Below are positions 1 through 64,000 of a DNA stretch of 64,000 bases, piece by piece. Below the pieces are notes generated by a model. That model did no database searches. It had not been told where the DNA came from and saw nothing but the letters and a program-made list of their open reading frames with translations. The number at the start of each line of letters is the position of its first letter. Within the stretch, counting starts at the first letter, position 1. Source of the DNA: Agromyces aureus (GTDB taxonomy: Bacteria > Actinomycetota > Actinomycetes > Actinomycetales > Microbacteriaceae); the NCBI RefSeq assembly GCF_001660485.1, contig NZ_CP013979.1:4278001-4342000 (forward strand). Direction: 5' to 3'. A program made the position numbers and the translations under genes.

Positions 1-163
1 TCACGATGACCGTCACGATGCCCAGGATGATCGCCCACACGCCGGCACCGAAGTTGCCGCCGCCGGGCAGGATCTGGAAGAACCCGGAGATCACCTGCAG
101 CGCCCCCGAGATCCACGCGAGCACGGCGACGAGCGTCACGCCGCCAGGTCGTTCACCAGCCAT
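1..163 (-). CDS. Membrane protein, C-terminus outside window
   Basis: Only the first 54 codons are present; the gene runs off the left edge. The ATG is at 163. The visible part is a short polar start (MAGERPGG) followed by a hydrophobic stretch beginning VTLVAVLAWISGALQVI and a second one beginning VWAIILGIVTVIV, separated by a Gly-rich turn (LPGGGNFG). This looks like a small multi-pass membrane protein of the kind common in actinobacteria. No catalytic motif can be seen and the family is not certain. Confidence 0.6.
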   Translation of the reverse strand, partial: MAGERPGGVTLVAVLAWISGALQVISGFFQILPGGGNFGAGVWAIILGIVTVIV

Positions 164-315
164 GTCGGTACCCCCTTGTTCCGGTCGCGCACGGATGCGC
201 CGACTCGAACCACACGGTACTCCCGCGCAGAGCGCTAGGCCGGGTTCGGCGCGCCAGGCGGCAGGCCGCGGCCGCACGCCGAGCTCCGCAACGGCAGGCG
301 CCCGGGCGACGGGTC

Positions 316-921
316 TCAGGCGCCGAGCGACCCTGCGTCGGTCGCGCCGACATCCGTTCGGTGGAAGTTGTGGAACGAGCGCGATGCCGTGGGGCCGCGC
401 TGGCCCTGGTAGCGGGAGCTGTACTCGGCCGACCCGTAGGGCCGCTCGCTCGGCGACGACAGGCGGAAGAAGCACATCTGGCCGATCTTCATGCCCGGCC
501 AGAGCTTGATCGGCAGCGTCGCGACGTTGCTGAGCTCGAGCGTGACGTGCCCCGTGAAACCGGGGTCGATGAAGCCCGCCGTCGAGTGCGTGAGCAGGCC
601 GAGGCGCCCCAGCGAGCTCTTGCCCTCGAGCCGCGCGGCGACGTCGTCGGGCAGGGTCACGGCCTCGTAGGTCGACGCGAGCACGAATTCTCCCGGGTGC
701 AGGATGAACGCCTCGTCGGGCCGCACCTCGATGAGATGCGTCAACTCGGGCTGGTCTTCGGCCGGATCGATGAACGGGTACTTGTGGTTGTCGAACAACC
801 TGAAGTACCGGTCGAGCCGCACGTCGACGCTGCTCGGCTGCAGCATGGCGGGATCTGACGGTTCGAGACGCACGCGCCCCAGCTCGAGTTCGGCACGGAT
901 GTCGCGATCGGAGAGCAGCAC
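316..921 (-). CDS. dcd: dCTP deaminase
   Basis: A 201-residue protein of normal family length. It deaminates dCTP to dUTP for thymidylate synthesis in the cytoplasm. The signature KSSLGRLGL lies at about 101-109, followed by [11 protein letters not shown] at 112-122 and the catalytic Glu in TLELSN at about 129. The [11 protein letters not shown] segment resembles the mycobacterial enzyme, which is bifunctional (dCTP deaminase plus dUTPase and so releases dUMP); whether this one is bifunctional cannot be told by eye. The start is GTG at 921, six bases after a TAGGCT -10 element (928-933), so the mRNA is probably leaderless. It is a single-gene unit. Confidence 0.95.
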
Positions 922-927
922 GCGTTC

Positions 928-933
928 AGCCTA
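928..933 (-). promoter_or_regulatory. -10 element of dcd, leaderless geometry
   Basis: TAGGCT on the minus strand, then six bases, then the GTG start of dcd. There is no room for a Shine-Dalgarno site, so the transcript probably begins at the start codon. The same spacing is seen at about nine other genes in the window. No good -35 is visible. Confidence 0.45.
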
Positions 934-945
934 GGGGCCGATCCG

Positions 946-975
946 CCGGTCGAGTAGCGAAGCGTCTCGAGACCA
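946..975. repeat. REP-like intergenic element, copy 1
   Basis: The core reads CCGGTCGAGTAGCG...CGTCTCGAGACCA. The ends GGTCGAG and CTCGAGACC face each other and the centre is a short GC hairpin. Related copies lie at 10512-10550, 10565-10598 and 19371-19409. It sits between dcd and tRNA-Gly. Confidence 0.65.
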
Positions 976-1014
976 TTGATACGATGGGACACGTTGCATC
1001 TCCGGATGCCGCAC

Positions 1015-1088
1015 GCCGATGTAGTTCAATGGCAGAACTTCTGCTTCCCAAGCAGATAGCGCGGGTTCGATTCCCGTCATCGGCTCCA
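1015..1088 (+). tRNA. tRNA-Gly (anticodon CCC)
   Basis: Full cloverleaf. The acceptor stem GCCGATG (1015-1021) pairs with CATCGGC (1078-1084). The anticodon stem TCTGC/GCAGA encloses the loop TTCCCAA, giving anticodon CCC at 1047-1049. The T arm has TTCGATT in its loop. The 3' CCA is encoded (1086-1088). The gene is single and directly precedes a small gene pair that may be foreign. Confidence 0.96.
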
Positions 1089-1318
1089 TCTCAGCATCGC
1101 CGCCCCGCTGCCAACCGCCAGGGAGGTCGGTTCGGCCCCTGCCCGTCGCGGCGGGCCGACCCTCGCGCACTCGCCGTGTTCAGGTCTATCCTGACGCCAA
1201 CCGCTGACGAACGCTCCGCTCTGCTCATGGCGGTCATCGGGGGCCCGTCGGCGTCATCCAGATGAGGTGGCTGCGCCACAGCAAGCTCCGCTCCACGCTG
1301 GGCGAAAGGAGGCAATGC
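1089..1318. other. Non-coding stretch downstream of tRNA-Gly
   Basis: About 230 bases with no supported gene. No terminator with a T-run was seen, and no second copy of the tRNA 3' end that would mark an attachment site was found here or elsewhere in the window. Confidence 0.4.
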
Positions 1319-1828
1319 ATGTCTGAAGCCATTCCCGCGGATCTCGCACAGCCGAATTCCGTCGACACGGACGACACTGATCTGAGCGGTGAGCCGACCC
1401 GCTCGCGCTTCAGCCGCGCACTCGGCCGGCTGCCCTATCTGCTCAGCAGCGCGCCGGTCATCGTGTTCGGGATCCTGCTGTTCTTCTACCTCGTCGTCTA
1501 CGCCGGCATCGCCTCGCTCTTGGGAGACCCCGGCGCGGTCAGCACGAACACCCAGCTGATCCTCGGCAACTACACCAACGTCACCTCCTCGGTCGGAGCC
1601 GGCATCGCCGCAGGGGGCAGCCTGACGATGCTGAAGCGCCAGCGTCGAAACCACCGAATCTCCCAAGCCGCCCTCGACGCGGCCAACGAAGCCCGAAGCT
1701 TCGCCCTCGAAACCCACCGCCTCCTCCACCACTTGCATCCGGAACAAGCCGCCGCACTGGGGCAGAGCCCTGGTCGGCTCGCCGAGCTTTCCACGCCATC
1801 GCCACAAGAACCGAAGGAACAGCCATGA
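1319..1828 (+). CDS. Hypothetical two-helix membrane protein
   Basis: 169 residues. I start it at ATG 1319 because AAAGGAGG ends seven bases upstream; an in-frame start at 1262 lacks a ribosome site. The first 40 residues are polar and acidic. Membrane helices are predicted at about residues 44-68 (LPYLLSSAPVIVFGILLFF) and 85-105 (Gly-rich). A basic stretch (MLKRQRRNHR) and a long polar, His/Glu-rich helical tail follow. It overlaps the next gene by ATGA, so the two are translationally coupled. Codon use has more GAA and AAG than its neighbours, which with the tRNA next door hints at transfer. Function is unknown. Confidence 0.7.
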   Translation: MSEAIPADLAQPNSVDTDDTDLSGEPTRSRFSRALGRLPYLLSSAPVIVFGILLFFYLVVYAGIASLLGDPGAVSTNTQLILGNYTNVTSSVGAGIAAGGSLTMLKRQRRNHRISQAALDAANEARSFALETHRLLHHLHPEQAAALGQSPGRLAELSTPSPQEPKEQP

Positions 1829-2049
1829 CGCTCGAAACCACGCTCAACGAGATCGTCGAACTCTCTCGCGCCGAGCTGCACATCGTCCGCAAGCGGGCCG
1901 AGGAGAAGACGCCGGCTCGCGAGCACGGCAACGACTTCCACGAGATGCAACGCTCCGCCGATCGCCTCGACCACCTCGCTCATGTGCTTCGCAAGCTTCA
2001 TGACGAAGAATTCGGCAGCGGATGGCGCCACGCAAGCGCACAGGACTGA
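1825..2049 (+). CDS. Hypothetical small helical protein
   Basis: 74 residues, charged and mostly helical, rich in Glu, Arg and His, with no membrane segment or signal peptide. The start overlaps the stop of the preceding membrane protein (ATGA at 1825), so the two are made together and may bind each other. Heptad-like spacing of Leu/Ile/Val suggests coiled-coil pairing. I do not recognise the family. No gene follows for about 190 bases. Confidence 0.6.
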   Translation: MTLETTLNEIVELSRAELHIVRKRAEEKTPAREHGNDFHEMQRSADRLDHLAHVLRKLHDEEFGSGWRHASAQD

Positions 2050-2241
2050 CCGCTTCCGGCGCCTCCCCGAACTTCAGCACCACTCGCGGCGCACGCGCGC
2101 ACGCGCGAGCGGACGGCCCGCCGTGGGGGCAGCGCTCCCCATTGCCCGACCGAATGCCGCGGTTCCATGATGAGTGCACGTGCCACCACCGTGGCGAAGA
2201 CGACGACCGATCGCCGGGTGGCGGTCGACTCGAGGAGTGAA

Positions 2242-2532
2242 ATGCGCAAGAGCACCACGAAATCCACTCGGATCGCCCTGTCGATCGCCGCAACCGGCGT
2301 GGCCATGATGGCGAGCCTCATCGCCGCCCCCGCGGCGAACGCCGCGACCGGCGCGACCTGGTCGACCAGCTACGTCGGCAAGGCGGCCTGCGACCAGGCC
2401 CAGGCGCGTGCCATCGCGACCAAGCGCGCACAGGGCTACCAGATCTCGAGACTGAAGGTCTGCGTGCCGACCGGACCCTCATACTGGAGCGGCAGCTTCT
2501 ACTACTCCAAGGGCGGGCCGATCCCGGTCTAG
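2242..2532 (+). CDS. Small secreted protein with signal peptide
   Basis: 96 residues from ATG 2242, which follows GAGGAGTGA. An in-frame ATG at 2167 would put 25 polar residues in front of the signal peptide, so it is less likely. The N-terminus has basic residues (MRKSTTKSTR), a hydrophobic core and an AANA-A cleavage site near residue 34. The mature part is about 60 residues, Ser/Tyr/Gly-rich, with two cysteines (KAACDQ and LKVCV) that could form one disulfide. It has no enzyme motif. It could be a wall-associated or signalling peptide; this is a guess. Confidence 0.65.
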   Translation: MRKSTTKSTRIALSIAATGVAMMASLIAAPAANAATGATWSTSYVGKAACDQAQARAIATKRAQGYQISRLKVCVPTGPSYWSGSFYYSKGGPIPV

Positions 2533-2539
2533 CGTTTCG

Positions 2540-2545
2540 TATCGT
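2540..2545 (+). promoter_or_regulatory. -10 element of sigma-factor gene, leaderless geometry
   Basis: TATCGT, then seven bases, then ATG 2553. No ribosome-binding site fits between them, which points to a leaderless transcript. Confidence 0.4.
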
Positions 2546-2552
2546 TGAACGG

Positions 2553-3194
2553 ATGCCGCACTCCACCGAACCCGACGACGACGGCCGTCGCGCCTCGCTC
2601 GTCGCGATGATCGAAGGCGACCCCGAGCGCCTGCGTCGGCGCAGCATCTCACTCGGCGTGGCTCGAGACGACGCCGAAGACGTCGCGCAGACCGCGCTGC
2701 TTCGGGCGTGGCGCTCCATCGAACACCTGCAGGCGCCCGAACCCGGACAGATGTGCGCGTGGCTCGACACGATCGCGCGCAACGCGGCGATCGATCTCGC
2801 GCGTCAGAAGGCGCGGCGCCCCGCGGTTCGGCTCGACGACGGGCTGGGCTCCGCCGACGGCGGCGGTTCGGATGCCGCGGGCACGCGCGGTGCGGCCGCC
2901 GGCGTGATCGTGGCCGCCCCGGCGAACGTGTCGGGCGAGGTCGAGACGCGCCTGCTCCTCGACGGCGTGCTGCAGGCCATCAACGAGCTGCCGGAATCGC
3001 TGCGCCGCCCGCTGCTCCTCAGCGTCGCCGACGAGCTTCCGGCCGCCGAGATCGCCGAGCGGCTCGGCATCACGACCGCGGCGGTCAGGCAGCGCATCAC
3101 GCGGGCTCGCCGGGCGCTCGCGGGCTGCCGGCAATCGGGCATGTCCGACGCCTGCGCCGTGCCCGCGACATCCGGCTCGCCCGCGGCATCCTGA
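2553..3194 (+). CDS. ECF-type RNA polymerase sigma factor
   Basis: 213 residues. Region 2 is seen at about 30-95 (DDAEDVAQTALLRAWR, then AWLDTIARNAAIDLARQKARR) and region 4 at about 140-195 (INELPESLRRPLLLSVADELPAAEIAERL as a helix-turn-helix followed by AVRQRITRARRAL). The linker between them (about 97-135) is long and rich in Gly and Ala. No anti-sigma factor gene lies next to it: upstream is a secreted protein, downstream a convergent NTF2-like gene whose stop is two bases away. Its signal and target promoters cannot be told from the sequence. Confidence 0.85.
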   Translation: MPHSTEPDDDGRRASLVAMIEGDPERLRRRSISLGVARDDAEDVAQTALLRAWRSIEHLQAPEPGQMCAWLDTIARNAAIDLARQKARRPAVRLDDGLGSADGGGSDAAGTRGAAAGVIVAAPANVSGEVETRLLLDGVLQAINELPESLRRPLLLSVADELPAAEIAERLGITTAAVRQRITRARRALAGCRQSGMSDACAVPATSGSPAAS

Positions 3195-3196
3195 GC

Positions 3197-3589
3197 TCAG
3201 GCGGTGCCGAACGGGTTGTCGACGGCGTAGCGCCAGCCGTGCACCTCGTCGAACACGGCGACGTCGGCCGTGGTTCCGGCGAGCGCGATCTCGGAGCCGT
3301 CGGGGCCCGTGCCGCTGATGGTCCAGTCCGCGATCGCGAGGCCGGTGTCACCGGCCTGGAACACGTGGCGGACGGTCATGCTGATCGGCAGGTTCAGGCC
3401 GAGGAACTGCTCGAGCGCGCCGCGAACGGCCGCTTCGCCCTGCACCGGGTGTCCGGGTGCGGGCACGAACACGACATCGTCGACATTGAGCGACATCAGG
3501 CCGTCGAGGTCGCGGGCGTTGAAGCGGTCGGCGAATGCGAGGTTGAGCTGGTCGAGCGAGGCGACGGGCGTCGCGGTGGTGCTGGTCAC
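3197..3589 (-). CDS. NTF2-like (SnoaL-type) protein
   Basis: 130 residues from GTG 3589, chosen because AAAGGA lies eight bases upstream; the open frame continues further but without a start signal. The protein has the pattern of a SnoaL/YybH-like cone: FADRFNARDLDGLMSLNVDDVVFVPAPG, then EAAVRGALEQFLG, VFQAGDTGLAIADWTISGTGPDGS and WRYAVDNPFG at the end. Such proteins are small-molecule isomerases, hydrolases or binding proteins; no specific substrate can be given. Convergent with the sigma factor: the two stops sit in a 12-base palindrome (CCTGAGCTCAGG). Confidence 0.8.
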   Translation of the reverse strand: MTSTTATPVASLDQLNLAFADRFNARDLDGLMSLNVDDVVFVPAPGHPVQGEAAVRGALEQFLGLNLPISMTVRHVFQAGDTGLAIADWTISGTGPDGSEIALAGTTADVAVFDEVHGWRYAVDNPFGTA

Positions 3590-3703
3590 GGGTGCGGTCC
3601 TTTCGGTGCAGGCCGACTCGGCGCCGACCTCACCATGGAAGACGCGGCACTCCGCCGGGTGTGACAGATGAGCCGAGTCCGCCACGCGACGCAGCGGCGG
3701 TCG

Positions 3704-3709
3704 TACGAT
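3704..3709 (+). promoter_or_regulatory. -10 element of potassium channel, leaderless geometry
   Basis: TACGAT, seven bases, then ATG 3717. This supports 3717 over the in-frame ATG at 3708, which lies inside the -10. Confidence 0.4.
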
Positions 3710-3716
3710 GCGTTCC

Positions 3717-4421
3717 ATGACACGGCAGCAGCGCTGGCAGCAGTTCATGGACTGGCCGTTGACGGCCGCCGCCTTGATCTTTCTCATCGCGTACTCGTGG
3801 GAGGTGATCGGCGACCTCGACGGGCCGAGGGCGGTGGTCGCGGAGTCGATCATCTGGGCGACCTGGGCGGTGTTCGTCCTCGACTACATCGTCAACCTCG
3901 CCCTCGCCACACGCCGATGGCACTGGTTCACCCGGCACATCTTCGATCTGCTCGTTGTCGTGCTGCCGATGCTCCGACCCCTGCGCATGCTGCGCCTGGT
4001 GACGATCCTCGCCGTGCTGCAGCGCTCGACGGGCGGCGCATTCCGTGGCCGCGTCGTGGTCTACGCGGCCGGCGCATCGCTGCTGCTCGTCTACGTCGCC
4101 GCCTTGGCCGCGCTCGACGCCGAGCGCGATCACGGCTCGATCCAGACCCTCGGGCAGGGCCTCTGGTGGGCATTCGTGACGATCACGACCGTCGGCTACG
4201 GCGACGTGTACCCGGTCACGCCGACCGGACAACTCGTGGCCGTCGGGGTGATGGTCGCGGGCATCGCGTTGATCGGCGTCGTCACGGCAACCCTCGCGTC
4301 GTGGATCGTCGAGAAGGTCAGCGTGCAGCAGGAGGTCGAGGAGGCGATCACCCGCGCCCACGTCGAGACGCTGACGGAGGAGATCCGCAAGCTCCGCGAG
4401 CTCGTGTCGTCGAGGCTCTGA
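3717..4421 (+). CDS. Voltage-gated-like potassium channel
   Basis: 234 residues. The selectivity filter TTVGYGD is at about 157-163, preceded by the pore helix (GLWWAFVTI) and followed by the inner helix (LVAVGVMVAGIALIGVVTATLASW). Four hydrophobic segments precede the pore, and the fourth carries spaced arginines (RPLRMLRLV, about 87-95), a reduced S4-like voltage sensor. The last 35 residues are Glu/Arg-rich and look like a coiled coil for tetramer assembly. It sits in the cell membrane and conducts K+. It is a single-gene unit. The weak S4 makes true voltage gating uncertain. Confidence 0.9.
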   Translation: MTRQQRWQQFMDWPLTAAALIFLIAYSWEVIGDLDGPRAVVAESIIWATWAVFVLDYIVNLALATRRWHWFTRHIFDLLVVVLPMLRPLRMLRLVTILAVLQRSTGGAFRGRVVVYAAGASLLLVYVAALAALDAERDHGSIQTLGQGLWWAFVTITTVGYGDVYPVTPTGQLVAVGVMVAGIALIGVVTATLASWIVEKVSVQQEVEEAITRAHVETLTEEIRKLRELVSSRL

Positions 4422-4475
4422 GCCCGGGCGTTCAGCGACGGGCGCTCGGTGCTCGTCTCGACCGATCGCGCGGGG

Positions 4476-5438
4476 TCAGCCCTGCGTCGCGAGCACCGGC
4501 CGAGCGGATGCCGCTGCCCACGCCCGCCTGATCATCGCCGCCGAGACGACGGCTGCGGCGATCATGCCGAGACCGACCACGACGCTCGCCGCGGCCGGCG
4601 CCGAGTCCCAGAGCACCGCGCCGGCGATCGACGCGATCAGGCCGACGACGACGAACCCAGCCAGCGGAACCCACACGCGCACCGCCGCCGCAGAGGCGGC
4701 CGCTGCAACCAGGAGCGCCCCGCCGACGAGCGCGAGGAACGCGCCGACCGGCATCGCCGGCGCGAGCGGCACCCAGACGAACGCGAGGATCGCGAGCACG
4801 AGCGTGCGGGTGCCGTTGCCGCTGCGCCCCGCGAAGCCCGCGGTCGCCACGGCGATCACGGCGAGCAGCTGCGCGAGCACGAGGCCGACGATCGTGACGC
4901 TCGAGATCCACGTGCCGACGGATGCCGCGAGCAGGCCTCCGACGATGAACGCGAGCCAGGCGATCGCGAACGCCGTGAGCGCCAGCAGCAGCGGCCCGCG
5001 CGCGAGCACGCTCGCGTACTCGGCGGGCCCGAAGCGCGCGGCGTACGGCGGAGCCACGGCGGGTGTCGTGTCGCGCACGTCGACCTCGACCTCGGCCTCG
5101 TGCCGCGCGAAGTCGCCGCCCTCGAGCTGGGTGACGAGCACGTTCTCGAGCACGGTGAGGGCGTTGCCCTCGTCTCGCGCCGACATCCGCTCGTCGAACC
5201 AGGCGCCGTCGGCCGGGCCGTCGAGCCGCACGGCCGGGTACTGGCCGTAGACGCCGACGCTGCCGCGGTACGCCTCGAACGTGAGCACGCGAACGCCCGC
5301 CGCGGTGGTCTGGTCGATGACCCGCAGCTGCTTGTCGTCGCGCACCGCGAAGGCGTAGGTGCGCGGGGTCTCGCCGGAGCGATCGCGCAGCTCCCCGGCG
5401 ATGCGCAGCGCGAGGGGGCGGACGTTCGGCTTGGTCAT
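4476..5438 (-). CDS. Hypothetical polytopic membrane protein
   Basis: 320 residues. The first 160 residues are soluble and look like a beta-rich domain (TYAFAVRDDKQLRVIDQ, GGDFARHEAEVEVDV). The rest is hydrophobic with about six to seven membrane helices, ending in a short polar tail. Its ATG overlaps the stop of the upstream lipoprotein gene (ATGA at 5435-5438), so the two are coupled and probably act together at the membrane. I do not recognise the family. Confidence 0.7.
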   Translation of the reverse strand: MTKPNVRPLALRIAGELRDRSGETPRTYAFAVRDDKQLRVIDQTTAAGVRVLTFEAYRGSVGVYGQYPAVRLDGPADGAWFDERMSARDEGNALTVLENVLVTQLEGGDFARHEAEVEVDVRDTTPAVAPPYAARFGPAEYASVLARGPLLLALTAFAIAWLAFIVGGLLAASVGTWISSVTIVGLVLAQLLAVIAVATAGFAGRSGNGTRTLVLAILAFVWVPLAPAMPVGAFLALVGGALLVAAAASAAAVRVWVPLAGFVVVGLIASIAGAVLWDSAPAAASVVVGLGMIAAAVVSAAMIRRAWAAASARPVLATQG

Positions 5439-6010
5439 CGGGTCTCCTGCCACGGGCCGTAGCGCTCGTCGAGGGCGGCGCTCGAGAGGTGGATCTCATT
5501 GTCGGCCCAGGGCAGGCCGGCTTCGTCGGCAGCATCCTCGATCGGGATGCTGCCGGTGGTCAGCTCGACCTCGTCGGGCTTCGGCGCGGCGGCGATATCG
5601 AGGGTGATGCCCGTGGGCTCCGACGGCGAGGCGAGGTAGGCGGCCTCGAGCGCAGCATCGATCGACTCGGCCGACGCCTCGACGCCCGTGTCGTCGAGGT
5701 AGAGGCGCAGCCAGAATCCGCGCCCGGCGGGGCCGCTCGAGAACGAGAGGTACGTGTCGGCGATGTTCGGGCCGGCCGCGAGCACGGCCGCGGGCACGGC
5801 CTTCTCGAAGGCGCCCTGGTCGGCGGCGCAGGCGGTGAGCCCGAGCGTGCCGGTCGCGACGACGACCACGGCGACGAGCGAGCGGATGCCGCGGGCGGCC
5901 GAGCTGCGGTCGGCGCAGTTGCGGGCGGCACCGTTCCGGTCGGCGCGGATGCCGCGGGCGGCCGAGCTGCGGCCGGCGGCGTTGCGGCGGGGTGGGGCTC
6001 CGGTCGGCAC
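5435..6010 (-). CDS. Putative lipoprotein with repeated N-terminal segment
   Basis: 191 residues from GTG 6010, chosen because TGGAGG lies four bases upstream; the frame stays open to 6109. A lipobox LTAC follows a hydrophobic core (SLVAVVVVATGTLG), but the region before it is unusually long and holds two copies of RSSAARGIR, from a 28-bp direct DNA repeat (5882-5909 and 5945-5972). After the Cys comes a compact domain with WLRLYLDDTGVEASAESIDAALEAAYLAS and a calcium-protein-free acidic tail. It overlaps the following membrane protein. Function unknown. The repeat may be a recent duplication that lengthened the leader. Confidence 0.65.
   Translation of the reverse strand: MPTGAPPRRNAAGRSSAARGIRADRNGAARNCADRSSAARGIRSLVAVVVVATGTLGLTACAADQGAFEKAVPAAVLAAGPNIADTYLSFSSGPAGRGFWLRLYLDDTGVEASAESIDAALEAAYLASPSEPTGITLDIAAAPKPDEVELTTGSIPIEDAADEAGLPWADNEIHLSSAALDERYGPWQETR
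5882..5972. repeat. 28-bp direct repeat pair inside lipoprotein gene
   Basis: Two identical 28-base copies at 5882-5909 and 5945-5972, 63 bases (21 codons) apart, so the reading frame is kept. Each starts with GCGGATGCCGCGGGC and therefore carries the over-represented GGATGCCGC word. Each encodes RSSAARGIR. Confidence 0.85.
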
Positions 6011-6139
6011 GTGCCCTCCAACGTCGATGGCGGCCGACGTTCGGCCCGCAATCGACCACCCTACTGAGCGGGGCGCCGACCGCAGGGCGCGGATGCGCGA
6101 CATCCGCACCCTGCAGTGGTGGCGCCGAGCCCGGCCGAC

Positions 6140-7675
6140 CTAGCTCGGGGTGCCGACCGGCTCGACCGCGGCCTCGGCCGCCTCGTCGAACCCGGCCGTC
6201 AGCGCAGCCCGCAGTGCGGCACCGAGTTCGGCGTCGACCGCGGCCCAGTAGGCGATGGCGCGCTCGCGGATGTCGGGGCGCGTCACGCCGCCGACGGCGC
6301 CCGTGATGGTCGTGAGGAACCGTTCGCGCGCCGCGTCGTCGAAGACCTCGCGGTAGAGCGTGCCGGCCTGGCCGAAGTCGCTGTCCTCGGCGTGCAGGGT
6401 CGCGGCGGCGCGCACGAGCTCGCCGTCGGACTCCCACGAGCCCTCGCCCGCGCGGGTCGGGTCGGCGACCGGACCGCCGAAGCTGTTCGGCGCGTAGACC
6501 GGGGCCGTGGGCGCGTTGAAGCCGTGACGCTGGGCGCCGTCCTGCGAGTAGTTGTGCACCGGCGCGGCGTGCGGGGCGTTCACCGGGATCTGGTTGTAGT
6601 TCGTGCCGACGCGGTAGCGCTGCGCGTCGGGGTAGCTGAACACGCGCGCCATGAGCATCTTGTCGGGGCTGATGTCGGTGCCGGGCACCTGGTTCGCGGG
6701 CGAGAACGCGGCCTGCTCGATCTCGGCGAAGTGGTTCTGCGGGTTGCGGTTCAGGGTGAAGTGGCCGACCGGGATCAGCGGGTAGTCGCTGTGCGGCCAC
6801 ACCTTCGTGAGGTCGAACGGGTTGAAGCGGTACCCGGCGGCGTCGGCGTAGGGCATGACCTGCACCTTGACGTCCCACGTCGGGAACTCGCCGCGCTCGA
6901 TCGCCTCGTAGAGGTCGCGGCGGTAGAAGTCGGCGTCGGCACCGGCGATGGCCTCGGCCTCGATGCCGTCGATGTTCTCGACGCCCTGACGCGCCTTGAA
7001 GTGGTACTTCACCCAGAAGCGCTCGCCCTCGGCGTTGATCCACTGGTAGGTGTGCGAGCCGTAGCCGTTGACGTGGCGCCACGACTTCGGCAGGCCGCGG
7101 TCGCCCATGAGGTAGGTGACCTGGTGGGCCGACTCGGGCGAGAGGGTCCAGAAGTCCCACTGCATGTCGGCGTCGCGGAGGCCCGAGCCCGGCAGGCGCT
7201 TCTGCGAGTGGATGAAGTCGGGGAACTTGATCGCGTCGCGGATGAAGAACACCGGGGTGTTGTTGCCGACGATGTCGAGGTTGCCCTCGGTCGTGTAGAA
7301 CTTCAGGGCGAAGCCGCGCACGTCGCGCCACGTGTCGGGCGAACCCATCTCGCCGGCGACCGATGAGAAGCGCAGCAGCATCTCGCTCGTCGCACCCGGC
7401 TGGAACACGGCCGCGCGCGTGTAGGCCGAGACGTCCTCGGTCACGACGAGCTCGCCGAACGCGCCGCCGCCCTTGGCGTGCACGATGCGCTCCGGGATGC
7501 GCTCGCGGTTGAACTGGGCGAGCTTCTCGACGAGGTAGCGGTCGTGCAGCGCGGTGGCGCCGTCGGCTCCCGCGGTGAGCGAGTGCGCGTCGCTCGCGAC
7601 CGGGGTACCGGTCTGCGTGGTCGTGGCGCCGGTCGTCGGCGTGGTCGGGTAGGACTCGTGCAGGTTCTCGTGCAT
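6140..7675 (-). CDS. katA: Catalase, monofunctional haem type
   Basis: 511 residues, typical of small-subunit catalases that split hydrogen peroxide to water and oxygen. The distal His is in [12 protein letters not shown] (His about 66), the distal Asn in [14 protein letters not shown] (about 138), and the proximal haem Tyr in [12 protein letters not shown]. The start is ATG 7675 after AGAAGGAG; the 30 residues of open frame before it lack a ribosome site. The Fur-family gene lies 127 bases upstream on the same strand, an arrangement well known for FurA/PerR-type control of catalase, so peroxide and iron probably regulate it. Confidence 0.96.
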
Positions 7676-7802
7676 GGTTCTCCTTCTGTAGGGTGCGGAT
7701 GCCGCGGCGTCCGTCTCGTCGACGGAGGTCGCGTGCAGCCGTTTCGGGCGCGACGAATCACCCACCCCTGGCTGGGGCGGTGCGATGGCGCGATGCGGTG
7801 CG

Positions 7803-8264
7803 TTACTCGGCGGGCGTCGGATGCGGGATGGCCACCGCTGCGGCAGCGGCCGCCGCCTGACAGCCGGGGCACAGGCCCCAGAACGTCACCTCGGCGGTCT
7901 GCACGCTGAAGCCGGAGGCCGACGAGGGCGCGAGGCACGGCGCATGGCCGACCACGCAGTCGACGTCGGCGACCGCTCCGCAGACGGAGCAGACGACGTG
8001 GTGATGGTTGTCGTCGATGCGGCGCTCGTAGAGCGCGGCGGACCCGGCCGGCTCGATGCGACGGATCAGCCCCGCCCCCGTGAGGTCGGCGAGGATGTTG
8101 TGCACCGACTGGATCGACGTGCTGGGCAAGTCGCCGGAGACGGCCCGGTAGACCTGCTCGGCATCCGAGTGCGGCATGGAGGCGAGCGCGTCGAGCACGG
8201 CGACCCGGCCTGCGGTCGCCTTCAACCCGGCATTGCGCAATGCCGTGTCGAGCGTCGTCTCCAT
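7803..8264 (-). CDS. furA: Fur-family regulator (FurA/PerR-like)
   Basis: 153 residues. An N-terminal winged helix (about 1-75, with [21 protein letters not shown] as recognition region) is followed by the metal-binding dimer domain. [10 protein letters not shown] (His 87-89, Cys 92 and 95) and CPGC (132-135) give the structural zinc site. It lies directly upstream of catalase and is preceded by an inverted repeat in its own promoter, so it likely represses itself and katA. The start ATG 8264 is seven bases past a TAGGGT -10, implying a leaderless message. Peroxide sensing rather than iron sensing is inferred from context only. Confidence 0.9.
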
Positions 8265-8271
8265 GTCTTCG

Positions 8272-8303
8272 ACCCTAGTCACTTGTTTTGAATAACTCAA
8301 AAC
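8272..8303 (-). promoter_or_regulatory. Promoter and FurA/PerR-like operator of furA
   Basis: Minus-strand -35 TTGAGT (8295-8300), 17-base spacer, -10 TAGGGT (8272-8277), seven bases, ATG 8264. A perfect inverted repeat GTTTTGA-N5-TCAAAAC (8285-8303) covers the -35. It is an A/T-rich island in a 70% GC region, as expected for a Fur-family box. Autoregulation is inferred. Confidence 0.75.
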
Positions 8304-8383
8304 TAGTTCGGGAGAACTCCCAGCCTCGCGGCCGGGCCGTTTGCTACGTTGAGCGGGCCCCCGCCCACCGACGAGGACCCGCC

Positions 8384-8857
8384 ATGATCACTGCCGCCGC
8401 ACCAGCGCTCGCGCACCTGCGCCGAGCCCTGCTGATCGCGGCGCTCGTGGTGGGCACGATCGTCGGCCTGCTGCTCTCGCACGCCGACGACCTGCGCCAC
8501 GATCTGGTGACCGGCGCGACGACGGGCGCGAGTGCGCTCCATCACGCATCGGATGCCACGGCCGGGCCCAGTGCGACGGCCACCACCACGTCGACCGCGA
8601 CCGCTTCGACCACGACCGCGGTGGCCGGTCCGACCGCCGGCGACCGGCTCGTCGAAGCACCGGTCGAGGATCCCCTCGCCCTCTGCCTCACGGTCGCCGC
8701 GTGCTTCGCCGCGCTGCTCCTCGCCCTGTTCGGGCTGCGACGCCTGCCGTCGATCTGGCGGTACGTCGAACGCTCGATCGTCGTACCGCCGGCATCCGCT
8801 CCCTTCGACCTGCCGACGCCGGTCGAGCGTCGCAAGCTCAGCGTCTTCCTGATCTAG
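8384..8857 (+). CDS. Hypothetical two-helix membrane protein
   Basis: 157 residues from ATG 8384 (ACGAGGAC upstream). A first helix at about 12-33 (LRRALLIAALVVGTIVGLLL) is followed by a Thr/Ala-rich, low-complexity extracellular stretch with several His, a second helix at about 105-122 (LALCLTVAACFAALLLALFGL) and a cytoplasmic tail. It starts a plus-strand group with an M23 peptidase and a DsbA-like protein, so a role at the cell envelope is likely, but no function can be assigned. Confidence 0.65.
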   Translation: MITAAAPALAHLRRALLIAALVVGTIVGLLLSHADDLRHDLVTGATTGASALHHASDATAGPSATATTTSTATASTTTAVAGPTAGDRLVEAPVEDPLALCLTVAACFAALLLALFGLRRLPSIWRYVERSIVVPPASAPFDLPTPVERRKLSVFLI

Positions 8858-8956
8858 GACCGGACCCCGGCGTCGCCGCGCGTCCGCGCGCCGCCACGCC
8901 AACGGATCCGTTCCAGATCGGCGCGCCCCCGCGCCCAGAATCCGAGACGCAGGCGA

Positions 8957-9796
8957 ATGTCCGCACCTTCCGAGAACCCGCACGTCCTCCGACCACCTCG
9001 AACCCGCCGCGAGCCGCGATCGAGTGCATCACCACCACGACGAGCACGGATGCCGCGCGCAGCCCGCCCGAGCGTCGGCGCCACCTCCCGCCTGATCGTC
9101 GCTGCGCTGCTCGGCATCACCGCATTCCCGCTCGCGATCGCCGTTCCGGCCGTCACCGCAGCGCCCTCCTCGGCGATCGCCGGGGACCCGCAGCGCCTGA
9201 GCGTCGCCGACGAGGTGTCGGTCGCCGTGCCGAGCCGCGACGGATTCGCCGTGACGACCGGCGAGGAGCTCCGGGCAGCGGAGTCGGCTCGCGTCGCGGC
9301 AGAACGGGCGATCCTCGCCGCCGCGAACATGCGCACCGCGTCCACGTTCGTCAACGATCCGACCTCCGACGTCCAGTGGCCATTCCCGGTCGGTGTGCCG
9401 ATCACCGACCGGTTCGGACCGCGCGCTGCTCCGTGCAGCGGCTGCTCCACGATGCACAAAGGCCTCGACCTGACGCCCGGCACGGGCACGCCGATCACGG
9501 CGGTCGCCGCCGGCACCGTCATCGAGGCGACCTCGTCCGACGCCGGGCTCGGCGTCTCGGCCCGCATCGAGCACGTCATCGACGGCCGCCGCTACGTGAG
9601 CGTCTACGCCCACATGCAGTTCGGCTCGCTCCAGGTCTCGGAGGGCGAACGGGTCGAGGTCGGGCAGCCGATCGGCGCCGTCGGCGACTCCGGCCAGAGC
9701 ACCGGACCGCACCTCCACCTCGAGATCTGGCAGGACGCCTCCACCCCGATCGACCCGTACGAATGGCTGACCGCGATGGTCGGCAGGAAGAGCTGA
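8957..9796 (+). CDS. M23 (LytM-type) metallopeptidase
   Basis: 279 residues from ATG 8957; an internal ATG at 9050 would give a cleaner signal peptide and may be the true start. A hydrophobic export segment (about 44-68) is followed by a short helical stalk and the peptidase domain. Zinc ligands are HKGLD (His 167, Asp 171) and HLHLE (His 254), with His 219 in YAHM. It should cut peptide cross-links in peptidoglycan outside the membrane. A CSGC pair (Cys 160 and 163) sits four residues before the first zinc His, and the next gene is a DsbA-like thiol protein, so the pair may need disulfide formation. Confidence 0.9.
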   Translation: MSAPSENPHVLRPPRTRREPRSSASPPRRARMPRAARPSVGATSRLIVAALLGITAFPLAIAVPAVTAAPSSAIAGDPQRLSVADEVSVAVPSRDGFAVTTGEELRAAESARVAAERAILAAANMRTASTFVNDPTSDVQWPFPVGVPITDRFGPRAAPCSGCSTMHKGLDLTPGTGTPITAVAAGTVIEATSSDAGLGVSARIEHVIDGRRYVSVYAHMQFGSLQVSEGERVEVGQPIGAVGDSGQSTGPHLHLEIWQDASTPIDPYEWLTAMVGRKS

Positions 9797-9800
9797 GACC

Positions 9801-10502
9801 ATGGCCGAACCCACCACCACCAACCCGGCCGGGCCCGGTCGCTCGCGCCGCCTGCTCTGGATCAACCTGGCCGCCATCGGCGGGCTCATCCTGATCACCG
9901 TGGTCGCGCTGCTCGCGATGACGGGTGCGAACACCAGCGCGGCCCCCGCCTCGCAGGACCCGGCGACCGCCGAGGTCGTGCGCCCCGACAGTCACGTGCT
10001 GGGCGAGCCCGGCCGCGGCAATGCGGTGCTCGTGGAGTTCCTCGACTTCGAGTGCGAGGCGTGCGGTGCCGCCTACCCGTTCGTCGAGTCGCTGCGCGAA
10101 CGCTACGACGGCGAGGTGACCTTCGTGACCCGATACTTCCCGATCGAGGCGCACCAGAACGCCATGAACGCCGCGATCGCCGCGGAGGCCGCCGCCCGTC
10201 AGAGCGCGTTCGTCGAGATGTACCGCATGCTGTTCGAGACGCAGGCCCAGTGGGGCGAGCAGTCGGAGTCGAAGGCGCCGCTCTTCCGCCAGTTCGCCCA
10301 GGGGCTCGGACTCGACCTCGCCCAGTACGACCGCGACGTCGCCGACCCGACCACCGAGGAGCGCGTGCGCGCCGATCAGGCCGAGGGCACGGCGCTCGGC
10401 GTGCAGGGCACGCCGACCTTCTTCCTCAACGGCGAGCGCCTCGAGCTCGTCTCGGCCGACGACCTCACCGACGCGATCGACGCGGCCCTCGCCGAGGGCT
10501 GA
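9801..10502 (+). CDS. Membrane-anchored DsbA-like thiol-disulfide protein
   Basis: 233 residues. One N-terminal membrane anchor (about 19-41) is followed by a thioredoxin-fold domain. The active site is CEAC (Cys 85, Cys 88) in FLDFECEACGAAYPF, and the cis-Pro loop is GTPTFF (Pro about 205). The helical insert (about 120-190) is typical of DsbA. The gene begins four bases after the M23 peptidase stop, so the two are co-transcribed and the peptidase cysteines are an obvious candidate substrate. It faces the outside of the membrane. Confidence 0.9.
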   Translation: MAEPTTTNPAGPGRSRRLLWINLAAIGGLILITVVALLAMTGANTSAAPASQDPATAEVVRPDSHVLGEPGRGNAVLVEFLDFECEACGAAYPFVESLRERYDGEVTFVTRYFPIEAHQNAMNAAIAAEAAARQSAFVEMYRMLFETQAQWGEQSESKAPLFRQFAQGLGLDLAQYDRDVADPTTEERVRADQAEGTALGVQGTPTFFLNGERLELVSADDLTDAIDAALAEG

Positions 10503-10511
10503 CCCCGCCCG

Positions 10512-10550
10512 TTGGTCGAGGAGGCGCGCCAGCGCCCTCTCGAGACCAGC
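10512..10550. repeat. REP-like intergenic element, copy 2
   Basis: Begins TTGGTCGAGGAGGCGCGCC and ends CTCTCGAGACCAGC, with the centre GGCGC/GCGCC self-complementary. It lies just after the DsbA-like gene and is followed 14 bases later by a copy in the opposite orientation. Confidence 0.8.
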
Positions 10551-10564
10551 ACCCCGCTCGACGG

Positions 10565-10598
10565 CTGGTCTCGAGACGCTCCGCTCCTCGACCGGCGG
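10565..10598. repeat. REP-like intergenic element, copy 3 (inverted)
   Basis: Reads CTGGTCTCGAGACGCTCCGC then TCCTCGACCGGCGG, the reverse orientation of copy 2. The pair lies between two convergent genes and could fold into a large hairpin that stops transcription from both sides. Confidence 0.8.
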
Positions 10599-10614
10599 AT
10601 CGTCTTGCTCCGAC

Positions 10615-11781
10615 TCAGCGCGCCGGACCCGTCGGCGGCGCCACGCCCACCCGCACATGAACTCCCGAAGCCGCATCCTCGAGCGCGCGATCCAGCTCGT
10701 CGAGCGGGTAGGTCGCGCCGACGAGCCGCGCGAGCGGCACCGTGCGGTGCGCGCGCTCGAGGAACTCCACGGCCCGCACCAATTGCGACGGCGAGTAGTT
10801 GTGCACGCCCTTGAGGGTCACGAGTCGTCGCACGATCGATTCGGCGTCGAGCGCGACGGCGGGTCCTGGCGAGACGCTGCCGACGAGCACGACGACTCCA
10901 CCGATGCCGATCCGCTTGATCACCGTCTCGACGGCGGCACCCGCACCGGATGCCTCGATCGCGACGAGGATCTCGACGAGCCCTCGCTGCGCGCGGACGG
11001 CCAGCACCTCGTCGAGGTGCTCGGCAGCACCCTTCTTCGCCCTGGGGTCGGAGGCGATCGCACCGAGGCGTCGAGCCAGGGCCCGGCGACTCGCATCGGG
11101 GTCGGAGAGGATCACCTCCGCTCCGGCTTCGACGGCCATCGCCGCGGCGGTGAGCCCGACCATGCCGCCGCCGGTGATGAGCAGCAGCGCTCCGTCGAGC
11201 TCGACGGTCGCCGAGGCCGCTTCGAGGGCGGCGACGGCGGTCGCGGTGGCGCACGAGGCGGCCGCGGCGACCTCGGCGGGGAGCGCGTCGTCGACGACCA
11301 CGATCGACGAGCCCGCGCGAACGTGCACGTGCGTCGCGAAGCCGCCCGTGAGCTCCCAGCCGCGCGAGATGCGCTCGTGGCCGTATTTCGCGAGCGAGCG
11401 GCACTTCTGCTGCAGGCCGCGCTCGCACCGGTCGCACGAACCGCAGCTCACGGCGACCGACCAGACGACGCGGTCGCCGAGTTCGAGCGCACTGCCGTCG
11501 GCGCGCGTCGCGCCGTCGCCCAGCGCCACCACGCGACCGACCTGCTCGTGGCCGAGCACGAGCGGCGAGGGGGCCGAGCGGTCGCCGCGCACCGTGTGCA
11601 CGTCGGAGCCGCAGACGGTGGCGTACTCCACCTGCACGAGCGCATCGCCGGGCGCCAGCCGAATACCGGGCGTCGCCACCGATTCATGCGGCGAGCCGGG
11701 CTCGTTCCACACCATCGCGACGGGCGAGGGCGACACGTTCACGTCGAGCCCAGCCGGAAGCGTGAGCGTCATGCCCGTCAC
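10615..11781 (-). CDS. Zinc alcohol dehydrogenase of phosphonate operon (HpnZ-like)
   Basis: 388 residues, medium-chain dehydrogenase family. The catalytic zinc region is CGSDVHTVRGD and GHEQVGRVV; the structural zinc site has four Cys in CGSCDRCERGLQQKC. The Rossmann motif is GGGMVGL. It resembles the alcohol dehydrogenases proposed for phosphonate clusters (TIGR03366 type). It starts GTG 11781, overlapping the HAD hydrolase stop (GTGA); ATG 11772 is an alternative. In this operon it may handle the aldehyde left after C-P cleavage, which is inferred from position. Last gene of the operon, followed by the REP-like pair. Confidence 0.85.
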   Translation of the reverse strand: MTGMTLTLPAGLDVNVSPSPVAMVWNEPGSPHESVATPGIRLAPGDALVQVEYATVCGSDVHTVRGDRSAPSPLVLGHEQVGRVVALGDGATRADGSALELGDRVVWSVAVSCGSCDRCERGLQQKCRSLAKYGHERISRGWELTGGFATHVHVRAGSSIVVVDDALPAEVAAAASCATATAVAALEAASATVELDGALLLITGGGMVGLTAAAMAVEAGAEVILSDPDASRRALARRLGAIASDPRAKKGAAEHLDEVLAVRAQRGLVEILVAIEASGAGAAVETVIKRIGIGGVVVLVGSVSPGPAVALDAESIVRRLVTLKGVHNYSPSQLVRAVEFLERAHRTVPLARLVGATYPLDELDRALEDAASGVHVRVGVAPPTGPAR

Positions 11782-12533
11782 TCGCCGCGCAGGCCGAGCA
11801 GCGCGGGCAGGTCGCGCACGCTCTCGATCACGACGTCGGCACCCGCGTCGAGCAGTGCGGCTCGATCGTGCGCGCCGGTGAGCACGCCGACCACGAGGCC
11901 CGCGCCGGCACGGGTGCCGGTCTGGATGTCGCTCCGGGTGTCGCCCACGACGACCATCGAGGCGACGCTCGTCGCGCCCGTGCGCAGCAGGGCCGTGAGC
12001 GGCAGGTCGGGGAAGGGGCGGCCTCGGCCGGCGTCGACCGGCGAGAGCGCCAGATCGGCGAGGTCGTGCCAGCCGAGCGCGTCGAGCAGCGCATCGCGCG
12101 TGGTCGGGGCGAAGCCGGTCGTGAAGGTGACGGATGCCCCGGCGGCCCGCAGCTCGCCGATCACGTCGGCGGCACCCTCGACCTCGGCCACGCCGTCGCG
12201 CACGACGATCTCGGCGTAGGCGTCCTCGAACGCCGCGTTGGCGCGCTGGGCGGCGGCCTCGTCGCCGTCGGCGAGCACGCGGAAGACCTCGATCTTCGAC
12301 TGCCCCATGGTGTCGCGAACATACTGCAGCGAACGCTCGAACGCGTCACCGGTCGCGATGCCGCTGCGCTCGGCGGCGAGGGCGAACGCCTGCTCGACGG
12401 CGCCGTCATCGATGACGGTCGTGCCGGCCATGTCGAGCACGACGAGCTCGACGGCTCCCAGGGCGCGGCGCTCGGGAACTTCTGAGACCTCACGGGTCGC
12501 GTCGTCGCGTGCGGAGATCGTTTCGGTGGTCAT
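11778..12533 (-). CDS. Phosphonatase-like HAD hydrolase
   Basis: 251 residues. HAD motif I is LDMAGTTV (nucleophile Asp 34, general base position held by Ala 36 as in phosphonatase), motif II TTGF, and motif IV VVGDTRSD. The cap has DTMGQSKIEVFRVL, which lines up with the MGxxK-I segment of phosphonoacetaldehyde hydrolase; Lys 80 would be the Schiff-base lysine. This argues for C-P cleavage of an aldehyde such as phosphonoacetaldehyde rather than plain phosphatase action. It matches the TIGR03351 phosphonatase-like group. Overlaps both neighbours (ATGA upstream, GTGA downstream). Confidence 0.88.
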   Translation of the reverse strand: MTTETISARDDATREVSEVPERRALGAVELVVLDMAGTTVIDDGAVEQAFALAAERSGIATGDAFERSLQYVRDTMGQSKIEVFRVLADGDEAAAQRANAAFEDAYAEIVVRDGVAEVEGAADVIGELRAAGASVTFTTGFAPTTRDALLDALGWHDLADLALSPVDAGRGRPFPDLPLTALLRTGATSVASMVVVGDTRSDIQTGTRAGAGLVVGVLTGAHDRAALLDAGADVVIESVRDLPALLGLRGE

Positions 12534-13690
12534 GCGGTGCCTTTCGGAGCGGTGATGGTGGCGCGTTCGCCGGTGATTCCGGCCACGACGTGCTCGGCGA
12601 GCCCGAGGCCGGTGGTCATGCCGATGCCCGTGGTCGCCGCGATGACGCTGACGCCGGGCTCGGGTCGTTCGATGAGGAAGTCGGAGGGGCCGCTCGCGTA
12701 CACGCCCTGCCAACGCTCGAGCACCCGCACCTCGCTGAGGCCGAAGAGTTCGCGCGTGACGTCGAGGAGCGCCTCGAAGGCCGCCTCGGGCTGGAACGGC
12801 GCGATCGACGTGCCCCGGTAGTGCGTGTCGCCGACGATGAGCGACCCGTCGGGCAGTTGCGTGTACATCTGGTTGAGATCGAGCGCGGCGAGCATCGGCT
12901 CCTCGGCGTGGAGGCGCCGCTTCAGGGCGCCCGCAGCCCCGGTCGCGGCGAAGCCTCCGTAGCGCACGAGCGACCAGCCGGTGAGCAGCGGCGACGCGAG
13001 CGGCGCGGTCAGGTTGGCCGCGACGCGCAGCATGTCGAGCCCGCATCGCTCGATGCCGTGCCGTTCGGCGAGGTCGGGGTAGAGCAGGTCGAGGTCGTGG
13101 TTGGCCGCCACGACGATCTCGTCGGCGTCGATCGGGCCGCGGCTCGTCTCGACGCGGCCGGAACGCACGGCGCCGACGGCCGTGCGGTGGCGGAACTCGA
13201 CGCCCATGCGGGCCAGGTGCGCGGTGATCGCGCCGAGCGCCTGCCTCGGGTTCGCCTGCAGGTCGCGGGGCAGGAAGGCCCCGCCCACGGCGACGCCGGG
13301 CGCGATCGGCAGGCGCGCATCCGTCTCGGCGGCCGTGAGCAGCTCGACCTCGGCGCCGCGCGCGTCGGCGAACTCCGCGAGAACGGCGAACTCGTCGTCG
13401 CGACGGGCGGCGATCAGCGTTCCCGCCTCGCGCACCCAGACCCCGGCGTCGACGGCCAGCTTCAACCAGATCTCGCGCGAGGTCGAACCGAACTCGCGGG
13501 CGAGGCCGTGCTGCGGCGTGAAGCAGAGATGGCCGAAGTTGCGGATCGAGGCGCCGGTCGGCTCGCTGCCGCGCTCGATCACCACGACCCGCAGCCCGCG
13601 CGCGACCGCGGCGAGCGCGGCTCCGAGTCCGATGACTCCCGAGCCCACGACGGCGACGTCGAACTGCTCGACGCCTGCACCCCGGCTCAA
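12530..13690 (-). CDS. FAD-dependent oxidoreductase of phosphonate operon (HpnW-like)
   Basis: 386 residues, DAO family. The FAD-binding motif is VVGSGVIGLGAALAA at the N-terminus with VVIERG at the end of the second strand, and GIGMTTGLGLAE near the C-terminus. It fits the TIGR03364 family of oxidoreductases tied to phosphonate clusters. The start is probably TTG 13690, overlapping the phnE stop (TTGA); no other start fits the flavin fold. Related enzymes in phosphonate operons oxidise N-substituted aminoethylphosphonates, so a likely job here is making phosphonoacetaldehyde for the HAD enzyme. Substrate is inferred. Confidence 0.85.
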   Translation of the reverse strand: MSRGAGVEQFDVAVVGSGVIGLGAALAAVARGLRVVVIERGSEPTGASIRNFGHLCFTPQHGLAREFGSTSREIWLKLAVDAGVWVREAGTLIAARRDDEFAVLAEFADARGAEVELLTAAETDARLPIAPGVAVGGAFLPRDLQANPRQALGAITAHLARMGVEFRHRTAVGAVRSGRVETSRGPIDADEIVVAANHDLDLLYPDLAERHGIERCGLDMLRVAANLTAPLASPLLTGWSLVRYGGFAATGAAGALKRRLHAEEPMLAALDLNQMYTQLPDGSLIVGDTHYRGTSIAPFQPEAAFEALLDVTRELFGLSEVRVLERWQGVYASGPSDFLIERPEPGVSVIAATTGIGMTTGLGLAEHVVAGITGERATITAPKGTA

Positions 13691-15492
13691 CGGAACACCC
13701 GCCGCATCCAGACGGCGAGTCCCTCGACGATGAGCACCGTGGCGAGGATCATCAGCACGATCGCGGTGACGACCGCGTAATTCGAACCCTGGCCGGCGTT
13801 CAGCAGGTAGTAGCCGACGCCGCCGCCGCCCACGATGCCGAGGATGGTCGCCGCACGGATGTTCGTGTCGAGCAGGTAGAAGCTGTGCCCGATCAGCGCG
13901 CGCTTGCCCTGCGGCAGCGTGGCTGACGCGTAGACCTGGCCGCGCGTGACGCCGGTCGCCTTGAGCGCGCGTTCGGGGCCGGCTTTCACCTCTTCGAACG
14001 AGTCGGCGATGAGCTTGCCGAGCAGTCCGATGCCGCCGAAGGCGAGTGCGATGGTGCCGGCCTGGCTTCCGAGGCCGGTGATGACGATGAGCACGATGGC
14101 GAGGATCACCTCCGGCACGCCGCGGATGATCACGAGCAGCAGTCGCATCGACCCGCGAACGGTGCCGTTCGGCGCGACGTTGCGTGCGGCCAGCGAGCCG
14201 ATGACGACTGAGAAGGCGAACGAGAGCAGCGTCGCGGCGAGCGCGATGCCGATCGTGGTGCCCATGGCCCCGAACATCGTCGCGGCGTCGTAGTTGCCGA
14301 AGTTCGGCGGCCAGAACTGCACGGCGATCGCGGGCACCTTCGCCCAGAACGTCAGCAGGTCGCTCCACTGGATCTCGCAGATGACGACGCTGCCGACGAC
14401 GACGAGTACCGCGATCCACCCCCAGGCGGTGTTGCGCACGCGGGCACCGGTCCACGGTCGGCGGAGTGCTGCTTCGAGGTCGGATGCCGCGGCACGGCCG
14501 GAACCGGAGGCCGCCCCCGCGGCATCCGCACGCCCGACGCTCGCCGCGGCATCCGCACGCCCGCTCGCAGTGCCTGCCGAACGGCGGTCGCGGGCGTTCG
14601 CGACGCCGCGCACGACCCGGTCGCCGAGCCCGCGCCCCGTGGGTGCGACGCCGAGCATGGCCTTGCGCACGACGCTCGAGACGATCTCCATGACCACGCA
14701 GAGCGCGAACATGACGAGCGCGATGCCGAGGCCGAGCGAGTAGTTCAGCGACTTGAAGGCGTAGCTCATCTCGAGGCCGAGACCGGCGACGCCGACGTAG
14801 CCGAGCACGACCGAGCCGCGCAGGTTGATGTCGTTGCGGTGCAGCACGGTCGCGACCCACGAGGGCAGCACCTGGGGCAGGATGCCGCTCGTGAACTCCT
14901 GCAGCCTCGACCCGCCGGCAGCACGGATGGCGCGGCGCGGGCCCTCGTCGATCTGCTCGATCGCATCGGCGAAGAGCTTGGAGATCATGCCGATGGAGTG
15001 GATGCCGATCGCGAGGATGCCGGGCAGCGTGCCGATCGAGAACATGAGCACGAAGACCATCGCGAGCACGACGTCGGGGATCGCCCGGGTGAGCACGGTG
15101 ACGAATCGCCCGAAGGCCTGCCAGCCTGCGCCGGGCGTGGTGTTCGACGCGGCGAGGTAGGCGACCGGCACCGAGACGACGGCGGCGAAGAGCGTGCCGC
15201 AGAGCACGAGTCCGACGGTGAGACCGGTGAGGTGCAGCAGCTCGCCGAACTCGGGGAACTCGATGGTGCCGACGCGGGCGAAGAAGCGCTCGGCGTGGCC
15301 CCAGCTCTCGATCATGCCCGTGATCGAGATGCCCGACTCCATGAGCGCGAAGACGGCGACGGCGACGAGCGCGACGAGCGTGGTTCCGGCGGCGATGCGC
15401 TCGGCCGAAACGGGACGCTTGGGTGCGCGGGCCGCGACCGACGACTCGGGCGCGGAGGTCGGCGACGGTCGCGCCGGGGTGATGGTGGTCAT
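13687..15492 (-). CDS. phnE: Phosphonate ABC permease, two PhnE domains fused
   Basis: 601 residues, about twice the usual PhnE length. The N-half (about 30-300) and C-half (about 340-601) each have the permease fold with an EAA-type loop: DEGPRRAIRAAGGSRLQEFTSGILPQVL in the first and EVKAGPERALKATGVTRGQVYASATLPQ in the second. A Gly/Ala/Arg-rich linker (about 305-345) joins them. One chain can thus provide the whole membrane pore for PhnC and PhnD. ATG 15492 overlaps the phnC stop. The fusion is real in this sequence: there is no stop between the halves. Confidence 0.93.
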   Translation of the reverse strand: MTTITPARPSPTSAPESSVAARAPKRPVSAERIAAGTTLVALVAVAVFALMESGISITGMIESWGHAERFFARVGTIEFPEFGELLHLTGLTVGLVLCGTLFAAVVSVPVAYLAASNTTPGAGWQAFGRFVTVLTRAIPDVVLAMVFVLMFSIGTLPGILAIGIHSIGMISKLFADAIEQIDEGPRRAIRAAGGSRLQEFTSGILPQVLPSWVATVLHRNDINLRGSVVLGYVGVAGLGLEMSYAFKSLNYSLGLGIALVMFALCVVMEIVSSVVRKAMLGVAPTGRGLGDRVVRGVANARDRRSAGTASGRADAAASVGRADAAGAASGSGRAAASDLEAALRRPWTGARVRNTAWGWIAVLVVVGSVVICEIQWSDLLTFWAKVPAIAVQFWPPNFGNYDAATMFGAMGTTIGIALAATLLSFAFSVVIGSLAARNVAPNGTVRGSMRLLLVIIRGVPEVILAIVLIVITGLGSQAGTIALAFGGIGLLGKLIADSFEEVKAGPERALKATGVTRGQVYASATLPQGKRALIGHSFYLLDTNIRAATILGIVGGGGVGYYLLNAGQGSNYAVVTAIVLMILATVLIVEGLAVWMRRVFR

Positions 15493-16316
15493 GAGTGCGC
15501 CGCCGAGCCCAGCTGCACCGCAGCGGCGAGCTCGGTGTCGATGGCCTGCAGTTCGCCGGTCGAGGTTGCGACGCGGCCGTAGACCTCCATGACCTGGGTC
15601 TTCGAGAGCCCGGATGCCGGGGTGTCGAGCACGACCTCGCCGTGGCGGAGGCCGACGATGCGGTCGCCCCACGAGAGTGCGAGGTCGACCTGGTGCAGGC
15701 TGCAGACGACGGTGAGGCCCGCGTCCATCGCGATCTCGCGGATGAGCGCCATGACCTGGTCGCTCGACTCGGGGTCGAGCGAGGCCACCGGCTCGTCGGC
15801 GAGCAGGATCTCGGGGTTCTGCATGAGTGCGCGGGCGATGGCGACGCGCTGCTGCTGCCCACCGGAGAGGGTGTCGGCGCGCTGGTAGGCGCGGTCGAGG
15901 AGGCCGACCCGGTCGAGGTGGCCGAGCGCCACGAGCTTGAGGCGACGCGGGTACGCCCACAGCCCGAGTCGTGGGCCGCGGAGCTCGGCGAGCGCCCCCG
16001 TGAGCACGTTCTCGAGCACCGTCAGCGACGGCACGAGCTCGAACTGCTGGAAGACGAAGCCGACGCGGCTGCGCAGGGCGCGGAGGCGCCGACCCGTGAG
16101 GGACGGCACCTCCTCGCCGAGCACGCGGACCCGGCCCGAGGTGGGAGCCTCGAGTCCGACGACCTGCCGCAACAGGGTCGACTTGCCCGAGCCCGAGAGT
16201 CCGAGCAGCACGACGATCTCGCCGGGTTCCACCCGGAGGGCGACGTCGCGCAGTGCGACGGTGCGTCCGTACTCCTTGGTGAGTCCTTCGATGTCGATGA
16301 CGGGTGTCTGGCTCAT
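15489..16316 (-). CDS. phnC: Phosphonate ABC transporter ATPase
   Basis: 275 residues. Walker A GLSGSGKST, Q-loop FVFQQFELV, signature LSGGQQQR, Walker B ILLADEP and the H-loop CSLHQVD are all present. The insertion AELRGPRLGLWAYPRRLK is typical of PhnC. It energises uptake through the fused PhnE. It lies 71 bases after phnD, and the gap holds a GGTCA tandem repeat directly upstream of its weak ribosome site. Confidence 0.95.
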   Translation of the reverse strand: MSQTPVIDIEGLTKEYGRTVALRDVALRVEPGEIVVLLGLSGSGKSTLLRQVVGLEAPTSGRVRVLGEEVPSLTGRRLRALRSRVGFVFQQFELVPSLTVLENVLTGALAELRGPRLGLWAYPRRLKLVALGHLDRVGLLDRAYQRADTLSGGQQQRVAIARALMQNPEILLADEPVASLDPESSDQVMALIREIAMDAGLTVVCSLHQVDLALSWGDRIVGLRHGEVVLDTPASGLSKTQVMEVYGRVATSTGELQAIDTELAAAVQLGSAAHS

Positions 16317-16326
16317 GTCATGCTCC

Positions 16327-16355
16327 GGTCAGGTCAGGTCAGGTCAGGTCGGGTC
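16327..16355. repeat. GGTCA pentanucleotide repeat in phnD-phnC gap
   Basis: Four perfect GGTCA units (16327-16346) and a decayed tail GGTCGGGTC. It ends 11 bases before the phnC ATG. A change in unit number would change spacing in the intercistronic leader, not the reading frame. Confidence 0.85.
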
Positions 16356-16387
16356 GTGGCGACGTCGGGCGGGTCGGTGTCAGGGGA

Positions 16388-17314
16388 TCAGCCCTGGCAC
16401 TGCTCCGCTTCGGTCTTCTCGCAGATGTCGCGGATGGTGTCGTAGTACGCGTCGTCGACCGGCGAGGTCGCGAAGAACACGCTGCGGAACCCGTCGGAGT
16501 CGGCCGACTCGATGCCCGAGGCGATGATGTCGTCGATCGTGACCTGGCCGAGGATCTCGGTCAGCTGCGCCTTGAGCTCGTCGGGAAGCGTGTCCGAGAC
16601 GACGATCGGGGCGCCGGGGACCATCGTCTCGGCGACGACGGTGACCTTGTCGCTCTTCTCGACCTCGCTGTCCTCGGCGAAGCCGGCGTCGCACTCGACG
16701 CCCTCGCCGACCTTGGTCACCGAGACGTCGTGCTTGCCGGCGAAGACCGGCGTGACGTCGGTCTCGGGGTCGATGCCCTCTTCGAGGAGGTTGTACGACG
16801 GGAAGAGGTAGCCCGAGGTCGACGACGGGTCGACGAAGCAGACCTTCTTGCCCTCGAAGCCGGCGAGGTCGGTGATGTCGCTGCCCTTGGGCACGATCGC
16901 CTGCGAGTAGTACCCGGGCTCCTGGCCCTCGGCCGTGATGATCGACGAGACGGGCGTGATCGCCGCACCGTTGTTCTTCGCGGTGACGTAGGTGAACCCC
17001 GAGAACGAGGCGACGTCGATCTTGCCGGCGACCGCGGCCTCGATGAGCGCGGCGTAGTCGGTCGACTCGTGGTACTCGACGGTCTTGCCGGTCTCCTGGG
17101 CGATGTAGTCCATGAGCGGCTGGTAGTTGGTCTCGGTGTCGACCGAGTCGGGAACGACGCCGAACACGAGCGTGTTCTCGTCGACGGCGAACGAGCCGGT
17201 GTCTCCTGACGTGCTGGTGCCGGCTTCAGCGGTGCTGGAGCACGCGGCGAGGGTGACGGCGAGCGCTCCCACGCCGACGAGGGCGAGGAGGGAGCGGGTG
17301 AAGCGCGTGGACAT
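16388..17314 (-). CDS. phnD: Phosphonate-binding lipoprotein
   Basis: 308 residues. Signal peptide with lipobox LAAC (Cys 25). The mature part is a PhnD/SsuA-type binding protein: VFGVVPDS near the start, then TNYQPLMDYIAQETGKTVEYHESTDYAALIEA (broken here only for family pattern), DVASFSGF, and KKVCFVDPSSTSGYLFP, the segment that holds the phosphonate group. The ATG follows GAAAGG. First gene of the operon, divergent from the GntR regulator. It is anchored outside the membrane and feeds PhnE. Confidence 0.93.
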   Translation of the reverse strand: MSTRFTRSLLALVGVGALAVTLAACSSTAEAGTSTSGDTGSFAVDENTLVFGVVPDSVDTETNYQPLMDYIAQETGKTVEYHESTDYAALIEAAVAGKIDVASFSGFTYVTAKNNGAAITPVSSIITAEGQEPGYYSQAIVPKGSDITDLAGFEGKKVCFVDPSSTSGYLFPSYNLLEEGIDPETDVTPVFAGKHDVSVTKVGEGVECDAGFAEDSEVEKSDKVTVVAETMVPGAPIVVSDTLPDELKAQLTEILGQVTIDDIIASGIESADSDGFRSVFFATSPVDDAYYDTIRDICEKTEAEQCQG

Positions 17315-17375
17315 GGTGGCCTTTCAGGCAGTGGTTCCGGTTGGGGACGTCGGCAATGCTGCCATCCCGAATCGG

Positions 17376-17420
17376 GGTTATATACCTAACTCAGGTCCTA
17401 TTCACGCGGTGTTCACCGCG
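17376..17420. promoter_or_regulatory. phn regulatory region with inverted repeats
   Basis: The 172-base gap between phnD and the divergent regulator holds an A/T-rich GGTTATATACC (17376-17386), an ACCT-N5-AGGT repeat (17385-17397) and a perfect palindrome CGCGGTG-TT-CACCGCG (17405-17420). These are candidate operators for the GntR/HutC protein and overlap the likely phnD promoter. Confidence 0.5.
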
Positions 17421-17474
17421 AACCCCGAAAGATGAACACTTCGCAACGGTGCCGCACGGCGGGATATGCCGAAG

Positions 17475-17480
17475 TAATAT
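17475..17480 (+). promoter_or_regulatory. -10 element of GntR gene, leaderless geometry
   Basis: TAATAT, six bases, then GTG 17487. No Shine-Dalgarno site fits, so the transcript likely starts at the GTG. Confidence 0.45.
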
Positions 17481-17486
17481 GCCTAT

Positions 17487-18236
17487 GTGCCCATCAGTGT
17501 CTACAAAGCCATCGCCGACGACCTCCGACAGCGCATCGCGAGCGGCCAGCTCGCCCCCGGAGACGACGTGCCCACCGAGGGCGAGCTCGCCCAGCAATGG
17601 AGCACCTCGCGCGGCCCGATCCGCAACGCCCTCGCCGAGCTCCGCGCCGAGGGCCTGATCGAGACCACCCGGGGCCGCCCGAGCCGGGTCGTGCGGCGCA
17701 AGGCCCACCAGGCCGTCGACGTCTCGATCCCCTTCACCAAGTGGGCCCGTGAGATGGGCGCGACGCCCGGCGCGCACACCCAGGAGGTCTCCCTCCGGCG
17801 CGCCGACGACGACCACGTCGAGCTCCTCCGCATCGAGCCCGGCGACCTGATCGTCGAGGTGACCCGACTCCGCAGCCTCGATGGGCGCCCCACGATGCTC
17901 GAGCGGCTGGCCTTCGTCGAGGAGGTCGGGCGGGTGCTCTTCGACGTCGACCTCGACACGGTCTCGATCACCGACTACCTGGCCGAGCGCGGGCATCCGT
18001 ACGCCGAGGTCGACCACGAGATCGACGCGGTCGCCGCCGACGAGCTCGACGCCCGCCTGCTCGAGGTCGAGCTCGGCTCGCCGATCCTGCGCCTGCGACG
18101 CGTGACGCGCGGCCGCGACGGGCGCGTGTTCGAGGCATCCGACGACCGCTATCGCAGCGACATCGTGCGCTTCACCGTCTCGGCCTCTGGGCGCGCCATC
18201 TCGGGCGAGCACTTCATCCGCCCGGTCGGCGAGTAG
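17487..18236 (+). CDS. GntR/HutC-family regulator (PhnF-like)
   Basis: 249 residues. The winged helix is at about 1-72 (VYKAIADDLRQRIASGQLAPG, then STSRGPIRNALAELRAEGLIE), followed by a UTRA effector domain from about 90 (RIEPGDLIVEVTRLRSLDGRPTMLE to ISGEHFIRP). HutC-type regulators bind a small effector and usually repress neighbouring catabolic genes. It is divergent from phnD with several inverted repeats between, so it most likely controls the phosphonate operon and itself. GTG 17487 is supported by the upstream -10. Confidence 0.9.
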   Translation: MPISVYKAIADDLRQRIASGQLAPGDDVPTEGELAQQWSTSRGPIRNALAELRAEGLIETTRGRPSRVVRRKAHQAVDVSIPFTKWAREMGATPGAHTQEVSLRRADDDHVELLRIEPGDLIVEVTRLRSLDGRPTMLERLAFVEEVGRVLFDVDLDTVSITDYLAERGHPYAEVDHEIDAVAADELDARLLEVELGSPILRLRRVTRGRDGRVFEASDDRYRSDIVRFTVSASGRAISGEHFIRPVGE

Positions 18237-18272
18237 GTCGACGAGCAGGTCGACTGGCACGTCGGCGAGCGA

Positions 18273-19166
18273 TCACGCCGCGATCAGCAGCACCCCCGCG
18301 ACGACGATGACGGATGCCGCGACCCTCGCCCATCCGCGGCCCTCGCGCAGCACGAGCGCACCGAACGCGCTGACGAGCACGACGCTGACCTCCCGCATGG
18401 GCGCCACGAGGGCCACCGGCGCGAGCGTCACGGCGACGAGCACGAGGATGTACGAGAGCGGCGACAGCGCGCCGAACGCGAGGATCCTCACCCAGTGCGT
18501 GCGCCCCACGCGGCCGAGCTCGCGACGACGCCGGCCGAGCAAGGCGGAGAACAGCACGAGCTCGCCGAGCGTGCAGCCGACCATGAAGGCGACGGGCGGC
18601 ACGTCCCACGAGCGCACGACGTTCGCGTCCCACAGCGTGTAGGCGGCGATCGCGACGCCGGTCGCGATGCCCCAGAGGATCGCTGGATCGGGGCCCCGCC
18701 GGCGCGTCCCGGCGCCACCGAGCGAAGTACTGCCGCCCACCGGGCCGCGATCGAGCAGGCCGATCACGACGACTCCGACGAGGATCGCCGCGATGCCCAC
18801 GAGCGCCCAGCCCGACGGCCGTTCGCCGAGCACGAGCACGGCCACGAGCACCGTGATCAGCGGGCCCGTTCCGCGCGCTGTCGCGTAGACGGTCGACAGC
18901 ATCCCGGTGGCGTAGCCGCGCTGCAGCACCAGCATGTAGCCGCAGTGCAGCACGGCCGAGACGCCGGCGCCCAACGCGAGGCCACCGACATCCGCGGTGC
19001 CGATGCCAGCCGTGAACGGCACCATCGGCAGCCAGAGGAGCGTGCTCGCGAGCGCACCCCACCAGAGGAAGGGCATGCCGATGCGGCTGACGCCGTGGGC
19101 GAGGATGTTCCACGCCGAGTGGCACACGGCGGCGGCGAGGACGAGGACGAGCGCAGGAACGGACAC
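18273..19166 (-). CDS. EamA/DMT-family transporter under riboswitch
   Basis: 297 residues with ten hydrophobic segments in two five-helix EamA halves (about 1-140 and 165-297; the second half ends VAASVIVVAGVLLIAA). The N-terminus LVLVLAAAVCHSAWNILAHG is typical. DMT proteins move small metabolites. The leader matches a guanidine-I riboswitch, so the likely cargo is guanidine or a related compound, even though the known guanidine exporters are four-helix SMR proteins. GTG 19166 follows GAAGGG. It is convergent with the GntR gene. Function from the leader is an inference. Confidence 0.85.
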   Translation of the reverse strand: MSVPALVLVLAAAVCHSAWNILAHGVSRIGMPFLWWGALASTLLWLPMVPFTAGIGTADVGGLALGAGVSAVLHCGYMLVLQRGYATGMLSTVYATARGTGPLITVLVAVLVLGERPSGWALVGIAAILVGVVVIGLLDRGPVGGSTSLGGAGTRRRGPDPAILWGIATGVAIAAYTLWDANVVRSWDVPPVAFMVGCTLGELVLFSALLGRRRRELGRVGRTHWVRILAFGALSPLSYILVLVAVTLAPVALVAPMREVSVVLVSAFGALVLREGRGWARVAASVIVVAGVLLIAA

Positions 19167-19202
19167 GGGACCCTTCGGTGCGTCGCGGGCGCGACGGACG
19201 GG

Positions 19203-19305
19203 GTCCTCCGGGCTTTTGTCCTGTCAGATGACGGCCGCCTCTGGCGGTGGCCGTGGCGCCGCTCGGACCAGTCGGATCTCGCGATCCCGGAACCCTAGGC
19301 GCTAT
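19203..19305 (-). promoter_or_regulatory. Guanidine-I (ykkC) riboswitch candidate
   Basis: Three conserved ykkC blocks are present in the right order on the minus strand: CTAGGGTTCCGG (19298-19287), ACTGGTCCGAGC (19272-19261) and ACAAAAGCCCGGAGGA (19219-19204). Between the second and third is a GC hairpin (CCGCC-AGA-GGCGG inside a longer stem). The element ends about 37 bases before the GTG of the EamA gene. Known family: RF00442. Subtypes 2a/2b that bind ppGpp or PRPP share these blocks, so the ligand needs a covariance-model test. Confidence 0.85.
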
Positions 19306-19370
19306 CGCGGATCACGGTAGCACGCGCGGGTGAACCGGTCCGTTCACCCTCGCGCAACCCTGCGGACCCC

Positions 19371-19409
19371 CGGTCGAGGAGGCGCGCCAGCGCCGTCTCG
19401 AGACCAGCG
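19371..19409. repeat. REP-like intergenic element, copy 4
   Basis: Begins CGGTCGAGGAGGCGCGCC and ends GTCTCGAGACCAGC; nearly identical to copy 2 at 10512-10550. It lies between the riboswitch leader and the end of arfB. Confidence 0.8.
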
Positions 19410-19417
19410 CCCCGGCG

Positions 19418-19855
19418 TCAGTCGTTCGGCCGACGGCGCAACTGCTTGACGTCGGTGCGCCGCTTCTTCGCGTCCAGGCGTCGTTCCTTGGAACCGCGGC
19501 TCGGCCTCGTCGGCCGACGTGACGGCGACGGCGGCCGGAGGAGTTCGGTCACGACGGCGACGAGTCGCTCGCGCGCGGCCTCCCGGTTGCGCAGTTGCGC
19601 CCGGTGCTCGGATGCCGCGATCGTGAGCACGCCATCGACGACGCGACCGCCGAGGCCGTCGAGCAGCCGCTCCCGCTGGATCGGGGAGAGCACCGCCGAG
19701 CCCGCGACGTCCCACACGAGCTCGGCCCGGGAGTCGGCCGTGTTCACGCCTTGCCCGCCGGGGCCCGATGACCGGGAGAACCGCCAGGACAGCTCGGACT
19801 CGGGGATCGTGAGTCCCGAGTTCACCCGAAGGCCGGGACGATGGACGGCGGGCAT
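19418..19855 (-). CDS. arfB: Ribosome rescue peptidyl-tRNA hydrolase ArfB
   Basis: 145 residues. The GGQ motif is in SRSSGPGGQGVNTADSR near residue 35, as in class I release factors, but there is no codon-recognition domain. The C-terminus is a basic tail (KERRLDAKKRRTDVKQLRRR) that in ArfB/YaeJ enters the empty mRNA channel of stalled ribosomes. It frees the peptide from ribosomes stuck on truncated mRNA. Length and layout are normal. Single-gene unit. Confidence 0.94.
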   Translation of the reverse strand: MPAVHRPGLRVNSGLTIPESELSWRFSRSSGPGGQGVNTADSRAELVWDVAGSAVLSPIQRERLLDGLGGRVVDGVLTIAASEHRAQLRNREAARERLVAVVTELLRPPSPSRRPTRPSRGSKERRLDAKKRRTDVKQLRRRPND

Positions 19856-19909
19856 GCGTCCATCATCCTCTCTCGGCCTCGCCGGCGCGGGCCGACTTCG
19901 GGTTCCGGC

Positions 19910-22254
<2,345 letters not shown>

Positions 22255-22258
<4 letters not shown>

Positions 22259-22500
22259 GATGCCAGGTCGGCCAGTTCGTAGCCGGCCTCGTCGACGGCG
22301 GCTGCGACCTGGTCGGCGTCGAGGGCCGCGGCGCTCTGCACGGTCACCCGCGAGACGCCCCCGGCGACGAGCTCGACGTCGACCGACGAGACGCCGTCGA
22401 GTCGGCCGAGCTCACCCGTCACCGCACCGACGCAGTGCGAGCACGTCATGCCCGCCACGCCGTAGGTCGAGACGGTGGGGTTCGCGTCGTGGGTGCTCAT
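22255..22500 (-). CDS. copZ: Copper chaperone (HMA domain)
   Basis: 81 residues with one HMA fold and the metal motif GMTCSHC (Cys 20 and 23). It carries Cu(I) to the CopA ATPase encoded directly after it with a four-base overlap. Two CsoR-like palindromes lie in its leader, so copper should induce the pair. No csoR gene is in the window. Confidence 0.93.
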
Positions 22501-22526
22501 GTGATCCTCCTGAAGTTCGGGATGGG

Positions 22527-22574
22527 TACCCCCATGGGGTATTCATCTGAACTCAACGGTACCCCACCGGGGTC
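22527..22574 (-). promoter_or_regulatory. Two CsoR-like copper operators
   Basis: TACCCCCATGGGGTAT (22527-22542) and TACCCC-ACC-GGGGTC (22560-22574), both palindromic with the TACCC/GGGTA arms typical of CsoR sites. They lie 27 to 74 bases upstream of the copZ start. Confidence 0.7.
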
Positions 22575-22681
22575 TATTCCACACCTGTGAGAACTCGCGA
22601 GTGGGCGAACTTGGCGGCTCGATGAAGTGCGAGTCGACCAGAATCGCCCTCGCGAACCGGTGACCCGCAGCAGTGACGGCG

Positions 22682-23974
22682 TCAGGCGGCGGGCGCGGGC
22701 GGGCAGGCGGCGAGCGCCGTCATGTTCGCCGTGGCCTGCTCGAGCGACCACGGAAGCTCGACGAGCGGGGCCTCGGCGCCGTTCGCGGCATCCGCCTTCG
22801 ACCCGACGGAGGCGAGCGCGAAGGCGACCTCGCGCACGAACGCGTCGGTCGAGCTCGAGTTGTTCAGCACGAGCACGACCGTGAGCCCCGAGGTGGGGTC
22901 GGTGAGCGCCGCCGTGAGCATGCCGGCGGTCTCGCTGACATCGCCGCGCATCGGGCCGAACGTCGCACCGCCGATGCCCGCGCCGTACCAGGACTGCGGC
23001 GAGCCGGCGACCGGCTGCACGTTCTTCCACTGGTCGGCCTTGGCGCTGTCCGACAGCAGGGAACCCGTCGCGAACGCCTCGCTGAACCGGCGGAGGTCCT
23101 CGAGCGTCGTCGTCGCGCCCGCGGCCTCGCCGCCCATCGAGCTGGACTGGGCGGACTGATCGAGACGGGTCGCGCAGTCGGCCTTGCCGTCGGCGCCGAT
23201 GGGCGAGGCGTACGCGCCGAGCAACCCGCGACCGGTGTCGTCGGCCGGCGGGATGACGGTGCTGTCGAGGCCGAGCGGACCGAACACGTACTGCTCCGCG
23301 AGGTCCTCCCACGATTTGCTGGTGTGGCGCTCGATGCCCATCGCCGCCAACAGCACGCCGGTGCGCGACTCACGTACGGCTGCGCCCGGAGCCCCGGTTC
23401 GCGCCATGCCCATGCCCGCCGCGACGAGTTCGTTGTTCGACCAGGTGCGCACGGGGTTCGTGGTGAAGATGCCCTTGAGGCCCGGGTAGTAGTCGGCGAG
23501 GCCCGAGCTGTGGCGGCAGAGCTGCTCGTAGGTGATGCCGTCGAGCGAGGGGATCCAGTCGACGTCGTCGGCGATCTCGTCGTCGAGTTCGAGGTGCCCG
23601 TCGTCGACGAGCTTCAGCACGATCTGGCACGTGACCTCTGAGGTGAGCGTGCCCATGCGGAAGGGCGTGTCGACGGTCGTCGCGGCGGCCCCCTCGTCGA
23701 ACGAGACGGTTCCGGATGCCGCGGTCCACTCTCCGGACCACGGGGCCCACACGCCGGCGATGCCGCCGCTCGCCCCCGACAGCGCGATGGCCTGGTCGAG
23801 CACGCCCTGCAGCGCGTCGGCCGTCGGGGTGCCGAGCGGTGCGTCGACCGGATCGAACTGGGCCGCCGGATCGGCGGGGCCGAACGAGCAGCCCTGCAGT
23901 CCGAGCGCGAGCACGACGAACGCCGCGGCCGAGATTCCCCATCTCCGCCCGCGATTCCTCCGGCGAGTCGCCAC
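22682..23974 (-). CDS. Lipoprotein with beta-lactamase fold, catalytic motifs lost
   Basis: 430 residues, GTG start. Lipobox LQGC (Cys 29). The body follows class C beta-lactamase/DD-peptidase order: FRMGTLTSEVTCQIVLKLVDDGHLELDD, then EQLCRHSSGLADYY, then ESRTGVLLAAMGIE and YGAGIGG. But the SxxK site reads TLTS (109-112), the YxN site reads ESR (202-204), and no KTG/HxG motif is seen. Serine, lysine and tyrosine are therefore all absent, and the protein is probably a binding or regulatory pseudoenzyme at the cell surface. The frame is intact, so it is not simply decaying. Confidence 0.8.
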   Translation of the reverse strand: MATRRRNRGRRWGISAAAFVVLALGLQGCSFGPADPAAQFDPVDAPLGTPTADALQGVLDQAIALSGASGGIAGVWAPWSGEWTAASGTVSFDEGAAATTVDTPFRMGTLTSEVTCQIVLKLVDDGHLELDDEIADDVDWIPSLDGITYEQLCRHSSGLADYYPGLKGIFTTNPVRTWSNNELVAAGMGMARTGAPGAAVRESRTGVLLAAMGIERHTSKSWEDLAEQYVFGPLGLDSTVIPPADDTGRGLLGAYASPIGADGKADCATRLDQSAQSSSMGGEAAGATTTLEDLRRFSEAFATGSLLSDSAKADQWKNVQPVAGSPQSWYGAGIGGATFGPMRGDVSETAGMLTAALTDPTSGLTVVLVLNNSSSTDAFVREVAFALASVGSKADAANGAEAPLVELPWSLEQATANMTALAACPPAPAA

Positions 23975-24030
23975 AAGCCCCCCTAGCTGTGTCTCGACGA
24001 GATTCTAACCCGGGCCGGCGGATCGGAGGT

Positions 24031-25332
24031 TCAGGTGTTCGAGCCGATCTCGCGGTGGGCGCCGGACATGAAGCGCTCGACCGCGGCATCCACGATGATG
24101 TCGCTGGGTCGCAGCGGCCGGCTGAGGTAGAGGCCGTCGAGGGAGGTGAGCCGGCTGAGCGCCACGTAGGTCTGCCCCGGGCTGAAGACGCGCGACCCGA
24201 GATCGACGATCGCGGTGTCGTAACTCGCCCCCTGCGACTTGTGGATCGTCACCGCCCAGGCGAGCCGCAGCGGGAACTGGGTGAACTCGGCGACGATCTG
24301 ACGTTCGAGCTTCTTGCGCGCGGGGTCCCAGGAGTACTTGTACTTCTCCCACGTGGCGGGCTCGACCTCGTGCTCCTCGCCGTCGACCTCCACGCGCAGT
24401 TCGCGGTCGAGGCGGGTCACGGTGCCGATCGTGCCGTTGACCCAGCGCTGCCCGTCGGGCCCGATCGCGGTGTCGTTGCGCAGGAACATCACCTGCGCAC
24501 CCACCTTGAGCTCGAGCCGCTCGTCGGCGGGGTACGCCCGGCCGCCGAAGTCGCCGGCGACCTCGGCTTCGTTCGCCTTCGACGTGCCCGGAAGCCGGTG
24601 CAGTTGGGTCGCGTTGATGCGGTTGACGGTGCCGTTCGTCGTGGCGAGCGTGATCGCGCCGTGCTCGGGCAGCGGACGCCGGGCGCCGATGCCGTTGAGC
24701 ACCCCGGCGATCTCGGCGGTGACCGCGCCGTGCCGCACGGCGTTCAGCATGTGCTTGAACTCGGCGTCGTGCTGGCGGTGCACCTCGCCGAGCTCGAAGA
24801 TGCGCAGGCCGGTCTCGCGCCACACCTTGGCGTCGAAGAACCACATCGAGTCGTAGGTGTCGGCGAAGTACGCCCGCTCGTCGCCGTCGCCCGGCACTGG
24901 GGCCAGCTGGTACGGATCGCCGAAGAGCACGACCTGCACCCCGCCGAACGGTTCGTGCCTGCGCTGCCGCGCCTGTCGCAGCGCGCGGTCCATGGCGTCC
25001 ATCAGGTCGGCGTTGACCATCGAGATCTCGTCGATCACGAGGGTGTCCATGGCGTTCAGGATCTTGCGGACCGCGTCGTTCTGGTCGATCGGGTGGTCGG
25101 CGATGACCCCGATCGGCAGGCGGAACAGCGAGTGGATCGTCTGCCCTCCGACGTTCAGCGCCGCCACGCCCGTCGGGGCGCAGATCACGATCTGCTTCTG
25201 CGTGTTCCAGTTGAGGTGGTTCAGCAGCGTCGACTTGCCGGTGCCCGCCCGGCCCGTGACGAACACGTGGTCGCGAGTGCCCTCGATCGCCTCGAAGACC
25301 GCGGTCTGCTCGCGGGTGAGGGTGGGGGCCAC
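24031..25332 (-). CDS. Pif1-like helicase / AAA ATPase
   Basis: 433 residues from GTG 25332, chosen because GGAG lies six bases upstream; an in-frame GTG at 25404 adds 24 Pro-rich residues and overlaps a TACAGT -10. Walker A is GRAGTGKST (about 27-35), Walker B LVIDEISM, then FGDPYQLAPV (motif III) and VTIHKSQGASYD (motif V) with YVALSRLTSLDGLYL (motif VI). This is the Pif1/RecD-like SF1B set. It should unwind DNA 5' to 3', with roles in replication or repair. It stands alone between a lipoprotein and a divergent unknown gene. Confidence 0.9.
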   Translation of the reverse strand: MAPTLTREQTAVFEAIEGTRDHVFVTGRAGTGKSTLLNHLNWNTQKQIVICAPTGVAALNVGGQTIHSLFRLPIGVIADHPIDQNDAVRKILNAMDTLVIDEISMVNADLMDAMDRALRQARQRRHEPFGGVQVVLFGDPYQLAPVPGDGDERAYFADTYDSMWFFDAKVWRETGLRIFELGEVHRQHDAEFKHMLNAVRHGAVTAEIAGVLNGIGARRPLPEHGAITLATTNGTVNRINATQLHRLPGTSKANEAEVAGDFGGRAYPADERLELKVGAQVMFLRNDTAIGPDGQRWVNGTIGTVTRLDRELRVEVDGEEHEVEPATWEKYKYSWDPARKKLERQIVAEFTQFPLRLAWAVTIHKSQGASYDTAIVDLGSRVFSPGQTYVALSRLTSLDGLYLSRPLRPSDIIVDAAVERFMSGAHREIGSNT

Positions 25333-25566
25333 AAGGTTCTCCGGCTGGTCGGATCCGGCTCGCGGATCGGGCTCGTGGGGTGGCGCCGGCCGGCGCGATC
25401 CCACTGTAACCGGGCCGCGCGGGTTCGACGGGTCCGGTGGTCCCCGATGTGCAGGGTGCGAGCAGATCGTCTCCCTGTGGAGAGCGGATGCCGCGGCGCG
25501 GCCTCGCCCTGCCCCGCGGCGCGCGTGGCCGGCGCGTGTGTTCGGCTCCCGGCATCCGTCGCCGCC

Positions 25567-25572
25567 TAGACT
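25567..25572 (+). promoter_or_regulatory. -10 element, leaderless geometry
   Basis: TAGACT, six bases, then GTG 25579. Confidence 0.4.
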
Positions 25573-25578
25573 GGCGGG

Positions 25579-26634
25579 GTGACTGGCTCGGGGGTTCGGA
25601 ACAGCCGGCTCTCACCGCTGTCGATCGCCGGGTGGGCCGCGCTGGCGATGCTGCTCGGAACCGCGTTCGTCGCCGCGCTCGGCGGCCTGAACCAGACCAC
25701 GTACGGCGCCGCGAACTTCGTGGAGCGCTACCTCTCGGCCATCGCCGACGACGACCTGGCGACCGCGATCACCACGCCGGGCGTCGCGCTCGACGACGAC
25801 GAGCTGACCGCCATGGGCGTGCCGACCGACATCTCGACGGCGATGCTGCGGTCCGACGTGATCGATGCCGGCCCCGAAGACGTGCGCATCGTCGACGACG
25901 TGAAGCACGAAGACGGCACGCACACCGTCACAGCCAGTTACCGGCTCGACACCGCGATCCTGCAGACGTCGTTCGAGATCCGGGCCATCGACCCGCTCTA
26001 CGGCCTGCTGAACCGGTGGGAGTTCATCGAGAGCCCGCTCGCCGTCGTCGACGTGACGGCCGCCCACAACCCGCTCTTCACGGTCGGCGACCTGACGCTC
26101 GACACCCGGGCGACGAAGTCGGGCGACGAGTTGGCCGCGTTCACGCAGACGGCGCCCTACCTCGCGATCGCGCCGGCCGCCTACGAGTTCGGCTTCTCCG
26201 ACACCCTCGTCGCCGCGGTTCCCGTGCCGCTCGCGACCGAGCCCGGCGTGCGCGCCGCCGTGACCGTCGACGCGCAGCCCACCGCGGACTTCGTGAAGCG
26301 CGTGCAGACCCAGGTCGACAGCTACCTCGACGGCTGCGCGGCGCAGACCGTGCTGCAGCCCTCGGGGTGCCCGTTCGGCATCGAGATCGACGACCGCGTG
26401 CTCGGCGACCCGGTCTGGTCGATCGTCACGTACCCTCCGGTCACGCTCACCGCGGGCGAGACGGCGTTCGAGATGCCGGCGACCGACGGCATGGCCCACA
26501 TCTCGGTCGAGGTGCAGTCGCTCTTCGACGGCGACAAGTCGCAGCTCGAAGAGGACCGGCCGTTCCGGCTCGCCCTCAGCGCGACGATCCGCCCCGACGG
26601 CAGCATCGCGATCCAGCTGCAGCAGACGAGCTGA
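25579..26634 (+). CDS. Hypothetical anchored extracellular protein
   Basis: 351 residues with one N-terminal membrane helix (about 18-38). The rest is extracellular and built of beta-rich segments: an acidic NTF2-like part (FVERYLSAIADDDLATAIT), then DVRIVDDVKHEDGTHTVTASYRL, and a C-terminal half with two Cys (DGCAAQTVLQPSGCPFGIEI) that could form a disulfide. No catalytic motif is visible. It ends three bases before the convergent ctaG stop. I do not recognise the family. Confidence 0.75.
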   Translation: MTGSGVRNSRLSPLSIAGWAALAMLLGTAFVAALGGLNQTTYGAANFVERYLSAIADDDLATAITTPGVALDDDELTAMGVPTDISTAMLRSDVIDAGPEDVRIVDDVKHEDGTHTVTASYRLDTAILQTSFEIRAIDPLYGLLNRWEFIESPLAVVDVTAAHNPLFTVGDLTLDTRATKSGDELAAFTQTAPYLAIAPAAYEFGFSDTLVAAVPVPLATEPGVRAAVTVDAQPTADFVKRVQTQVDSYLDGCAAQTVLQPSGCPFGIEIDDRVLGDPVWSIVTYPPVTLTAGETAFEMPATDGMAHISVEVQSLFDGDKSQLEEDRPFRLALSATIRPDGSIAIQLQQTS

Positions 26635-26637
26635 CGC

Positions 26638-28632
26638 TCAGCCCTGCCGGTCGTGCTCGGCGATCGCCGCGAGCCGTGCGTTGTACGCCTCGAGCTCGGC
26701 ATCGCCCGTGCGATCCGCGTGCCGGTCGTGGCGCTTGGACTCCTTCTGGTCGCTGCGCGACCACTGCACCGCGACGGTGATCGCGAGCGCCACGGTCGGG
26801 ATCTCGCCGATCGACCACGCGAGGCCGCCGCCCATCTGCTGATCGACCAGCGCATCGGTGCCCCAGCCCATGGCGCCGTACCAGTCGGCGAGCAGCAGGC
26901 CCGCGCTCGACATGATCGCGAGGCCGAAGAACGCGTGCAGCGCCATGGTGCCGAGCAGCAGCACGAGCCGGAACGGGTACGGCAGGCGGTAGGGCACCGG
27001 GTCGATGCCGATGAGCGACTGCACGAAGAGGTACCCCGTGATGAGGAAGTGCACGATCATCCACTCGTGGCCGATGTGGTCGACCATCGTCCACCGGAAC
27101 AGCGGCGAGTAGTAGAACACCCAGAGCGAGCCGGCGAACAGCAGGGCCGCCACGATCGGGTTCGCGATGATGCCGGCGAACTTCGAGTGCACGGCGAGCA
27201 GGATCCACTCGCGGCCGCCGCGCGATCCGTCCTTGCGGGCCCTGATCGCGCGCGCCGCGAGCGTGACCGGCGCGCCGGGCACGAGCAGCACCGGCACGGC
27301 CATCGTCAGCACCATGTGCGCGGCCATGTGCGCCGAGAAGAGGTACTGCTCGTAGGCGTTCACGCCGCCGTTCGTGATGTACGCGAGCAGCAGCATGCCC
27401 GAGACCCAGAGCACCGAGCGGTAGATCGGCCATTTGTCGCCGCGGCGGCGGAGGCGCCACACGCCCGCGAGGTAGAAGAAGATGCCGAACCCGCAGCCGA
27501 GGATCCACAGCAGGTCGAGGTTCCACTCGGTGAAGTAGCGGTACAGGTCGGGCCACGGCGGCAGGGGCTCGCCCGTGAGGATCTCGGCGGGCGTCTGGGC
27601 GATGACGCCCGGCTGCTCGGCGACCGGGGTCGCGGTGCGCGCGAGCGCGGCGGCCACGCCCGACGCGATGCCCATGAAGGCGAGTTCGGCGACCACGAGG
27701 ATCCAGAACTCGGAGATGCGGGATGCCGGGCGGTCGGCCTTGCCCGCGGCGGCGGCGCGCGACATCCGCCCGATCAGGTACCGCCGCTGGATCGCGCCGA
27801 AGCCGCCGAGGGCGAGCAGGGCGAGCAGCTTCACGATCACGAGCACGCCGTAGGGGGTGCCGAGCTGGTCCCACGTTCCGATGCGGAGGGCGGCGTTCGC
27901 GTAGCCCGAGACCGCGACCACGATGAAGCAGATGAGCGCGACCGTCGAGTAGCGCGCGAGCACGACCGGCAGGCGCGCGCCGTCGAGCTCGTTGCGCAGC
28001 AGCACGATCGTGAGCAGGCCGCCGAGCCACACGGCCGCGAAGACGAGGTGCAGGCCGAGCGACGTGATCGCCGCGCTGTGACCGGCGGTGCCGGCCGAGT
28101 GCCCCTGCTGCGCCATGGGCACCAGCGCGAAGACCGCGAGCACGGCCACGAACACGAGCGCCGTGTGGTTGCGCACCGCGAAGCAGAGCACGGTGACCGC
28201 GGCGCCCACGAGCGTCGTCGTGAGCCACGCCTGGCCGAGCTCGATCGTCGTGAGGAACTGCCCGAGCTGCGCACCGAACGTGTCGCCGAGGCTCAGCTCC
28301 ACGCCCGTCACGACGAGGAAGGTGAGCAGGCCCGTCGCGGCACTCGCGACGGTGAAGACGGCAGCGGATGCCGCGGCGACGTCGAGTGCGACGTCGAACT
28401 CGCGCTTCTTCGGGGTCAGCGCCCACACGGCGAGCACGAGCGCGCCGATCATGCCGGCCGCGCTCAGGTTGACGACGAGCTTCGCGATCGGCAGGCCCCA
28501 GCGGGCGATGGGCCCCGGATCCTGGATCAGCTGGGGCGTCGCTCCCCCGCCGTACGCGAGGGCCGCGACCGTCGCCGCGATGGCGACGACGATGAGGACG
28601 GCAGGGCCGAACACGCGGACTGAGCGGGGCAC
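26638..28632 (-). CDS. CopD-CtaG fusion, copper/cytochrome oxidase assembly
   Basis: 664 residues with about 14-16 membrane helices. The N-half (to about 330) is a CopD-type copper domain (HSAAITSLGLHLVFAAVWLGG with conserved His), and the C-half is a caa3-type CtaG assembly factor (YEQYLFSAHMAAHMVLTMAVP, GHEWMIVHFLITGYLFV, MALHAFFGLAIMS), with the repeated His pairs that bind copper. The fusion is standard in actinobacteria. It delivers copper to cytochrome oxidase. GTG 28632 follows TAGGCT by six bases, so the message is likely leaderless. Confidence 0.93.
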   Translation of the reverse strand: MPRSVRVFGPAVLIVVAIAATVAALAYGGGATPQLIQDPGPIARWGLPIAKLVVNLSAAGMIGALVLAVWALTPKKREFDVALDVAAASAAVFTVASAATGLLTFLVVTGVELSLGDTFGAQLGQFLTTIELGQAWLTTTLVGAAVTVLCFAVRNHTALVFVAVLAVFALVPMAQQGHSAGTAGHSAAITSLGLHLVFAAVWLGGLLTIVLLRNELDGARLPVVLARYSTVALICFIVVAVSGYANAALRIGTWDQLGTPYGVLVIVKLLALLALGGFGAIQRRYLIGRMSRAAAAGKADRPASRISEFWILVVAELAFMGIASGVAAALARTATPVAEQPGVIAQTPAEILTGEPLPPWPDLYRYFTEWNLDLLWILGCGFGIFFYLAGVWRLRRRGDKWPIYRSVLWVSGMLLLAYITNGGVNAYEQYLFSAHMAAHMVLTMAVPVLLVPGAPVTLAARAIRARKDGSRGGREWILLAVHSKFAGIIANPIVAALLFAGSLWVFYYSPLFRWTMVDHIGHEWMIVHFLITGYLFVQSLIGIDPVPYRLPYPFRLVLLLGTMALHAFFGLAIMSSAGLLLADWYGAMGWGTDALVDQQMGGGLAWSIGEIPTVALAITVAVQWSRSDQKESKRHDRHADRTGDAELEAYNARLAAIAEHDRQG

Positions 28633-28638
28633 CGGACA

Positions 28639-28644
28639 AGCCTA
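28639..28644 (-). promoter_or_regulatory. -10 element of CopD-CtaG gene, leaderless geometry
   Basis: TAGGCT, six bases (TGTCCG), then GTG 28632 on the minus strand. The element is identical to that of dcd. Confidence 0.45.
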
Positions 28645-28767
28645 CGCGGCGCGAGGTGCGAGCCCGGCCACAGGAGGTTACGCGGGCGGGCGCCGAGGGC
28701 CGGGCGCCGGGCGGCCCGACTGCGTGAGCCGAGACATCCGCGCATCCGCGCCTCCGCAGACGACGAA

Positions 28768-28794
28768 GGGCGCCCGGCCGAAGCCGGACGCCCC
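28768..28794 (-). terminator. Terminator of the HU gene
   Basis: On the minus strand GGGCGTCCGGC, loop TTCG, GCCGGGCGCCC, then TTCGTC. An 11-base-pair stem with a stable UUCG loop, starting about 16 bases after the HU stop. The T-run is weak. Confidence 0.75.
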
Positions 28795-28809
28795 TCGGGG
28801 GTCGCGAAG

Positions 28810-29097
28810 TTACTTCGCGGCAGCCTTCAGCTTGGAGCCGGCCGAGACCTTCACCGAGTAACCGGCCGGGATCTGGATCTCGGCGCCGGTCTGCGGGTTG
28901 CGGCCGGTGCGGGCTGCACGGTGCGTGCGCTCGACGGCGAGCCAACCCGGGATGGAGACCTTGGTGCCGGCGCCCACGGACTCGGCGAGAGCCTCGAAGA
29001 GCCCACCGAGAACGGCGTCGACGGTGGCCTGGCTCTGTCCGGTCGACGCTGCGACCTTCGCGACGAGCTCGGTCTTGTTGAGCGACTTGTCAGCCAT
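28810..29097 (-). CDS. hup: HU-family DNA-binding protein
   Basis: 95 residues from ATG 29097, preceded by GAGGAGGAC. The HU fold is clear: LNKTELVAKVAASTGQSQATVDAVLGG as the helical dimer part, and the DNA-binding arm GRNPQTGAEIQIPAG. It has no long basic Lys/Ala tail of the mycobacterial type. It bends and compacts DNA. Single-gene unit with its own terminator. Confidence 0.95.
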   Translation of the reverse strand: MADKSLNKTELVAKVAASTGQSQATVDAVLGGLFEALAESVGAGTKVSIPGWLAVERTHRAARTGRNPQTGAEIQIPAGYSVKVSAGSKLKAAAK

Positions 29098-29307
29098 TGA
29101 ATGTCCTCCTCGGACCTTCGCTGTTCTGTACAGCATCTTGTGAGTTCTCGGGGACGATCGTTCAACCGCCCCCGTGGCCGATCGGGCCGCCTCGAATGTA
29201 GCAGAGAAGCCCGGAAACTCGCGGATTTCCAGCCTTTTCGGGCATGGAAGTCCCGGCGTGTCGCTCCGTGACGACCCGGATACCGTCTCCGCGACGATCC
29301 GGAGACG

Positions 29308-29348
29308 CCGAAAGGGGCGCCCCGGAGAACCCGGGACGCCCCTTTCGG
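29308..29348 (-). terminator. Terminator of rpmB-rpmG-rpsN
   Basis: Long stem on the minus strand: CCGAAAGGGGCGTCCCGGG, loop TTCT, CCGGGGCGCCCCTTTCGG. It begins 14 bases after the rpsN stop, with a built-in A/T part at the stem base. Confidence 0.85.
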
Positions 29349-29361
29349 AGAAGCTCAGTGC

Positions 29362-29667
29362 TTACCAGCTCGACTTCGTGATGCCGGGCAGCTCGCCACG
29401 GTGCGCCATGTCACGGAAGCGGACGCGTGAGACGCCGAACTTCGTGAGGACACCGCGGGGGCGGCCGTCGATCGCGTCACGCGAACGCACGCGGATGGGC
29501 GATGCGTTGCGGGGCAGCTTCTGGAGGCCGACGCGAGCAGCCTCGCGGGACTCGTCGGTGCCGTTCGGGTCGACGAGGGCCTTCTTCAGTTCGAGGCGCT
29601 TCGCCGCGTAGCGCTCGACGATCACCTTGCGCTGCTCGTTGCGCGCGATCTTGCTCTTCTTCGCCAT
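29362..29667 (-). CDS. rpsN: 30S ribosomal protein S14, zinc-free type
   Basis: 101 residues, the long Cys-free form. [14 protein letters not shown] at the start and [32 protein letters not shown] in the second half are diagnostic; no CxxC pairs are present. It is the third gene of an operon with rpmB and rpmG, three bases after the rpmG stop. It binds the head of the small subunit. Confidence 0.97.
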
Positions 29668-29670
29668 TGT

Positions 29671-29838
29671 TTAGCGCTCCTCTCGGAAATCGACGTGCTT
29701 GCGGATCACCGGGTCGTACTTCTTCAGCACGAGACGGTCGGGGTTGTTGCGACGGTTCTTGCGGGTCACGTAGGTGAACCCGGTGCCGGCCGTCGAACGG
29801 AGCTTGATGATGGGACGAATGTCCTGCTGCTTCGCCAT
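29671..29838 (-). CDS. rpmG: 50S ribosomal protein L33, zinc-free type
   Basis: 55 residues; no cysteines. The start [15 protein letters not shown] and the core [21 protein letters not shown] identify L33. The ATG overlaps the rpmB stop by one base (TAATG). It lies between rpmB and rpsN in one operon. Confidence 0.96.
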
Positions 29839-30074
29839 TAGAGCTTCACCCCACGAGCCTGGATGTCCTTGACGACCTTTTCGATGCCACGGGCGTCGAT
29901 CACCTTGATGCCCTTGGCGGACACGTTCAGGGTGACGCTACGACGCAGCGACGGCACGTAATAGGTCTTCTTCTGCACGTTCGGGTCGAAGCGGCGCTTC
30001 GTCCGGCGGTGCGAGTGCGAGATGTTGTGACCGAAGCCGGGAACGGCTCCAGTCACCTGGCACACTGCTGCCAT
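29838..30074 (-). CDS. rpmB: 50S ribosomal protein L28, zinc-free type
   Basis: 78 residues. MAAVCQVTG in place of the C-x-x-C of zinc-binding L28, then [17 protein letters not shown]. It opens the operon rpmB-rpmG-rpsN. Its leader holds a GAGGGGC-GGAT-GCCCCTC hairpin (about 30094-30111), whose function is unknown. No Zur box was seen upstream, so this set is probably constitutive and not the zinc-starvation paralogue cluster. Confidence 0.96.
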
Positions 30075-30305
30075 TGGTCTTTCCTCCAATACCGAGGGGC
30101 GGATGCCCCTCCCAAGGTCTCTTGTCTGCTGACGTCCCACGCCGAGATCCGCGATTTCTCGCGGTGTTCGAAGGGGGATGGTCGCGGTCTGGGCAGTGGA
30201 TGTACCCAGCCAAAGGGACAGCTTACCAGAGTGGCCGATCTCGGCCGAATCGAGCGGATGCCGCGTGCAGGCGGCCGCACGGTGGTATCCCTGTGTGGAG
30301 GCGCC

Positions 30306-31310
30306 ATGAGCGTCCAAGGGCATACGGAACGAGGCGACGTGGCATCACCATCGGATTCCAAGCGCGTCACCGTCGTGGGCGCCGGGGTGATCGGGCTGAC
30401 GACCGCCGTCGAACTCGCGCGCGACGGTCACGACGTCACGGTCGTCGCCGACGTCGACACGATGCAGACGGTGTCATCCGTCTCCGCAGCGCTGTGGTTC
30501 CCGTATCGCGCGGAGCGCTCGCCGGTCGTGCGCGACCTGCTGCGCACGTCGTTCGAGCGGTTCGCCGCACTGTCGGAGGTCGCCGATTCCGGCGTCGAGA
30601 TGCGCGCCGGCACGGTCGTGGAGCGTTCGGCGGCACCCGACCGCTCGTGGACCGAGTTCGTGCCGAGCGCCGCCGAGGCCGACCCGTTCCTGCTGCCGGC
30701 GGGAGCGACCTCCGGCATCCGCGCGACCCTGCCGTTCATCGTGATCCCGGCCTACCTGCCCTGGCTGCGGGCGCAGGCGAGCGTGCTCGGAGTCGCCTTC
30801 GAGCACCGGACCGTGCAGCACCTCGGCGAACTCGCCGGGCACGCCGACGCCGCGGTCATCGCGGCCGGCATCCGCGGGGGCGAGCTGCTCGGCGGAGACG
30901 CCGACGTCGTCCCGGTCCGGGGGCAGGTCGTCCGCGTCGCGAATCCGGGCCTCACCGATTGGATCACCGACACCGACGACCCCGAGCGCGTCACATACGT
31001 GTTCCCCCGCCGGGACGACGTGGTCGTCGGCGGCACGTCGATCGACGGATCGTGGGATCTCGAGGTCGACGTCGACACCGAGCGCGCCATCCTGGAGCGC
31101 GCGGCCGCCCTCGTGCCGGCGATCGCCGGCAGCCCCGTGGTCGGCCGCGCGGTCGGGCTCCGGCCCGCTCGACCGAGCATCCGCCTCGAGCCGGTGGCGG
31201 GCCGCGAACTCCCGGTCATTGCGGCGTACGGTCACGGCGGCGCCGGCGTCACGCTCTCGTGGGGCACGGCCGAGCGGGTTCGGGCGATGCTCCGCAACGA
31301 CGGGAGGTGA
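30306..31310 (+). CDS. D-amino-acid oxidase
   Basis: 334 residues from ATG 30306 after TGGAGG. The FAD motif is [15 protein letters not shown] with [11 protein letters not shown], as in DAO. The region [18 protein letters not shown] and the C-terminal [12 protein letters not shown]...[13 protein letters not shown] carry the DAO signature (Arg that binds the carboxylate, and the HGGxGxTLSWG block). It oxidises D-amino acids to 2-oxo acids with ammonia and peroxide. Single gene, convergent with the betaine-binding protein across a strong palindrome. Confidence 0.92.
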
Positions 31311-31312
31311 AA

Positions 31313-31342
31313 GGGTGACGGATGCCGCGGCATCCGTCACCC
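31313..31342. terminator. Bidirectional terminator, 30-base perfect palindrome
   Basis: GGGTGACGGATGCCG followed at once by its own complement CGGCATCCGTCACCC. It sits between the stops of two convergent genes and carries the GGATGCCGC word on both strands. Confidence 0.8.
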
Positions 31343-31359
31343 CTCCTGATTCCGCCGCG

Positions 31360-32256
31360 CTACTGCGTGAGCGACGCCACGTAGTCGGCGTTCGCGGCGA
31401 TCCACTGCTCGACCACGGGGCCGTAGTCGTCGGAGTCGTTCTCGTTGAACATCGCGTTCTCGAGCGAGTACAGCAGCTCGGAATCCATGGAGAACGCGCT
31501 GATCCAGCCCGCGAGCGTCGGGTGCGTCTGCTCGAACGACGCGGCGCCGAACGAGTGGATGCCCTCTGAGCCGCCGAGCGCGCCCTCCGGGTCCTCGAGG
31601 TCCTTGAGCGGGAACGCGTCGTAGGCCCAGTGCGGGCTCCACAGGGTGACGGCGATGTTCTCGCCCGCATCGGTCGCCGCGGTCAGCTCCGAGAGCATCG
31701 CGGGCGTCGAGCTCGTGAGGTACTCGAGGTCGTCGAGGCCGTACGTCGGGATGACCTCCTCGGTCGTCACGCGGTTCAGGCCCGAGCCCGGCTCGATGCC
31801 CACGAGCCGGTCGTCGAACAGGTCGGCGTTGGCTGCGAGCTCGTCGAGCGAGTCGATCGGGGCGTCGGCGTTCACCGCGATCGTGAGCTTCGCGTCGCCG
31901 TTCCACGCGCCGAGGTCGACGATGTCCTCGCCGTACTCCTCGACGTAGTCGGCGTGCGTGGTCGGCAGCCAGGTGTCGAGGGTGAGGTCGTAGTCGTCGC
32001 TCGCGAGCCCGCTGTAGACGGGCGCCGGGTCGGCGTACTCGAGCGTGACGTCGTAGCCCTGCTCGGTCAGGATCGCCTTCCAGAGCTCGCTCGCGGCGAC
32101 GCCCTCGTCCCAGCCGTTGAAGACGGCGATGGTGACGTCCTTCCGGTCGCCGTTCGCGAGGGTCTCGGCCTCGGCGCCTCCGGCCGAGCATCCGGCGAGC
32201 ACGAGTGCCGAGACGGCGCTCAGGGTGAGGGCTCCGGTGAGGGTGGACTTCTTCAT
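31360..32256 (-). CDS. Glycine-betaine-type ABC binding lipoprotein
   Basis: 298 residues. Lipobox LAGC (Cys 23). The OpuAC-type core is seen in VTIAVFNGWDEGVAASELWKAIL, DLTLDTWLPTTHADY (the Trp/Tyr cage for quaternary amines), GIEPGSGLNR and VTLWSPHWAYDAFPLKDLED. It binds glycine betaine, choline or similar compatible solutes for the permease and ATPase upstream. It is the last of three genes on the minus strand, and the 80-base gap to the permease has a GGGGGTTC tandem repeat. Confidence 0.92.
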   Translation of the reverse strand: MKKSTLTGALTLSAVSALVLAGCSAGGAEAETLANGDRKDVTIAVFNGWDEGVAASELWKAILTEQGYDVTLEYADPAPVYSGLASDDYDLTLDTWLPTTHADYVEEYGEDIVDLGAWNGDAKLTIAVNADAPIDSLDELAANADLFDDRLVGIEPGSGLNRVTTEEVIPTYGLDDLEYLTSSTPAMLSELTAATDAGENIAVTLWSPHWAYDAFPLKDLEDPEGALGGSEGIHSFGAASFEQTHPTLAGWISAFSMDSELLYSLENAMFNENDSDDYGPVVEQWIAANADYVASLTQ

Positions 32257-32290
32257 GGTGATTCCTCTTCTCCCGCGGGCTGCGGGCCGC

Positions 32291-32336
32291 GGGGGTTCGG
32301 GGGTTCGGGGGTTCGGGTCGGTGTTCGGGGTTCGGG
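32291..32336. repeat. GGGGGTTC tandem repeat in operon gap
   Basis: Three perfect GGGGGTTC units (32291-32314) then degenerate GGTGTTC and GGGGTTC units up to the permease stop. It lies in the leader of the binding-protein gene, about 35 bases before its ATG. Confidence 0.85.
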
Positions 32337-33263
32337 TCAGGCGGTGGCGGATGCCGCGGGCACGCGTGGCTCGGTCGCATCGGCCTGTGCCGCGGCATCC
32401 GTCGACCGCGAGGTCGTGTCGCGTCCACGACGACGACCCCCGCCGCCACCGAGTGCGCCCGTGATGCGGTCGAGGATGATCGCGAGGATCACGACCGAGA
32501 GGCCCGCCTCGAACCCGAGTGCCACGTCGATGCGGTTGAGCGAGGCGACCACGTCGCCGCCGAGACCGCCGGCGCCGACCATGCCGGCGATGACGACCAT
32601 CGAGAGCGAGAGCATGATGACCTGGTTGACGCCGGCCATGATGCTCGGCATCGCGAGTGGCAGCTGGATCTGGCGCAGGATGCGGCCGCGTGAGGCGCCG
32701 AACGCGTGCCCGGCCTCGACGACCTCTGAATCGACCCCGCGGATGCCGAGCTCGGTAAGGCGCACGCCCGGCGCCATCGCGAACACGATGGTCGCGACGA
32801 TGCCGGGCACGACGCCGACGCGGAACAGGATCAGCGCGGGGATGAGGTAGACGAACGCCGGCATCGTCTGCATGAAGTCGAGCACGGGGCGCACGATCTT
32901 CGACGCGACGTCCGATCCCGCGGTCCAGATGCCGACGGGCACGGCGAGCGCGATCGCGATGGCGCTCGCGACGAGCACGAGCGCGAGGGACTCCATGGCG
33001 TGCTCCCACTGGTCGACGCCGACGATCACGAGCAGGCCGACGGCGGTGCCGAGCGAGAGCTTCCAGCCCTTGAGCCACCACCCGAGTGCGGCGAGCGCGA
33101 CGATGACGACCCAGAACGGCGGCGTCGCGAGCACGAACTCGACCGCGTCGTAGAACGCGAGGAACACCGTTCGGACGATGGAGAAGAACCATCCGAGCGT
33201 GTCGGTGAGCACGTCGATGAACCCTTCGGCGAGGTCGCCGAGCGGCAGGCGGATCTCGTTCAT
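32337..33263 (-). CDS. Glycine-betaine-type ABC permease
   Basis: 308 residues with six to seven membrane helices. The EAA loop is EVVEAGHAFGASRGRILRQIQLPLAMPS. It matches ProW/OpuAB, and the Arg/Ala-rich C-tail (last 30 residues) is an extension. The ATG overlaps the ATPase stop by four bases. It forms the membrane channel for betaine uptake. Confidence 0.93.
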   Translation of the reverse strand: MNEIRLPLGDLAEGFIDVLTDTLGWFFSIVRTVFLAFYDAVEFVLATPPFWVVIVALAALGWWLKGWKLSLGTAVGLLVIVGVDQWEHAMESLALVLVASAIAIALAVPVGIWTAGSDVASKIVRPVLDFMQTMPAFVYLIPALILFRVGVVPGIVATIVFAMAPGVRLTELGIRGVDSEVVEAGHAFGASRGRILRQIQLPLAMPSIMAGVNQVIMLSLSMVVIAGMVGAGGLGGDVVASLNRIDVALGFEAGLSVVILAIILDRITGALGGGGGRRRGRDTTSRSTDAAAQADATEPRVPAASATA

Positions 33264-34630
33264 GCCGTGGTCCCCTCGACGAGGGCGAGTTCATCGATCG
33301 GTTGCGGGGTGTCCGGCGGAGCCGATGCCGCCGTCTCGCGCAGCGTCGCGGTCATGACCTCGGCCGAGACGGTCGCCGGCGTCTGGAGCACCTGCAGCTC
33401 GGCCGTGTCGGTCGTCACGTTGCCGAGGGCGGCGAGCAGGGTGACCCGCGGAACCGCGCCGAGCAGGCGACCCTCGTCGTCGACGACGGCGAGCGGGAGG
33501 TCCTGCTCGACCGAGCTCTCGAAGAGCTCGGAGAGGTGCACGTCGGGGCCGACGGCAGCGTAGTCGCCGGAGATCGCCCCCTCGAGCGAGCGCTCTCCGC
33601 GACGCACGAGCCGCAGCACGTCGCGATCGTGGGCGACGCCGAGCAGCTTCCGCCCGGAGGTCACGACGAAGACCATCGAGGTCTGCAGGTCGCGCATGGC
33701 ACGCAGGGCGGCACGCGGGCCCGCGGCAGCCGAGGCCAGGGCCCGCGGGGCCTCCATGACGTTGCCCGCCGTGAGCACGCGTGCGCGGTCGACGTCCTGC
33801 ACGAACTGCGCGACGTAGTCGTCGGCCGGGTCGGTGAGGATCTCCTCGGCCGTGCCGATCTGCACGACGCGACCGTCGCGCATCACCGCGATGCGATCGC
33901 CGAGGAACATGGCCTCGTTCAGGTCGTGCGTGATGAAGACGATGGTCTTGCCGAGCTCCTGCTGCAGCTCGACGAGCTGTTCCTGCATCTCGCGGCGGAT
34001 GAGCGGGTCGAGTGCGCTGAACGCCTCGTCCATGAGCAGGATGTCGGCGTCTGCCGCGAGGGCGCGGGCGAGGCCGACGCGCTGCTGCATGCCGCCCGAG
34101 AGCTCCGACGGGAACTTGTGGCCCCACTCGCCGAGGCCGACGCGCTCGAGCACGCGCTCGGCGCGCTCGCGCCGCTCGGCGGCCGGCACGCCCTGGATCT
34201 CGAGGCCGTACGCGGTGTTGTCGAGCACCGTGAGGTGCGGCAGCAGGGCGAAGTGCTGGAACACCATGGCGACGTGCTTGCGACGGATGCCGCGGAGCCG
34301 GCGTGGCGCGACCCCGGTGAGGGTCTCCCCCATCACCGTGACCGTGCCGGCGGTCGGCTCGACGAGGCCGTTGAGCATGCGGATGAGCGTCGACTTGCCG
34401 GAGCCCGAGAGTCCCATGACGACGAAGATCTCGCCCTGCCGCACGTCGAAGTCGACATCGATGGCCGCGGCGGTGCCGAGGCCGGCGAGCTCGGCGCGGC
34501 CGGCCCCCTCGCGCAGGCGTTCGAGGGCGTCGGCCGGGCGTCGCCCGTAGAACTTCGTGAGCCCTCGCACTTCGAGGGCGTTCTGGTCGGCGATGCTGTG
34601 TCGCGCGACGGATTGCTGCTGTTCGGGCAT
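33260..34630 (-). CDS. Glycine-betaine-type ABC ATPase with CBS domains
   Basis: 456 residues from ATG 34630 (GGAG ten bases upstream; the frame stays open further). Walker A GLSGSGKST (about 73-81), signature LSGGMQQR, Walker B ILLMDEA. Then two CBS domains (about 300-430), which in OpuA-type systems sense ionic strength or c-di-AMP. The tail is Thr/Pro-rich. The first 55 residues hold an unusual insertion before the first strand (ADALERLREGAGRAELAGLG), which is also seen in ProV. It heads the operon. Confidence 0.93.
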   Translation of the reverse strand: MPEQQQSVARHSIADQNALEVRGLTKFYGRRPADALERLREGAGRAELAGLGTAAAIDVDFDVRQGEIFVVMGLSGSGKSTLIRMLNGLVEPTAGTVTVMGETLTGVAPRRLRGIRRKHVAMVFQHFALLPHLTVLDNTAYGLEIQGVPAAERRERAERVLERVGLGEWGHKFPSELSGGMQQRVGLARALAADADILLMDEAFSALDPLIRREMQEQLVELQQELGKTIVFITHDLNEAMFLGDRIAVMRDGRVVQIGTAEEILTDPADDYVAQFVQDVDRARVLTAGNVMEAPRALASAAAGPRAALRAMRDLQTSMVFVVTSGRKLLGVAHDRDVLRLVRRGERSLEGAISGDYAAVGPDVHLSELFESSVEQDLPLAVVDDEGRLLGAVPRVTLLAALGNVTTDTAELQVLQTPATVSAEVMTATLRETAASAPPDTPQPIDELALVEGTTA

Positions 34631-34971
34631 CGAAATGTGCTCCAATGGCACGTGCGGATTCCGCAGCCGGGTGCAGGGCGGCAGGCGGGCGCGCACGCGT
34701 CACGGCCGGGTTCAGGCGATCCGGGATCCGGGACTCAAGCGCCGACGTCTCGTCGTGCGAATCCCGGCTCCAGCGCGCACTGCCATCGGGGCGGTGCACC
34801 ACGCTCAAAACCGTACGACCCCCGCCGTGGAGACCGCCGGGGCAGGTCTCACGCGAAGGGCGCGGACTGGGTGGGTCGGCCCATCAGGGCCGTCGTCCAC
34901 CGTATGTCCCCCTGAAGAGGGTCACCAAATCGCGAACCGTGAAAACGATGCTGACCTGCGGATTCTCCCCA
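34631..34971. other. Unassigned leader/intergenic stretch upstream of betaine operon
   Basis: 341 bases without a supported gene. On the minus strand there are several short GC hairpins (for example CCCT-CTTC-AGGG near 34912-34925 and GGCCC-TGAT-GGGCC near 34880-34893), so the leader of the ATPase may be structured. I cannot match it to a known riboswitch. Confidence 0.35.
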
Positions 34972-35613
34972 TCACTCCTTCGGGATCGTCCGCCGTGAGA
35001 GCAGCGCGGCCGTGAAGAAGCAGAGGGCGCCGATCGCCGTGCCGAGGTTCGCCCAGATCTCGCTGACGAGGTCGCCGGAGTCGGGCAGCACGTACGCGCC
35101 GACCGCCGAGACGGCGAACGCGACCGAGCCCAGCGCATTCAGTCCGGTGCCGTGCCAGGTGCGCGCGTCCGGGTCCCACAGGCGCCCGCGGTCCTTGGTC
35201 GCGATGATGGCGAGCGCGCTCGAGATCAGGAAGGCGAGCGAACCCCAGGCATCCGGGCGCCATCCGGCGCCGACGGCGTCGGGCCTCGAGACGGCCGCGG
35301 CGAGCGCGGCCCCGGTCGAGATGTTGAAGAGCAGGGTTCCGGCGAACTGCACGGCAGCAGCCCACCAGTCGGCGCGATCGGCGGGGTTCATCTTCGCGTG
35401 GGGGGCCACCCGTCCACTGAGGCTCAGCTGGATGAACGCGGCCAGCGTGAAGAGCACCGACCCGACCACGAACGTCGCGTTCGTGCCGACGGGCCCGAGT
35501 CGATCCGCGTACCACGGCAGGGCGCCCACGAAGAAGCACGCCGAGCCGGCCGCGAAGCCCCAGGCTTCGCGGCGCAGTCGGCGCACCGCGGTGACGGCCG
35601 TCCTCGGGGTCAT
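34972..35613 (-). CDS. YrhK-like membrane protein
   Basis: 213 residues with about five to six membrane helices. The segment FFVGALPWYADRLGPVGTN and SVLFTLAAFIQLSL resembles YrhK-domain proteins. It starts 18 bases after the glutamate decarboxylase stop and is likely co-transcribed with it. No transporter signature can be seen, so a direct role in glutamate/GABA exchange is unproven. The function of YrhK-like proteins is not established. Confidence 0.75.
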   Translation of the reverse strand: MTPRTAVTAVRRLRREAWGFAAGSACFFVGALPWYADRLGPVGTNATFVVGSVLFTLAAFIQLSLSGRVAPHAKMNPADRADWWAAAVQFAGTLLFNISTGAALAAAVSRPDAVGAGWRPDAWGSLAFLISSALAIIATKDRGRLWDPDARTWHGTGLNALGSVAFAVSAVGAYVLPDSGDLVSEIWANLGTAIGALCFFTAALLSRRTIPKE

Positions 35614-35631
35614 GGGTGAGTCGACGGCGGG

Positions 35632-36999
35632 TCAGTGGTGGAAGGTCGTCTTGATGCCGGGGTGCGGCATCGGCGACGCGAGCGAGTCGAGGAAGGCCGT
35701 CTCGATGCGGATGTCGCGCAGGAGGTCCTCGGCCAGGTCGTGACTGAGCCCGTTACGGCTGACGATGCGCATCACCGTCTGGTCGGACTGGTCGCCCGAG
35801 AGCGGATAGGCCGGCACGAGCCATCCGCGGATCCGGAGGCGTTCGGAGAGGTGGTACAGGGTCCATTTGTCGGTGTGCCCCGGCTTCAGGCGCCACGCGA
35901 AGACGGGGATGTCGCTGCCGTCGGTCAGCAACTCGTAGGCGTCCATGCGGCCGATGGCGCCCGAGAGGTAGCGCGCGACATCCTGCGTCGTCTGCTGGAT
36001 CTCTCGATAGCCGTTCCGGCCGAGCCGGAGGAAGCGGTAGTACTGCAGCAGCACCTGCGCGCCCGGGCGCGAGAAGTTCAGCGCGAACGTCGGCATCTCC
36101 CCGCCCAGGTAGCTCACCCGGAACACGAGGTCGTCGGGCAGCGCCGCGACGTTGCGCCAGACGACCCAGCCGACGCCCGGGTAGACGAGCCCGTACTTGT
36201 GCCCCGACGTGTTGATCGACTGCACGCGCTCGACGCGGAAGTCCCACTCGAGTTCGGGTTGCAGGAACGGCGCGACCATGGCCCCCGACGCGCCGTCGAC
36301 GTGCATCGGGATGTCGAGGCCGGTCTTCGCCTGGATCGCGTCGAGCTTCGCGGCGATCGCGGTGACCGGCTCGTAGGCGCCCGTGTACGTGACGCCCATG
36401 AGCGCGACCACGCCGATCGTGTTCTCGTCGACGACGTCCTCGAGCCCCGTGCCGTCCATGAGCGGGTGCTCGTCCGACGTCGGGATGAGGCGCATCTCGA
36501 CGTCGAAGTAGTTGCAGAACTTCTCCCAGCACACCTGCACGGCCGAGCTCATGATGAGGTTCGGCTTCTCGGTCGACTGCCCGGCCGCGCGCCGTGCGTG
36601 CTGCCATCGGCGCTTGAGGGCGAGGCCCCCCAGCATGCACGCCTCCGACGATCCGATGGTCGAGGTGCCGATCGCGTCGCGGTGGTCGGGCGCATGCCAC
36701 AGGTCGGCCAGGATCCGCCAGCAGTACTCCTCGATCGCGGCCGTCGCGGGATACTCGTCCTTGTCGATCATGTTCTTGTCGAACGCCTCGCTGTAGAGGC
36801 GATCGGCATGCTCGTCCATCCACGTGCCGACGAAGGTCGCGAGGTTGAGCCTGGCATTGCCGTCGAGCATCATCTCGTCGCTGACGATGCGGTAGGCGGT
36901 CTCCGGCAGCATCGATCCCTCGGGGATCTCGGTGTAGCGCGCCGTGGTCGACTCGCCGATCCGGCTGAATGTGGGCAGGAGCGCGTCGTCCGGTGTCAC
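35632..36999 (-). CDS. gadB: Glutamate decarboxylase
   Basis: 455 residues from GTG 36999, chosen because AAGGAGAG lies five bases upstream; earlier frame lacks a start signal. The PLP lysine is in SINTSGHKYG (Lys 268), and HVDGASGA holds the cofactor Asp. It decarboxylates glutamate to GABA, using a proton, in the cytoplasm. Normal family length. Not next to a GadC antiporter; its downstream partner is a YrhK-like membrane protein. The trait may relate to acid or osmotic stress since a betaine importer follows, but this is speculative. Confidence 0.94.
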   Translation of the reverse strand: MTPDDALLPTFSRIGESTTARYTEIPEGSMLPETAYRIVSDEMMLDGNARLNLATFVGTWMDEHADRLYSEAFDKNMIDKDEYPATAAIEEYCWRILADLWHAPDHRDAIGTSTIGSSEACMLGGLALKRRWQHARRAAGQSTEKPNLIMSSAVQVCWEKFCNYFDVEMRLIPTSDEHPLMDGTGLEDVVDENTIGVVALMGVTYTGAYEPVTAIAAKLDAIQAKTGLDIPMHVDGASGAMVAPFLQPELEWDFRVERVQSINTSGHKYGLVYPGVGWVVWRNVAALPDDLVFRVSYLGGEMPTFALNFSRPGAQVLLQYYRFLRLGRNGYREIQQTTQDVARYLSGAIGRMDAYELLTDGSDIPVFAWRLKPGHTDKWTLYHLSERLRIRGWLVPAYPLSGDQSDQTVMRIVSRNGLSHDLAEDLLRDIRIETAFLDSLASPMPHPGIKTTFHH

Positions 37000-37200
37000 T
37001 GTCTCTCCTTCGAGCGATCGGTCGGCTCCGACCCTGAAAGCGCACACGGGAGCCGACGACCGAGCGGGCACCTGCTCCCCCGGGCCGGTCACCGTCTTCC
37101 CGGCAGACGATACGCCTCCCGCATCGAGCGCGACACCCCTCGATCAGGTCACCGGGCGAGCGGATGCCGCGGGCAGGCGGTCCGCGTCGGCGTAACCCCC

Positions 37201-37605
37201 TCAGCGAGTGTCGTTCGCCAGCAGCACCGTGCAGTCGGCGCAGAGGCCGAACACGTCGACGACGTGGGCCGCACGGGTGAACCCGTGTTCGCCCGCGACG
37301 CGGTGCGCCCAGGCCTCGACCTCGTCGGCCTCGATCTCGACGGTGCGGCCGCAGTTGCGACAGATGAGGTGGTGGTGATGGCCGGTGGTGCTGCAGGCCC
37401 GGTAGAGCGCCTCGCCGTCGGGGGACTGCAGCGAGTCGGCCTCGCCCGAGGTCGCGAGATCGCCGAGCGCGCGGTAGACGGTCGCGAGGCCGATCGGCGA
37501 TCCGGTCGCGTGCAGCGACGAGTGCAGCGCCTGCGCGCTGATGAAGCCGTCGGTGCCGTCGAGGGCCTCTCGAACGGCTTCGCGTTGCCAGGTGTTGCGC
37601 TTCAT
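37201..37605 (-). CDS. zur: Zinc uptake regulator of Fur family
   Basis: 134 residues. Winged helix at 1-70 (REAVREALDGTDGFISAQALHSSL, then GLATVYRALGDLATSGEADSL). Metal part: HHHHLICRNC (His 76-79, Cys 82 and 85) and CADC (122-125). Located at the end of the zinc uptake operon and overlapping the permease stop by four bases, it is most likely Zur, which represses znu genes when zinc is enough. Fur proteins are hard to tell apart by sequence alone, but the Zur box at znuA supports it. Confidence 0.88.
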   Translation of the reverse strand: MKRNTWQREAVREALDGTDGFISAQALHSSLHATGSPIGLATVYRALGDLATSGEADSLQSPDGEALYRACSTTGHHHHLICRNCGRTVEIEADEVEAWAHRVAGEHGFTRAAHVVDVFGLCADCTVLLANDTR

Positions 37606-38444
37606 GCGGTGCGTGCGTCCTCTGCCGTCTCCACGGGAATCGCGGATGCCCTCCACGGTAGCGCGCGCAGCTTGGAACCGGCGAGCGCGATGAGCAGGAA
37701 CGCGGTCGCCGTGAGCACGATCGCCGGGCCCGCGGCGATCGCGAACGCACGCGAGGCGAGCACGCCGAGCACTCCGGATGCCGCGCCGATCACGGGTGCG
37801 ACCACGAGCATGCCGCGGTACGTCGTCGTGACGACCCGCGCCGCGGCGGCCGGCGCGGCGATCAACGCGATCGCGAGGATCGCACCGACGGCGGGCAGCG
37901 CGCTCACGACCGTCGCGGCGGTGAGCGCGAGCACGAGCAGCTCGACGGGCCATTCGCGGTACCCGGCGGCCCGGAATCCGGACTGGTCGAAGGTCGAGAA
38001 CACGATGCGGCGACCGAAGACCACGACGAGCACGAGTGCGGCGACCGCGACGCTCGCGGCGAGCACGATGTCGCCGTCGCTCACCGTGAGGATCGAGCCG
38101 ACGAGCAGCGACTCGGGCTGCACGGGCAGGCTCGGCACGACGGCCGCGAGGATCGCCCCCGCCGCGAAGCCGCCGGTGAGCACGATGCCCGCCGCGACCT
38201 GCGCACCCTGGTTGCGCACCCGCGCGATGCCCGTCATCACGAGCACCAGCACGACGGATGCCGCGGCGGCCCCGAGCGGAACGCTCACGCCGAGTGCGGC
38301 CGCCGCCACAGCCCCTGGGTAGGTGCCGTGCGTGAGCGCCTGGGCGAAGAAGGTACGCCTGCGCAGCACCACGAGGCATCCGACGAACCCGCCGAGGGCG
38401 CCGATGACGATGGAGGCGAGCATGGCCCGCTCGAAGTAGCTCAT
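37602..38444 (-). CDS. znuB: Zinc ABC permease, second
   Basis: 280 residues, eight to nine hydrophobic helices, ABC-3 family (ZnuB/MntB): [21 protein letters not shown] at the start and [20 protein letters not shown] near the middle. It overlaps the other permease (ATGA at 38441) and zur. Together the two permeases may form a hetero- or homodimer pore with one ATPase. It differs from the first in sequence and is not a recent duplicate. Confidence 0.88.
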
Positions 38445-39391
38445 GCGGCCCGCTCCCCCATCGCCCGGTCGACGGATGCCGCGCTCGATGCGGACGAGTC
38501 GGGCGAGCCGGCGCCGGCACCCGCGCGCGCACCCGCGCGCCGCTTGCCGGCGTCGCGCGCCAGCCGAACGAGGAGCACGACCGCGTAGGCGAGCACGAAG
38601 ACCGCGACGACCGTGCTGCCGGCGGGCAGGTCGACGCCCGCGCCGACGCTCGCGGCGAAGCCGGTCGCGAGGCCGAGCCACGAGGCGAGGGCCGCGAACA
38701 CCCCGGCGATGGGGAACAGCAGCCACAGCCGGCCGATGATCAGGCGCGCGGCCGCGCCGGGCACGACGAGCAGCGCGAGCACGAGCAGCGACCCGACCGT
38801 GCTGGCGCCGGCCACCACGACGAGCGCGACGGCCACGTTGAGCGCGAGGTCGAGGCCGAACGCCGAGTCGCCCGCCGCGCGGCTGCCGGCCGGGTCGAAC
38901 GCCCGGAACACCTGCTGCTTGGCCGTGAGCGCGACGAGCAGCAGCGCGACCGCCGAGACGACGACGAGCGGCACCACGTCCGCCGGCGGGATCGTGAGCA
39001 CGCGGCCGAAGAGGAGTTCTTCGAGGGCGCCGGCGTAGTCGTCGCTCTTGGAGACCACGATCACACCGATGCTGAACGCGGCGGTCAGCACGACCGCGAT
39101 GCCCGCGTCGTTCGCGACCCCCGACCGCATGAGCCAGGTGAGCAGCACCGCGCCGATGAGGGCGGCGATCGCCGCACCGGGGAGCACTCCGGCTGCGCCG
39201 CCGACTGCGAGCCCGACCGCGAGGCCGGGGAACACGGCGTGCGTGAGCCCGTCGCTGATGAACTCGAGACCGCGGAGGTTGACGAGCACGCCGACGACGC
39301 CGGCGATGACCGACAGGACGAGCATCACCAGCAGCGCGCGACCCATGAACGGCAGTGCGAACGCACTGAACAGCGCCTCGACCGCACTCAT
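38441..39391 (-). CDS. Zinc ABC permease, first
   Basis: 316 residues, ABC-3 family, with [19 protein letters not shown] and [18 protein letters not shown] as family segments. It has a long polar C-tail rich in Ala/Gly/Arg/Ser. It starts 50 bases after the ATPase gene. The pair of distinct permeases with one ATPase and one binding protein is like mntBC-type systems and suggests a heterodimeric channel. Confidence 0.88.
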
Positions 39392-39440
39392 GCGCGGCCA
39401 CTCCCCCGCGCGGCCGACCGCGTGTATTCCGGATGCGGCA

Positions 39441-40217
39441 TCAATGCCCCTCGTGACCCGGCACGACGAGCGTGTGCTCGTCGATCTCGACCTCGACGCC
39501 CTCGAAGCACCGCTGCACGTTCGCGAGGTTGAGGGCGTCGGAGACCGGACCGAACGCCGTCTGACGCCGGTTCACGAGCAGCACGAGGTCGCAGACCTCG
39601 CGCGCGAGCTCGAGGTCGTGGGTCGACACGAGCACCGCGACGCCGTCGGCCTTCAAGCGACGAAGCGTCGCCACGAGCGCGTCGCGGTTGGGCTGGTCGA
39701 GCCCGTTGAACGGCTCGTCGAGCAGCAGCAGGCGCGGATCCGCGGCCAGGGCCCTGGCAAGCAGGCCGCGCTGACGCTGGCCGCCGGAGAGCGACCCGAA
39801 GCGCTTGCCCGCGAACGCCGAGAGCCCGACGGTCTCGAGCGCGTGCCGCACGGCCTCTCGATCGGCGCGGCCCGGCCAGCGGAGCAGGCCCAGTCGGCGG
39901 TAGCGCCCCTGCATCACCACCTGCTCGAGGCTGATCGGGAAGTCGACGTCGAACTCGATGGTCTGCGGGAGGAAGCCGACCATGCCGCGATCGGCATGCG
40001 ATGCCTCGGCGCCGCCGTCTCCGAGTGTCATGCGCCCGCGGGTGAGCGGCACCAGACCCAGCACACCGCGGAGCAGGGTCGACTTGCCGGCGCCGTTGGG
40101 GCCGATGACGGCGACGGCCTCCCCCGGGGCGATGGCGAAGTCGAGTTCGCTGACGCCGTCCCCGCCGGGGTACGTGAACGCGGCCCCCTCGAAGCGCAGC
40201 ACGGCGTTCGGACTCAT
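39441..40217 (-). CDS. znuC: Zinc ABC transporter ATPase
   Basis: 258 residues. Walker [10 protein letters not shown], signature [15 protein letters not shown], Walker B LLLLDEP, H-loop STHDLE. It is the metal-type (Mn/Zn) ATPase. It is encoded four bases after the binding protein. Confidence 0.93.
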
Positions 40218-40221
40218 GGGG

Positions 40222-41292
40222 TCATCCTTGCAGTGACGCCGGGAGCGTGGAAGGCTCCACGCCCCACGACTCGACGATCAGGCGCGTGTTGTGGATCTGT
40301 GAGCCGAGGTAGGTCGCGCCCTCGGTGCCGGCCTCGCCGAGCGAGTCGCCGTAGAGGGCGTCGGGGCCCGAGTAGACCGTCACGCCGGCCTCGCGGGCGA
40401 TCGCCTCGGCGGCCTTCGGCGAGAGCGACGCCTCGGAGAAGACGGCCTTCGTGCCGGTGGCCGTGATGGCCGCGACGAGCTCGTCGATCTCGGCGGCGCT
40501 CGGCTCGGCGTTGTCGTCGAAGCTCGGAATCACGCTGCCGACGAAGACGAGGCCGTAGGCGTCGACGTAGTACGTGAACGCGTCGTGGTTGGTGACGAGC
40601 AGGCGCTCGGCCGCGGGCACCTGGTCGACGCTCTGCTCGATCCAGGCGTCGAGGTCGTGCAGGCGGGCGAGGTAGGCGGTCTCGGCGGCGTCGAGGGCCG
40701 CGGTGTCGACGCCCTGAAGCCCCGCGAGCCCGTCGGCGATGTTCTCCACCATGTCTTCGGCGAGCTCGGGATCGGTCCAGATGTGCGGGTTGCCGGCACC
40801 GTGATCGTGGCCGTGGTGGTCGTCGGGCGCGGCCTCCGTCGCCGAGTCGGCGTGGTCGTCGGTCGCGGCCTCATCGCCGTGGTCGTGATCGTGGTCGTCG
40901 GTCGCGAAGAGCTCGATGCCCGTGCTCGCGTCGATCAGCACGCCGTCGAACCCCGACGCCTGCAGGGCATCGTCGAGCCAGGACTCGAGACCGGCGCCGT
41001 TCATGACGACCGCATCGGCGTCGGCGAGGGCGAGCAGCTGCGCGGCCGACGGATCGAAGCTGTGCGCGCTCTGGCCGGGCGAGAGCAGCTGGGTCACCTC
41101 GGCGTCGTCGCCGACGAGCTCGTGCACGAAGTCGCCGACCTGCGTGGTGGTCGCCACGATCTGCACCCCCTGCGCCTCGCCGGATGCCGCGGGGGAGGCG
41201 CACCCGGAGAGCACCAGCGCGCCGGCGCCGATCGTCGCGAGCGCGGCGAGGGTCGGCAGCGTGCGGGCGGATCGGGGCGCGGGGTTGCTCAT
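40222..41292 (-). CDS. znuA: Zinc-binding lipoprotein
   Basis: 356 residues. Lipobox LSGC (Cys 31). Metal ligands are expected at His 76 (GQSAHSFDPS), His 169 (NPHIW) and the His of NHDAFTYYVDAYG. A His/Asp-rich loop (about 131-164, with DHDHDHGDE and DDHHGHDHG) is typical of zinc-type binding proteins and helps tell ZnuA from MntA. It is the first gene of the operon. ATG 41292 is seven bases past a -10 and under a Zur box, so a leaderless Zur-repressed message is likely. Confidence 0.94.
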   Translation of the reverse strand: MSNPAPRSARTLPTLAALATIGAGALVLSGCASPAASGEAQGVQIVATTTQVGDFVHELVGDDAEVTQLLSPGQSAHSFDPSAAQLLALADADAVVMNGAGLESWLDDALQASGFDGVLIDASTGIELFATDDHDHDHGDEAATDDHADSATEAAPDDHHGHDHGAGNPHIWTDPELAEDMVENIADGLAGLQGVDTAALDAAETAYLARLHDLDAWIEQSVDQVPAAERLLVTNHDAFTYYVDAYGLVFVGSVIPSFDDNAEPSAAEIDELVAAITATGTKAVFSEASLSPKAAEAIAREAGVTVYSGPDALYGDSLGEAGTEGATYLGSQIHNTRLIVESWGVEPSTLPASLQG

Positions 41293-41299
41293 GACCTCG

Positions 41300-41328
41300 A
41301 ACCTACGCTTATTGATAATGATTGTCAA
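41300..41328 (-). promoter_or_regulatory. znuA promoter with Zur box
   Basis: Minus-strand -35 TTGACA (41323-41328), 17-base spacer, -10 TAGGTT (41300-41305), seven bases, ATG. The near-palindrome TTGATAATGATTGTCAA (41312-41328) covers the spacer and -35 and fits the Zur consensus. It is the only such site I found in the window. Confidence 0.85.
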
Positions 41329-41402
41329 AACCATCACGACGTGTTGCGAGTCGGTGAAATCTGTCCACACGAATCTCGCACTTGTCGGTCGGCCGTGCGA
41401 GC

Positions 41403-41906
41403 ATGAGGCACGTGGATACGACCACCCCCTCACTCACGTTGCGCCCGTTCACCGTCGACGACGCCGAGCGTCTGCTCTCCGGCGAGGTCGACCCGCGCGA
41501 CGGCTGGGAGGGCGGCTACTCGTTCACCGAGGAGCCCGAACTGCTGCGCGAGTACGTCGACGCGGTGCGCGATGCGGGCGATCCGGCGCCGTTCGGCCCG
41601 TATCTCGTGCACCTCGTCGACGGCGGCATCACCGGCGCGGCCGTCGGCGGCGTGAACCTGTTCGGCCCGCTCTCCGACGACGGCGCCATCGAGTTCGCCT
41701 TCGCGCTCGTGCCCGCAGCGCGCGGTCGCGGCCTCGCCGATCACGTCGTGCGCGAGGCGCTCGCGCTCGCCCGGGCGAACGGAGCCCGCATCGTTCGGGC
41801 CGAGGCCGAGATCGCGAACCTTCCGGCTCGCCGCGTGCTCGAACGCTCGGGCATGGGGGAGTGCGCCCGCACCGACGGGTCGATCACCTACGAGATCCGC
41901 TACTGA
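41403..41906 (+). CDS. GNAT-family N-acetyltransferase
   Basis: 167 residues from ATG 41403; GTG 41412 is also possible. The acetyl-CoA site is in FAFALVPAARGRGLADHVVREAL (RGRG loop) and RVLERSGM is the C-terminal RimJ/RimL pattern. It transfers acetyl to an amino group of a protein or small molecule; the substrate cannot be told. The gene is divergent from znuA and has no visible link to zinc. Confidence 0.85.
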   Translation: MRHVDTTTPSLTLRPFTVDDAERLLSGEVDPRDGWEGGYSFTEEPELLREYVDAVRDAGDPAPFGPYLVHLVDGGITGAAVGGVNLFGPLSDDGAIEFAFALVPAARGRGLADHVVREALALARANGARIVRAEAEIANLPARRVLERSGMGECARTDGSITYEIRY

Positions 41907-41930
41907 CGCGGATCGAGACCAGCGCCCTGG

Positions 41931-43355
41931 CTACTCCAGCAGCAGCGCCGGCTCCTCGATGATCGATGCCACGTCGGCGACGAAGCGCGACACGACGTCG
42001 CCGTCGACGACCCGGTGATCGAACGAACCGCCGATCGTCGTCACGAAGCGCGGACGCACCTCGCCGTCGACGACCCACGGCTTCTGCTTGATCGTGCCGA
42101 GCGCGACGATGCCGACCTCGCCGGGGTTCAGGATCGGCGTGCCGGTGTCCATGCCGAAAACGCCGATGTTCGTGATGGTGATCGTGCCGCCCTGCATCTC
42201 GGCCGGCTGCGTCTTGCCCTCGCGGGCGGTCAGCGTGAGCTGCTCGAGCGCGGTCGCGAGTTCGACCATCGACATGTCCTGCGCGTTCTTGACGTTCGGC
42301 ACGATGAGCCCGCGAGGCGTCGCCGCAGCGATGCCGAGGTTCACGAAGTGCTTGACGATGATCTCGTCATCGGTCCACTGGGCGTTGACCGTGGGGTTGC
42401 GCCGCACGGCCCACAGCATCGCCTTGGCCATGATGAGCAGCGGCGAGATCCGCACGCCGGCGTAGTCGGGGGAGGCCTTGAGTCGCTTGAGGTACTCCAT
42501 CGTGCGGGTCGCATCGACATCGACGAACACGGAGACATGCGGCGCGGAGTATGCGCTCTGCACCATCGCGGCGGCGATCGCCTTGCGCACGCCCTTCACG
42601 GGAATGCGGGTCTCGCGGTCCGAGGGCGCCTCGGGCGTCTGGATGTTGCGGAACACGCTCGCCTGGCTCGCCTCGCGGATCACGTCGTCGCGCGTGATGT
42701 CGCCGATCGGTCCGGTGGGGGCGACCCGTGAGAGGTCGACGCCGAGATCCTTCGCCAGCTTGCGGATCGGCGGCTTGGCGATCACCGGCACACCGGAGTC
42801 CGGGCGCGGGGCGACGGGCGCGGGCGTGCCACCGGCCGGGGCCGACGCGGCCGCGGGAGCCGGGGGCGGCGTGGGCGCGAGGTGTTCGTGCGCGCCTCCG
42901 GGCGACGGATGCCGCTGTCGACGCCGGGTGCCCGAAGGGCCGGACGCGCCGTGGCCGACGAGCACGGCGCCGCCGCCCTCCGACGGGGCCGACGCGTGCG
43001 ACGCGACCGTGGCGGGCGCCGCAGCCGCGGGAGGAGCGGCGGGCTGCGCACCGGCCGCCGGGGCGGCGACCTGCTCGGACGTGGGAGCCGACGCGGCCGG
43101 CGAGCCCGCGGCATCCGCCGTCTGGATCACCAGGATCGGCGTGCCGACGTCGACCGTGGTGCCCTCGCCGACCAGCAGCTCGGTGACGACGCCCTCGAAC
43201 GCGCTCGGCAGCTCGACGAGCGACTTGGCCGTCTCGATCTCGACGAAGACCTGGTCGAGCGCGATGGCATCGCCGGGGGCGACCCGCCACTGCACGATCT
43301 CGGCCTCGGTGAGTCCTTCACCGACGTCGGGCAACGGGAACCGGATCTCAGTCAT
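41931..43355 (-). CDS. bkdB: Branched-chain 2-oxoacid dehydrogenase E2
   Basis: 474 residues. Lipoyl domain at 1-80 with the modified lysine in [11 protein letters not shown] (Lys 44), then a Pro/Ala-rich linker (about 85-190), a peripheral-subunit-binding domain (about 190-230, [21 protein letters not shown]) and the acyltransferase domain ending [12 protein letters not shown] with the catalytic His-Asp. It passes acyl groups to CoA. Third enzyme gene of the operon, 57 bases after E1-beta. No E3 gene is in the window. Confidence 0.92.
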
Positions 43356-43412
43356 GTGTCCACCCTCGCAGTCGATCTATGCCGACATCGTCATATCGGT
43401 TTCGTGTCGTCG

Positions 43413-44513
43413 TCAGTACGCGAGCGCACGGTCGACGGCTTCGAGCACCCGGTCGGGGCTCGGCAGGTACTCGGTCTCGAGTGCCGCAGGGGGGAACGGC
43501 GTGTCGAAGCTCGAGACCCGCAGCACGGGAGCCTCGAGCGAGTAGAACGCCCGCTCGGCGACGGTCGCGGCGATCTCGGATCCGACGCTGACCGAGCCGT
43601 AGGCCTCTTGCGCGACGACGAGGCGACCGGTGCGGCCGACCGATTCGAGCAGCGGTCCGTAGTCGATGGGGGAGAGCGAGCGCAGGTCGACGACCTCGAT
43701 GCTCGTGCCCTCTTCGCCGGCGATGTCGGCGGCCTGCAGCAGTGTCGAGATCATCGCGCCGTGGCCGACGACCGTGACGTCGGTGCCCGAACGGATGACG
43801 CGGCTCGAGTGCAGCGGCACGCCCGAGTGGTCGAGGTCGACCGGCCCCTTCGGCCAGTACCGGCTCTTCGGCTCGAAGAACAGCACGGGGTCGTTCGACG
43901 CGATGGCCTCCTGGATCATCCAGTAGGCATCGTGCGGGCTCGACGGGCTCACGACCCGGAGGCCGGGCGTGTGCGCGAAGTAGGCCTCGGGGCTCTCCTG
44001 GTGGTGCTCGATCGAGCCGATGTGCCCGCCGTAGGGCACGCGGATGACGATCGGCATCGAGATCGAGCCGTCGTGGCGCAGGGTCATGCGCGAGAGCTGG
44101 GTCGTGATCTGGTCGAAGGCCGGGAAGATGAAGCCGTCGAACTGGATCTCGATGACCGGCCGGTAGCCGCGCATCGCGAGGCCGATGGCCGTGCCGACGA
44201 TGCCGGACTCGGCGAGCGGCGTATCGAGCACGCGGTGATCGCCGAACTCGGCCTGGAGCCCCTCGGTGACGCGGAACACGCCGCCGAGCGGCCCGATGTC
44301 CTCGCCCATCAGCAGCACCTTGTCGTCGGCGCGCAGGGCTTCACGGAGGCCCGCGGTGATGGCCTTCGCCATCGAGAGCGTCTGCACGCCCTTCGCGCCG
44401 GGCTCTGCGGATGCCGCGGGCTCGCCGTTCGCCGGCCCAGGCACGTTCGTCTCGGTCGCCACGATCGGTTCGACCGCTCCGGCCTGCAGCTGCTCCTCGA
44501 TGTCGGTGCTCAC
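43413..44513 (-). CDS. bkdA2: 2-oxoacid dehydrogenase E1 beta
   Basis: 366 residues from GTG 44513, overlapping the E1-alpha stop (GTGA). Transketolase-type PYR domain: ALRADDKVLLMGEDIGPLGGVFRVTEGL, then ESGIVGTAIGLAMRGYRPVIEIQF and the C-terminal domain GTDVTVVGHGAMISTLLQAA. The N-terminal 50 residues are an acidic Ala/Pro-rich extension. It forms the heterotetrameric E1 with the alpha subunit. Confidence 0.93.
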   Translation of the reverse strand: MSTDIEEQLQAGAVEPIVATETNVPGPANGEPAASAEPGAKGVQTLSMAKAITAGLREALRADDKVLLMGEDIGPLGGVFRVTEGLQAEFGDHRVLDTPLAESGIVGTAIGLAMRGYRPVIEIQFDGFIFPAFDQITTQLSRMTLRHDGSISMPIVIRVPYGGHIGSIEHHQESPEAYFAHTPGLRVVSPSSPHDAYWMIQEAIASNDPVLFFEPKSRYWPKGPVDLDHSGVPLHSSRVIRSGTDVTVVGHGAMISTLLQAADIAGEEGTSIEVVDLRSLSPIDYGPLLESVGRTGRLVVAQEAYGSVSVGSEIAATVAERAFYSLEAPVLRVSSFDTPFPPAALETEYLPSPDRVLEAVDRALAY

Positions 44514-45652
44514 GCTGCACCTCCTTCGAATCCGGTCTCGTACGCCTGGAGCCAGGCCGCCTGCTCCGCCATGAGCGGGTGCGGTTCGCTGTACACGTGC
44601 TTGAAGATGGTCTCCCGCGTGGGAACCGTCACCTCGAGGGCGCGCTTGCGGACGTCGCTCGCGACATCCGCCGCCTCTTCGTCGGCCGAGGCGAAGAACT
44701 CGGCCGACGCACCGCGGGACTCGAGCCACGCGCGGTAGCGGATGATCGGGTCGCGCTCGGCCCAGTAGGCGACCTCGTCGTCGGTGCGGTACTTCGTGGG
44801 GTCGTCGGCCGTGGTGTGCGCGCCCATGCGGTAGGTCAGCGCCTCGATGAAGCTCGGGCCCTGGCCCGAACGCGCCTCTTCGAGGGCGACGCGTGTGGCG
44901 GCGTAGCTCACGAGCACGTCGTTGCCGTCGATGCGCAGGCTCGGCATGCCGAACCCGGCGCCGCGGAGCGAGAGCGGGGTGCGCGACTGGCGCGAGACGG
45001 GCACCGAGATCGCCCACTGGTTGTTCTGCACGAAGAAGACCTCGGGCGCCTGGTAGCTCGCCGCGAACACGAGCGCCTCACTGGCGTCGCCCTGCGAGGT
45101 CGAGCCGTCGCCGTAGTACACGAGCACCGCGGCATCGGTCTCGGGGTCGCCGGTGCCCGAGGCGCCGTCGAACTTGATGCCCATGGCGTAGCCGGTGGCG
45201 TGCAGCGTCTGCGACGCCAGCACGAGCGTGTAGAGGTGGAAGTTGCCGTTCTCGGCGGGATTCCACCCGCCGAGCGTCGCGCCGCGCAGCAGGCCGAGGA
45301 TTCGCACGGGGTCGAGCCCGCGGATCATGCCGACGATGTGCTCGCGGTACGACGGGAAGATGTGGTCCTGCGGGCGCGAGGCGCGCGCGGAGCCGACCTG
45401 CGCGGCCTCCTGGCCGTGGCTCGGCACCCACAGCGCCAGCTGCCCCTGCCGCTGCAGGTTCGCGCCGGTGATGTCGAGGCGACGCGAGATGACCATGTCC
45501 CGGTGGAACTGCTCGAGCGTCGCGTCGTCGAGCGCCTCGATCAGCGGGAGGTAGGCCTCGGCCTCGGGGGAGGGCCGAAGCGCTCCCTCGGGGGTCAGCA
45601 GTTGCACCGTCGGCGCGGTGAATTCTCGTTCCTGGGCGACCACGGGTTTCAC
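44510..45652 (-). CDS. bkdA1: 2-oxoacid dehydrogenase E1 alpha
   Basis: 380 residues. The thiamine diphosphate motif is YYGDGSTSQGDASEAL with QNNQWAISVPVSRQSR. It resembles branched-chain E1 alpha (ALWVPSHGQEAAQVG). It decarboxylates the 2-oxo acids of valine, leucine and isoleucine. It starts eight bases after the HisC-like aminotransferase stop, so that gene heads the operon. Confidence 0.93.
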   Translation of the reverse strand: MKPVVAQEREFTAPTVQLLTPEGALRPSPEAEAYLPLIEALDDATLEQFHRDMVISRRLDITGANLQRQGQLALWVPSHGQEAAQVGSARASRPQDHIFPSYREHIVGMIRGLDPVRILGLLRGATLGGWNPAENGNFHLYTLVLASQTLHATGYAMGIKFDGASGTGDPETDAAVLVYYGDGSTSQGDASEALVFAASYQAPEVFFVQNNQWAISVPVSRQSRTPLSLRGAGFGMPSLRIDGNDVLVSYAATRVALEEARSGQGPSFIEALTYRMGAHTTADDPTKYRTDDEVAYWAERDPIIRYRAWLESRGASAEFFASADEEAADVASDVRKRALEVTVPTRETIFKHVYSEPHPLMAEQAAWLQAYETGFEGGAA

Positions 45653-45660
45653 GCTACCCG

Positions 45661-46779
45661 CTACTTCGGGTGCCCTTCTTGTGAAGCCGGTACAAGCTCT
45701 CCGAGAATCCCGAGGAGGATATCCACAGACTCGTGCTCGCCGATCGAAACCCGAATGCCCTCGGGCGGGAACGCGCGCACGACCACGCCCGCGTCGAACA
45801 GGCGCTCGGCGACCGCGGTCGTGTCGGCACCCGTCGGCAGCCAGACGAAGTTGCCCTGCGCGTCGGGCACGGGCCAGCCCTGCGAGACGAGGCCCGTGTG
45901 CAGGCGCGTGCGGCGCTCGACGATCTCGGCGACCCTGGCGAGCAGTTCGGTCTCGGCAGTGGGCTCGAGCGAGGCGACGCCGGCGGCTCCGGCGGCCGCG
46001 GTGACGCCGAGCGGGATCGCGGTCGCGCGTGCGGCGTCGAGAATCGCGACGGGGCCGATCGCGTAGCCGACCCGCAGCCCCGCGAGGCCGTACGCCTTCG
46101 AGAACGTTCGCAGCACCACGAGGTTCGGGTAGCGCCCGATGAGCGTGCGCCCGTCGACGGATGCCGCGTCGCGCACGAACTCGACGTAGGCCTCGTCGAG
46201 CAGCACGAGCAGGTCGCTCGGCACGCGGGCCATGAACGCCTCGAACTCGTCGGCGGTGACGGTGACGCCCGTGGGGTTGTTGGGGGAGCAGACGATGACG
46301 ACGCGGGTGCGGTCGGTGATCGCGTCGGCCATGGCGTCGAGGTCGTGGCCGTGGTCGGCGCGGTTCGGGATCTGCACGCTGGTCGCACCGGAGACGGTGA
46401 CGAGGCCCGGGTAGGCCTCGAAGGAGCGCCAGGAGTAGACGACCTCGTCGCCGGGGGCAGCCGCCGCGAGGATGAACTGGGCGAGCAGCGCGACGGAGCC
46501 GTCGCCGACGAGCACCTCGTCGGGCGTGACGCCGAAACGCTCGCCCAGCTTCTCGCGCAGCGTCAGCGCCGTCGCGTCGGGATAGCGGTTGATCGCCGTC
46601 GCCGTCGCCGCGACCGCCTCGGCGACGCCGGGCAGCGGATCGAACGGATTCTCGTTGCTCGAGAGCTTGTAGCCCTCGGCGGGCGCGGGGCGCCCCTGAC
46701 GGTACGGCGGGAGCGCGGCGATCTCTGGACGCAGGCGGATGCCCGGCGTCGTCGACTCGGGATTGGTCACGGAATCCAC
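45661..46779 (-). CDS. HisC-type class I/II aminotransferase
   Basis: 372 residues from GTG 46779 (AGAAGG four bases upstream; GTG 46770 is also possible). PLP sites: [22 protein letters not shown] and the Schiff-base lysine in [17 protein letters not shown] (Lys 228). It falls in the histidinol-phosphate aminotransferase family, but it stands first in a branched-chain 2-oxoacid dehydrogenase operon and not among his genes, so its real substrate may be a branched-chain or aromatic amino acid. Divergent from a holin-like gene. Confidence 0.88.
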
Positions 46780-46824
46780 GGTACCTTCTCGCCCATCGCG
46801 GGTCGCGTCTGGGAGAGTAGGCGC

Positions 46825-47208
46825 ATGCGGTTCATCATCAAGGTCCTCGTCGTCGCGTTCGCCCTCTGGCTCACCACGCTGCTCGTCGCCGGCGTGAAGG
46901 TCGTGCCCTACGACGACACCGCGATCGGCACCGTGCTGACGTACCTGCTCGTCGCCGCGATCTTCGGCCTCGTGAACGCCATCATCGGCACGTTCATCCG
47001 CATCGTCGCGTTCCCGCTGTACGTGCTCACGCTCGGACTGATCTCGTTCATCGTGAACGGCCTCCTGCTGCTGATCGTCGACTGGTTCAGCGACCTCATC
47101 GGGTTCGGCCTCGTCGTCGAGACGTTCTGGTGGGGCGTGCTCGGTGCGCTGGTGCTCGGCCTCTTCAGCTGGCTCATCGGCCTCGTGGTGCGCCCGAGCC
47201 GGGACTGA
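46825..47208 (+). CDS. Phage-holin-family four-helix membrane protein
   Basis: 127 residues, four membrane helices, few polar loops: [62 protein letters not shown] and [21 protein letters not shown]. It matches the actinobacterial four-helix holin family IV that is widely present without phage genes. GGGAG precedes the ATG. Role in envelope is unknown. Confidence 0.85.
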
Positions 47209-47233
47209 TCTCCACTGCTGAAGATCGCGAGCG

Positions 47234-48691
47234 TCACGTCGGGGGTTCGCGCGTCGCGAGCCACTCGCTGCGGCGGCCGCTCGCGCCACCCGTGAAGTCG
47301 ACGATGCGCGCTTCGAAGGCGAGCACGACCGGATCGTCGTTGCCGTCGACCAAGGCGCCCGTCTGCCGGTAGAGCTCGAGCGAGTGCGACGCCAATGGTT
47401 CGTGGTCGCCGTCGTCGTCGAACACGCGCCTGGTGACTCGCGCAAAGCCCGACGCACCCGAATCGATGCCACCGGTGGCGGGCACGAGGTCTTCGACGTG
47501 CTCGATCGAGAGCACCGGCACGTCGCCGGTGGAGGCGGCACCGCTCGGTGCGCCGAACGTCACGGCGAGCGGCACCGCGAGGTCGGGGGCGCGCGCGAGG
47601 TCGGCCGCGGTGATTCCGCCGGCCGAGAACCCGACCGGCATGACGGGGTCTCCGGGTTCGGCTCCGGCCTCTGCGAGCGCCTGACGCACGGCTCGTTCTG
47701 CCGCACCGGTCGACTCAGGGGTGCCGACCGCGCCGGTCAGCCCATCGTCGGCGACGCCATACACGTCGTTGGTGAGGTCGAACGGCTCGCCGCCGGGCTC
47801 GGGGTCGAAGGTGACCGTGCCCGAGACGTAGACGACGAAGCGCCGCTCTCCATCGACGTCGTAGCGCTCGACGGCGATTTGCGGCTCGTCGTGGTTCGGA
47901 CTCGGGATGCGTCGAGCGAGCTCCCCGACGCCGATCGGCGGGGGCACGCTCTGCATCTTCGCGGCGCCGTTCGGTGCGCTCGTCGCGGGCACCACCGAGA
48001 CCGGACCCTCGACGAGCGCCCGGCTGCCGAGCACCCCGAGGGCGGCCGCTGCGGTGAGCGCCGCGGCCGCCGCGTCGGGCGTGCGGGTTCGAGCGCCGAG
48101 CAGCCTCGCGATCGGAGGGGCGATACCGACGGCCATGAGCGCACTCTCGTCGAGCGTGCCGGGGAGCGTCCGGATGACGTCGATGAATGCCGGGTCGGCG
48201 AGGATCCGTCGACCGGTGGCGCCCGGGTCCCATGCGCCTCCGATGGCGCCGGCGATCAGCAGGGACATCGCGAACGGTGCGCCCCCGAGGACGGCCGAGG
48301 CGGTGACCCCCGCGCCGAAGCCCGTGGCGTCTGCGAACACGTGCGCGCCGAGCCGCGAGCCGAGCTCCCACATCGACGCGACCATGCGCTCGACGTCGCC
48401 GTAACCGGATGACGCGGTGTCGAGTGCGAATCGCAGATCGCGCGCATCGTCTTGCATGTCGCGCAGCGCGAACCAGGCCCGTTCGACGGCGAGCGTCGGC
48501 GATTCCACGACTGGGCCACCGGCAGGCCCAACGGGCCGCGAGCCCAGCATGTCGATGCGCACCGCGTCGACCCGATCGGCCCAGTCGGCGCATCTCGCCT
48601 CGGCGACACCGAGTCGCGCCGCTTCCTCCCAGAGCTCGCCCAGCACGACGGAGGTCGATCCGCCGGCCGTGACGGTCAGATCGTCGGCCAT
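47234..48691 (-). CDS. Alpha/beta-hydrolase-like protein with helical N-terminus
   Basis: 485 residues. The N-terminal 200 residues are helical ([34 protein letters not shown]) with a hydrophobic segment ([22 protein letters not shown]). The C-terminal part (about 290-470) has a hydrolase nucleophile elbow VGFSAGG (GxSxG) and strands [15 protein letters not shown] before it, a lipase/PE-PPE-like pattern; [12 protein letters not shown] may hold the catalytic His. It overlaps the preceding small helical protein by 16 bases. No signal peptide. Actinobacterial type VII-associated proteins have this shape, but no ESX gene lies here. Confidence 0.7.
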
Positions 48692-48996
48692 GCGCCTGCC
48701 CCGCCCTCTGCGGCGAGCGCGCGGAGTTGGACGGCCTCGCGCATCAGGCCGTCACGAGCTTCTTCGAGCGCATCGGTCGCGCCGCTGAGGCGGCTGACCA
48801 GGCGTTCGAGCGCCTGCGCATAGCGATCGGATGCCACACCGCACCAGATGCGCGTCGCCGATCCGCCGCTGAGTGCGGCAGCCCAGCCGTGGGTCTCGGC
48901 GACCAGTGCATCGATGAGGCGCAACTGTCGCTCGACCGCGCCGAGCTGCTGGGGAACCTCGGCTGCGCACCGCGCCTGCCACGTCGACTCTCGCAT
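48676..48996 (-). CDS. Small helical protein, partner of hydrolase
   Basis: 106 residues from ATG 48996 after GGAGG. Nearly all helical with a WxG-like hairpin centre (THGWAAALSGGSATRIWCGVASDRYAQAL); the Trp/Gly turn recalls WXG100 (ESAT-6) proteins but the fit is loose. It ends inside the start of the alpha/beta hydrolase gene, so the two are coupled and may act as a secreted or docked pair. Confidence 0.6.
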   Translation of the reverse strand: MRESTWQARCAAEVPQQLGAVERQLRLIDALVAETHGWAAALSGGSATRIWCGVASDRYAQALERLVSRLSGATDALEEARDGLMREAVQLRALAAEGGAGAWPTI

Positions 48997-49102
48997 CCGC
49001 CCAGCCTCCGTGAATGCCGTTCCACGGACGGCACGACGGCACCTCCGCGTGCACACACCGCGCTGAGGCGATCCTCGGGAGGAGGAGTGGCCGATGGTCG
49101 CG

Positions 49103-49999
49103 TCAGCCCGCCTCGGCGACCACCTCGACGAGTACGCGCGCGCCCATGCTGCCGAGCGGGCTCCGCGCGTCGGTCACGTCGACCATCGCCGTCGCCAGCA
49201 CGACCGCCCACCCCCTCGCGCGCTCCCACATCGCCGCATCGACCTCGGCGAGCTCCTCGAGCCGACGGCGGAACGCCGCCCGCCCGCTCGGCCCGAACAT
49301 GAACCACGCGGTCGCCAGGTCGGTCGCCGGATCACCGGCCGTGAGGTCGCCGAAGTCGATGACGCCCGCAAGTGCGCCGTCATCGTGCAGCAGCAGGTTT
49401 CCGGGGTGCAGGTCGCCGTGCAGCCACACCGGCGGCCCGTGCCAGACGGATGCCGCGAGCGAACGCTCCCACACGCGCGCGACCGCGTCGGGCTCGTCCA
49501 CGCGGCCTGCGGCGAGCCTGGCGCGGACCGACTCGTCGCGCACGGCGAGCGGCACGCCGCGCACCGGGCTCACGGGAGCCGCAGCGCGCGCGGGCACCCC
49601 GAGGGCGGCGACGAACTCCGCGAGGGCGACCGCCGCGGCATCCCGAACCGGCACGGTGAACTCGAGCGCCGAGACGCCGGGGAGCCACGGCACGATGCTC
49701 CACGGCACGTCGTAGCCGAACTCGGGCGCCGGACGCCCGATCCGCACCGGTGCGGGCACGGGCGTCGGGAGCCGGCCGGCGAGCTCGGGCAGCCAGCGCT
49801 GCTCGTGCAACGCGAGCTGGATCGCGACCTCGCGCCGCGGCATCCGCACCGCCAGATCGTCGCCGAGGCGGAACATGACGTTGTCCCACCCGTTCGCGAC
49901 GCGCCGAACCGGCGCCACGAGATCGGGATGCTGCGACGCGACGAGCCGCCGCACGAGGTCTTCGTCGGGGTGCAGATCGGGCTCGGGGGCATCGGCCAC
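49103..49999 (-). CDS. Aminoglycoside phosphotransferase family protein
   Basis: 298 residues from GTG 49999 (GGAGGAG six bases upstream); an in-frame ATG at 50017 lies too close to the TACGCT promoter element. Kinase-like motifs: Brenner motif VWLHGDLHPGNLLLHDDG, metal motif VIDFGDLTAGDP. It uses ATP to phosphorylate a small hydroxyl compound; drug resistance is one possible role, but the family is broad and housekeeping members are common. Single gene, divergent from the phosphatase. Confidence 0.85.
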   Translation of the reverse strand: MADAPEPDLHPDEDLVRRLVASQHPDLVAPVRRVANGWDNVMFRLGDDLAVRMPRREVAIQLALHEQRWLPELAGRLPTPVPAPVRIGRPAPEFGYDVPWSIVPWLPGVSALEFTVPVRDAAAVALAEFVAALGVPARAAAPVSPVRGVPLAVRDESVRARLAAGRVDEPDAVARVWERSLAASVWHGPPVWLHGDLHPGNLLLHDDGALAGVIDFGDLTAGDPATDLATAWFMFGPSGRAAFRRRLEELAEVDAAMWERARGWAVVLATAMVDVTDARSPLGSMGARVLVEVVAEAG

Positions 50000-50090
50000 G
50001 CGCTGCTCCTCCCGCATCGACGACGCACGTCAGCGTACGCCCCCGTTTTGGCTGGTGCGCCCGACGCGCATCGCCGCCAGAATGGAGGGC

Positions 50091-50618
50091 ATGACGCGTG
50101 CCGACGCCGCAGGTGATGCCGCGCAGCCATTCCGAGTGTCATTCGTCTGCACGGGCAACATCTGCCGGTCGCCGATGGCCGAGGCCGTGCTGCGCTCCCT
50201 CGCCGAACGCGCGGGCCTCGGGGCGCGCATCCAGATCGAGTCGGCGGCGACCGGCGACTGGCACGTGGGCGAGCAGGCCGACCTGCGAACGGTGGCCGCG
50301 CTCGAGCGCGCCGGCTACGACGGGTCGAAGCATCGCGCGCGCCAGTTCGACGCGACCGACTTTCCGAACCTCGACCTCGTCGTGGCGTTCGACCGCGGCC
50401 AGGCCCGCATCCTGCGCAACTGGGCGCACGACTCGGCCGACCAGCAGAAGGTGCGCCTGCTGCTCGAGTTCGACGCCGAACTGGCCGCGCTGCAGGACGT
50501 ACCCGACCCCTACTACTCCGACGGGGCGGCCTTCGATCGAGTTCTTGGGATGATAGAGCAGGCGACGATGGCGCTGTTCCGCCAACTCGCTCCCGCTCTC
50601 AGACAAGGAATCCGATGA
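50091..50618 (+). CDS. Low-molecular-weight protein-tyrosine phosphatase
   Basis: 175 residues from ATG 50091 (GGAGG five bases upstream, which makes the in-frame ATG at 50082 unlikely). The P-loop CTGNICRSPMAE holds the nucleophile Cys 20 and Arg 26, and the acid is in DVPDPYYSD near 145. It removes phosphate from tyrosines, or arginines in some relatives. Its end overlaps purB (ATGA), so the pair is co-translated, which is an unusual partnership. Confidence 0.93.
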   Translation: MTRADAAGDAAQPFRVSFVCTGNICRSPMAEAVLRSLAERAGLGARIQIESAATGDWHVGEQADLRTVAALERAGYDGSKHRARQFDATDFPNLDLVVAFDRGQARILRNWAHDSADQQKVRLLLEFDAELAALQDVPDPYYSDGAAFDRVLGMIEQATMALFRQLAPALRQGIR

Positions 50619-51994
50619 CCACGCTGCCTCCTCAGCCGCTCAGCCCGCTCGACGGACGGTACCGTTCCGCCGTCGGAACGCTCGGCGAACACCTCTCCGA
50701 AGCCGGCCTCAACCGCGCCCGCGTGCACGTCGAGGTCGAGTGGCTCATCGCGCAGACCGACCGCGGATTCTTCGGCACCTCGCCGCTCACCGACGACCAG
50801 AAGGCGGCCCTCCGCCGCGTCGTCACCGAGTTCGGCCAGCCCGACATCGACGAGCTCGCATCGCTCGAGGCCACCACGCGCCACGACGTGAAGGCCGTCG
50901 AGTACTACGTGCGCCGTCGCCTCAGCGACCTGAACCTCGACCACCTCGCCGAGCTCACGCACTTCGCGTGCACCAGTGAAGACATCAACAACCTCTCGTA
51001 CGCGGTCACCGTGCGCGATGCCGTGCAGCAGGTGTGGCTGCCGAAGTACCGTTCGGTCATCGCCACGATCGCCGAGCTCGCCCGCGCCCACCGAGACGAC
51101 GCGATGCTCTCGCGCACCCACGGCCAGCCCGCGACCCCGTCGACCATGGGCAAGGAGCTCGCGGTCTTCGTCTACCGACTCGAGCGCATCGCGAAGCAGG
51201 TCGAGGCGAGCGAGTACCTCGGCAAGTTCTCGGGTGCGACCGGCACGTTCTCGGCGCATGTCGTCGCCGCTCCGGATGTCTCGTGGCCCGACGTGTCGCG
51301 CGAGTTCGTCGAGTCGCTCGGGCTCGGCTGGAACCCCCTCACCACCCAGATCGAGTCGCACGACTGGCAGGCCGAGCTCTACGGCCGCATCTCGCACGCG
51401 AACCGGGTGCTGCACAACCTCGCGACCGACATCTGGACCTACATCTCGCTCGGCATCTTCCGCCAGACGCCGGTCGCCGGCGCGACGGGCTCATCGACCA
51501 TGCCGCACAAGGTCAACCCGATCCGCTTCGAGAACGCCGAGGCGAACCTCGAGCTCTCGAGCGCGGTGCTCGACTCGCTCGCCGCGACGCTCGTGACCTC
51601 GCGCCTCCAGCGCGACCTCACCGACTCGTCGGCGCAGCGCAACATCGGCGTCGGCTTCGGGCACTCGATGCTCGCGCTCGACAACATCCAGCGCGGCCTC
51701 GGCGAGATCGACCTCGACCTCGCGGTGCTCGCCGCCGACCTCGACGGCAACTGGGAGGTGCTCGGCGAGGCGATCCAGACGGTGATCCGCGCCGAGGTCG
51801 CCGCCGGCCGTTCGAACATCGCCGACCCGTACGCCCTGCTCAAGGAGCTCACGCGCGGCAAGCGCATCGGCCAGGCCGACCTCGTCGAGTTCGTGAACGG
51901 CCTCGAGATCGGCGACGACGCCAAGCAGCGGCTGCTGGCGCTGACGCCCGGCACCTACACGGGCATCGCGTCGGAGCTCGTCGACCGGCTCTAG
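50615..51994 (+). CDS. purB: Adenylosuccinate lyase
   Basis: 459 residues. Fumarase/aspartase superfamily with the signature GSSTMPHKVNPIRFENAE and LTHFACTSEDINNLSYA. It catalyses two steps of purine synthesis (SAICAR to AICAR, adenylosuccinate to AMP). Full length. It overlaps the phosphatase gene upstream. Confidence 0.96.
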   Translation: MTTLPPQPLSPLDGRYRSAVGTLGEHLSEAGLNRARVHVEVEWLIAQTDRGFFGTSPLTDDQKAALRRVVTEFGQPDIDELASLEATTRHDVKAVEYYVRRRLSDLNLDHLAELTHFACTSEDINNLSYAVTVRDAVQQVWLPKYRSVIATIAELARAHRDDAMLSRTHGQPATPSTMGKELAVFVYRLERIAKQVEASEYLGKFSGATGTFSAHVVAAPDVSWPDVSREFVESLGLGWNPLTTQIESHDWQAELYGRISHANRVLHNLATDIWTYISLGIFRQTPVAGATGSSTMPHKVNPIRFENAEANLELSSAVLDSLAATLVTSRLQRDLTDSSAQRNIGVGFGHSMLALDNIQRGLGEIDLDLAVLAADLDGNWEVLGEAIQTVIRAEVAAGRSNIADPYALLKELTRGKRIGQADLVEFVNGLEIGDDAKQRLLALTPGTYTGIASELVDRL

Positions 51995-52019
51995 CGGTCG
52001 GCCGGGCCTCCGTCGGGCG

Positions 52020-52352
52020 TCAGTGGCCCTTCGGGGCCTCGGGCGCCTCGGGGGCGCCGGGCGTCTCGCCGCCAGGGGCGTCGCCCTCACGGGCCGCCCG
52101 CGCGGCGGCCTCGTCGTCGAGCTCGGCCGACTCCGCGGCATCGGGCTTGATGGTCATCGCGAGCAGCGCGAGCACGACGAGCACGATGATGAACACGGCG
52201 CCCGTGCCGATGGCCGCGAGCACGAGGTCGCGCGTCGCGACGAGCGAGATGACGCCGACGAAGATCGCGGCGATGGCCGCACCGCCGACGTACTCCACCG
52301 GGCGGAGCACCTCGCGCCGGCTCGGCTGGTAGTCGCCAGAGGGCTTGCTCAC
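52020..52352 (-). CDS. Small membrane protein
   Basis: 110 residues from GTG 52352, overlapping the upstream HdeD-like gene (GTGA). Two hydrophobic helices (VGGAAIAAIFVGVISLVAT and VLAAIGTGAVFIIVLVVLALLAM) then an acidic Ala/Glu/Pro-rich tail. Function unknown, likely tied to the HdeD-like partner. Confidence 0.7.
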   Translation of the reverse strand: MSKPSGDYQPSRREVLRPVEYVGGAAIAAIFVGVISLVATRDLVLAAIGTGAVFIIVLVVLALLAMTIKPDAAESAELDDEAAARAAREGDAPGGETPGAPEAPEAPKGH

Positions 52353-52933
52353 GAGAGTTGCTCCGATCCGGATGCCTGGGTGTCGGCCGCAGCGGCCCAC
52401 TTCAGCGAGAACCCGCCGATGAGCAGGTAGACGCCGAGGATCACGAGGTAGCCGCCGATGAGGCCGACCGCGGTCACCGTGTCGGGCGGCAGCAGGAGGA
52501 AGACGATCGCGAGGATGGCGGTGAACCCGCCGGCGGCGATCCAGTCGCGCGCGGCGGGCGTGCGGCCGCGTCCGCGGAGGCCCGCGTAGAGCTCGAGGAA
52601 CCCGGTGACGGCGGCCCACGCGCTCACGAGGAAGAGCAGGAACGGGAGCCCGCCGGGCACGGTGAGGGCGAGCAGGCCCGCGACCACGGTGACGACGGCG
52701 GTGATCGCGAAGATCGAGCGGATGCCGCGATCTTCGATCAGCCGCAGCGACAGCGCCCCGACGACCAGGCCCGACGCGACCGCCCACGCGCCGAAGACCA
52801 CGAGGCCGAACGCGGCCGAGTGGTTCGGCGAGAACGTGATGACGGCGGCGGGCACGAGGGCCAGGAGTCCGCGGACGACCGGGGCGACCCAGTAACGGGC
52901 GCGCTCCGGGGCGGCATCGCGGGCGGTGGCCAC
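52349..52933 (-). CDS. HdeD/DUF308-family membrane protein
   Basis: 194 residues from GTG 52933 (AAAGAGG five bases upstream; GTG 52948 is possible). Six helices in three pairs, as in DUF308: VVRGLLALVPAAVITFSP, FGLVVFGAWAVASGLVVGAL, IFAITAVVTVVAGLLAL, and further. HdeD in E. coli relates to acid stress. Here it pairs with a small membrane protein; no function is established. A TAGGAT -10 lies about 30 bases before the start. Confidence 0.82.
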   Translation of the reverse strand: MATARDAAPERARYWVAPVVRGLLALVPAAVITFSPNHSAAFGLVVFGAWAVASGLVVGALSLRLIEDRGIRSIFAITAVVTVVAGLLALTVPGGLPFLLFLVSAWAAVTGFLELYAGLRGRGRTPAARDWIAAGGFTAILAIVFLLLPPDTVTAVGLIGGYLVILGVYLLIGGFSLKWAAAADTQASGSEQLS

Positions 52934-53048
52934 GGCGACCTCTTTCACTTCGGAGGGGGGTACCGATCCATCCTACGTGCCGCGGCCCCGCGAACCTGAG
53001 AGCCCGGTCGCTCGACCGCCGGTCGAGGCCGCGGTGCCGGCGACCGGC

Positions 53049-54470
53049 TCAGAGGGCACGCAGGATGTCCTCCACCCGGTCCTTCGCGTCACCGAAGAGC
53101 ATCTGCGTGTTGTCGCGGGTGAACAGGGGGTTCGCGACGCCCGCGTAGCCGGCGGCCATCGAGCGCTTGAACACGATCACGTCGGAGGCCTCCCAGACGT
53201 GCAGCACGGGCATGCCGGCGATCGGACTGCCGGGATCTTCGGCGGCGGCCGGGTTCACGGTGTCGTTCGCGCCGATCACGAGCACGACCGAGGTCTCGGC
53301 GAAGTCGTCGTTGATCTCGTCCATCTCCTCGACGATGTCGTAGGGCACCTTCGCCTCGGCGAGGAGCACGTTCATGTGCCCGGGAAGTCGGCCGGCGACC
53401 GGGTGGATGCCGAAGCGCACGTCCACGCCGCGTTCGCGGAGCTTCGCCGTGAGGTCGGCGACGGGGTGCTGCGCCTGCGCGACGGCCATGCCGTAGCCGG
53501 GCGTGATGATCACGCTGGTCGCGTCGCGCAGCAGCGCGGCAGCATCCGTCGCCGTGATCTCGTGGATCTCGCCCTGCACCTCGCCCGACGAGGAGGGCGC
53601 GGCGATGCCGAAGCCTCCGGCGATGACCGAGATGAACGACCGGTTCATGGCCTTGCACATGATGTACGAGAGGTAGGCACCCGACGAGCCGACGAGCGCG
53701 CCGGTCACGATCAGCAGGTCGTTGTTCAGCAGGAAGCCGGCCGCGGCCGCGGCCCAGCCCGAGTAGCTGTTCAGCATCGAGATGACGACGGGCATGTCGC
53801 CGCCGCCGATCGACGCGACGAGGTGCCAGCCGAGGGCCAGGGCGAGCGCGGTGACGACGACGAGCAGCCAGAGTTCGGGCGTGATGACGTACCAGACCGT
53901 CAGCGCGACGAACGCGACGAGGGCGCCGAGGTTCAGCGCGTTCTTGCCGGGCAGCATGAGCGGCGCCGACTTCATGCGCGCCGAGAGCTTCAGGAACGCG
54001 ACGATCGAGCCGGTGAACGTGACCGCGCCGATGAAGACGCCGATGAAGACCTCAGCGTGGTGGATGTCGAGGAGGGCGCCGCTGAGTCCGGAGGTCTCGA
54101 GCGCGCCGTTCCAGCCGACCAGCACGGCCGCGAGGCCGACGAAGCTGTGCAGCAGCGCGATGAGCTCGGGCATGCCGGTCATCTCGACGACCCGAGCGCG
54201 CCAGAGTCCGATCGCGCCGCCGATGACGACGGCGGCCGCGAGCAGGCTCAGTCCGAGCGTCGCCTGCGGCGACCCCCAGGCATCCGACACGACGACGCCC
54301 ACGGTGGCGACGAGCGCGATGACCATGCCGGCGATGCCGTAGCCGACACCGGCCTTGGCGGTTTCATGTCTGCTGAGGCCCGCGAGACTGAGGATGAACA
54401 GCAGCGCGGCGACGATGTAGGCCGCTCCGGCGATGGACGCCGGGGTCAGGAGGGCGGTGGTCTCAGGCAC
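53049..54470 (-). CDS. pntB: NAD(P) transhydrogenase subunit beta
   Basis: 473 residues. N-half: nine hydrophobic helices of domain II; C-half: NADP-binding domain III with [15 protein letters not shown] and [23 protein letters not shown]. With PntA it uses the proton gradient to make NADPH from NADH. It overlaps pntA by eight bases. Full length. Confidence 0.96.
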
Positions 54471-56046
54471 GGTCGCCTCCGGTCTTGTTCGTCGTGCCGG
54501 CAGAGAACATCGCGAGCATGCGTCGGGTCACGGCGAAGCCGCCGAAGATGTTGATGGCTGCGAGCAGCACGGCGACTGCGGCGAGCACCTGCACCACGGG
54601 CTCGGAGCTCGTGATCTGCACCATAGCGCCGACGATGATGATGCCCGAGATGGCGTTCGTGACGCTCATGAGCGGCGTGTGCAGCGCGTGGGCGACCTTG
54701 CCGATCACGTAGTACCCGATCACGACCGAGAGCACGAGCACCGTGAAGTGCTGGGGGAGCGGGGCCGGGGCGATCGCGTTGACCGCGAACAGCGCCGCGA
54801 TGCCGAGCGCGATGAGCAACACCTTCTTGACCGGTGTCATCGGCTTGCGCGCGGGCTTGGCGGCGGCGGCCGCAGCATCCGGCGCCCCAGGGACTGCGGA
54901 TGTCGCGGCCGGGGCCGCCGACACCTGCACGGGCGGGGGAGGCCACGTGACCGCGCCGGGCTGGGCGACGGTGACCGATCGCTGCACGACGTCGTCGAAG
55001 TCGAGCACGAGCCGGCCGTCCTTGGCGGGCGTCAGCAGCTTGAGCAGGTTCACGACGTTCGTGCCGTAGAGCTGCGAGGCCTGCGTCGGCAGGCGCGAGG
55101 CGAGATCCGTGTAGCCGAGGATCACCACCCCGTTCGGCGTGACGACGCGCTCGCCCGCGACGGAGCCCGCGACGTTGCCGCCCTGGCCCGCCGCCATGTC
55201 GACGATGACGCTGCCCGAGCGCATGCTCGCGACATCGGCGGCCGTGATGAGCTTGGGCGCCGGTCGACCCGGGATCAGCGCGGTCGTGATGATGATGTCG
55301 ACGTCGGCCGCCTGCTCGGAGTAGAGCTCGGCCGCTCGGCGGTCGTAGTCCTCGCTCGTGGCCTTCGCGTAGCCGTCGGTCGACTGCATCTGCTCGGCGA
55401 CCTCGACGGCGAGGTACGAGCCGCCGATCGACTTCACCTGGTCGGCGACCTCGGGCCGCGGGTCGGTCGCGCGCACGATCGCACCGAGGCTCGACGCAGC
55501 GCCGATCGCCGCGAGGCCGGCGACCCCGGCGCCCGCGACGAGCACCTTGGCCGGCGGCACCTTGCCCGCGGCCGTGACCTGGCCCGTGAAGAAGCGCCCG
55601 AACTCGTGGGCCGCCTCGACGACCGCCCGGTAGCCGGCGATGTTCGCCATCGAGCTCAACACGTCCATCGACTGGGCCCGCGAGATGCGCGGCACGGCGT
55701 CCATCGCGAGGGCCGTGACGCCGCGGTCGGCGAGCGCCTGCAGCAGTTCGGGCTTGAACGCGGGCGCGAGCAGTCCGATGACGGTCGAGCCGGGCGAGAG
55801 CGCCGCGATGTCGGCATCCGTCGGCGCATTGACCAGGAGCACGACGTCGCCGCCGAGCGCAGCGGCCCGGTCGGCGATCTCGGCACCCGCCCCGGCATAG
55901 GCCTCGTCGGGGAACGACGAGCGCGCGCCGGCGCCCGCTTCGACGACGACCTCGTAGCCGAGGGCGACGAGCTGCTTCACCGTCGCGGGCGTCGCGGCGA
56001 CGCGCGACTCGGGATGGTGCTCGGTCACGATCCCGATGCGGGACAT
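54463..56046 (-). CDS. pntA: NAD(P) transhydrogenase subunit alpha
   Basis: 527 residues from ATG 56046 (AAGGAG upstream). Domain I binds NAD ([39 protein letters not shown]) and the C-terminal part (about 420-527) has the four helices of domain II. A Pro/Ala-rich linker (about 395-425) joins them. Both alpha parts are on one chain as in E. coli, not split into PntAA/PntAB as in many actinobacteria. Confidence 0.95.
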
Positions 56047-56244
56047 GGGTGCTCCTTCACGTCGAGGCGCCCACTGGTGCGGCGCTGCGGCTTGCGCGGC
56101 CGTCGCCTCGGGTGCACGAACGTGCGGTGCGGCGACGGTGCTGCGAGCACCACCATAGGCGCTGTTCGGCAGCGCGGGCGGCACCTTCAGATGCGTTCCG
56201 CGGATGCCGGTGGCGACCGTTCGGGCGGTCGTGCTCGGGCATCA

Positions 56245-56272
56245 GCGTAGGGGCCGTCGTCGACCCCTACGC
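56245..56272. repeat. Inverted repeat between pntA and iclR gene
   Basis: GCGTAGGGG (56245-56253), ten-base loop, CCCCTACGC (56264-56272). Nine perfect pairs in the 452-base gap between the divergent genes. It may be an operator or a leader hairpin; nothing else but the IclR site is recognised in this gap. Confidence 0.6.
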
Positions 56273-56463
56273 CGAGGTTTCGTCACCGTGACCGTGAAGG
56301 ATCCGCGATTCTTTCACCCAGCAGAAATGTCGCGCAGCTCGCGAAGGTTCGGGTCACTCGACCGCGTCGTCGGCCCTCGTGCGCGAGGCGGTGTCGCCGC
56401 GTGCGGGGATCAGGCCGAAGTCGGTGAGCACCGAGGGGCGAGGCGGGCTCGCAGTGTCCGGTA

Positions 56464-56479
56464 TGTTCGGATATCGAAC
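56464..56479 (+). promoter_or_regulatory. Candidate IclR operator at its own promoter
   Basis: TGTTC-GGATAT-CGAAC, overlapping a likely -10 (TATGTT) and about 20 bases before ATG 56499. The same TGTTC-N6-CGAAC pattern lies at 60357-60372 upstream of the monooxygenase. Confidence 0.6.
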
Positions 56480-56498
56480 GCAGGAGCGAGGGGGCGGC

Positions 56499-57212
56499 AT
56501 GGTGGCAGAGGGCACGAGCGGCGCCGGATCGCAGACGCTGAGTCGCGGCATCCGGCTGCTCGAACTGCTCGCCGACGCCGACCGCAACCTCTCGATCGAC
56601 GAGCTCGCCGCGCAGCTCGGCGTGCACCGATCGGTCGCCTACCGACTGCTGCGCACCCTCGAGGACCACGGCCTCGTCGCGCGCGACAGCGCCGGCCGCA
56701 TCACGCTCGGCACGGGCCTCGCCGCCCTCGCCTCCGGCGTCGCGCGCGACCTGCAGCAGGTCGCCCTGCCCGAGCTCAGCGAAGTCGCGAACGAGCTCGG
56801 CATGACGTGCCTGCTCGCGGTGCAGGTCGACGCCGACGAGGCCGCGACGCTCGTGAGCGCGGCGCCCCGCCAGAGCATGGCCGTCGTGTCGTACCGGCCG
56901 GGCCACCGGCATCCGCTCACCAGGGGCGGCCCCGGCAAGGCGATCCTGCTGTCGCTGCCCGAGGCCTCATGGGCGGATGCCGCGACGCCGGCGTTGCGCG
57001 CCGAGATCGCCGAGAGCCGCGAACGCGGGTACGCCGTGAGTCACGACGAGGTCGTGCCCTCGCTGCGGTCGGTCGCGGTGCCGCTCGTGCTGCCCGGTGA
57101 ACCCGCGGCGGCGATCGCGGTGATCCACGTGTCGTTCTCGCGGCCCGAGGCCGAGATCGCCGAGCGCCTCACGGCCGCCGCCGCGAGCGTGCGCCGCGCG
57201 TACGGCGCCTGA
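56499..57212 (+). CDS. IclR-family regulator
   Basis: 237 residues from ATG 56499; the upstream frame lacks a good start. Winged helix at about 10-75 (SRGIRLLELLADADRNLSIDELAAQL, then SVAYRLLRTLEDHGLVARD) and the IclR effector domain (LPELSEVANELGMTCLLAVQ, GGPGKAILLSLPE, RERGYAVSHDEVVPSLRSVAVPL). Such proteins control aromatic-acid and other catabolic genes. It has a candidate site in its own promoter and a matching site at the aromatic monooxygenase 4 kb away. Confidence 0.9.
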   Translation: MVAEGTSGAGSQTLSRGIRLLELLADADRNLSIDELAAQLGVHRSVAYRLLRTLEDHGLVARDSAGRITLGTGLAALASGVARDLQQVALPELSEVANELGMTCLLAVQVDADEAATLVSAAPRQSMAVVSYRPGHRHPLTRGGPGKAILLSLPEASWADAATPALRAEIAESRERGYAVSHDEVVPSLRSVAVPLVLPGEPAAAIAVIHVSFSRPEAEIAERLTAAAASVRRAYGA

Positions 57213-57255
57213 CCGCGGCATCCGCTCGAACGACCACTCGACAGAACGGAACCCG

Positions 57256-57561
57256 ATGAGAATCGACCTCGAACGAATCGACATCCACGCCGCAGATCAC
57301 TACGGGAGGAAGCGGAGTGTCGAGGTCGACGAACGGATGCTGCTCTCCGAGCTCGTTGCAACGGTCTGCGGTCCGTTCCTGCCCGAGCTCGGCTGGGCCA
57401 CCTGGACCATCCGAGCCGAGCGATCCGGCACGTACGTGGACATCGCCCAGACCGGCGCCGCAGGCGAGCCCGCGCACCTGCTCATCGCGGACGCATCACT
57501 CATCGAGGTGACGAACGGGGCGCCGGAGTTGCGCATCTTCTGTCTCCTCACCGAGGACTGA
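57256..57561 (+). CDS. Hypothetical cytoplasmic protein
   Basis: 101 residues. No signal or membrane helix; alternating beta strands (TWTIRAERSGTYVDIAQTG, PELRIFCLL) and one helix. Starts 44 bases after the IclR gene and may be co-transcribed. Unknown family. Confidence 0.65.
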   Translation: MRIDLERIDIHAADHYGRKRSVEVDERMLLSELVATVCGPFLPELGWATWTIRAERSGTYVDIAQTGAAGEPAHLLIADASLIEVTNGAPELRIFCLLTED

Positions 57562-57617
57562 CTGCACGCCGACCGATCGGCGATCGCCGCAGGCCCGGCA
57601 TCGAGGAGAATGAACAC

Positions 57618-57896
57618 ATGCCCCGTCGCCTCCCCACTGAACGTCAAGCTTGGGGCGCGGGCCTCCTCGTCGCCGGTATCGGGGTGCTGCTCTGGCTCGG
57701 CTGCCTGTTCATGATGGCCAGGCTCGGCTGGGACCTCTCGATGGAGGTCGGCTCCGGCGGCGGCGGGCGGAGCGGCGGCGTCCAGGTGCCGGCGGGCGTC
57801 GCGCTGGCGATCCTCGGCCTGCTGGGGCTGGGGTGCGTCGCGCTCGGCGGCCTCGTCACGCGGAACGCGCTCCGAGACATCCGCGACGAACGCTGA
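57618..57896 (+). CDS. Small two-helix membrane protein
   Basis: 92 residues, ATG 57618 after GAGGAG. Helices at about 12-33 (WGAGLLVAGIGVLLWLGCLF) and 58-80 (VALAILGLLGLGCVALGGL) around a Gly/Ser-rich loop. Function unknown. Confidence 0.65.
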   Translation: MPRRLPTERQAWGAGLLVAGIGVLLWLGCLFMMARLGWDLSMEVGSGGGGRSGGVQVPAGVALAILGLLGLGCVALGGLVTRNALRDIRDER

Positions 57897-57984
57897 GAGA
57901 GCAGACCCGTCGACAACCTCTCGGTCGGCGCGCACCCGACACTGAGGCCCGCCGAACCGAGTCCGTCCACACGGATCCGCGACG

Positions 57985-58251
57985 CTACGCGGCGGGTTCG
58001 TCCTGTTCCGCTCGCTTCCGTGCCGATCGCCTGAGCGCCGCGCCGACGACGATCGCGACCACGCCGAACATGATCCAGATCAGGCCGACGGTCACCGGAA
58101 GGGCCGTCTCGGAAGCGGTCAACCCATCCGGCAGCGCACTGATGAGCATGACCGCCGCGAGCACGAGCCCGAACGTCGCGAGCGTCAGCCCGATCGCGGT
58201 GAGGAGGGTCGGCGCCTTCGTGGGGCGTGGGGGAGCACTCGGCTTGGCCAT
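57985..58251 (-). CDS. Small two-helix membrane protein
   Basis: 88 residues. Helices at about 15-37 and 50-70, with a basic N-terminus and a charged tail. It lies 57 bases before the monooxygenase end on the same strand. Function unknown. Confidence 0.6.
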   Translation of the reverse strand: MAKPSAPPRPTKAPTLLTAIGLTLATFGLVLAAVMLISALPDGLTASETALPVTVGLIWIMFGVVAIVVGAALRRSARKRAEQDEPAA

Positions 58252-58308
58252 GCTTGAACTGTAGCCAGCGATTGCCGCGACGACACGCCCCGAACCGATG
58301 CCGACCGC

Positions 58309-60315
58309 TCAGCGCGCCAGCAGTGCCCCCCTGAAGAACTCCGCGAGCTCTTCAGTGGCCGAGAGCGGCAGCACCTGGGCGACGTAGTGGTCGGGGCGAA
58401 CGACCACGACGACGCCGTCACGCGAGAGGCCGCGCTCCTCGAAGATGTCGTGCTCGGGGTCGATCGCGTAGACCTTCTCGTAGTCGGTGAGGCCGAACGG
58501 CCCGGTCGCCGGCCGGAACACGGCGGGCGCCTGCATGAGGTCGACCGCTCCGTGCGGCTGCTGGTAGACCACCTTCACGTCGAACACGTCGTCGAAGCTG
58601 CCACCGTCGGGCACATGCACGGCCAGGGGCGAGTCGGATGCCGCGGCGAGCCAGTTCGCCCACGACGCCAGCGCCGAGGCATCCGCCCCCGCATCGGCTC
58701 GTGAGGTCGCTGCGTCGGCGAACGCGTAGATGCGCCAACGGCCGTCGGCGCGGTGGTGGTGCCCGAGCTGCACGGGATTGCCGTCGCAGACGCGCGAGAC
58801 GGGCGCCGACTTGAAGCGCTTGCCGACCGGGAATCCGGTCGCGAGCGCCTGGTGCTGCTGCGAGCCGACGATCATCGAGGGCTCGTACTGCGTCATGAAC
58901 CCCGCCGGGAACTCGAACGTGCGCACGTAGAAGTCCTCGAGCTCGGCCGGGTCGCCCAGGTCTTCGGGCTTGGTGGCCATGAGCTTCGACCACTCGCGGT
59001 CGAAGTCGATGAGCTCCTTCGCGACCACGTGCCGCTCGGCGTGGTAGGTCTCGAGCAGGGCGGGGTCGGCGCGGCCGTCGAGCACGTGGCCGAGCTTCCA
59101 GCCGATGTTCCAGCCGTCCTGCATCGAGACGTTCATGCCCTGCCCCGCCTTGGCGCTGTGCGTGTGGCAGGCGTCGCCCGTGATGAACACCCGGGGCGTG
59201 CGGGTGCCCTGCTCGTGGAGGGGCACGTCGTCGAACCGGTCGGTGACGCGGTGGCCGACCTCGTAGACCGAGTGCCACGGCACGTTGCGCACGTCGAGCG
59301 AGTAGGGGTGCAGGATGTCGTTCGCCTTCGCGATGACCTGCTCGAGCGTGGTCTGGCGAACGGCGCCGCGGTCGTCTGCCGCGACCTCGCCGAGGTCGAC
59401 GTACATGCGGAAGAGCTGCCCGCCCTCGCGGGGGATGAGCAGGATGTTGCCCGCCTCCGACTGGATCGAGCACTTCGTGCGGATGTCGGGGAAGTCGGTG
59501 ACCGCGAGCGTGTCCATGACGCCCCACGCGTGGAACGACTGCGCGCCCACGTGCTGCGCGCCGATCGCCTCGCGCACCTTGCTGCGGGCGCCGTCGGCGC
59601 CGATCACGTACTTGGCGCGCACTGTGCGTCGCTCGCCCGTGAGCTCGCCGTCGAGGGCGACCGCGTGCGAGGCGTCGCCTGCGCCGACCCCGACCCCGGT
59701 GGCGCGCTCGAGGGTGACGGTCACGGGGTATTCGGGCAGCACGCCGGGCTCATCGCCTTCGTCGTCGCCGGCAGCGCCGCTGCCGGCGGCGCCCGGCGGC
59801 GCGACCTCGAGTCCGACGAACTCCCACCCGTAGTCGGGCACGATGCGACCGGGGGAGTTGCGGGCGTACTCGGCGAAGTAGTCGAGCACGCGGGCCTGGT
59901 TCACGATGAGGTGCGGGAACTCGCTGATGCCGGTGGGGTCGTCGGGCGTGACGGCCGCGCGGTGGATGTTCGCGCGGTTCTCGGGGTCGGGCTTCCAGAA
60001 CGCCATCTCGGTGATGCGGTAAGCCTCGGCGATGATGCGCTCGGCGAACCCGAACGCCTGGAACGTCTCGACGCTGCGAGCCTGGATGCCGTCGGCCTGG
60101 CCGATCGCGAGACGCCCGCCGCGCCGTTCGATGATGCGCGTCGAGATGCCGGGGAACTGCGCGAGCTGCGCCGCCGCGACCATGCCGGCCGGGCCCGATC
60201 CCACGATGAGCACGTCGACCTCGTCGGGCAGCTCGTCGGGCCGGTCGAGCCCGATGCCGGCGGCGGGATCGACGCGCGGGTCTCCGGACACGTAGCCGTG
60301 GTGGTGGAACTGCAC
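58309..60315 (-). CDS. FAD-dependent aromatic monooxygenase (phenol hydroxylase type)
   Basis: 668 residues, GTG start after GAGGAGAG. FAD motif VLIVGSGPAGMVAAAQLAQF with IIERRGG and the second FAD motif VFITGDACHTHSAKAGQGMNVSMQDGWN; the central DGARSKVR is the DG motif. The C-terminal third has the thioredoxin-like dimer domain of phenol 2-monooxygenases. Overall layout and length fit 3-hydroxybenzoate 4-monooxygenase, but phenol or other phenolic acids are possible. A short acidic insertion is present near residue 190. It is single and has two IclR-like sites upstream. Confidence 0.88.
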   Translation of the reverse strand: MQFHHHGYVSGDPRVDPAAGIGLDRPDELPDEVDVLIVGSGPAGMVAAAQLAQFPGISTRIIERRGGRLAIGQADGIQARSVETFQAFGFAERIIAEAYRITEMAFWKPDPENRANIHRAAVTPDDPTGISEFPHLIVNQARVLDYFAEYARNSPGRIVPDYGWEFVGLEVAPPGAAGSGAAGDDEGDEPGVLPEYPVTVTLERATGVGVGAGDASHAVALDGELTGERRTVRAKYVIGADGARSKVREAIGAQHVGAQSFHAWGVMDTLAVTDFPDIRTKCSIQSEAGNILLIPREGGQLFRMYVDLGEVAADDRGAVRQTTLEQVIAKANDILHPYSLDVRNVPWHSVYEVGHRVTDRFDDVPLHEQGTRTPRVFITGDACHTHSAKAGQGMNVSMQDGWNIGWKLGHVLDGRADPALLETYHAERHVVAKELIDFDREWSKLMATKPEDLGDPAELEDFYVRTFEFPAGFMTQYEPSMIVGSQQHQALATGFPVGKRFKSAPVSRVCDGNPVQLGHHHRADGRWRIYAFADAATSRADAGADASALASWANWLAAASDSPLAVHVPDGGSFDDVFDVKVVYQQPHGAVDLMQAPAVFRPATGPFGLTDYEKVYAIDPEHDIFEERGLSRDGVVVVVRPDHYVAQVLPLSATEELAEFFRGALLAR

Positions 60316-60356
60316 GGGCTCTCCTCACGTCGTCGTGGGTTGGTTGATGCGAGCTG

Positions 60357-60391
60357 TGTTCTATAAACGAACACGCTATTCTGATATCGCT
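60357..60391 (-). promoter_or_regulatory. Candidate IclR operators upstream of monooxygenase
   Basis: A first site TGTTC-TATAAA-CGAAC (60357-60372) and a weaker second TATTC-TGATAT-CGCTC (60377-60391). The second keeps the GATAT core seen at the iclR promoter. They lie 42 to 76 bases upstream of the monooxygenase GTG. Confidence 0.55.
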
Positions 60392-60431
60392 CAGCCAGTG
60401 TAGATCGCGGGCGCAACGACGACAAGCGGGC

Positions 60432-61328
60432 TCACGCCTCGGGGATCGGCAGTCCGAACCGCTCGAGGGTGATGTCGACCGGCTCGGGCCCGCGGCGCAC
60501 GCCCACGTCGAGCGCGTCGATGCGTGCCAGCTCGTCGCCCGCCAACTCGAAGTCGAAGACGTCGAAGTTCTCGGCGATGCGGCGCGGCGTGACCGACTTC
60601 GGGATCGCCGAGCGACCCTCCTGCACGTGCCAGCGGAGCATCACCTGCGCGGGCGACTTGCCGTGCGCCGCGGCGATGTCGGCGATGGTCGGGTCGTCGA
60701 GCGTGCTGCCGCCCTGGCCCTCGCGGTAGAACGTGATGCCGCCGATGGGCGACCACGCCTGGTTCAGGATGCCGCGCTCGTCGTCGAGCGAGAGCACCTC
60801 GCGCTGCTGGAAGAACGGGTGGATCTCGAGCTGGTTCACGGCGGGCACCACCGACGCGACGTCGAGCAGCCGGTGCAGGTGCTCGGTCATGAAGTTGCTC
60901 ACGCCGATGGCTCGCACCTTGCCGTCGGCGTAGAGCGCCTCGAGACCGCGATACGCCTCGAGGGTGCGGTCGAACGCGGTCGGCAGCGGCTGGTGCAGGA
61001 TCAGCAGGTCGAGCTGCTCGACGCCGAGCTTCGCGGCCGACTTGTCGAACGCGTGGATCGTCTCGTCGTAGCCGTAGTCGCTGATCCAGACCTTCGTCTC
61101 GAGGAACAGGTCGTCGCGCGCGACCTCCGACGCCGCGATCGCGTCTCCGATCGCACGTCCGACCTCGCGCTCGTTCAGGTAGGCCGCGGCCGTGTCGACG
61201 TGCCGGTAACCGACGCTGAGGGCCTCGGCGACGGCCGCCTCGGTCTCGTGCGGCGCGGCCTGGTACACGCCGAAGCCGAGGGCCGGCATCTCGACGCCGT
61301 TGTTCAGGGTGAGCGTGGGGATCGTCAT
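60432..61328 (-). CDS. Aldo/keto reductase
   Basis: 298 residues. Catalytic tetrad Asp 45 and Tyr 50 (RHVDTAAAYLNE), Lys 79 (FLETKVW) and His 112 (LLILHQP). NADPH site IPKSVTPRRIAEN. It reduces aldehydes or ketones. Divergent from an MmyB-type regulator, and such pairs are commonly a regulator and its target. Confidence 0.93.
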   Translation of the reverse strand: MTIPTLTLNNGVEMPALGFGVYQAAPHETEAAVAEALSVGYRHVDTAAAYLNEREVGRAIGDAIAASEVARDDLFLETKVWISDYGYDETIHAFDKSAAKLGVEQLDLLILHQPLPTAFDRTLEAYRGLEALYADGKVRAIGVSNFMTEHLHRLLDVASVVPAVNQLEIHPFFQQREVLSLDDERGILNQAWSPIGGITFYREGQGGSTLDDPTIADIAAAHGKSPAQVMLRWHVQEGRSAIPKSVTPRRIAENFDVFDFELAGDELARIDALDVGVRRGPEPVDITLERFGLPIPEA

Positions 61329-61334
61329 GCTCCG

Positions 61335-61340
61335 ACGCTA
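61335..61340 (-). promoter_or_regulatory. -10 element of aldo/keto reductase, leaderless geometry
   Basis: TAGCGT, six bases (CGGAGC), then ATG 61328. The gap resembles a weak ribosome site, so leaderless use is not certain. Confidence 0.35.
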
Positions 61341-61433
61341 CGCCCGGCCGCGCGCCGCCGGGAGGCACTGCCGGTACCCGTCATCTGGCGCCGCAACGCC
61401 CACGACGGGGCTGCACAGGACGATACTGTCCGC

Positions 61434-62264
61434 ATGGCGAGTGACACCCCGCTCGGCGGGTATCTTCGGGCGCGACGCGTGCTCGTGCGCCCTGAGGACG
61501 TCGGCCTCCGACTCGGCATCGAGCGGAGGCGCGTCGACGGGCTGCGCCGCGAAGAGGTGGCGATCCTCGCGGGCATCAGCACCGAGTACTACCTCCGCCT
61601 CGAACAGGGGCGCGAGACGCATCCGTCCGATCAGGTGCTCGACGCGCTCGCCCGCGCACTCCGCCTCGACGACGACGCGCGACGCTACCTGCACGAGCTC
61701 GCGCAGCCGTCGCCCGAGCCGCGAGCCGATGCCGACGTGGTCGACGAGCACGTGCAGTGGCTCATCGACTCGTGGCCGTCGACCGCGGCCGTCGTGCACA
61801 ACCGCTACCTCGACGTGCTCGCGACCAACGCACTCGCCCGCGCCCTGAGCCCGAACTACCGCGTCGGTGCGAACAACCTCGAATCTCTCCTGATCGACCC
61901 GGCCGACCGCGCACTGCACGAGGGCTGGGAGGGCCTCACGGCGCGATCGGTCGCGCTGTTCCGCTCGATGTTCGGCCAGCGCAGCCACGACGCGCGCCTG
62001 CGCACGATGGTCGACGACCTCTCGAGCCGGAGCGAGCGATTCCGCGAACTCTGGCGACGCAACGACGTCATCCAGGTCACCGACGGCGTGCATGAGCTGC
62101 GGCATCCGGATGCCGGTGCGCTGACCCTGCACTTCATGCGTGTTCCCCTGGCGGGCACCGACGGCCACACGATCTACCTGTATCAGGCCGAACCCGGCTC
62201 GCCTTCGGCTGCGGCCTTCGCGGCCCTGGCCGCCCTGGGAGCCCCGCTCGCCGCTTCGGGGTAG
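61434..62264 (+). CDS. MmyB-like helix-turn-helix regulator
   Basis: 276 residues from ATG 61434. Xre-type HTH at about 5-75 (LGGYLRARRVLVRPEDVGL, RRVDGLRREEVAILAGISTEYYLRLEQGR), then the MmyB ligand domain (VHNRYLDVLATNALARALSPNY to LTLHFMRVPLAGTDGHTIYLYQAEPGS). These regulators bind fatty-acid-like ligands in some cases and are usually next to an oxidoreductase. It is divergent from the AKR and followed by an SDR and a hydrolase. Confidence 0.92.
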   Translation: MASDTPLGGYLRARRVLVRPEDVGLRLGIERRRVDGLRREEVAILAGISTEYYLRLEQGRETHPSDQVLDALARALRLDDDARRYLHELAQPSPEPRADADVVDEHVQWLIDSWPSTAAVVHNRYLDVLATNALARALSPNYRVGANNLESLLIDPADRALHEGWEGLTARSVALFRSMFGQRSHDARLRTMVDDLSSRSERFRELWRRNDVIQVTDGVHELRHPDAGALTLHFMRVPLAGTDGHTIYLYQAEPGSPSAAAFAALAALGAPLAASG

Positions 62265-62297
62265 TCGCAGGGACAGGCAGCACACCCCGGCCAGGAC

Positions 62298-62303
62298 TAG
62301 CGT
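62298..62303 (+). promoter_or_regulatory. -10 element of SDR, leaderless geometry
   Basis: TAGCGT, seven bases, then ATG 62311. Confidence 0.35.
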
Positions 62304-62310
62304 CGCGCCC

Positions 62311-63105
62311 ATGGATCTGGATCTGACCGACAAGGTCGCCGTGGTCACCGGCGCGAGCAAGGGCATCGGCCTCGCGGTCACGCGGGCACTCGTGGCCGAG
62401 GGGGCGCGCGTGATCGCCGGCGCCCGCACCATCACCGACGAGCTCGTGGCCCTCTCCGACAGCGGGCACGTGATGGCGGTATCCGTCGACCTGTCGACGG
62501 CCGACGGGCCCGCCGAACTCGTGGCCAGAGCCGAACACTTCGGCGGCCTCGACATCCTGGTCAACAACGTCGGCGCCGTGACACCGCGGACCGAGGGGTT
62601 CCTGGCCGTCTCCGACGACGACTGGCTCCGCACGTTCAACCTCACGCTCATGGCCGGGGTGCGCACCACGCGCGCCGCGATCCCCCTGCTGCTCGAACGC
62701 GGAGCCGGCAACGTCGTGACCATCGCCTCCGTCAACGCCTACCTGCCCGATCCCGGGGTGATCGACTACGCCGCCATCAAGGCCTCCGTGTGGAACCTCT
62801 CGAAGTCGCTCTCGAAGGAGTACGGACCGCGCGGCCTCAGGTTCAACACGATCAGCCCGGGGCCGGTGTCGACACCGCTCTGGCTGGGGGAGACGGGGGT
62901 CGCGGCGACCATCGCCGCGAAGCTCGGGGTCTCGCTCGACGAAGCGCGCGAACGCATCGTCGCCGAGGGCGGCGGGTTCTCGACGGGCCGATTCACCGAG
63001 CCCGAGGAGGTCGCCGATCTCGTGCTGCTGCTCGCGAGCCGTCGGGCGGGCAACGTGACCGGCGCCGACTTCCTCATCGACGGCGGGCTCACGAAGGAGC
63101 TCTGA
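62311..63105 (+). CDS. Short-chain dehydrogenase/reductase
   Basis: 264 residues. Cofactor motif TGASKGIG (13-20), NNVGA, catalytic Ser in TIASVNAY and YAAIK (Tyr-x-x-x-Lys). The C-terminal FLIDGGLTKEL is typical. A classical SDR; the substrate is not known. It starts 47 bases after the MmyB regulator and precedes an alpha/beta hydrolase. Confidence 0.93.
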   Translation: MDLDLTDKVAVVTGASKGIGLAVTRALVAEGARVIAGARTITDELVALSDSGHVMAVSVDLSTADGPAELVARAEHFGGLDILVNNVGAVTPRTEGFLAVSDDDWLRTFNLTLMAGVRTTRAAIPLLLERGAGNVVTIASVNAYLPDPGVIDYAAIKASVWNLSKSLSKEYGPRGLRFNTISPGPVSTPLWLGETGVAATIAAKLGVSLDEARERIVAEGGGFSTGRFTEPEEVADLVLLLASRRAGNVTGADFLIDGGLTKEL

Positions 63106-63150
63106 CTCCTGGTCCGGGCGCCAATCGCGCCGGCGAACCACTGACCGACC

Positions 63151-63176
63151 ACCACTCACCACTCACCACTCACCAC
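63151..63176. repeat. CACTCAC tandem repeat before hydrolase
   Basis: About three CACTCAC units followed by CACG, just upstream of the GAAGGAG ribosome site of the hydrolase. Third example in the window of a short tandem repeat next to a start. Confidence 0.8.
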
Positions 63177-63190
63177 GAAGGAGTTCCACC

Positions 63191-64000
63191 ATGCCCAAGA
63201 CCCCCGTCGTGTTCATCCACGGCCTCTGGATCCACTCGTCCGCCTGGGCGCCGTGGCAGGAGCTGTTCGCCGCGAACGGCTACGAACCGTTCGCGCCCGG
63301 CTGGCCGGGTGATGCCGACACGGTCGAGGCCACCCGCGCGAACGCGGAGCAGCTCGACGACGTCGGCATCGAGCAGATCTGCCACCACTACGCCGACTTC
63401 ATCGACACGCTCGACGCCAAGCCCATCGTCGTCGGGCACTCGTTCGGCGGTCTCATCGCGCAGGAGCTGCTCGCGAACGACCTGGCGATCGCGGGCGTCG
63501 CGATCGACCCCGCGCCCATCAAGGGTGTGAAGACCCTGCCGTTCTCGCAGCTGCGCTCGGGGTTCCCGGTGCTCGGCAACCCGGCGAACAAGAAGCGCAC
63601 GGTCGCGCTGACGGCGAAACAGTTCCGCTACAGCTTCGGCAACGCGATCACCGAGGAGGAGTCCGACGCGCTGTTCGAGGCCTGGACGATTCCCGGTCCC
63701 GGCCGCCCGCTCTTCGAGGACGCCACGGCGAACTTCACGCGCAACTCGCCGGCGACCGTCGACACGCACACCGCGGTGCGCGGACCGCTGCTGCTCATCT
63801 CGGGCACCGAAGACCACACCGTGCCGAAGGCCGTGACGAAGGAGGTGCTCGGCCTCTACGCCGACAACCCCTCGTCGGTCACCGAGTACCGCGAGTTCGA
63901 GGGTCGCGGCCACTCGCTCACGCTCGACAGCGGGTGGCGGGATGTCGCGGACGCCACGCTCGAATGGCTCGCCTCGAAGCATCTCGCCGCCGAGGGGGCG
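63191..64000 (+). CDS. Alpha/beta hydrolase, C-terminal end outside window
   Basis: 270 residues are visible with no stop before the edge; the triad is already complete. Oxyanion VVFIHGLWI, nucleophile Ser 84 in VVGHSFGG, Asp in ISGTEDHT near 208 and His in FEGRGHSLTL near 238. ATG follows GAAGGAG. It is a soluble esterase/lactonase-like enzyme with unknown substrate, probably in one operon with the SDR. Confidence 0.92.
   Translation, partial: MPKTPVVFIHGLWIHSSAWAPWQELFAANGYEPFAPGWPGDADTVEATRANAEQLDDVGIEQICHHYADFIDTLDAKPIVVGHSFGGLIAQELLANDLAIAGVAIDPAPIKGVKTLPFSQLRSGFPVLGNPANKKRTVALTAKQFRYSFGNAITEEESDALFEAWTIPGPGRPLFEDATANFTRNSPATVDTHTAVRGPLLLISGTEDHTVPKAVTKEVLGLYADNPSSVTEYREFEGRGHSLTLDSGWRDVADATLEWLASKHLAAEGA

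What the first reader, a model, noticed from the sequence alone, without database searches (positions are those of the whole stretch)
18273..19305. Guanidine-I riboswitch controlling an EamA-type transporter
Three conserved ykkC blocks are in order and spaced as in known examples, ending just before the gene. Known guanidine exporters are small SMR proteins, urea carboxylase and ABC systems. A ten-helix EamA protein here would be a different exporter class for guanidine, or a new cargo for the aptamer family.
Basis: partly seen in the sequence, partly recalled or inferred. Interest (0 to 1): 0.8.

Follow-up and report, generated by a model that had tools for sequence, protein, structure and literature searches.

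The report
Orphan ykkC-2d riboswitch before EamA transporter
An RNA switch from the guanidine-riboswitch family sits before a membrane transporter gene, but it fits a branch of that family whose trigger molecule is unknown, and its company in related bacteria suggests the trigger is tied to the breakdown of phosphonates.

Summary
The RNA is real: a full-length RF00442 match at 19309-19203 (-), 54 bits, E 3.7e-9, just upstream of a ten-helix EamA gene (19166-18273). It is below the 63-bit gathering score and is not guanidine-I: position 46, the published subtype marker, is C instead of A in 34 of 34 aligned relatives. It fits ykkC subtype 2d, a published orphan class upstream of EamA (phn_DUF6) and TauE transporters; both gene types follow this RNA in relatives. 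So it is a new member of a known orphan class.

Added here: a covarying start-site hairpin overlapping the aptamer's 3' end (translational ON switch inferred), and a strong phosphonate link. The FAD oxidase TIGR03364 is over cut-off in 32 of 32 family genomes with the RNA against 55 of 267 without (within-genus p 1.7e-8). Two pocket positions match the phosphate site of the PRPP aptamer. A phosphonate-linked ligand is my leading hypothesis for Actinomycetota. Against it as a class-wide ligand: 6 of 8 proteobacterial-type genomes lack TIGR01098 phosphonate uptake over cut-off.

The parts
19203..19309 (-). ykkC-family aptamer (P1, P2, P3), subtype 2d type
   Evidence: RF00442 54 bits, full length; alignment of 34 relatives; pair counts
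19261..19262 (-). G-C equivalent to guanidine-I G45-A46 / PRPP G48-C49 (subtype marker; C here)
   Evidence: invariant in 34 of 34; numbering from PMC6031431 passages
19227..19227 (-). C equivalent to PRPP C78 / guanidine-I G72
   Evidence: invariant in 34 of 34; group table
19204..19209 (-). GGAGGA, conserved 3' end of aptamer; its second GGA is also the 5' strand of the start-site hairpin
19168..19206 (-). expression-platform hairpin: GGACCC (19206-19201) pairs with GGGUCC (19173-19168), overlapping the ribosome site GAAGGG (19176-19171)
   Evidence: same-locus pairing -13.0 against -11.5 kcal/mol permuted, 0 of 10000 permutations as good; coordinates
18273..19166 (-). EamA (DMT) transporter, 297 aa, phn_DUF6-like
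   Evidence: PF00892 64 bits; TIGR03340 105.5 bits, below its cut-off 288; AlphaFold model and PDB fold matches
17487..18236 (+). GntR/UTRA regulator resembling HutC/PhnF (both below cut-off), between EamA and phnD
16388..17314 (-). PhnD-type phosphate/phosphite/phosphonate binding protein
   Evidence: TIGR01098 170 bits over cut-off 112
15489..16316 (-). PhnC ATPase
   Evidence: TIGR02315 285 bits over cut-off 266
13687..15498 (-). two PhnE permease domains in one frame (exact start not determined)
   Evidence: TIGR01097 413 bits, two stretches
12530..13690 (-). FAD oxidoreductase TIGR03364 (PbfD1-type aminophosphonate oxidase); start approximate
   Evidence: 379.5 bits over cut-off 285
11778..12560 (-). 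PhnX-like HAD hydrolase TIGR03351; start approximate
   Evidence: 223 bits over cut-off 219
10615..11781 (-). phosphonate-associated alcohol dehydrogenase TIGR03366
   Evidence: 370.7 bits over cut-off 328

Best explanation
The element is a ykkC subtype-2d riboswitch. Shown: a covarying ykkC aptamer whose conserved 3' end (GGAGGA) overlaps the 5' strand of a conserved, covarying hairpin that covers the ribosome-binding site of the EamA gene. Inferred: without ligand the hairpin forms and blocks translation; ligand binding holds the 3' end in the aptamer, frees the ribosome site and turns the transporter on, as in other ykkC riboswitches. Inferred: in Actinomycetota the transporter serves AEP-type phosphonate breakdown (PhnCDE import, FAD oxidase to phosphonoacetaldehyde, HAD hydrolysis), most likely as an outlet for a phosphonate intermediate or an unusable phosphonate, and the ligand is a small phosphorus-bearing molecule of that pathway (phosphonoacetaldehyde, AEP or N-methyl-AEP being first to test). 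My split: subtype 2d identity about 0.93; translational ON switch about 0.7; phosphonate-linked ligand about 0.35.
For: Aptamer. Not guanidine-I: C at the marker position and at the 72/78 position; 0 of 299 family genomes over the cut-off. 2d gene pair reproduced: 37 of 38 loci have an EamA start (by motif) behind the RNA and one (L010) a TauE; PF01925 TauE confirmed behind L010, L086, L160, L121. RNA and EamA orthologue occur in the same 9 of 41 same-genus genomes. Platform. Phosphonate link: TIGR03364 over cut-off in 32 of 32 RNA+ against 55 of 267 RNA- genomes of one 299-genome sample, within-genus stratified exact p 1.7e-8; in the genus sample 9 of 9 against 7 of 32, p 3.3e-5; phnD and the FAD gene within 10 kb in 25 of 37 fetched neighbourhoods, and in the window; the 12 other genomes each carry the FAD gene elsewhere. 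Pocket: the invariant G, C and C match PRPP G48, C49 and C78, which contact the 5-phosphate or its metal (PMC6031431 passage).
Against: Ligand binding was not tested. In 8 proteobacterial-type loci no phn genes were seen in the stretches held (up to 8 kb), 0 of 8 genomes have TIGR03364 over cut-off, and 2 of 8 have TIGR01098 over cut-off. Two of 11 further actinobacterial-type genomes (L120, L160) have neither. Adjacent genes may be gained and lost as one block, so co-occurrence is partly linkage; and the strict filters may have missed RNAs. The authors of the class judged the 2d consensus closest to guanidine-I and suggested a small toxic charged ligand, against my pocket reading. Minimum-energy folding alone shows no excess stability (z -0.38). 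The EamA scores far below the TIGR03340 cut-off.
Confidence: 0.58

Rival explanations
1. A true guanidine-I riboswitch driving a new EamA-class guanidine exporter.
For: RF00442 is the matching Rfam family, 54 bits; phn_DUF6 transporters and guanidine transporters share the drug/metabolite transporter superfamily (PMC5912903 passage).
Against: Below gathering score; C instead of A46, C instead of G72, P3 5' strand about 2 nt longer; the 5 guanidine-I type RNAs met in the phylum and order searches all keep A46; none of the 10 nearby proteins scanned looks like guanidine metabolism.
Confidence: 0.05
2. Subtype 2d senses a small toxic charged compound that is not a phosphonate (the published suggestion); the phosphonate link is local linkage in Actinomycetota, or reflects a toxic amine or aldehyde by-product of the FAD oxidase.
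For: Published suggestion; best PDB fold match is the choline importer LicB; 6 of 8 proteobacterial-type genomes lack TIGR01098 over cut-off; 2d RNAs also precede TauE.
Against: All 12 genomes with a non-adjacent RNA still carry the FAD gene; positions of the PRPP phosphate site are kept.
Confidence: 0.25
3. Subtype 2d senses a common phosphorylated metabolite (PRPP-like or another sugar or acid phosphate), and the transporter exports a related compound whatever the bacterium.
For: Pocket positions as in PRPP- and ppGpp-type RNAs; the proteobacterial form has CACC as in PRPP-type RNAs; conserved CGAYA just 5' of P1 is a flank such as 2a-2c have; the triose-phosphate translocator shares the transporter's fold.
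Against: The phosphonate-gene association in Actinomycetota would be left unexplained. Whether a P0 helix forms was not tested.
Confidence: 0.2

Closest known systems
ykkC subtype 2d orphan riboswitch (Sherlock et al. 2018; Sherlock and Breaker 2020)
   Same: ykkC scaffold, not guanidine-I at the marker position, upstream of EamA/phn_DUF6 and TauE transporters
   Different: No difference shown; the published 2d consensus was not seen, so no residue-by-residue comparison was made
Guanidine-I riboswitch (RF00442, ykkC subtype 1)
   Same: Overall P1-P2-P3 fold, CUAGGGUUCCG, CUGGUCCGAG and GGAnAAAAGCC blocks
   Different: C for A46, C for G72, P3 5' strand about 2 nt longer, GGAGGA for GGGAGA, gene context
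PRPP riboswitch (ykkC subtype 2b)
   Same: C at the 49 and 78 equivalents, long-range C-G pair, P3 5' strand length within its range
   Different: PRPP RNAs precede purine genes; U at the C77 equivalent in actinobacterial 2d; P0 helix not tested here
TIGR03340 phn_DUF6 / DMT transporters
   Same: Best NCBIfam match for all eight 2d EamA proteins scanned (window, seven); DMT fold
   Different: 103-137 bits against a cut-off of 288, so not the curated family itself

Membership tests
Guanidine-I riboswitch (subtype 1) | RF00442 score at or above gathering (63 bits) | tested here: not met
   54 bits; absent from the gathering scan
Guanidine-I riboswitch (subtype 1) | A at position 46 | tested here: not met
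   C in 34 of 34 aligned relatives incl. the window; 5 of 5 guanidine-I type RNAs have A
Guanidine-I riboswitch (subtype 1) | Guanidine-metabolism gene downstream | tested here: not met
   EamA, then phosphonate genes
Guanidine-I riboswitch (subtype 1) | Binds guanidine | not testable with these tools
   needs in-line probing
ykkC subtype 2d | ykkC scaffold with conserved blocks and pairing | tested here: met
ykkC subtype 2d | Upstream of EamA/phn_DUF6 or TauE transporters | tested here: met
   38 of 38 loci by motif (one TauE); PF01925 in 4 relatives; phn_DUF6 best but sub-cut-off hit
ykkC subtype 2d | Agreement with the published 2d consensus | not tested
   figures are not held and the 2019 paper is not held
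ykkC subtypes 2a/2b (ppGpp, PRPP) | Amino-acid or purine genes downstream | tested here: not met
   EamA or TauE in 38 of 38 loci
ykkC subtypes 2a/2b (ppGpp, PRPP) | P0 helix formed by the aptamer ends | not tested
   conserved CGAYA 5' of P1 and GGAGGA 3' of P3 noted; pairing between them not examined
EamA / DMT transporter | PF00892 over gathering score and DMT fold | tested here: met
   64 bits against 28.2; DMT structures at E <= 1e-5
TIGR03340 phn_DUF6 | Score over the curated cut-off (288 bits) | tested here: not met
   105.5 bits

The most novel reading that the evidence does not exclude
Subtype 2d, at least in Actinomycetota, is a riboswitch for a natural phosphonate (phosphonoacetaldehyde, 2-aminoethylphosphonate or N-methyl-AEP), bound where PRPP aptamers hold the 5-phosphate, and it opens an EamA or TauE outlet when the phosphonate pathway backs up. 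From memory I know of no riboswitch for a natural compound with a carbon-phosphorus bond; the searches listed none, and the one phosphonate mention opened (PMC11477304) is a reference on synthetic glmS ligands.
Probability: 0.28. Interest if true: 0.85.

Novelty: new member of a known kind. Interest (0 to 1): 0.55.

Why it matters
Subtype 2d was the ykkC branch still without a ligand in the 2020 review. The co-occurrence with one phosphonate oxidase, together with the phosphate-site residues, turns an open ligand hunt into a short list that one set of binding assays can test. If a phosphonate is the ligand, it would also give a role to a family of EamA transporters named only by association.

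Tried and rejected
Guanidine-I: rejected on the marker and score (above). Minimum-energy folding as evidence: no signal (z -0.38), and RNAalifold preferred an alternative long-range pairing for A1; I relied on covariation for the known scaffold instead. The LPR69 Rfam hit upstream (23 bits against 40) was taken as chance. MAFFT misplaced part of the platform alignment A2, so the platform was tested by same-locus against permuted pairing and not by column counts. No solved structure by sequence (best E 0.84). A search for guanidine contacts in PMC11661666 gave none; which guanidine-I bases touch guanidine is therefore recalled, apart from A46. Passages of PMC9971707, PMC10043782 and PMC12366243 added nothing on 2d.

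Rows dropped: L032 and L036 were left out of alignment A1 because the script's anchors missed them. L036 departs: GAGC at the marker but GGGGGA for GGAGGA, and a weak platform pairing of -5.0. Four identical platform rows were collapsed (38 to 34). In one search position 46 is preselected as C for loci L106 and up, because the scan pattern demanded it, so only the 34 loci of A1 and the guanidine-I set test that position; one ppGpp-type locus was missed by the script, one of 5 guanidine-I and 2 of 18 PRPP-type rows read A at 72/78 (possibly misparsed). PRPP and ppGpp labels there were given by me from the first residues of the downstream proteins (recalled). Of the 27 loci put, titles of some (e.g. 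L186, L203, L206, L209, L210, L218, L224) were not shown; they were classed by RNA and protein type.

Full report
WHAT IS THERE. On the minus strand at 19309-19203 lies a full-length match to RF00442 (54 bits, E 3.7e-9), the only one at E <= 0.001 in the 4.37-Mb genome. It is under the gathering score of 63, so the standard scan does not list it. It ends 36 nt before the start codon of a 297-aa EamA protein, 19166-18273. The genus is probably Agromyces: one same-genus contig of 44,317 bases (G027) has the same length as a contig titled Agromyces salentinus (L171).

RELATIVES. RF00442 finds the RNA in 9 of 41 same-genus genomes and in 32 of 299 genomes of the family sample, 15 of 85 genera, 0 over the cut-off; both searches used Infernal's stricter filters. 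Together these are 38 genomes. In the genus sample the EamA orthologue occurs in exactly the same 9 of 41 genomes. With a model of the aptamer (R1), 12 of 347 genomes of the order sample and 15 of 396 of the phylum sample match; outside the family only G650 and G1038 score over 100 bits, and several of the weaker ones are guanidine-I or other forms. In 38 of 38 loci read the RNA is followed, 30-75 nt after the start of GGAGGA, by a start codon of an EamA-like frame or (L010) a TauE frame, found by motif; two start codons were corrected by hand and the frame in L027 is broken.

STRUCTURE. In 34 aligned aptamers, counted on the known scaffold, 96.4% of cells pair; 12 of 26 pairs show changes on both sides, and 0 of 500 shuffles reach any of the five measures. 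The long-range C-G pair is present in 34 of 34. The part after P2 reads CAUCUGACAGGACAAAAGCCCGGAGGA in most, CAUCUGAACGGACAAAAGCCUGGAGGA in a coupled second version. CGAYA just before P1 is also conserved (33 or 34 of 34 at each position).

SUBTYPE. The published way to split ykkC RNAs is position 46: A in guanidine-I, pyrimidine in 2a and 2b (PMC6031431 passages). Here it is C in 34 of 34. Position 72/78 is C in 44 of 44 actinobacterial relatives, against G in 4 of 5 guanidine-I type RNAs and C in 16 of 18 PRPP-type and 10 of 11 parsed ppGpp-type RNAs. The P3 5' strand is about 2 nt longer than in guanidine-I, within the PRPP range. The review PMC7266159 (passages read) states that subtype 2d regulates EamA (first called phn_DUF6) and TauE transporters with an undetermined ligand; PMC5912903 (passages) names phn_DUF6 and suggests a small charged toxic compound. 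The best NCBIfam hit of the window's EamA is TIGR03340 phn_DUF6 (105.5 bits, cut-off 288), as for seven relatives (103-137 bits); TauE (PF01925) follows the RNA in L010, L086, L160 and L121. I therefore file it as subtype 2d. The 2d consensus itself could not be compared: three papers looked up (2017, 2018 PNAS, 2019) are not held and figures are not held.

HOW IT SWITCHES. The conserved GGAGGA end of the aptamer runs into a hairpin whose 3' strand covers the GAAGGG ribosome site. Partner strands co-vary across loci (GGACCC/GGGUCC, GGAUCC/GGAUCC, GGAACC/GGUUCC, GGAGCC/GGCUC). Same-locus pairing averages -13.0 kcal/mol against -11.5 (sd 0.29) when strands are permuted among 34 distinct loci; 0 of 10000 permutations are as good. 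None of the 38 platforms holds a run of four T, so translation control rather than termination is inferred. That the ligand turns the gene on is inferred from known ykkC switches (guanidine-I, 2a and 2b are ON switches; PMC6031431).

TRANSPORTER. The AlphaFold model (35 sequences, mean pLDDT 91.4) has the DMT fold: LicB, 5i20 (YddG, name recalled), nucleotide-sugar transporters and the triose-phosphate translocator match. H16, H74, R98, D180, R258 and E259 are invariant in 35 of 35 proteins. Direction of transport is not known.

PHOSPHONATE LINK. The window's neighbouring cluster encodes a GntR regulator, PhnD, PhnC, a double PhnE, the TIGR03364 FAD oxidoreductase, a PhnX-like hydrolase and the TIGR03366 dehydrogenase. 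PMC10590968 (abstract and passages) shows that FAD enzymes of this kind (PbfD1 is annotated TIGR03364) oxidise N-methyl-AEP to phosphonoacetaldehyde. PhnD and the FAD gene lie within 10 kb of the RNA in 25 of 37 fetched neighbourhoods and in the window; in all 25, EamA and phnD share the strand, in 12 with no gene of the query set between them. In L107 and L190 EamA is followed on its strand by the FAD, HAD and ADH genes. Genome by genome, TIGR03364 is over its cut-off in 32 of 32 RNA+ and 55 of 267 RNA- genomes (Fisher 5.6e-20); within the 15 genera that have the RNA, 32 of 32 against 15 of 43, stratified exact p 1.7e-8. In the genus sample it is 9 of 9 against 7 of 32 (p 3.3e-5). So all 38 RNA+ genomes of the two samples have it, including the 12 whose RNA is not near the cluster. 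Of 11 further actinobacterial-type loci (10 of the 50 so classed, plus L181), 9 genomes have it; the two without are L120, Mycobacterium tilburgii, and L160, Mycolicibacterium sphagni, which also lack TIGR01098 over cut-off.

AGAINST. Eight proteobacterial-type loci (EamA of the same phn_DUF6-like kind; five with proteobacterial titles seen) show no phn neighbours in the stretches held, by tblastn with the window's proteins and by eye; 0 of 8 genomes have TIGR03364 over cut-off and 2 of 8 have TIGR01098 over cut-off. Eight loci with another EamA subfamily also have 0 of 8 for TIGR03364, though 6 of 8 for TIGR01098 (5 of 14 control genomes also have TIGR01098). Some are draft or metagenome assemblies. 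Either the ligand differs there, or the phosphonate link is a local use of a broader signal.

POCKET. In the PRPP structure G48 (N1, N2) and C78 (N4) bind the 5-phosphate and C49 (O2) its metal (PMC6031431 passage). All three equivalents are invariant in the 34 relatives. This favours a phosphorus-bearing ligand but is a reading by alignment, not a structure, and C77 of that site is U here.

PRINT. In the held library I found no paper that gives a 2d ligand or a riboswitch for a natural phosphonate: searches, judged from listings and the passages named (one search listed 30 of 74 papers, none of the 30 with the word riboswitch; one search opened PMC11477304, listed with both words).

Noticed in passing
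L089, L094, L106, L109, L125, L161, L189, L207, L217, L222: Further ykkC-like RNAs with GAGC at the marker but another P3 (starting CACC or CAUC, ending CCUCGAG or GAGGGG-like) upstream of a different EamA subfamily (LWSSSWVLI-like start; PF00892 confirmed for L106, L207, L094; the rest by eye), in Actinomycetota and Anaerolineae where titles were shown; possibly a separate 2d branch or a new subtype. L087 has a similar RNA, gene not determined.
   Followed up: partly
L084: A ykkC-like RNA (49 bits with the 2d model) upstream of an MFS transporter (PF07690) in a same-order genome.
   Followed up: partly
A1 columns 100, 101 and 113: Two coupled versions of P3 within 2d (CA with C; AC or AG with U); by eye they follow neither gene type nor phosphonate adjacency. 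They may reflect an exchange in the pocket or S-turn.
   Followed up: no
L027:1643-2540 (genome G145): The EamA frame behind an intact 2d RNA stops after 156 aa; broken gene or assembly error. Described only.
   Followed up: no
L120 (Mycobacterium tilburgii): 2d RNA with no intact TauE or EamA frame found behind it, in a genome that also lacks TIGR03364 over cut-off.
   Followed up: no
L085, L088, L090, L091, L092: Guanidine-I type RNAs (GAGAG) picked up by the 2d model in other actinobacterial groups; behind some, by eye, ureohydrolase-like (L085, L091), isochorismatase-like (L088) and solute-symporter-like (L092) genes.
   Followed up: no
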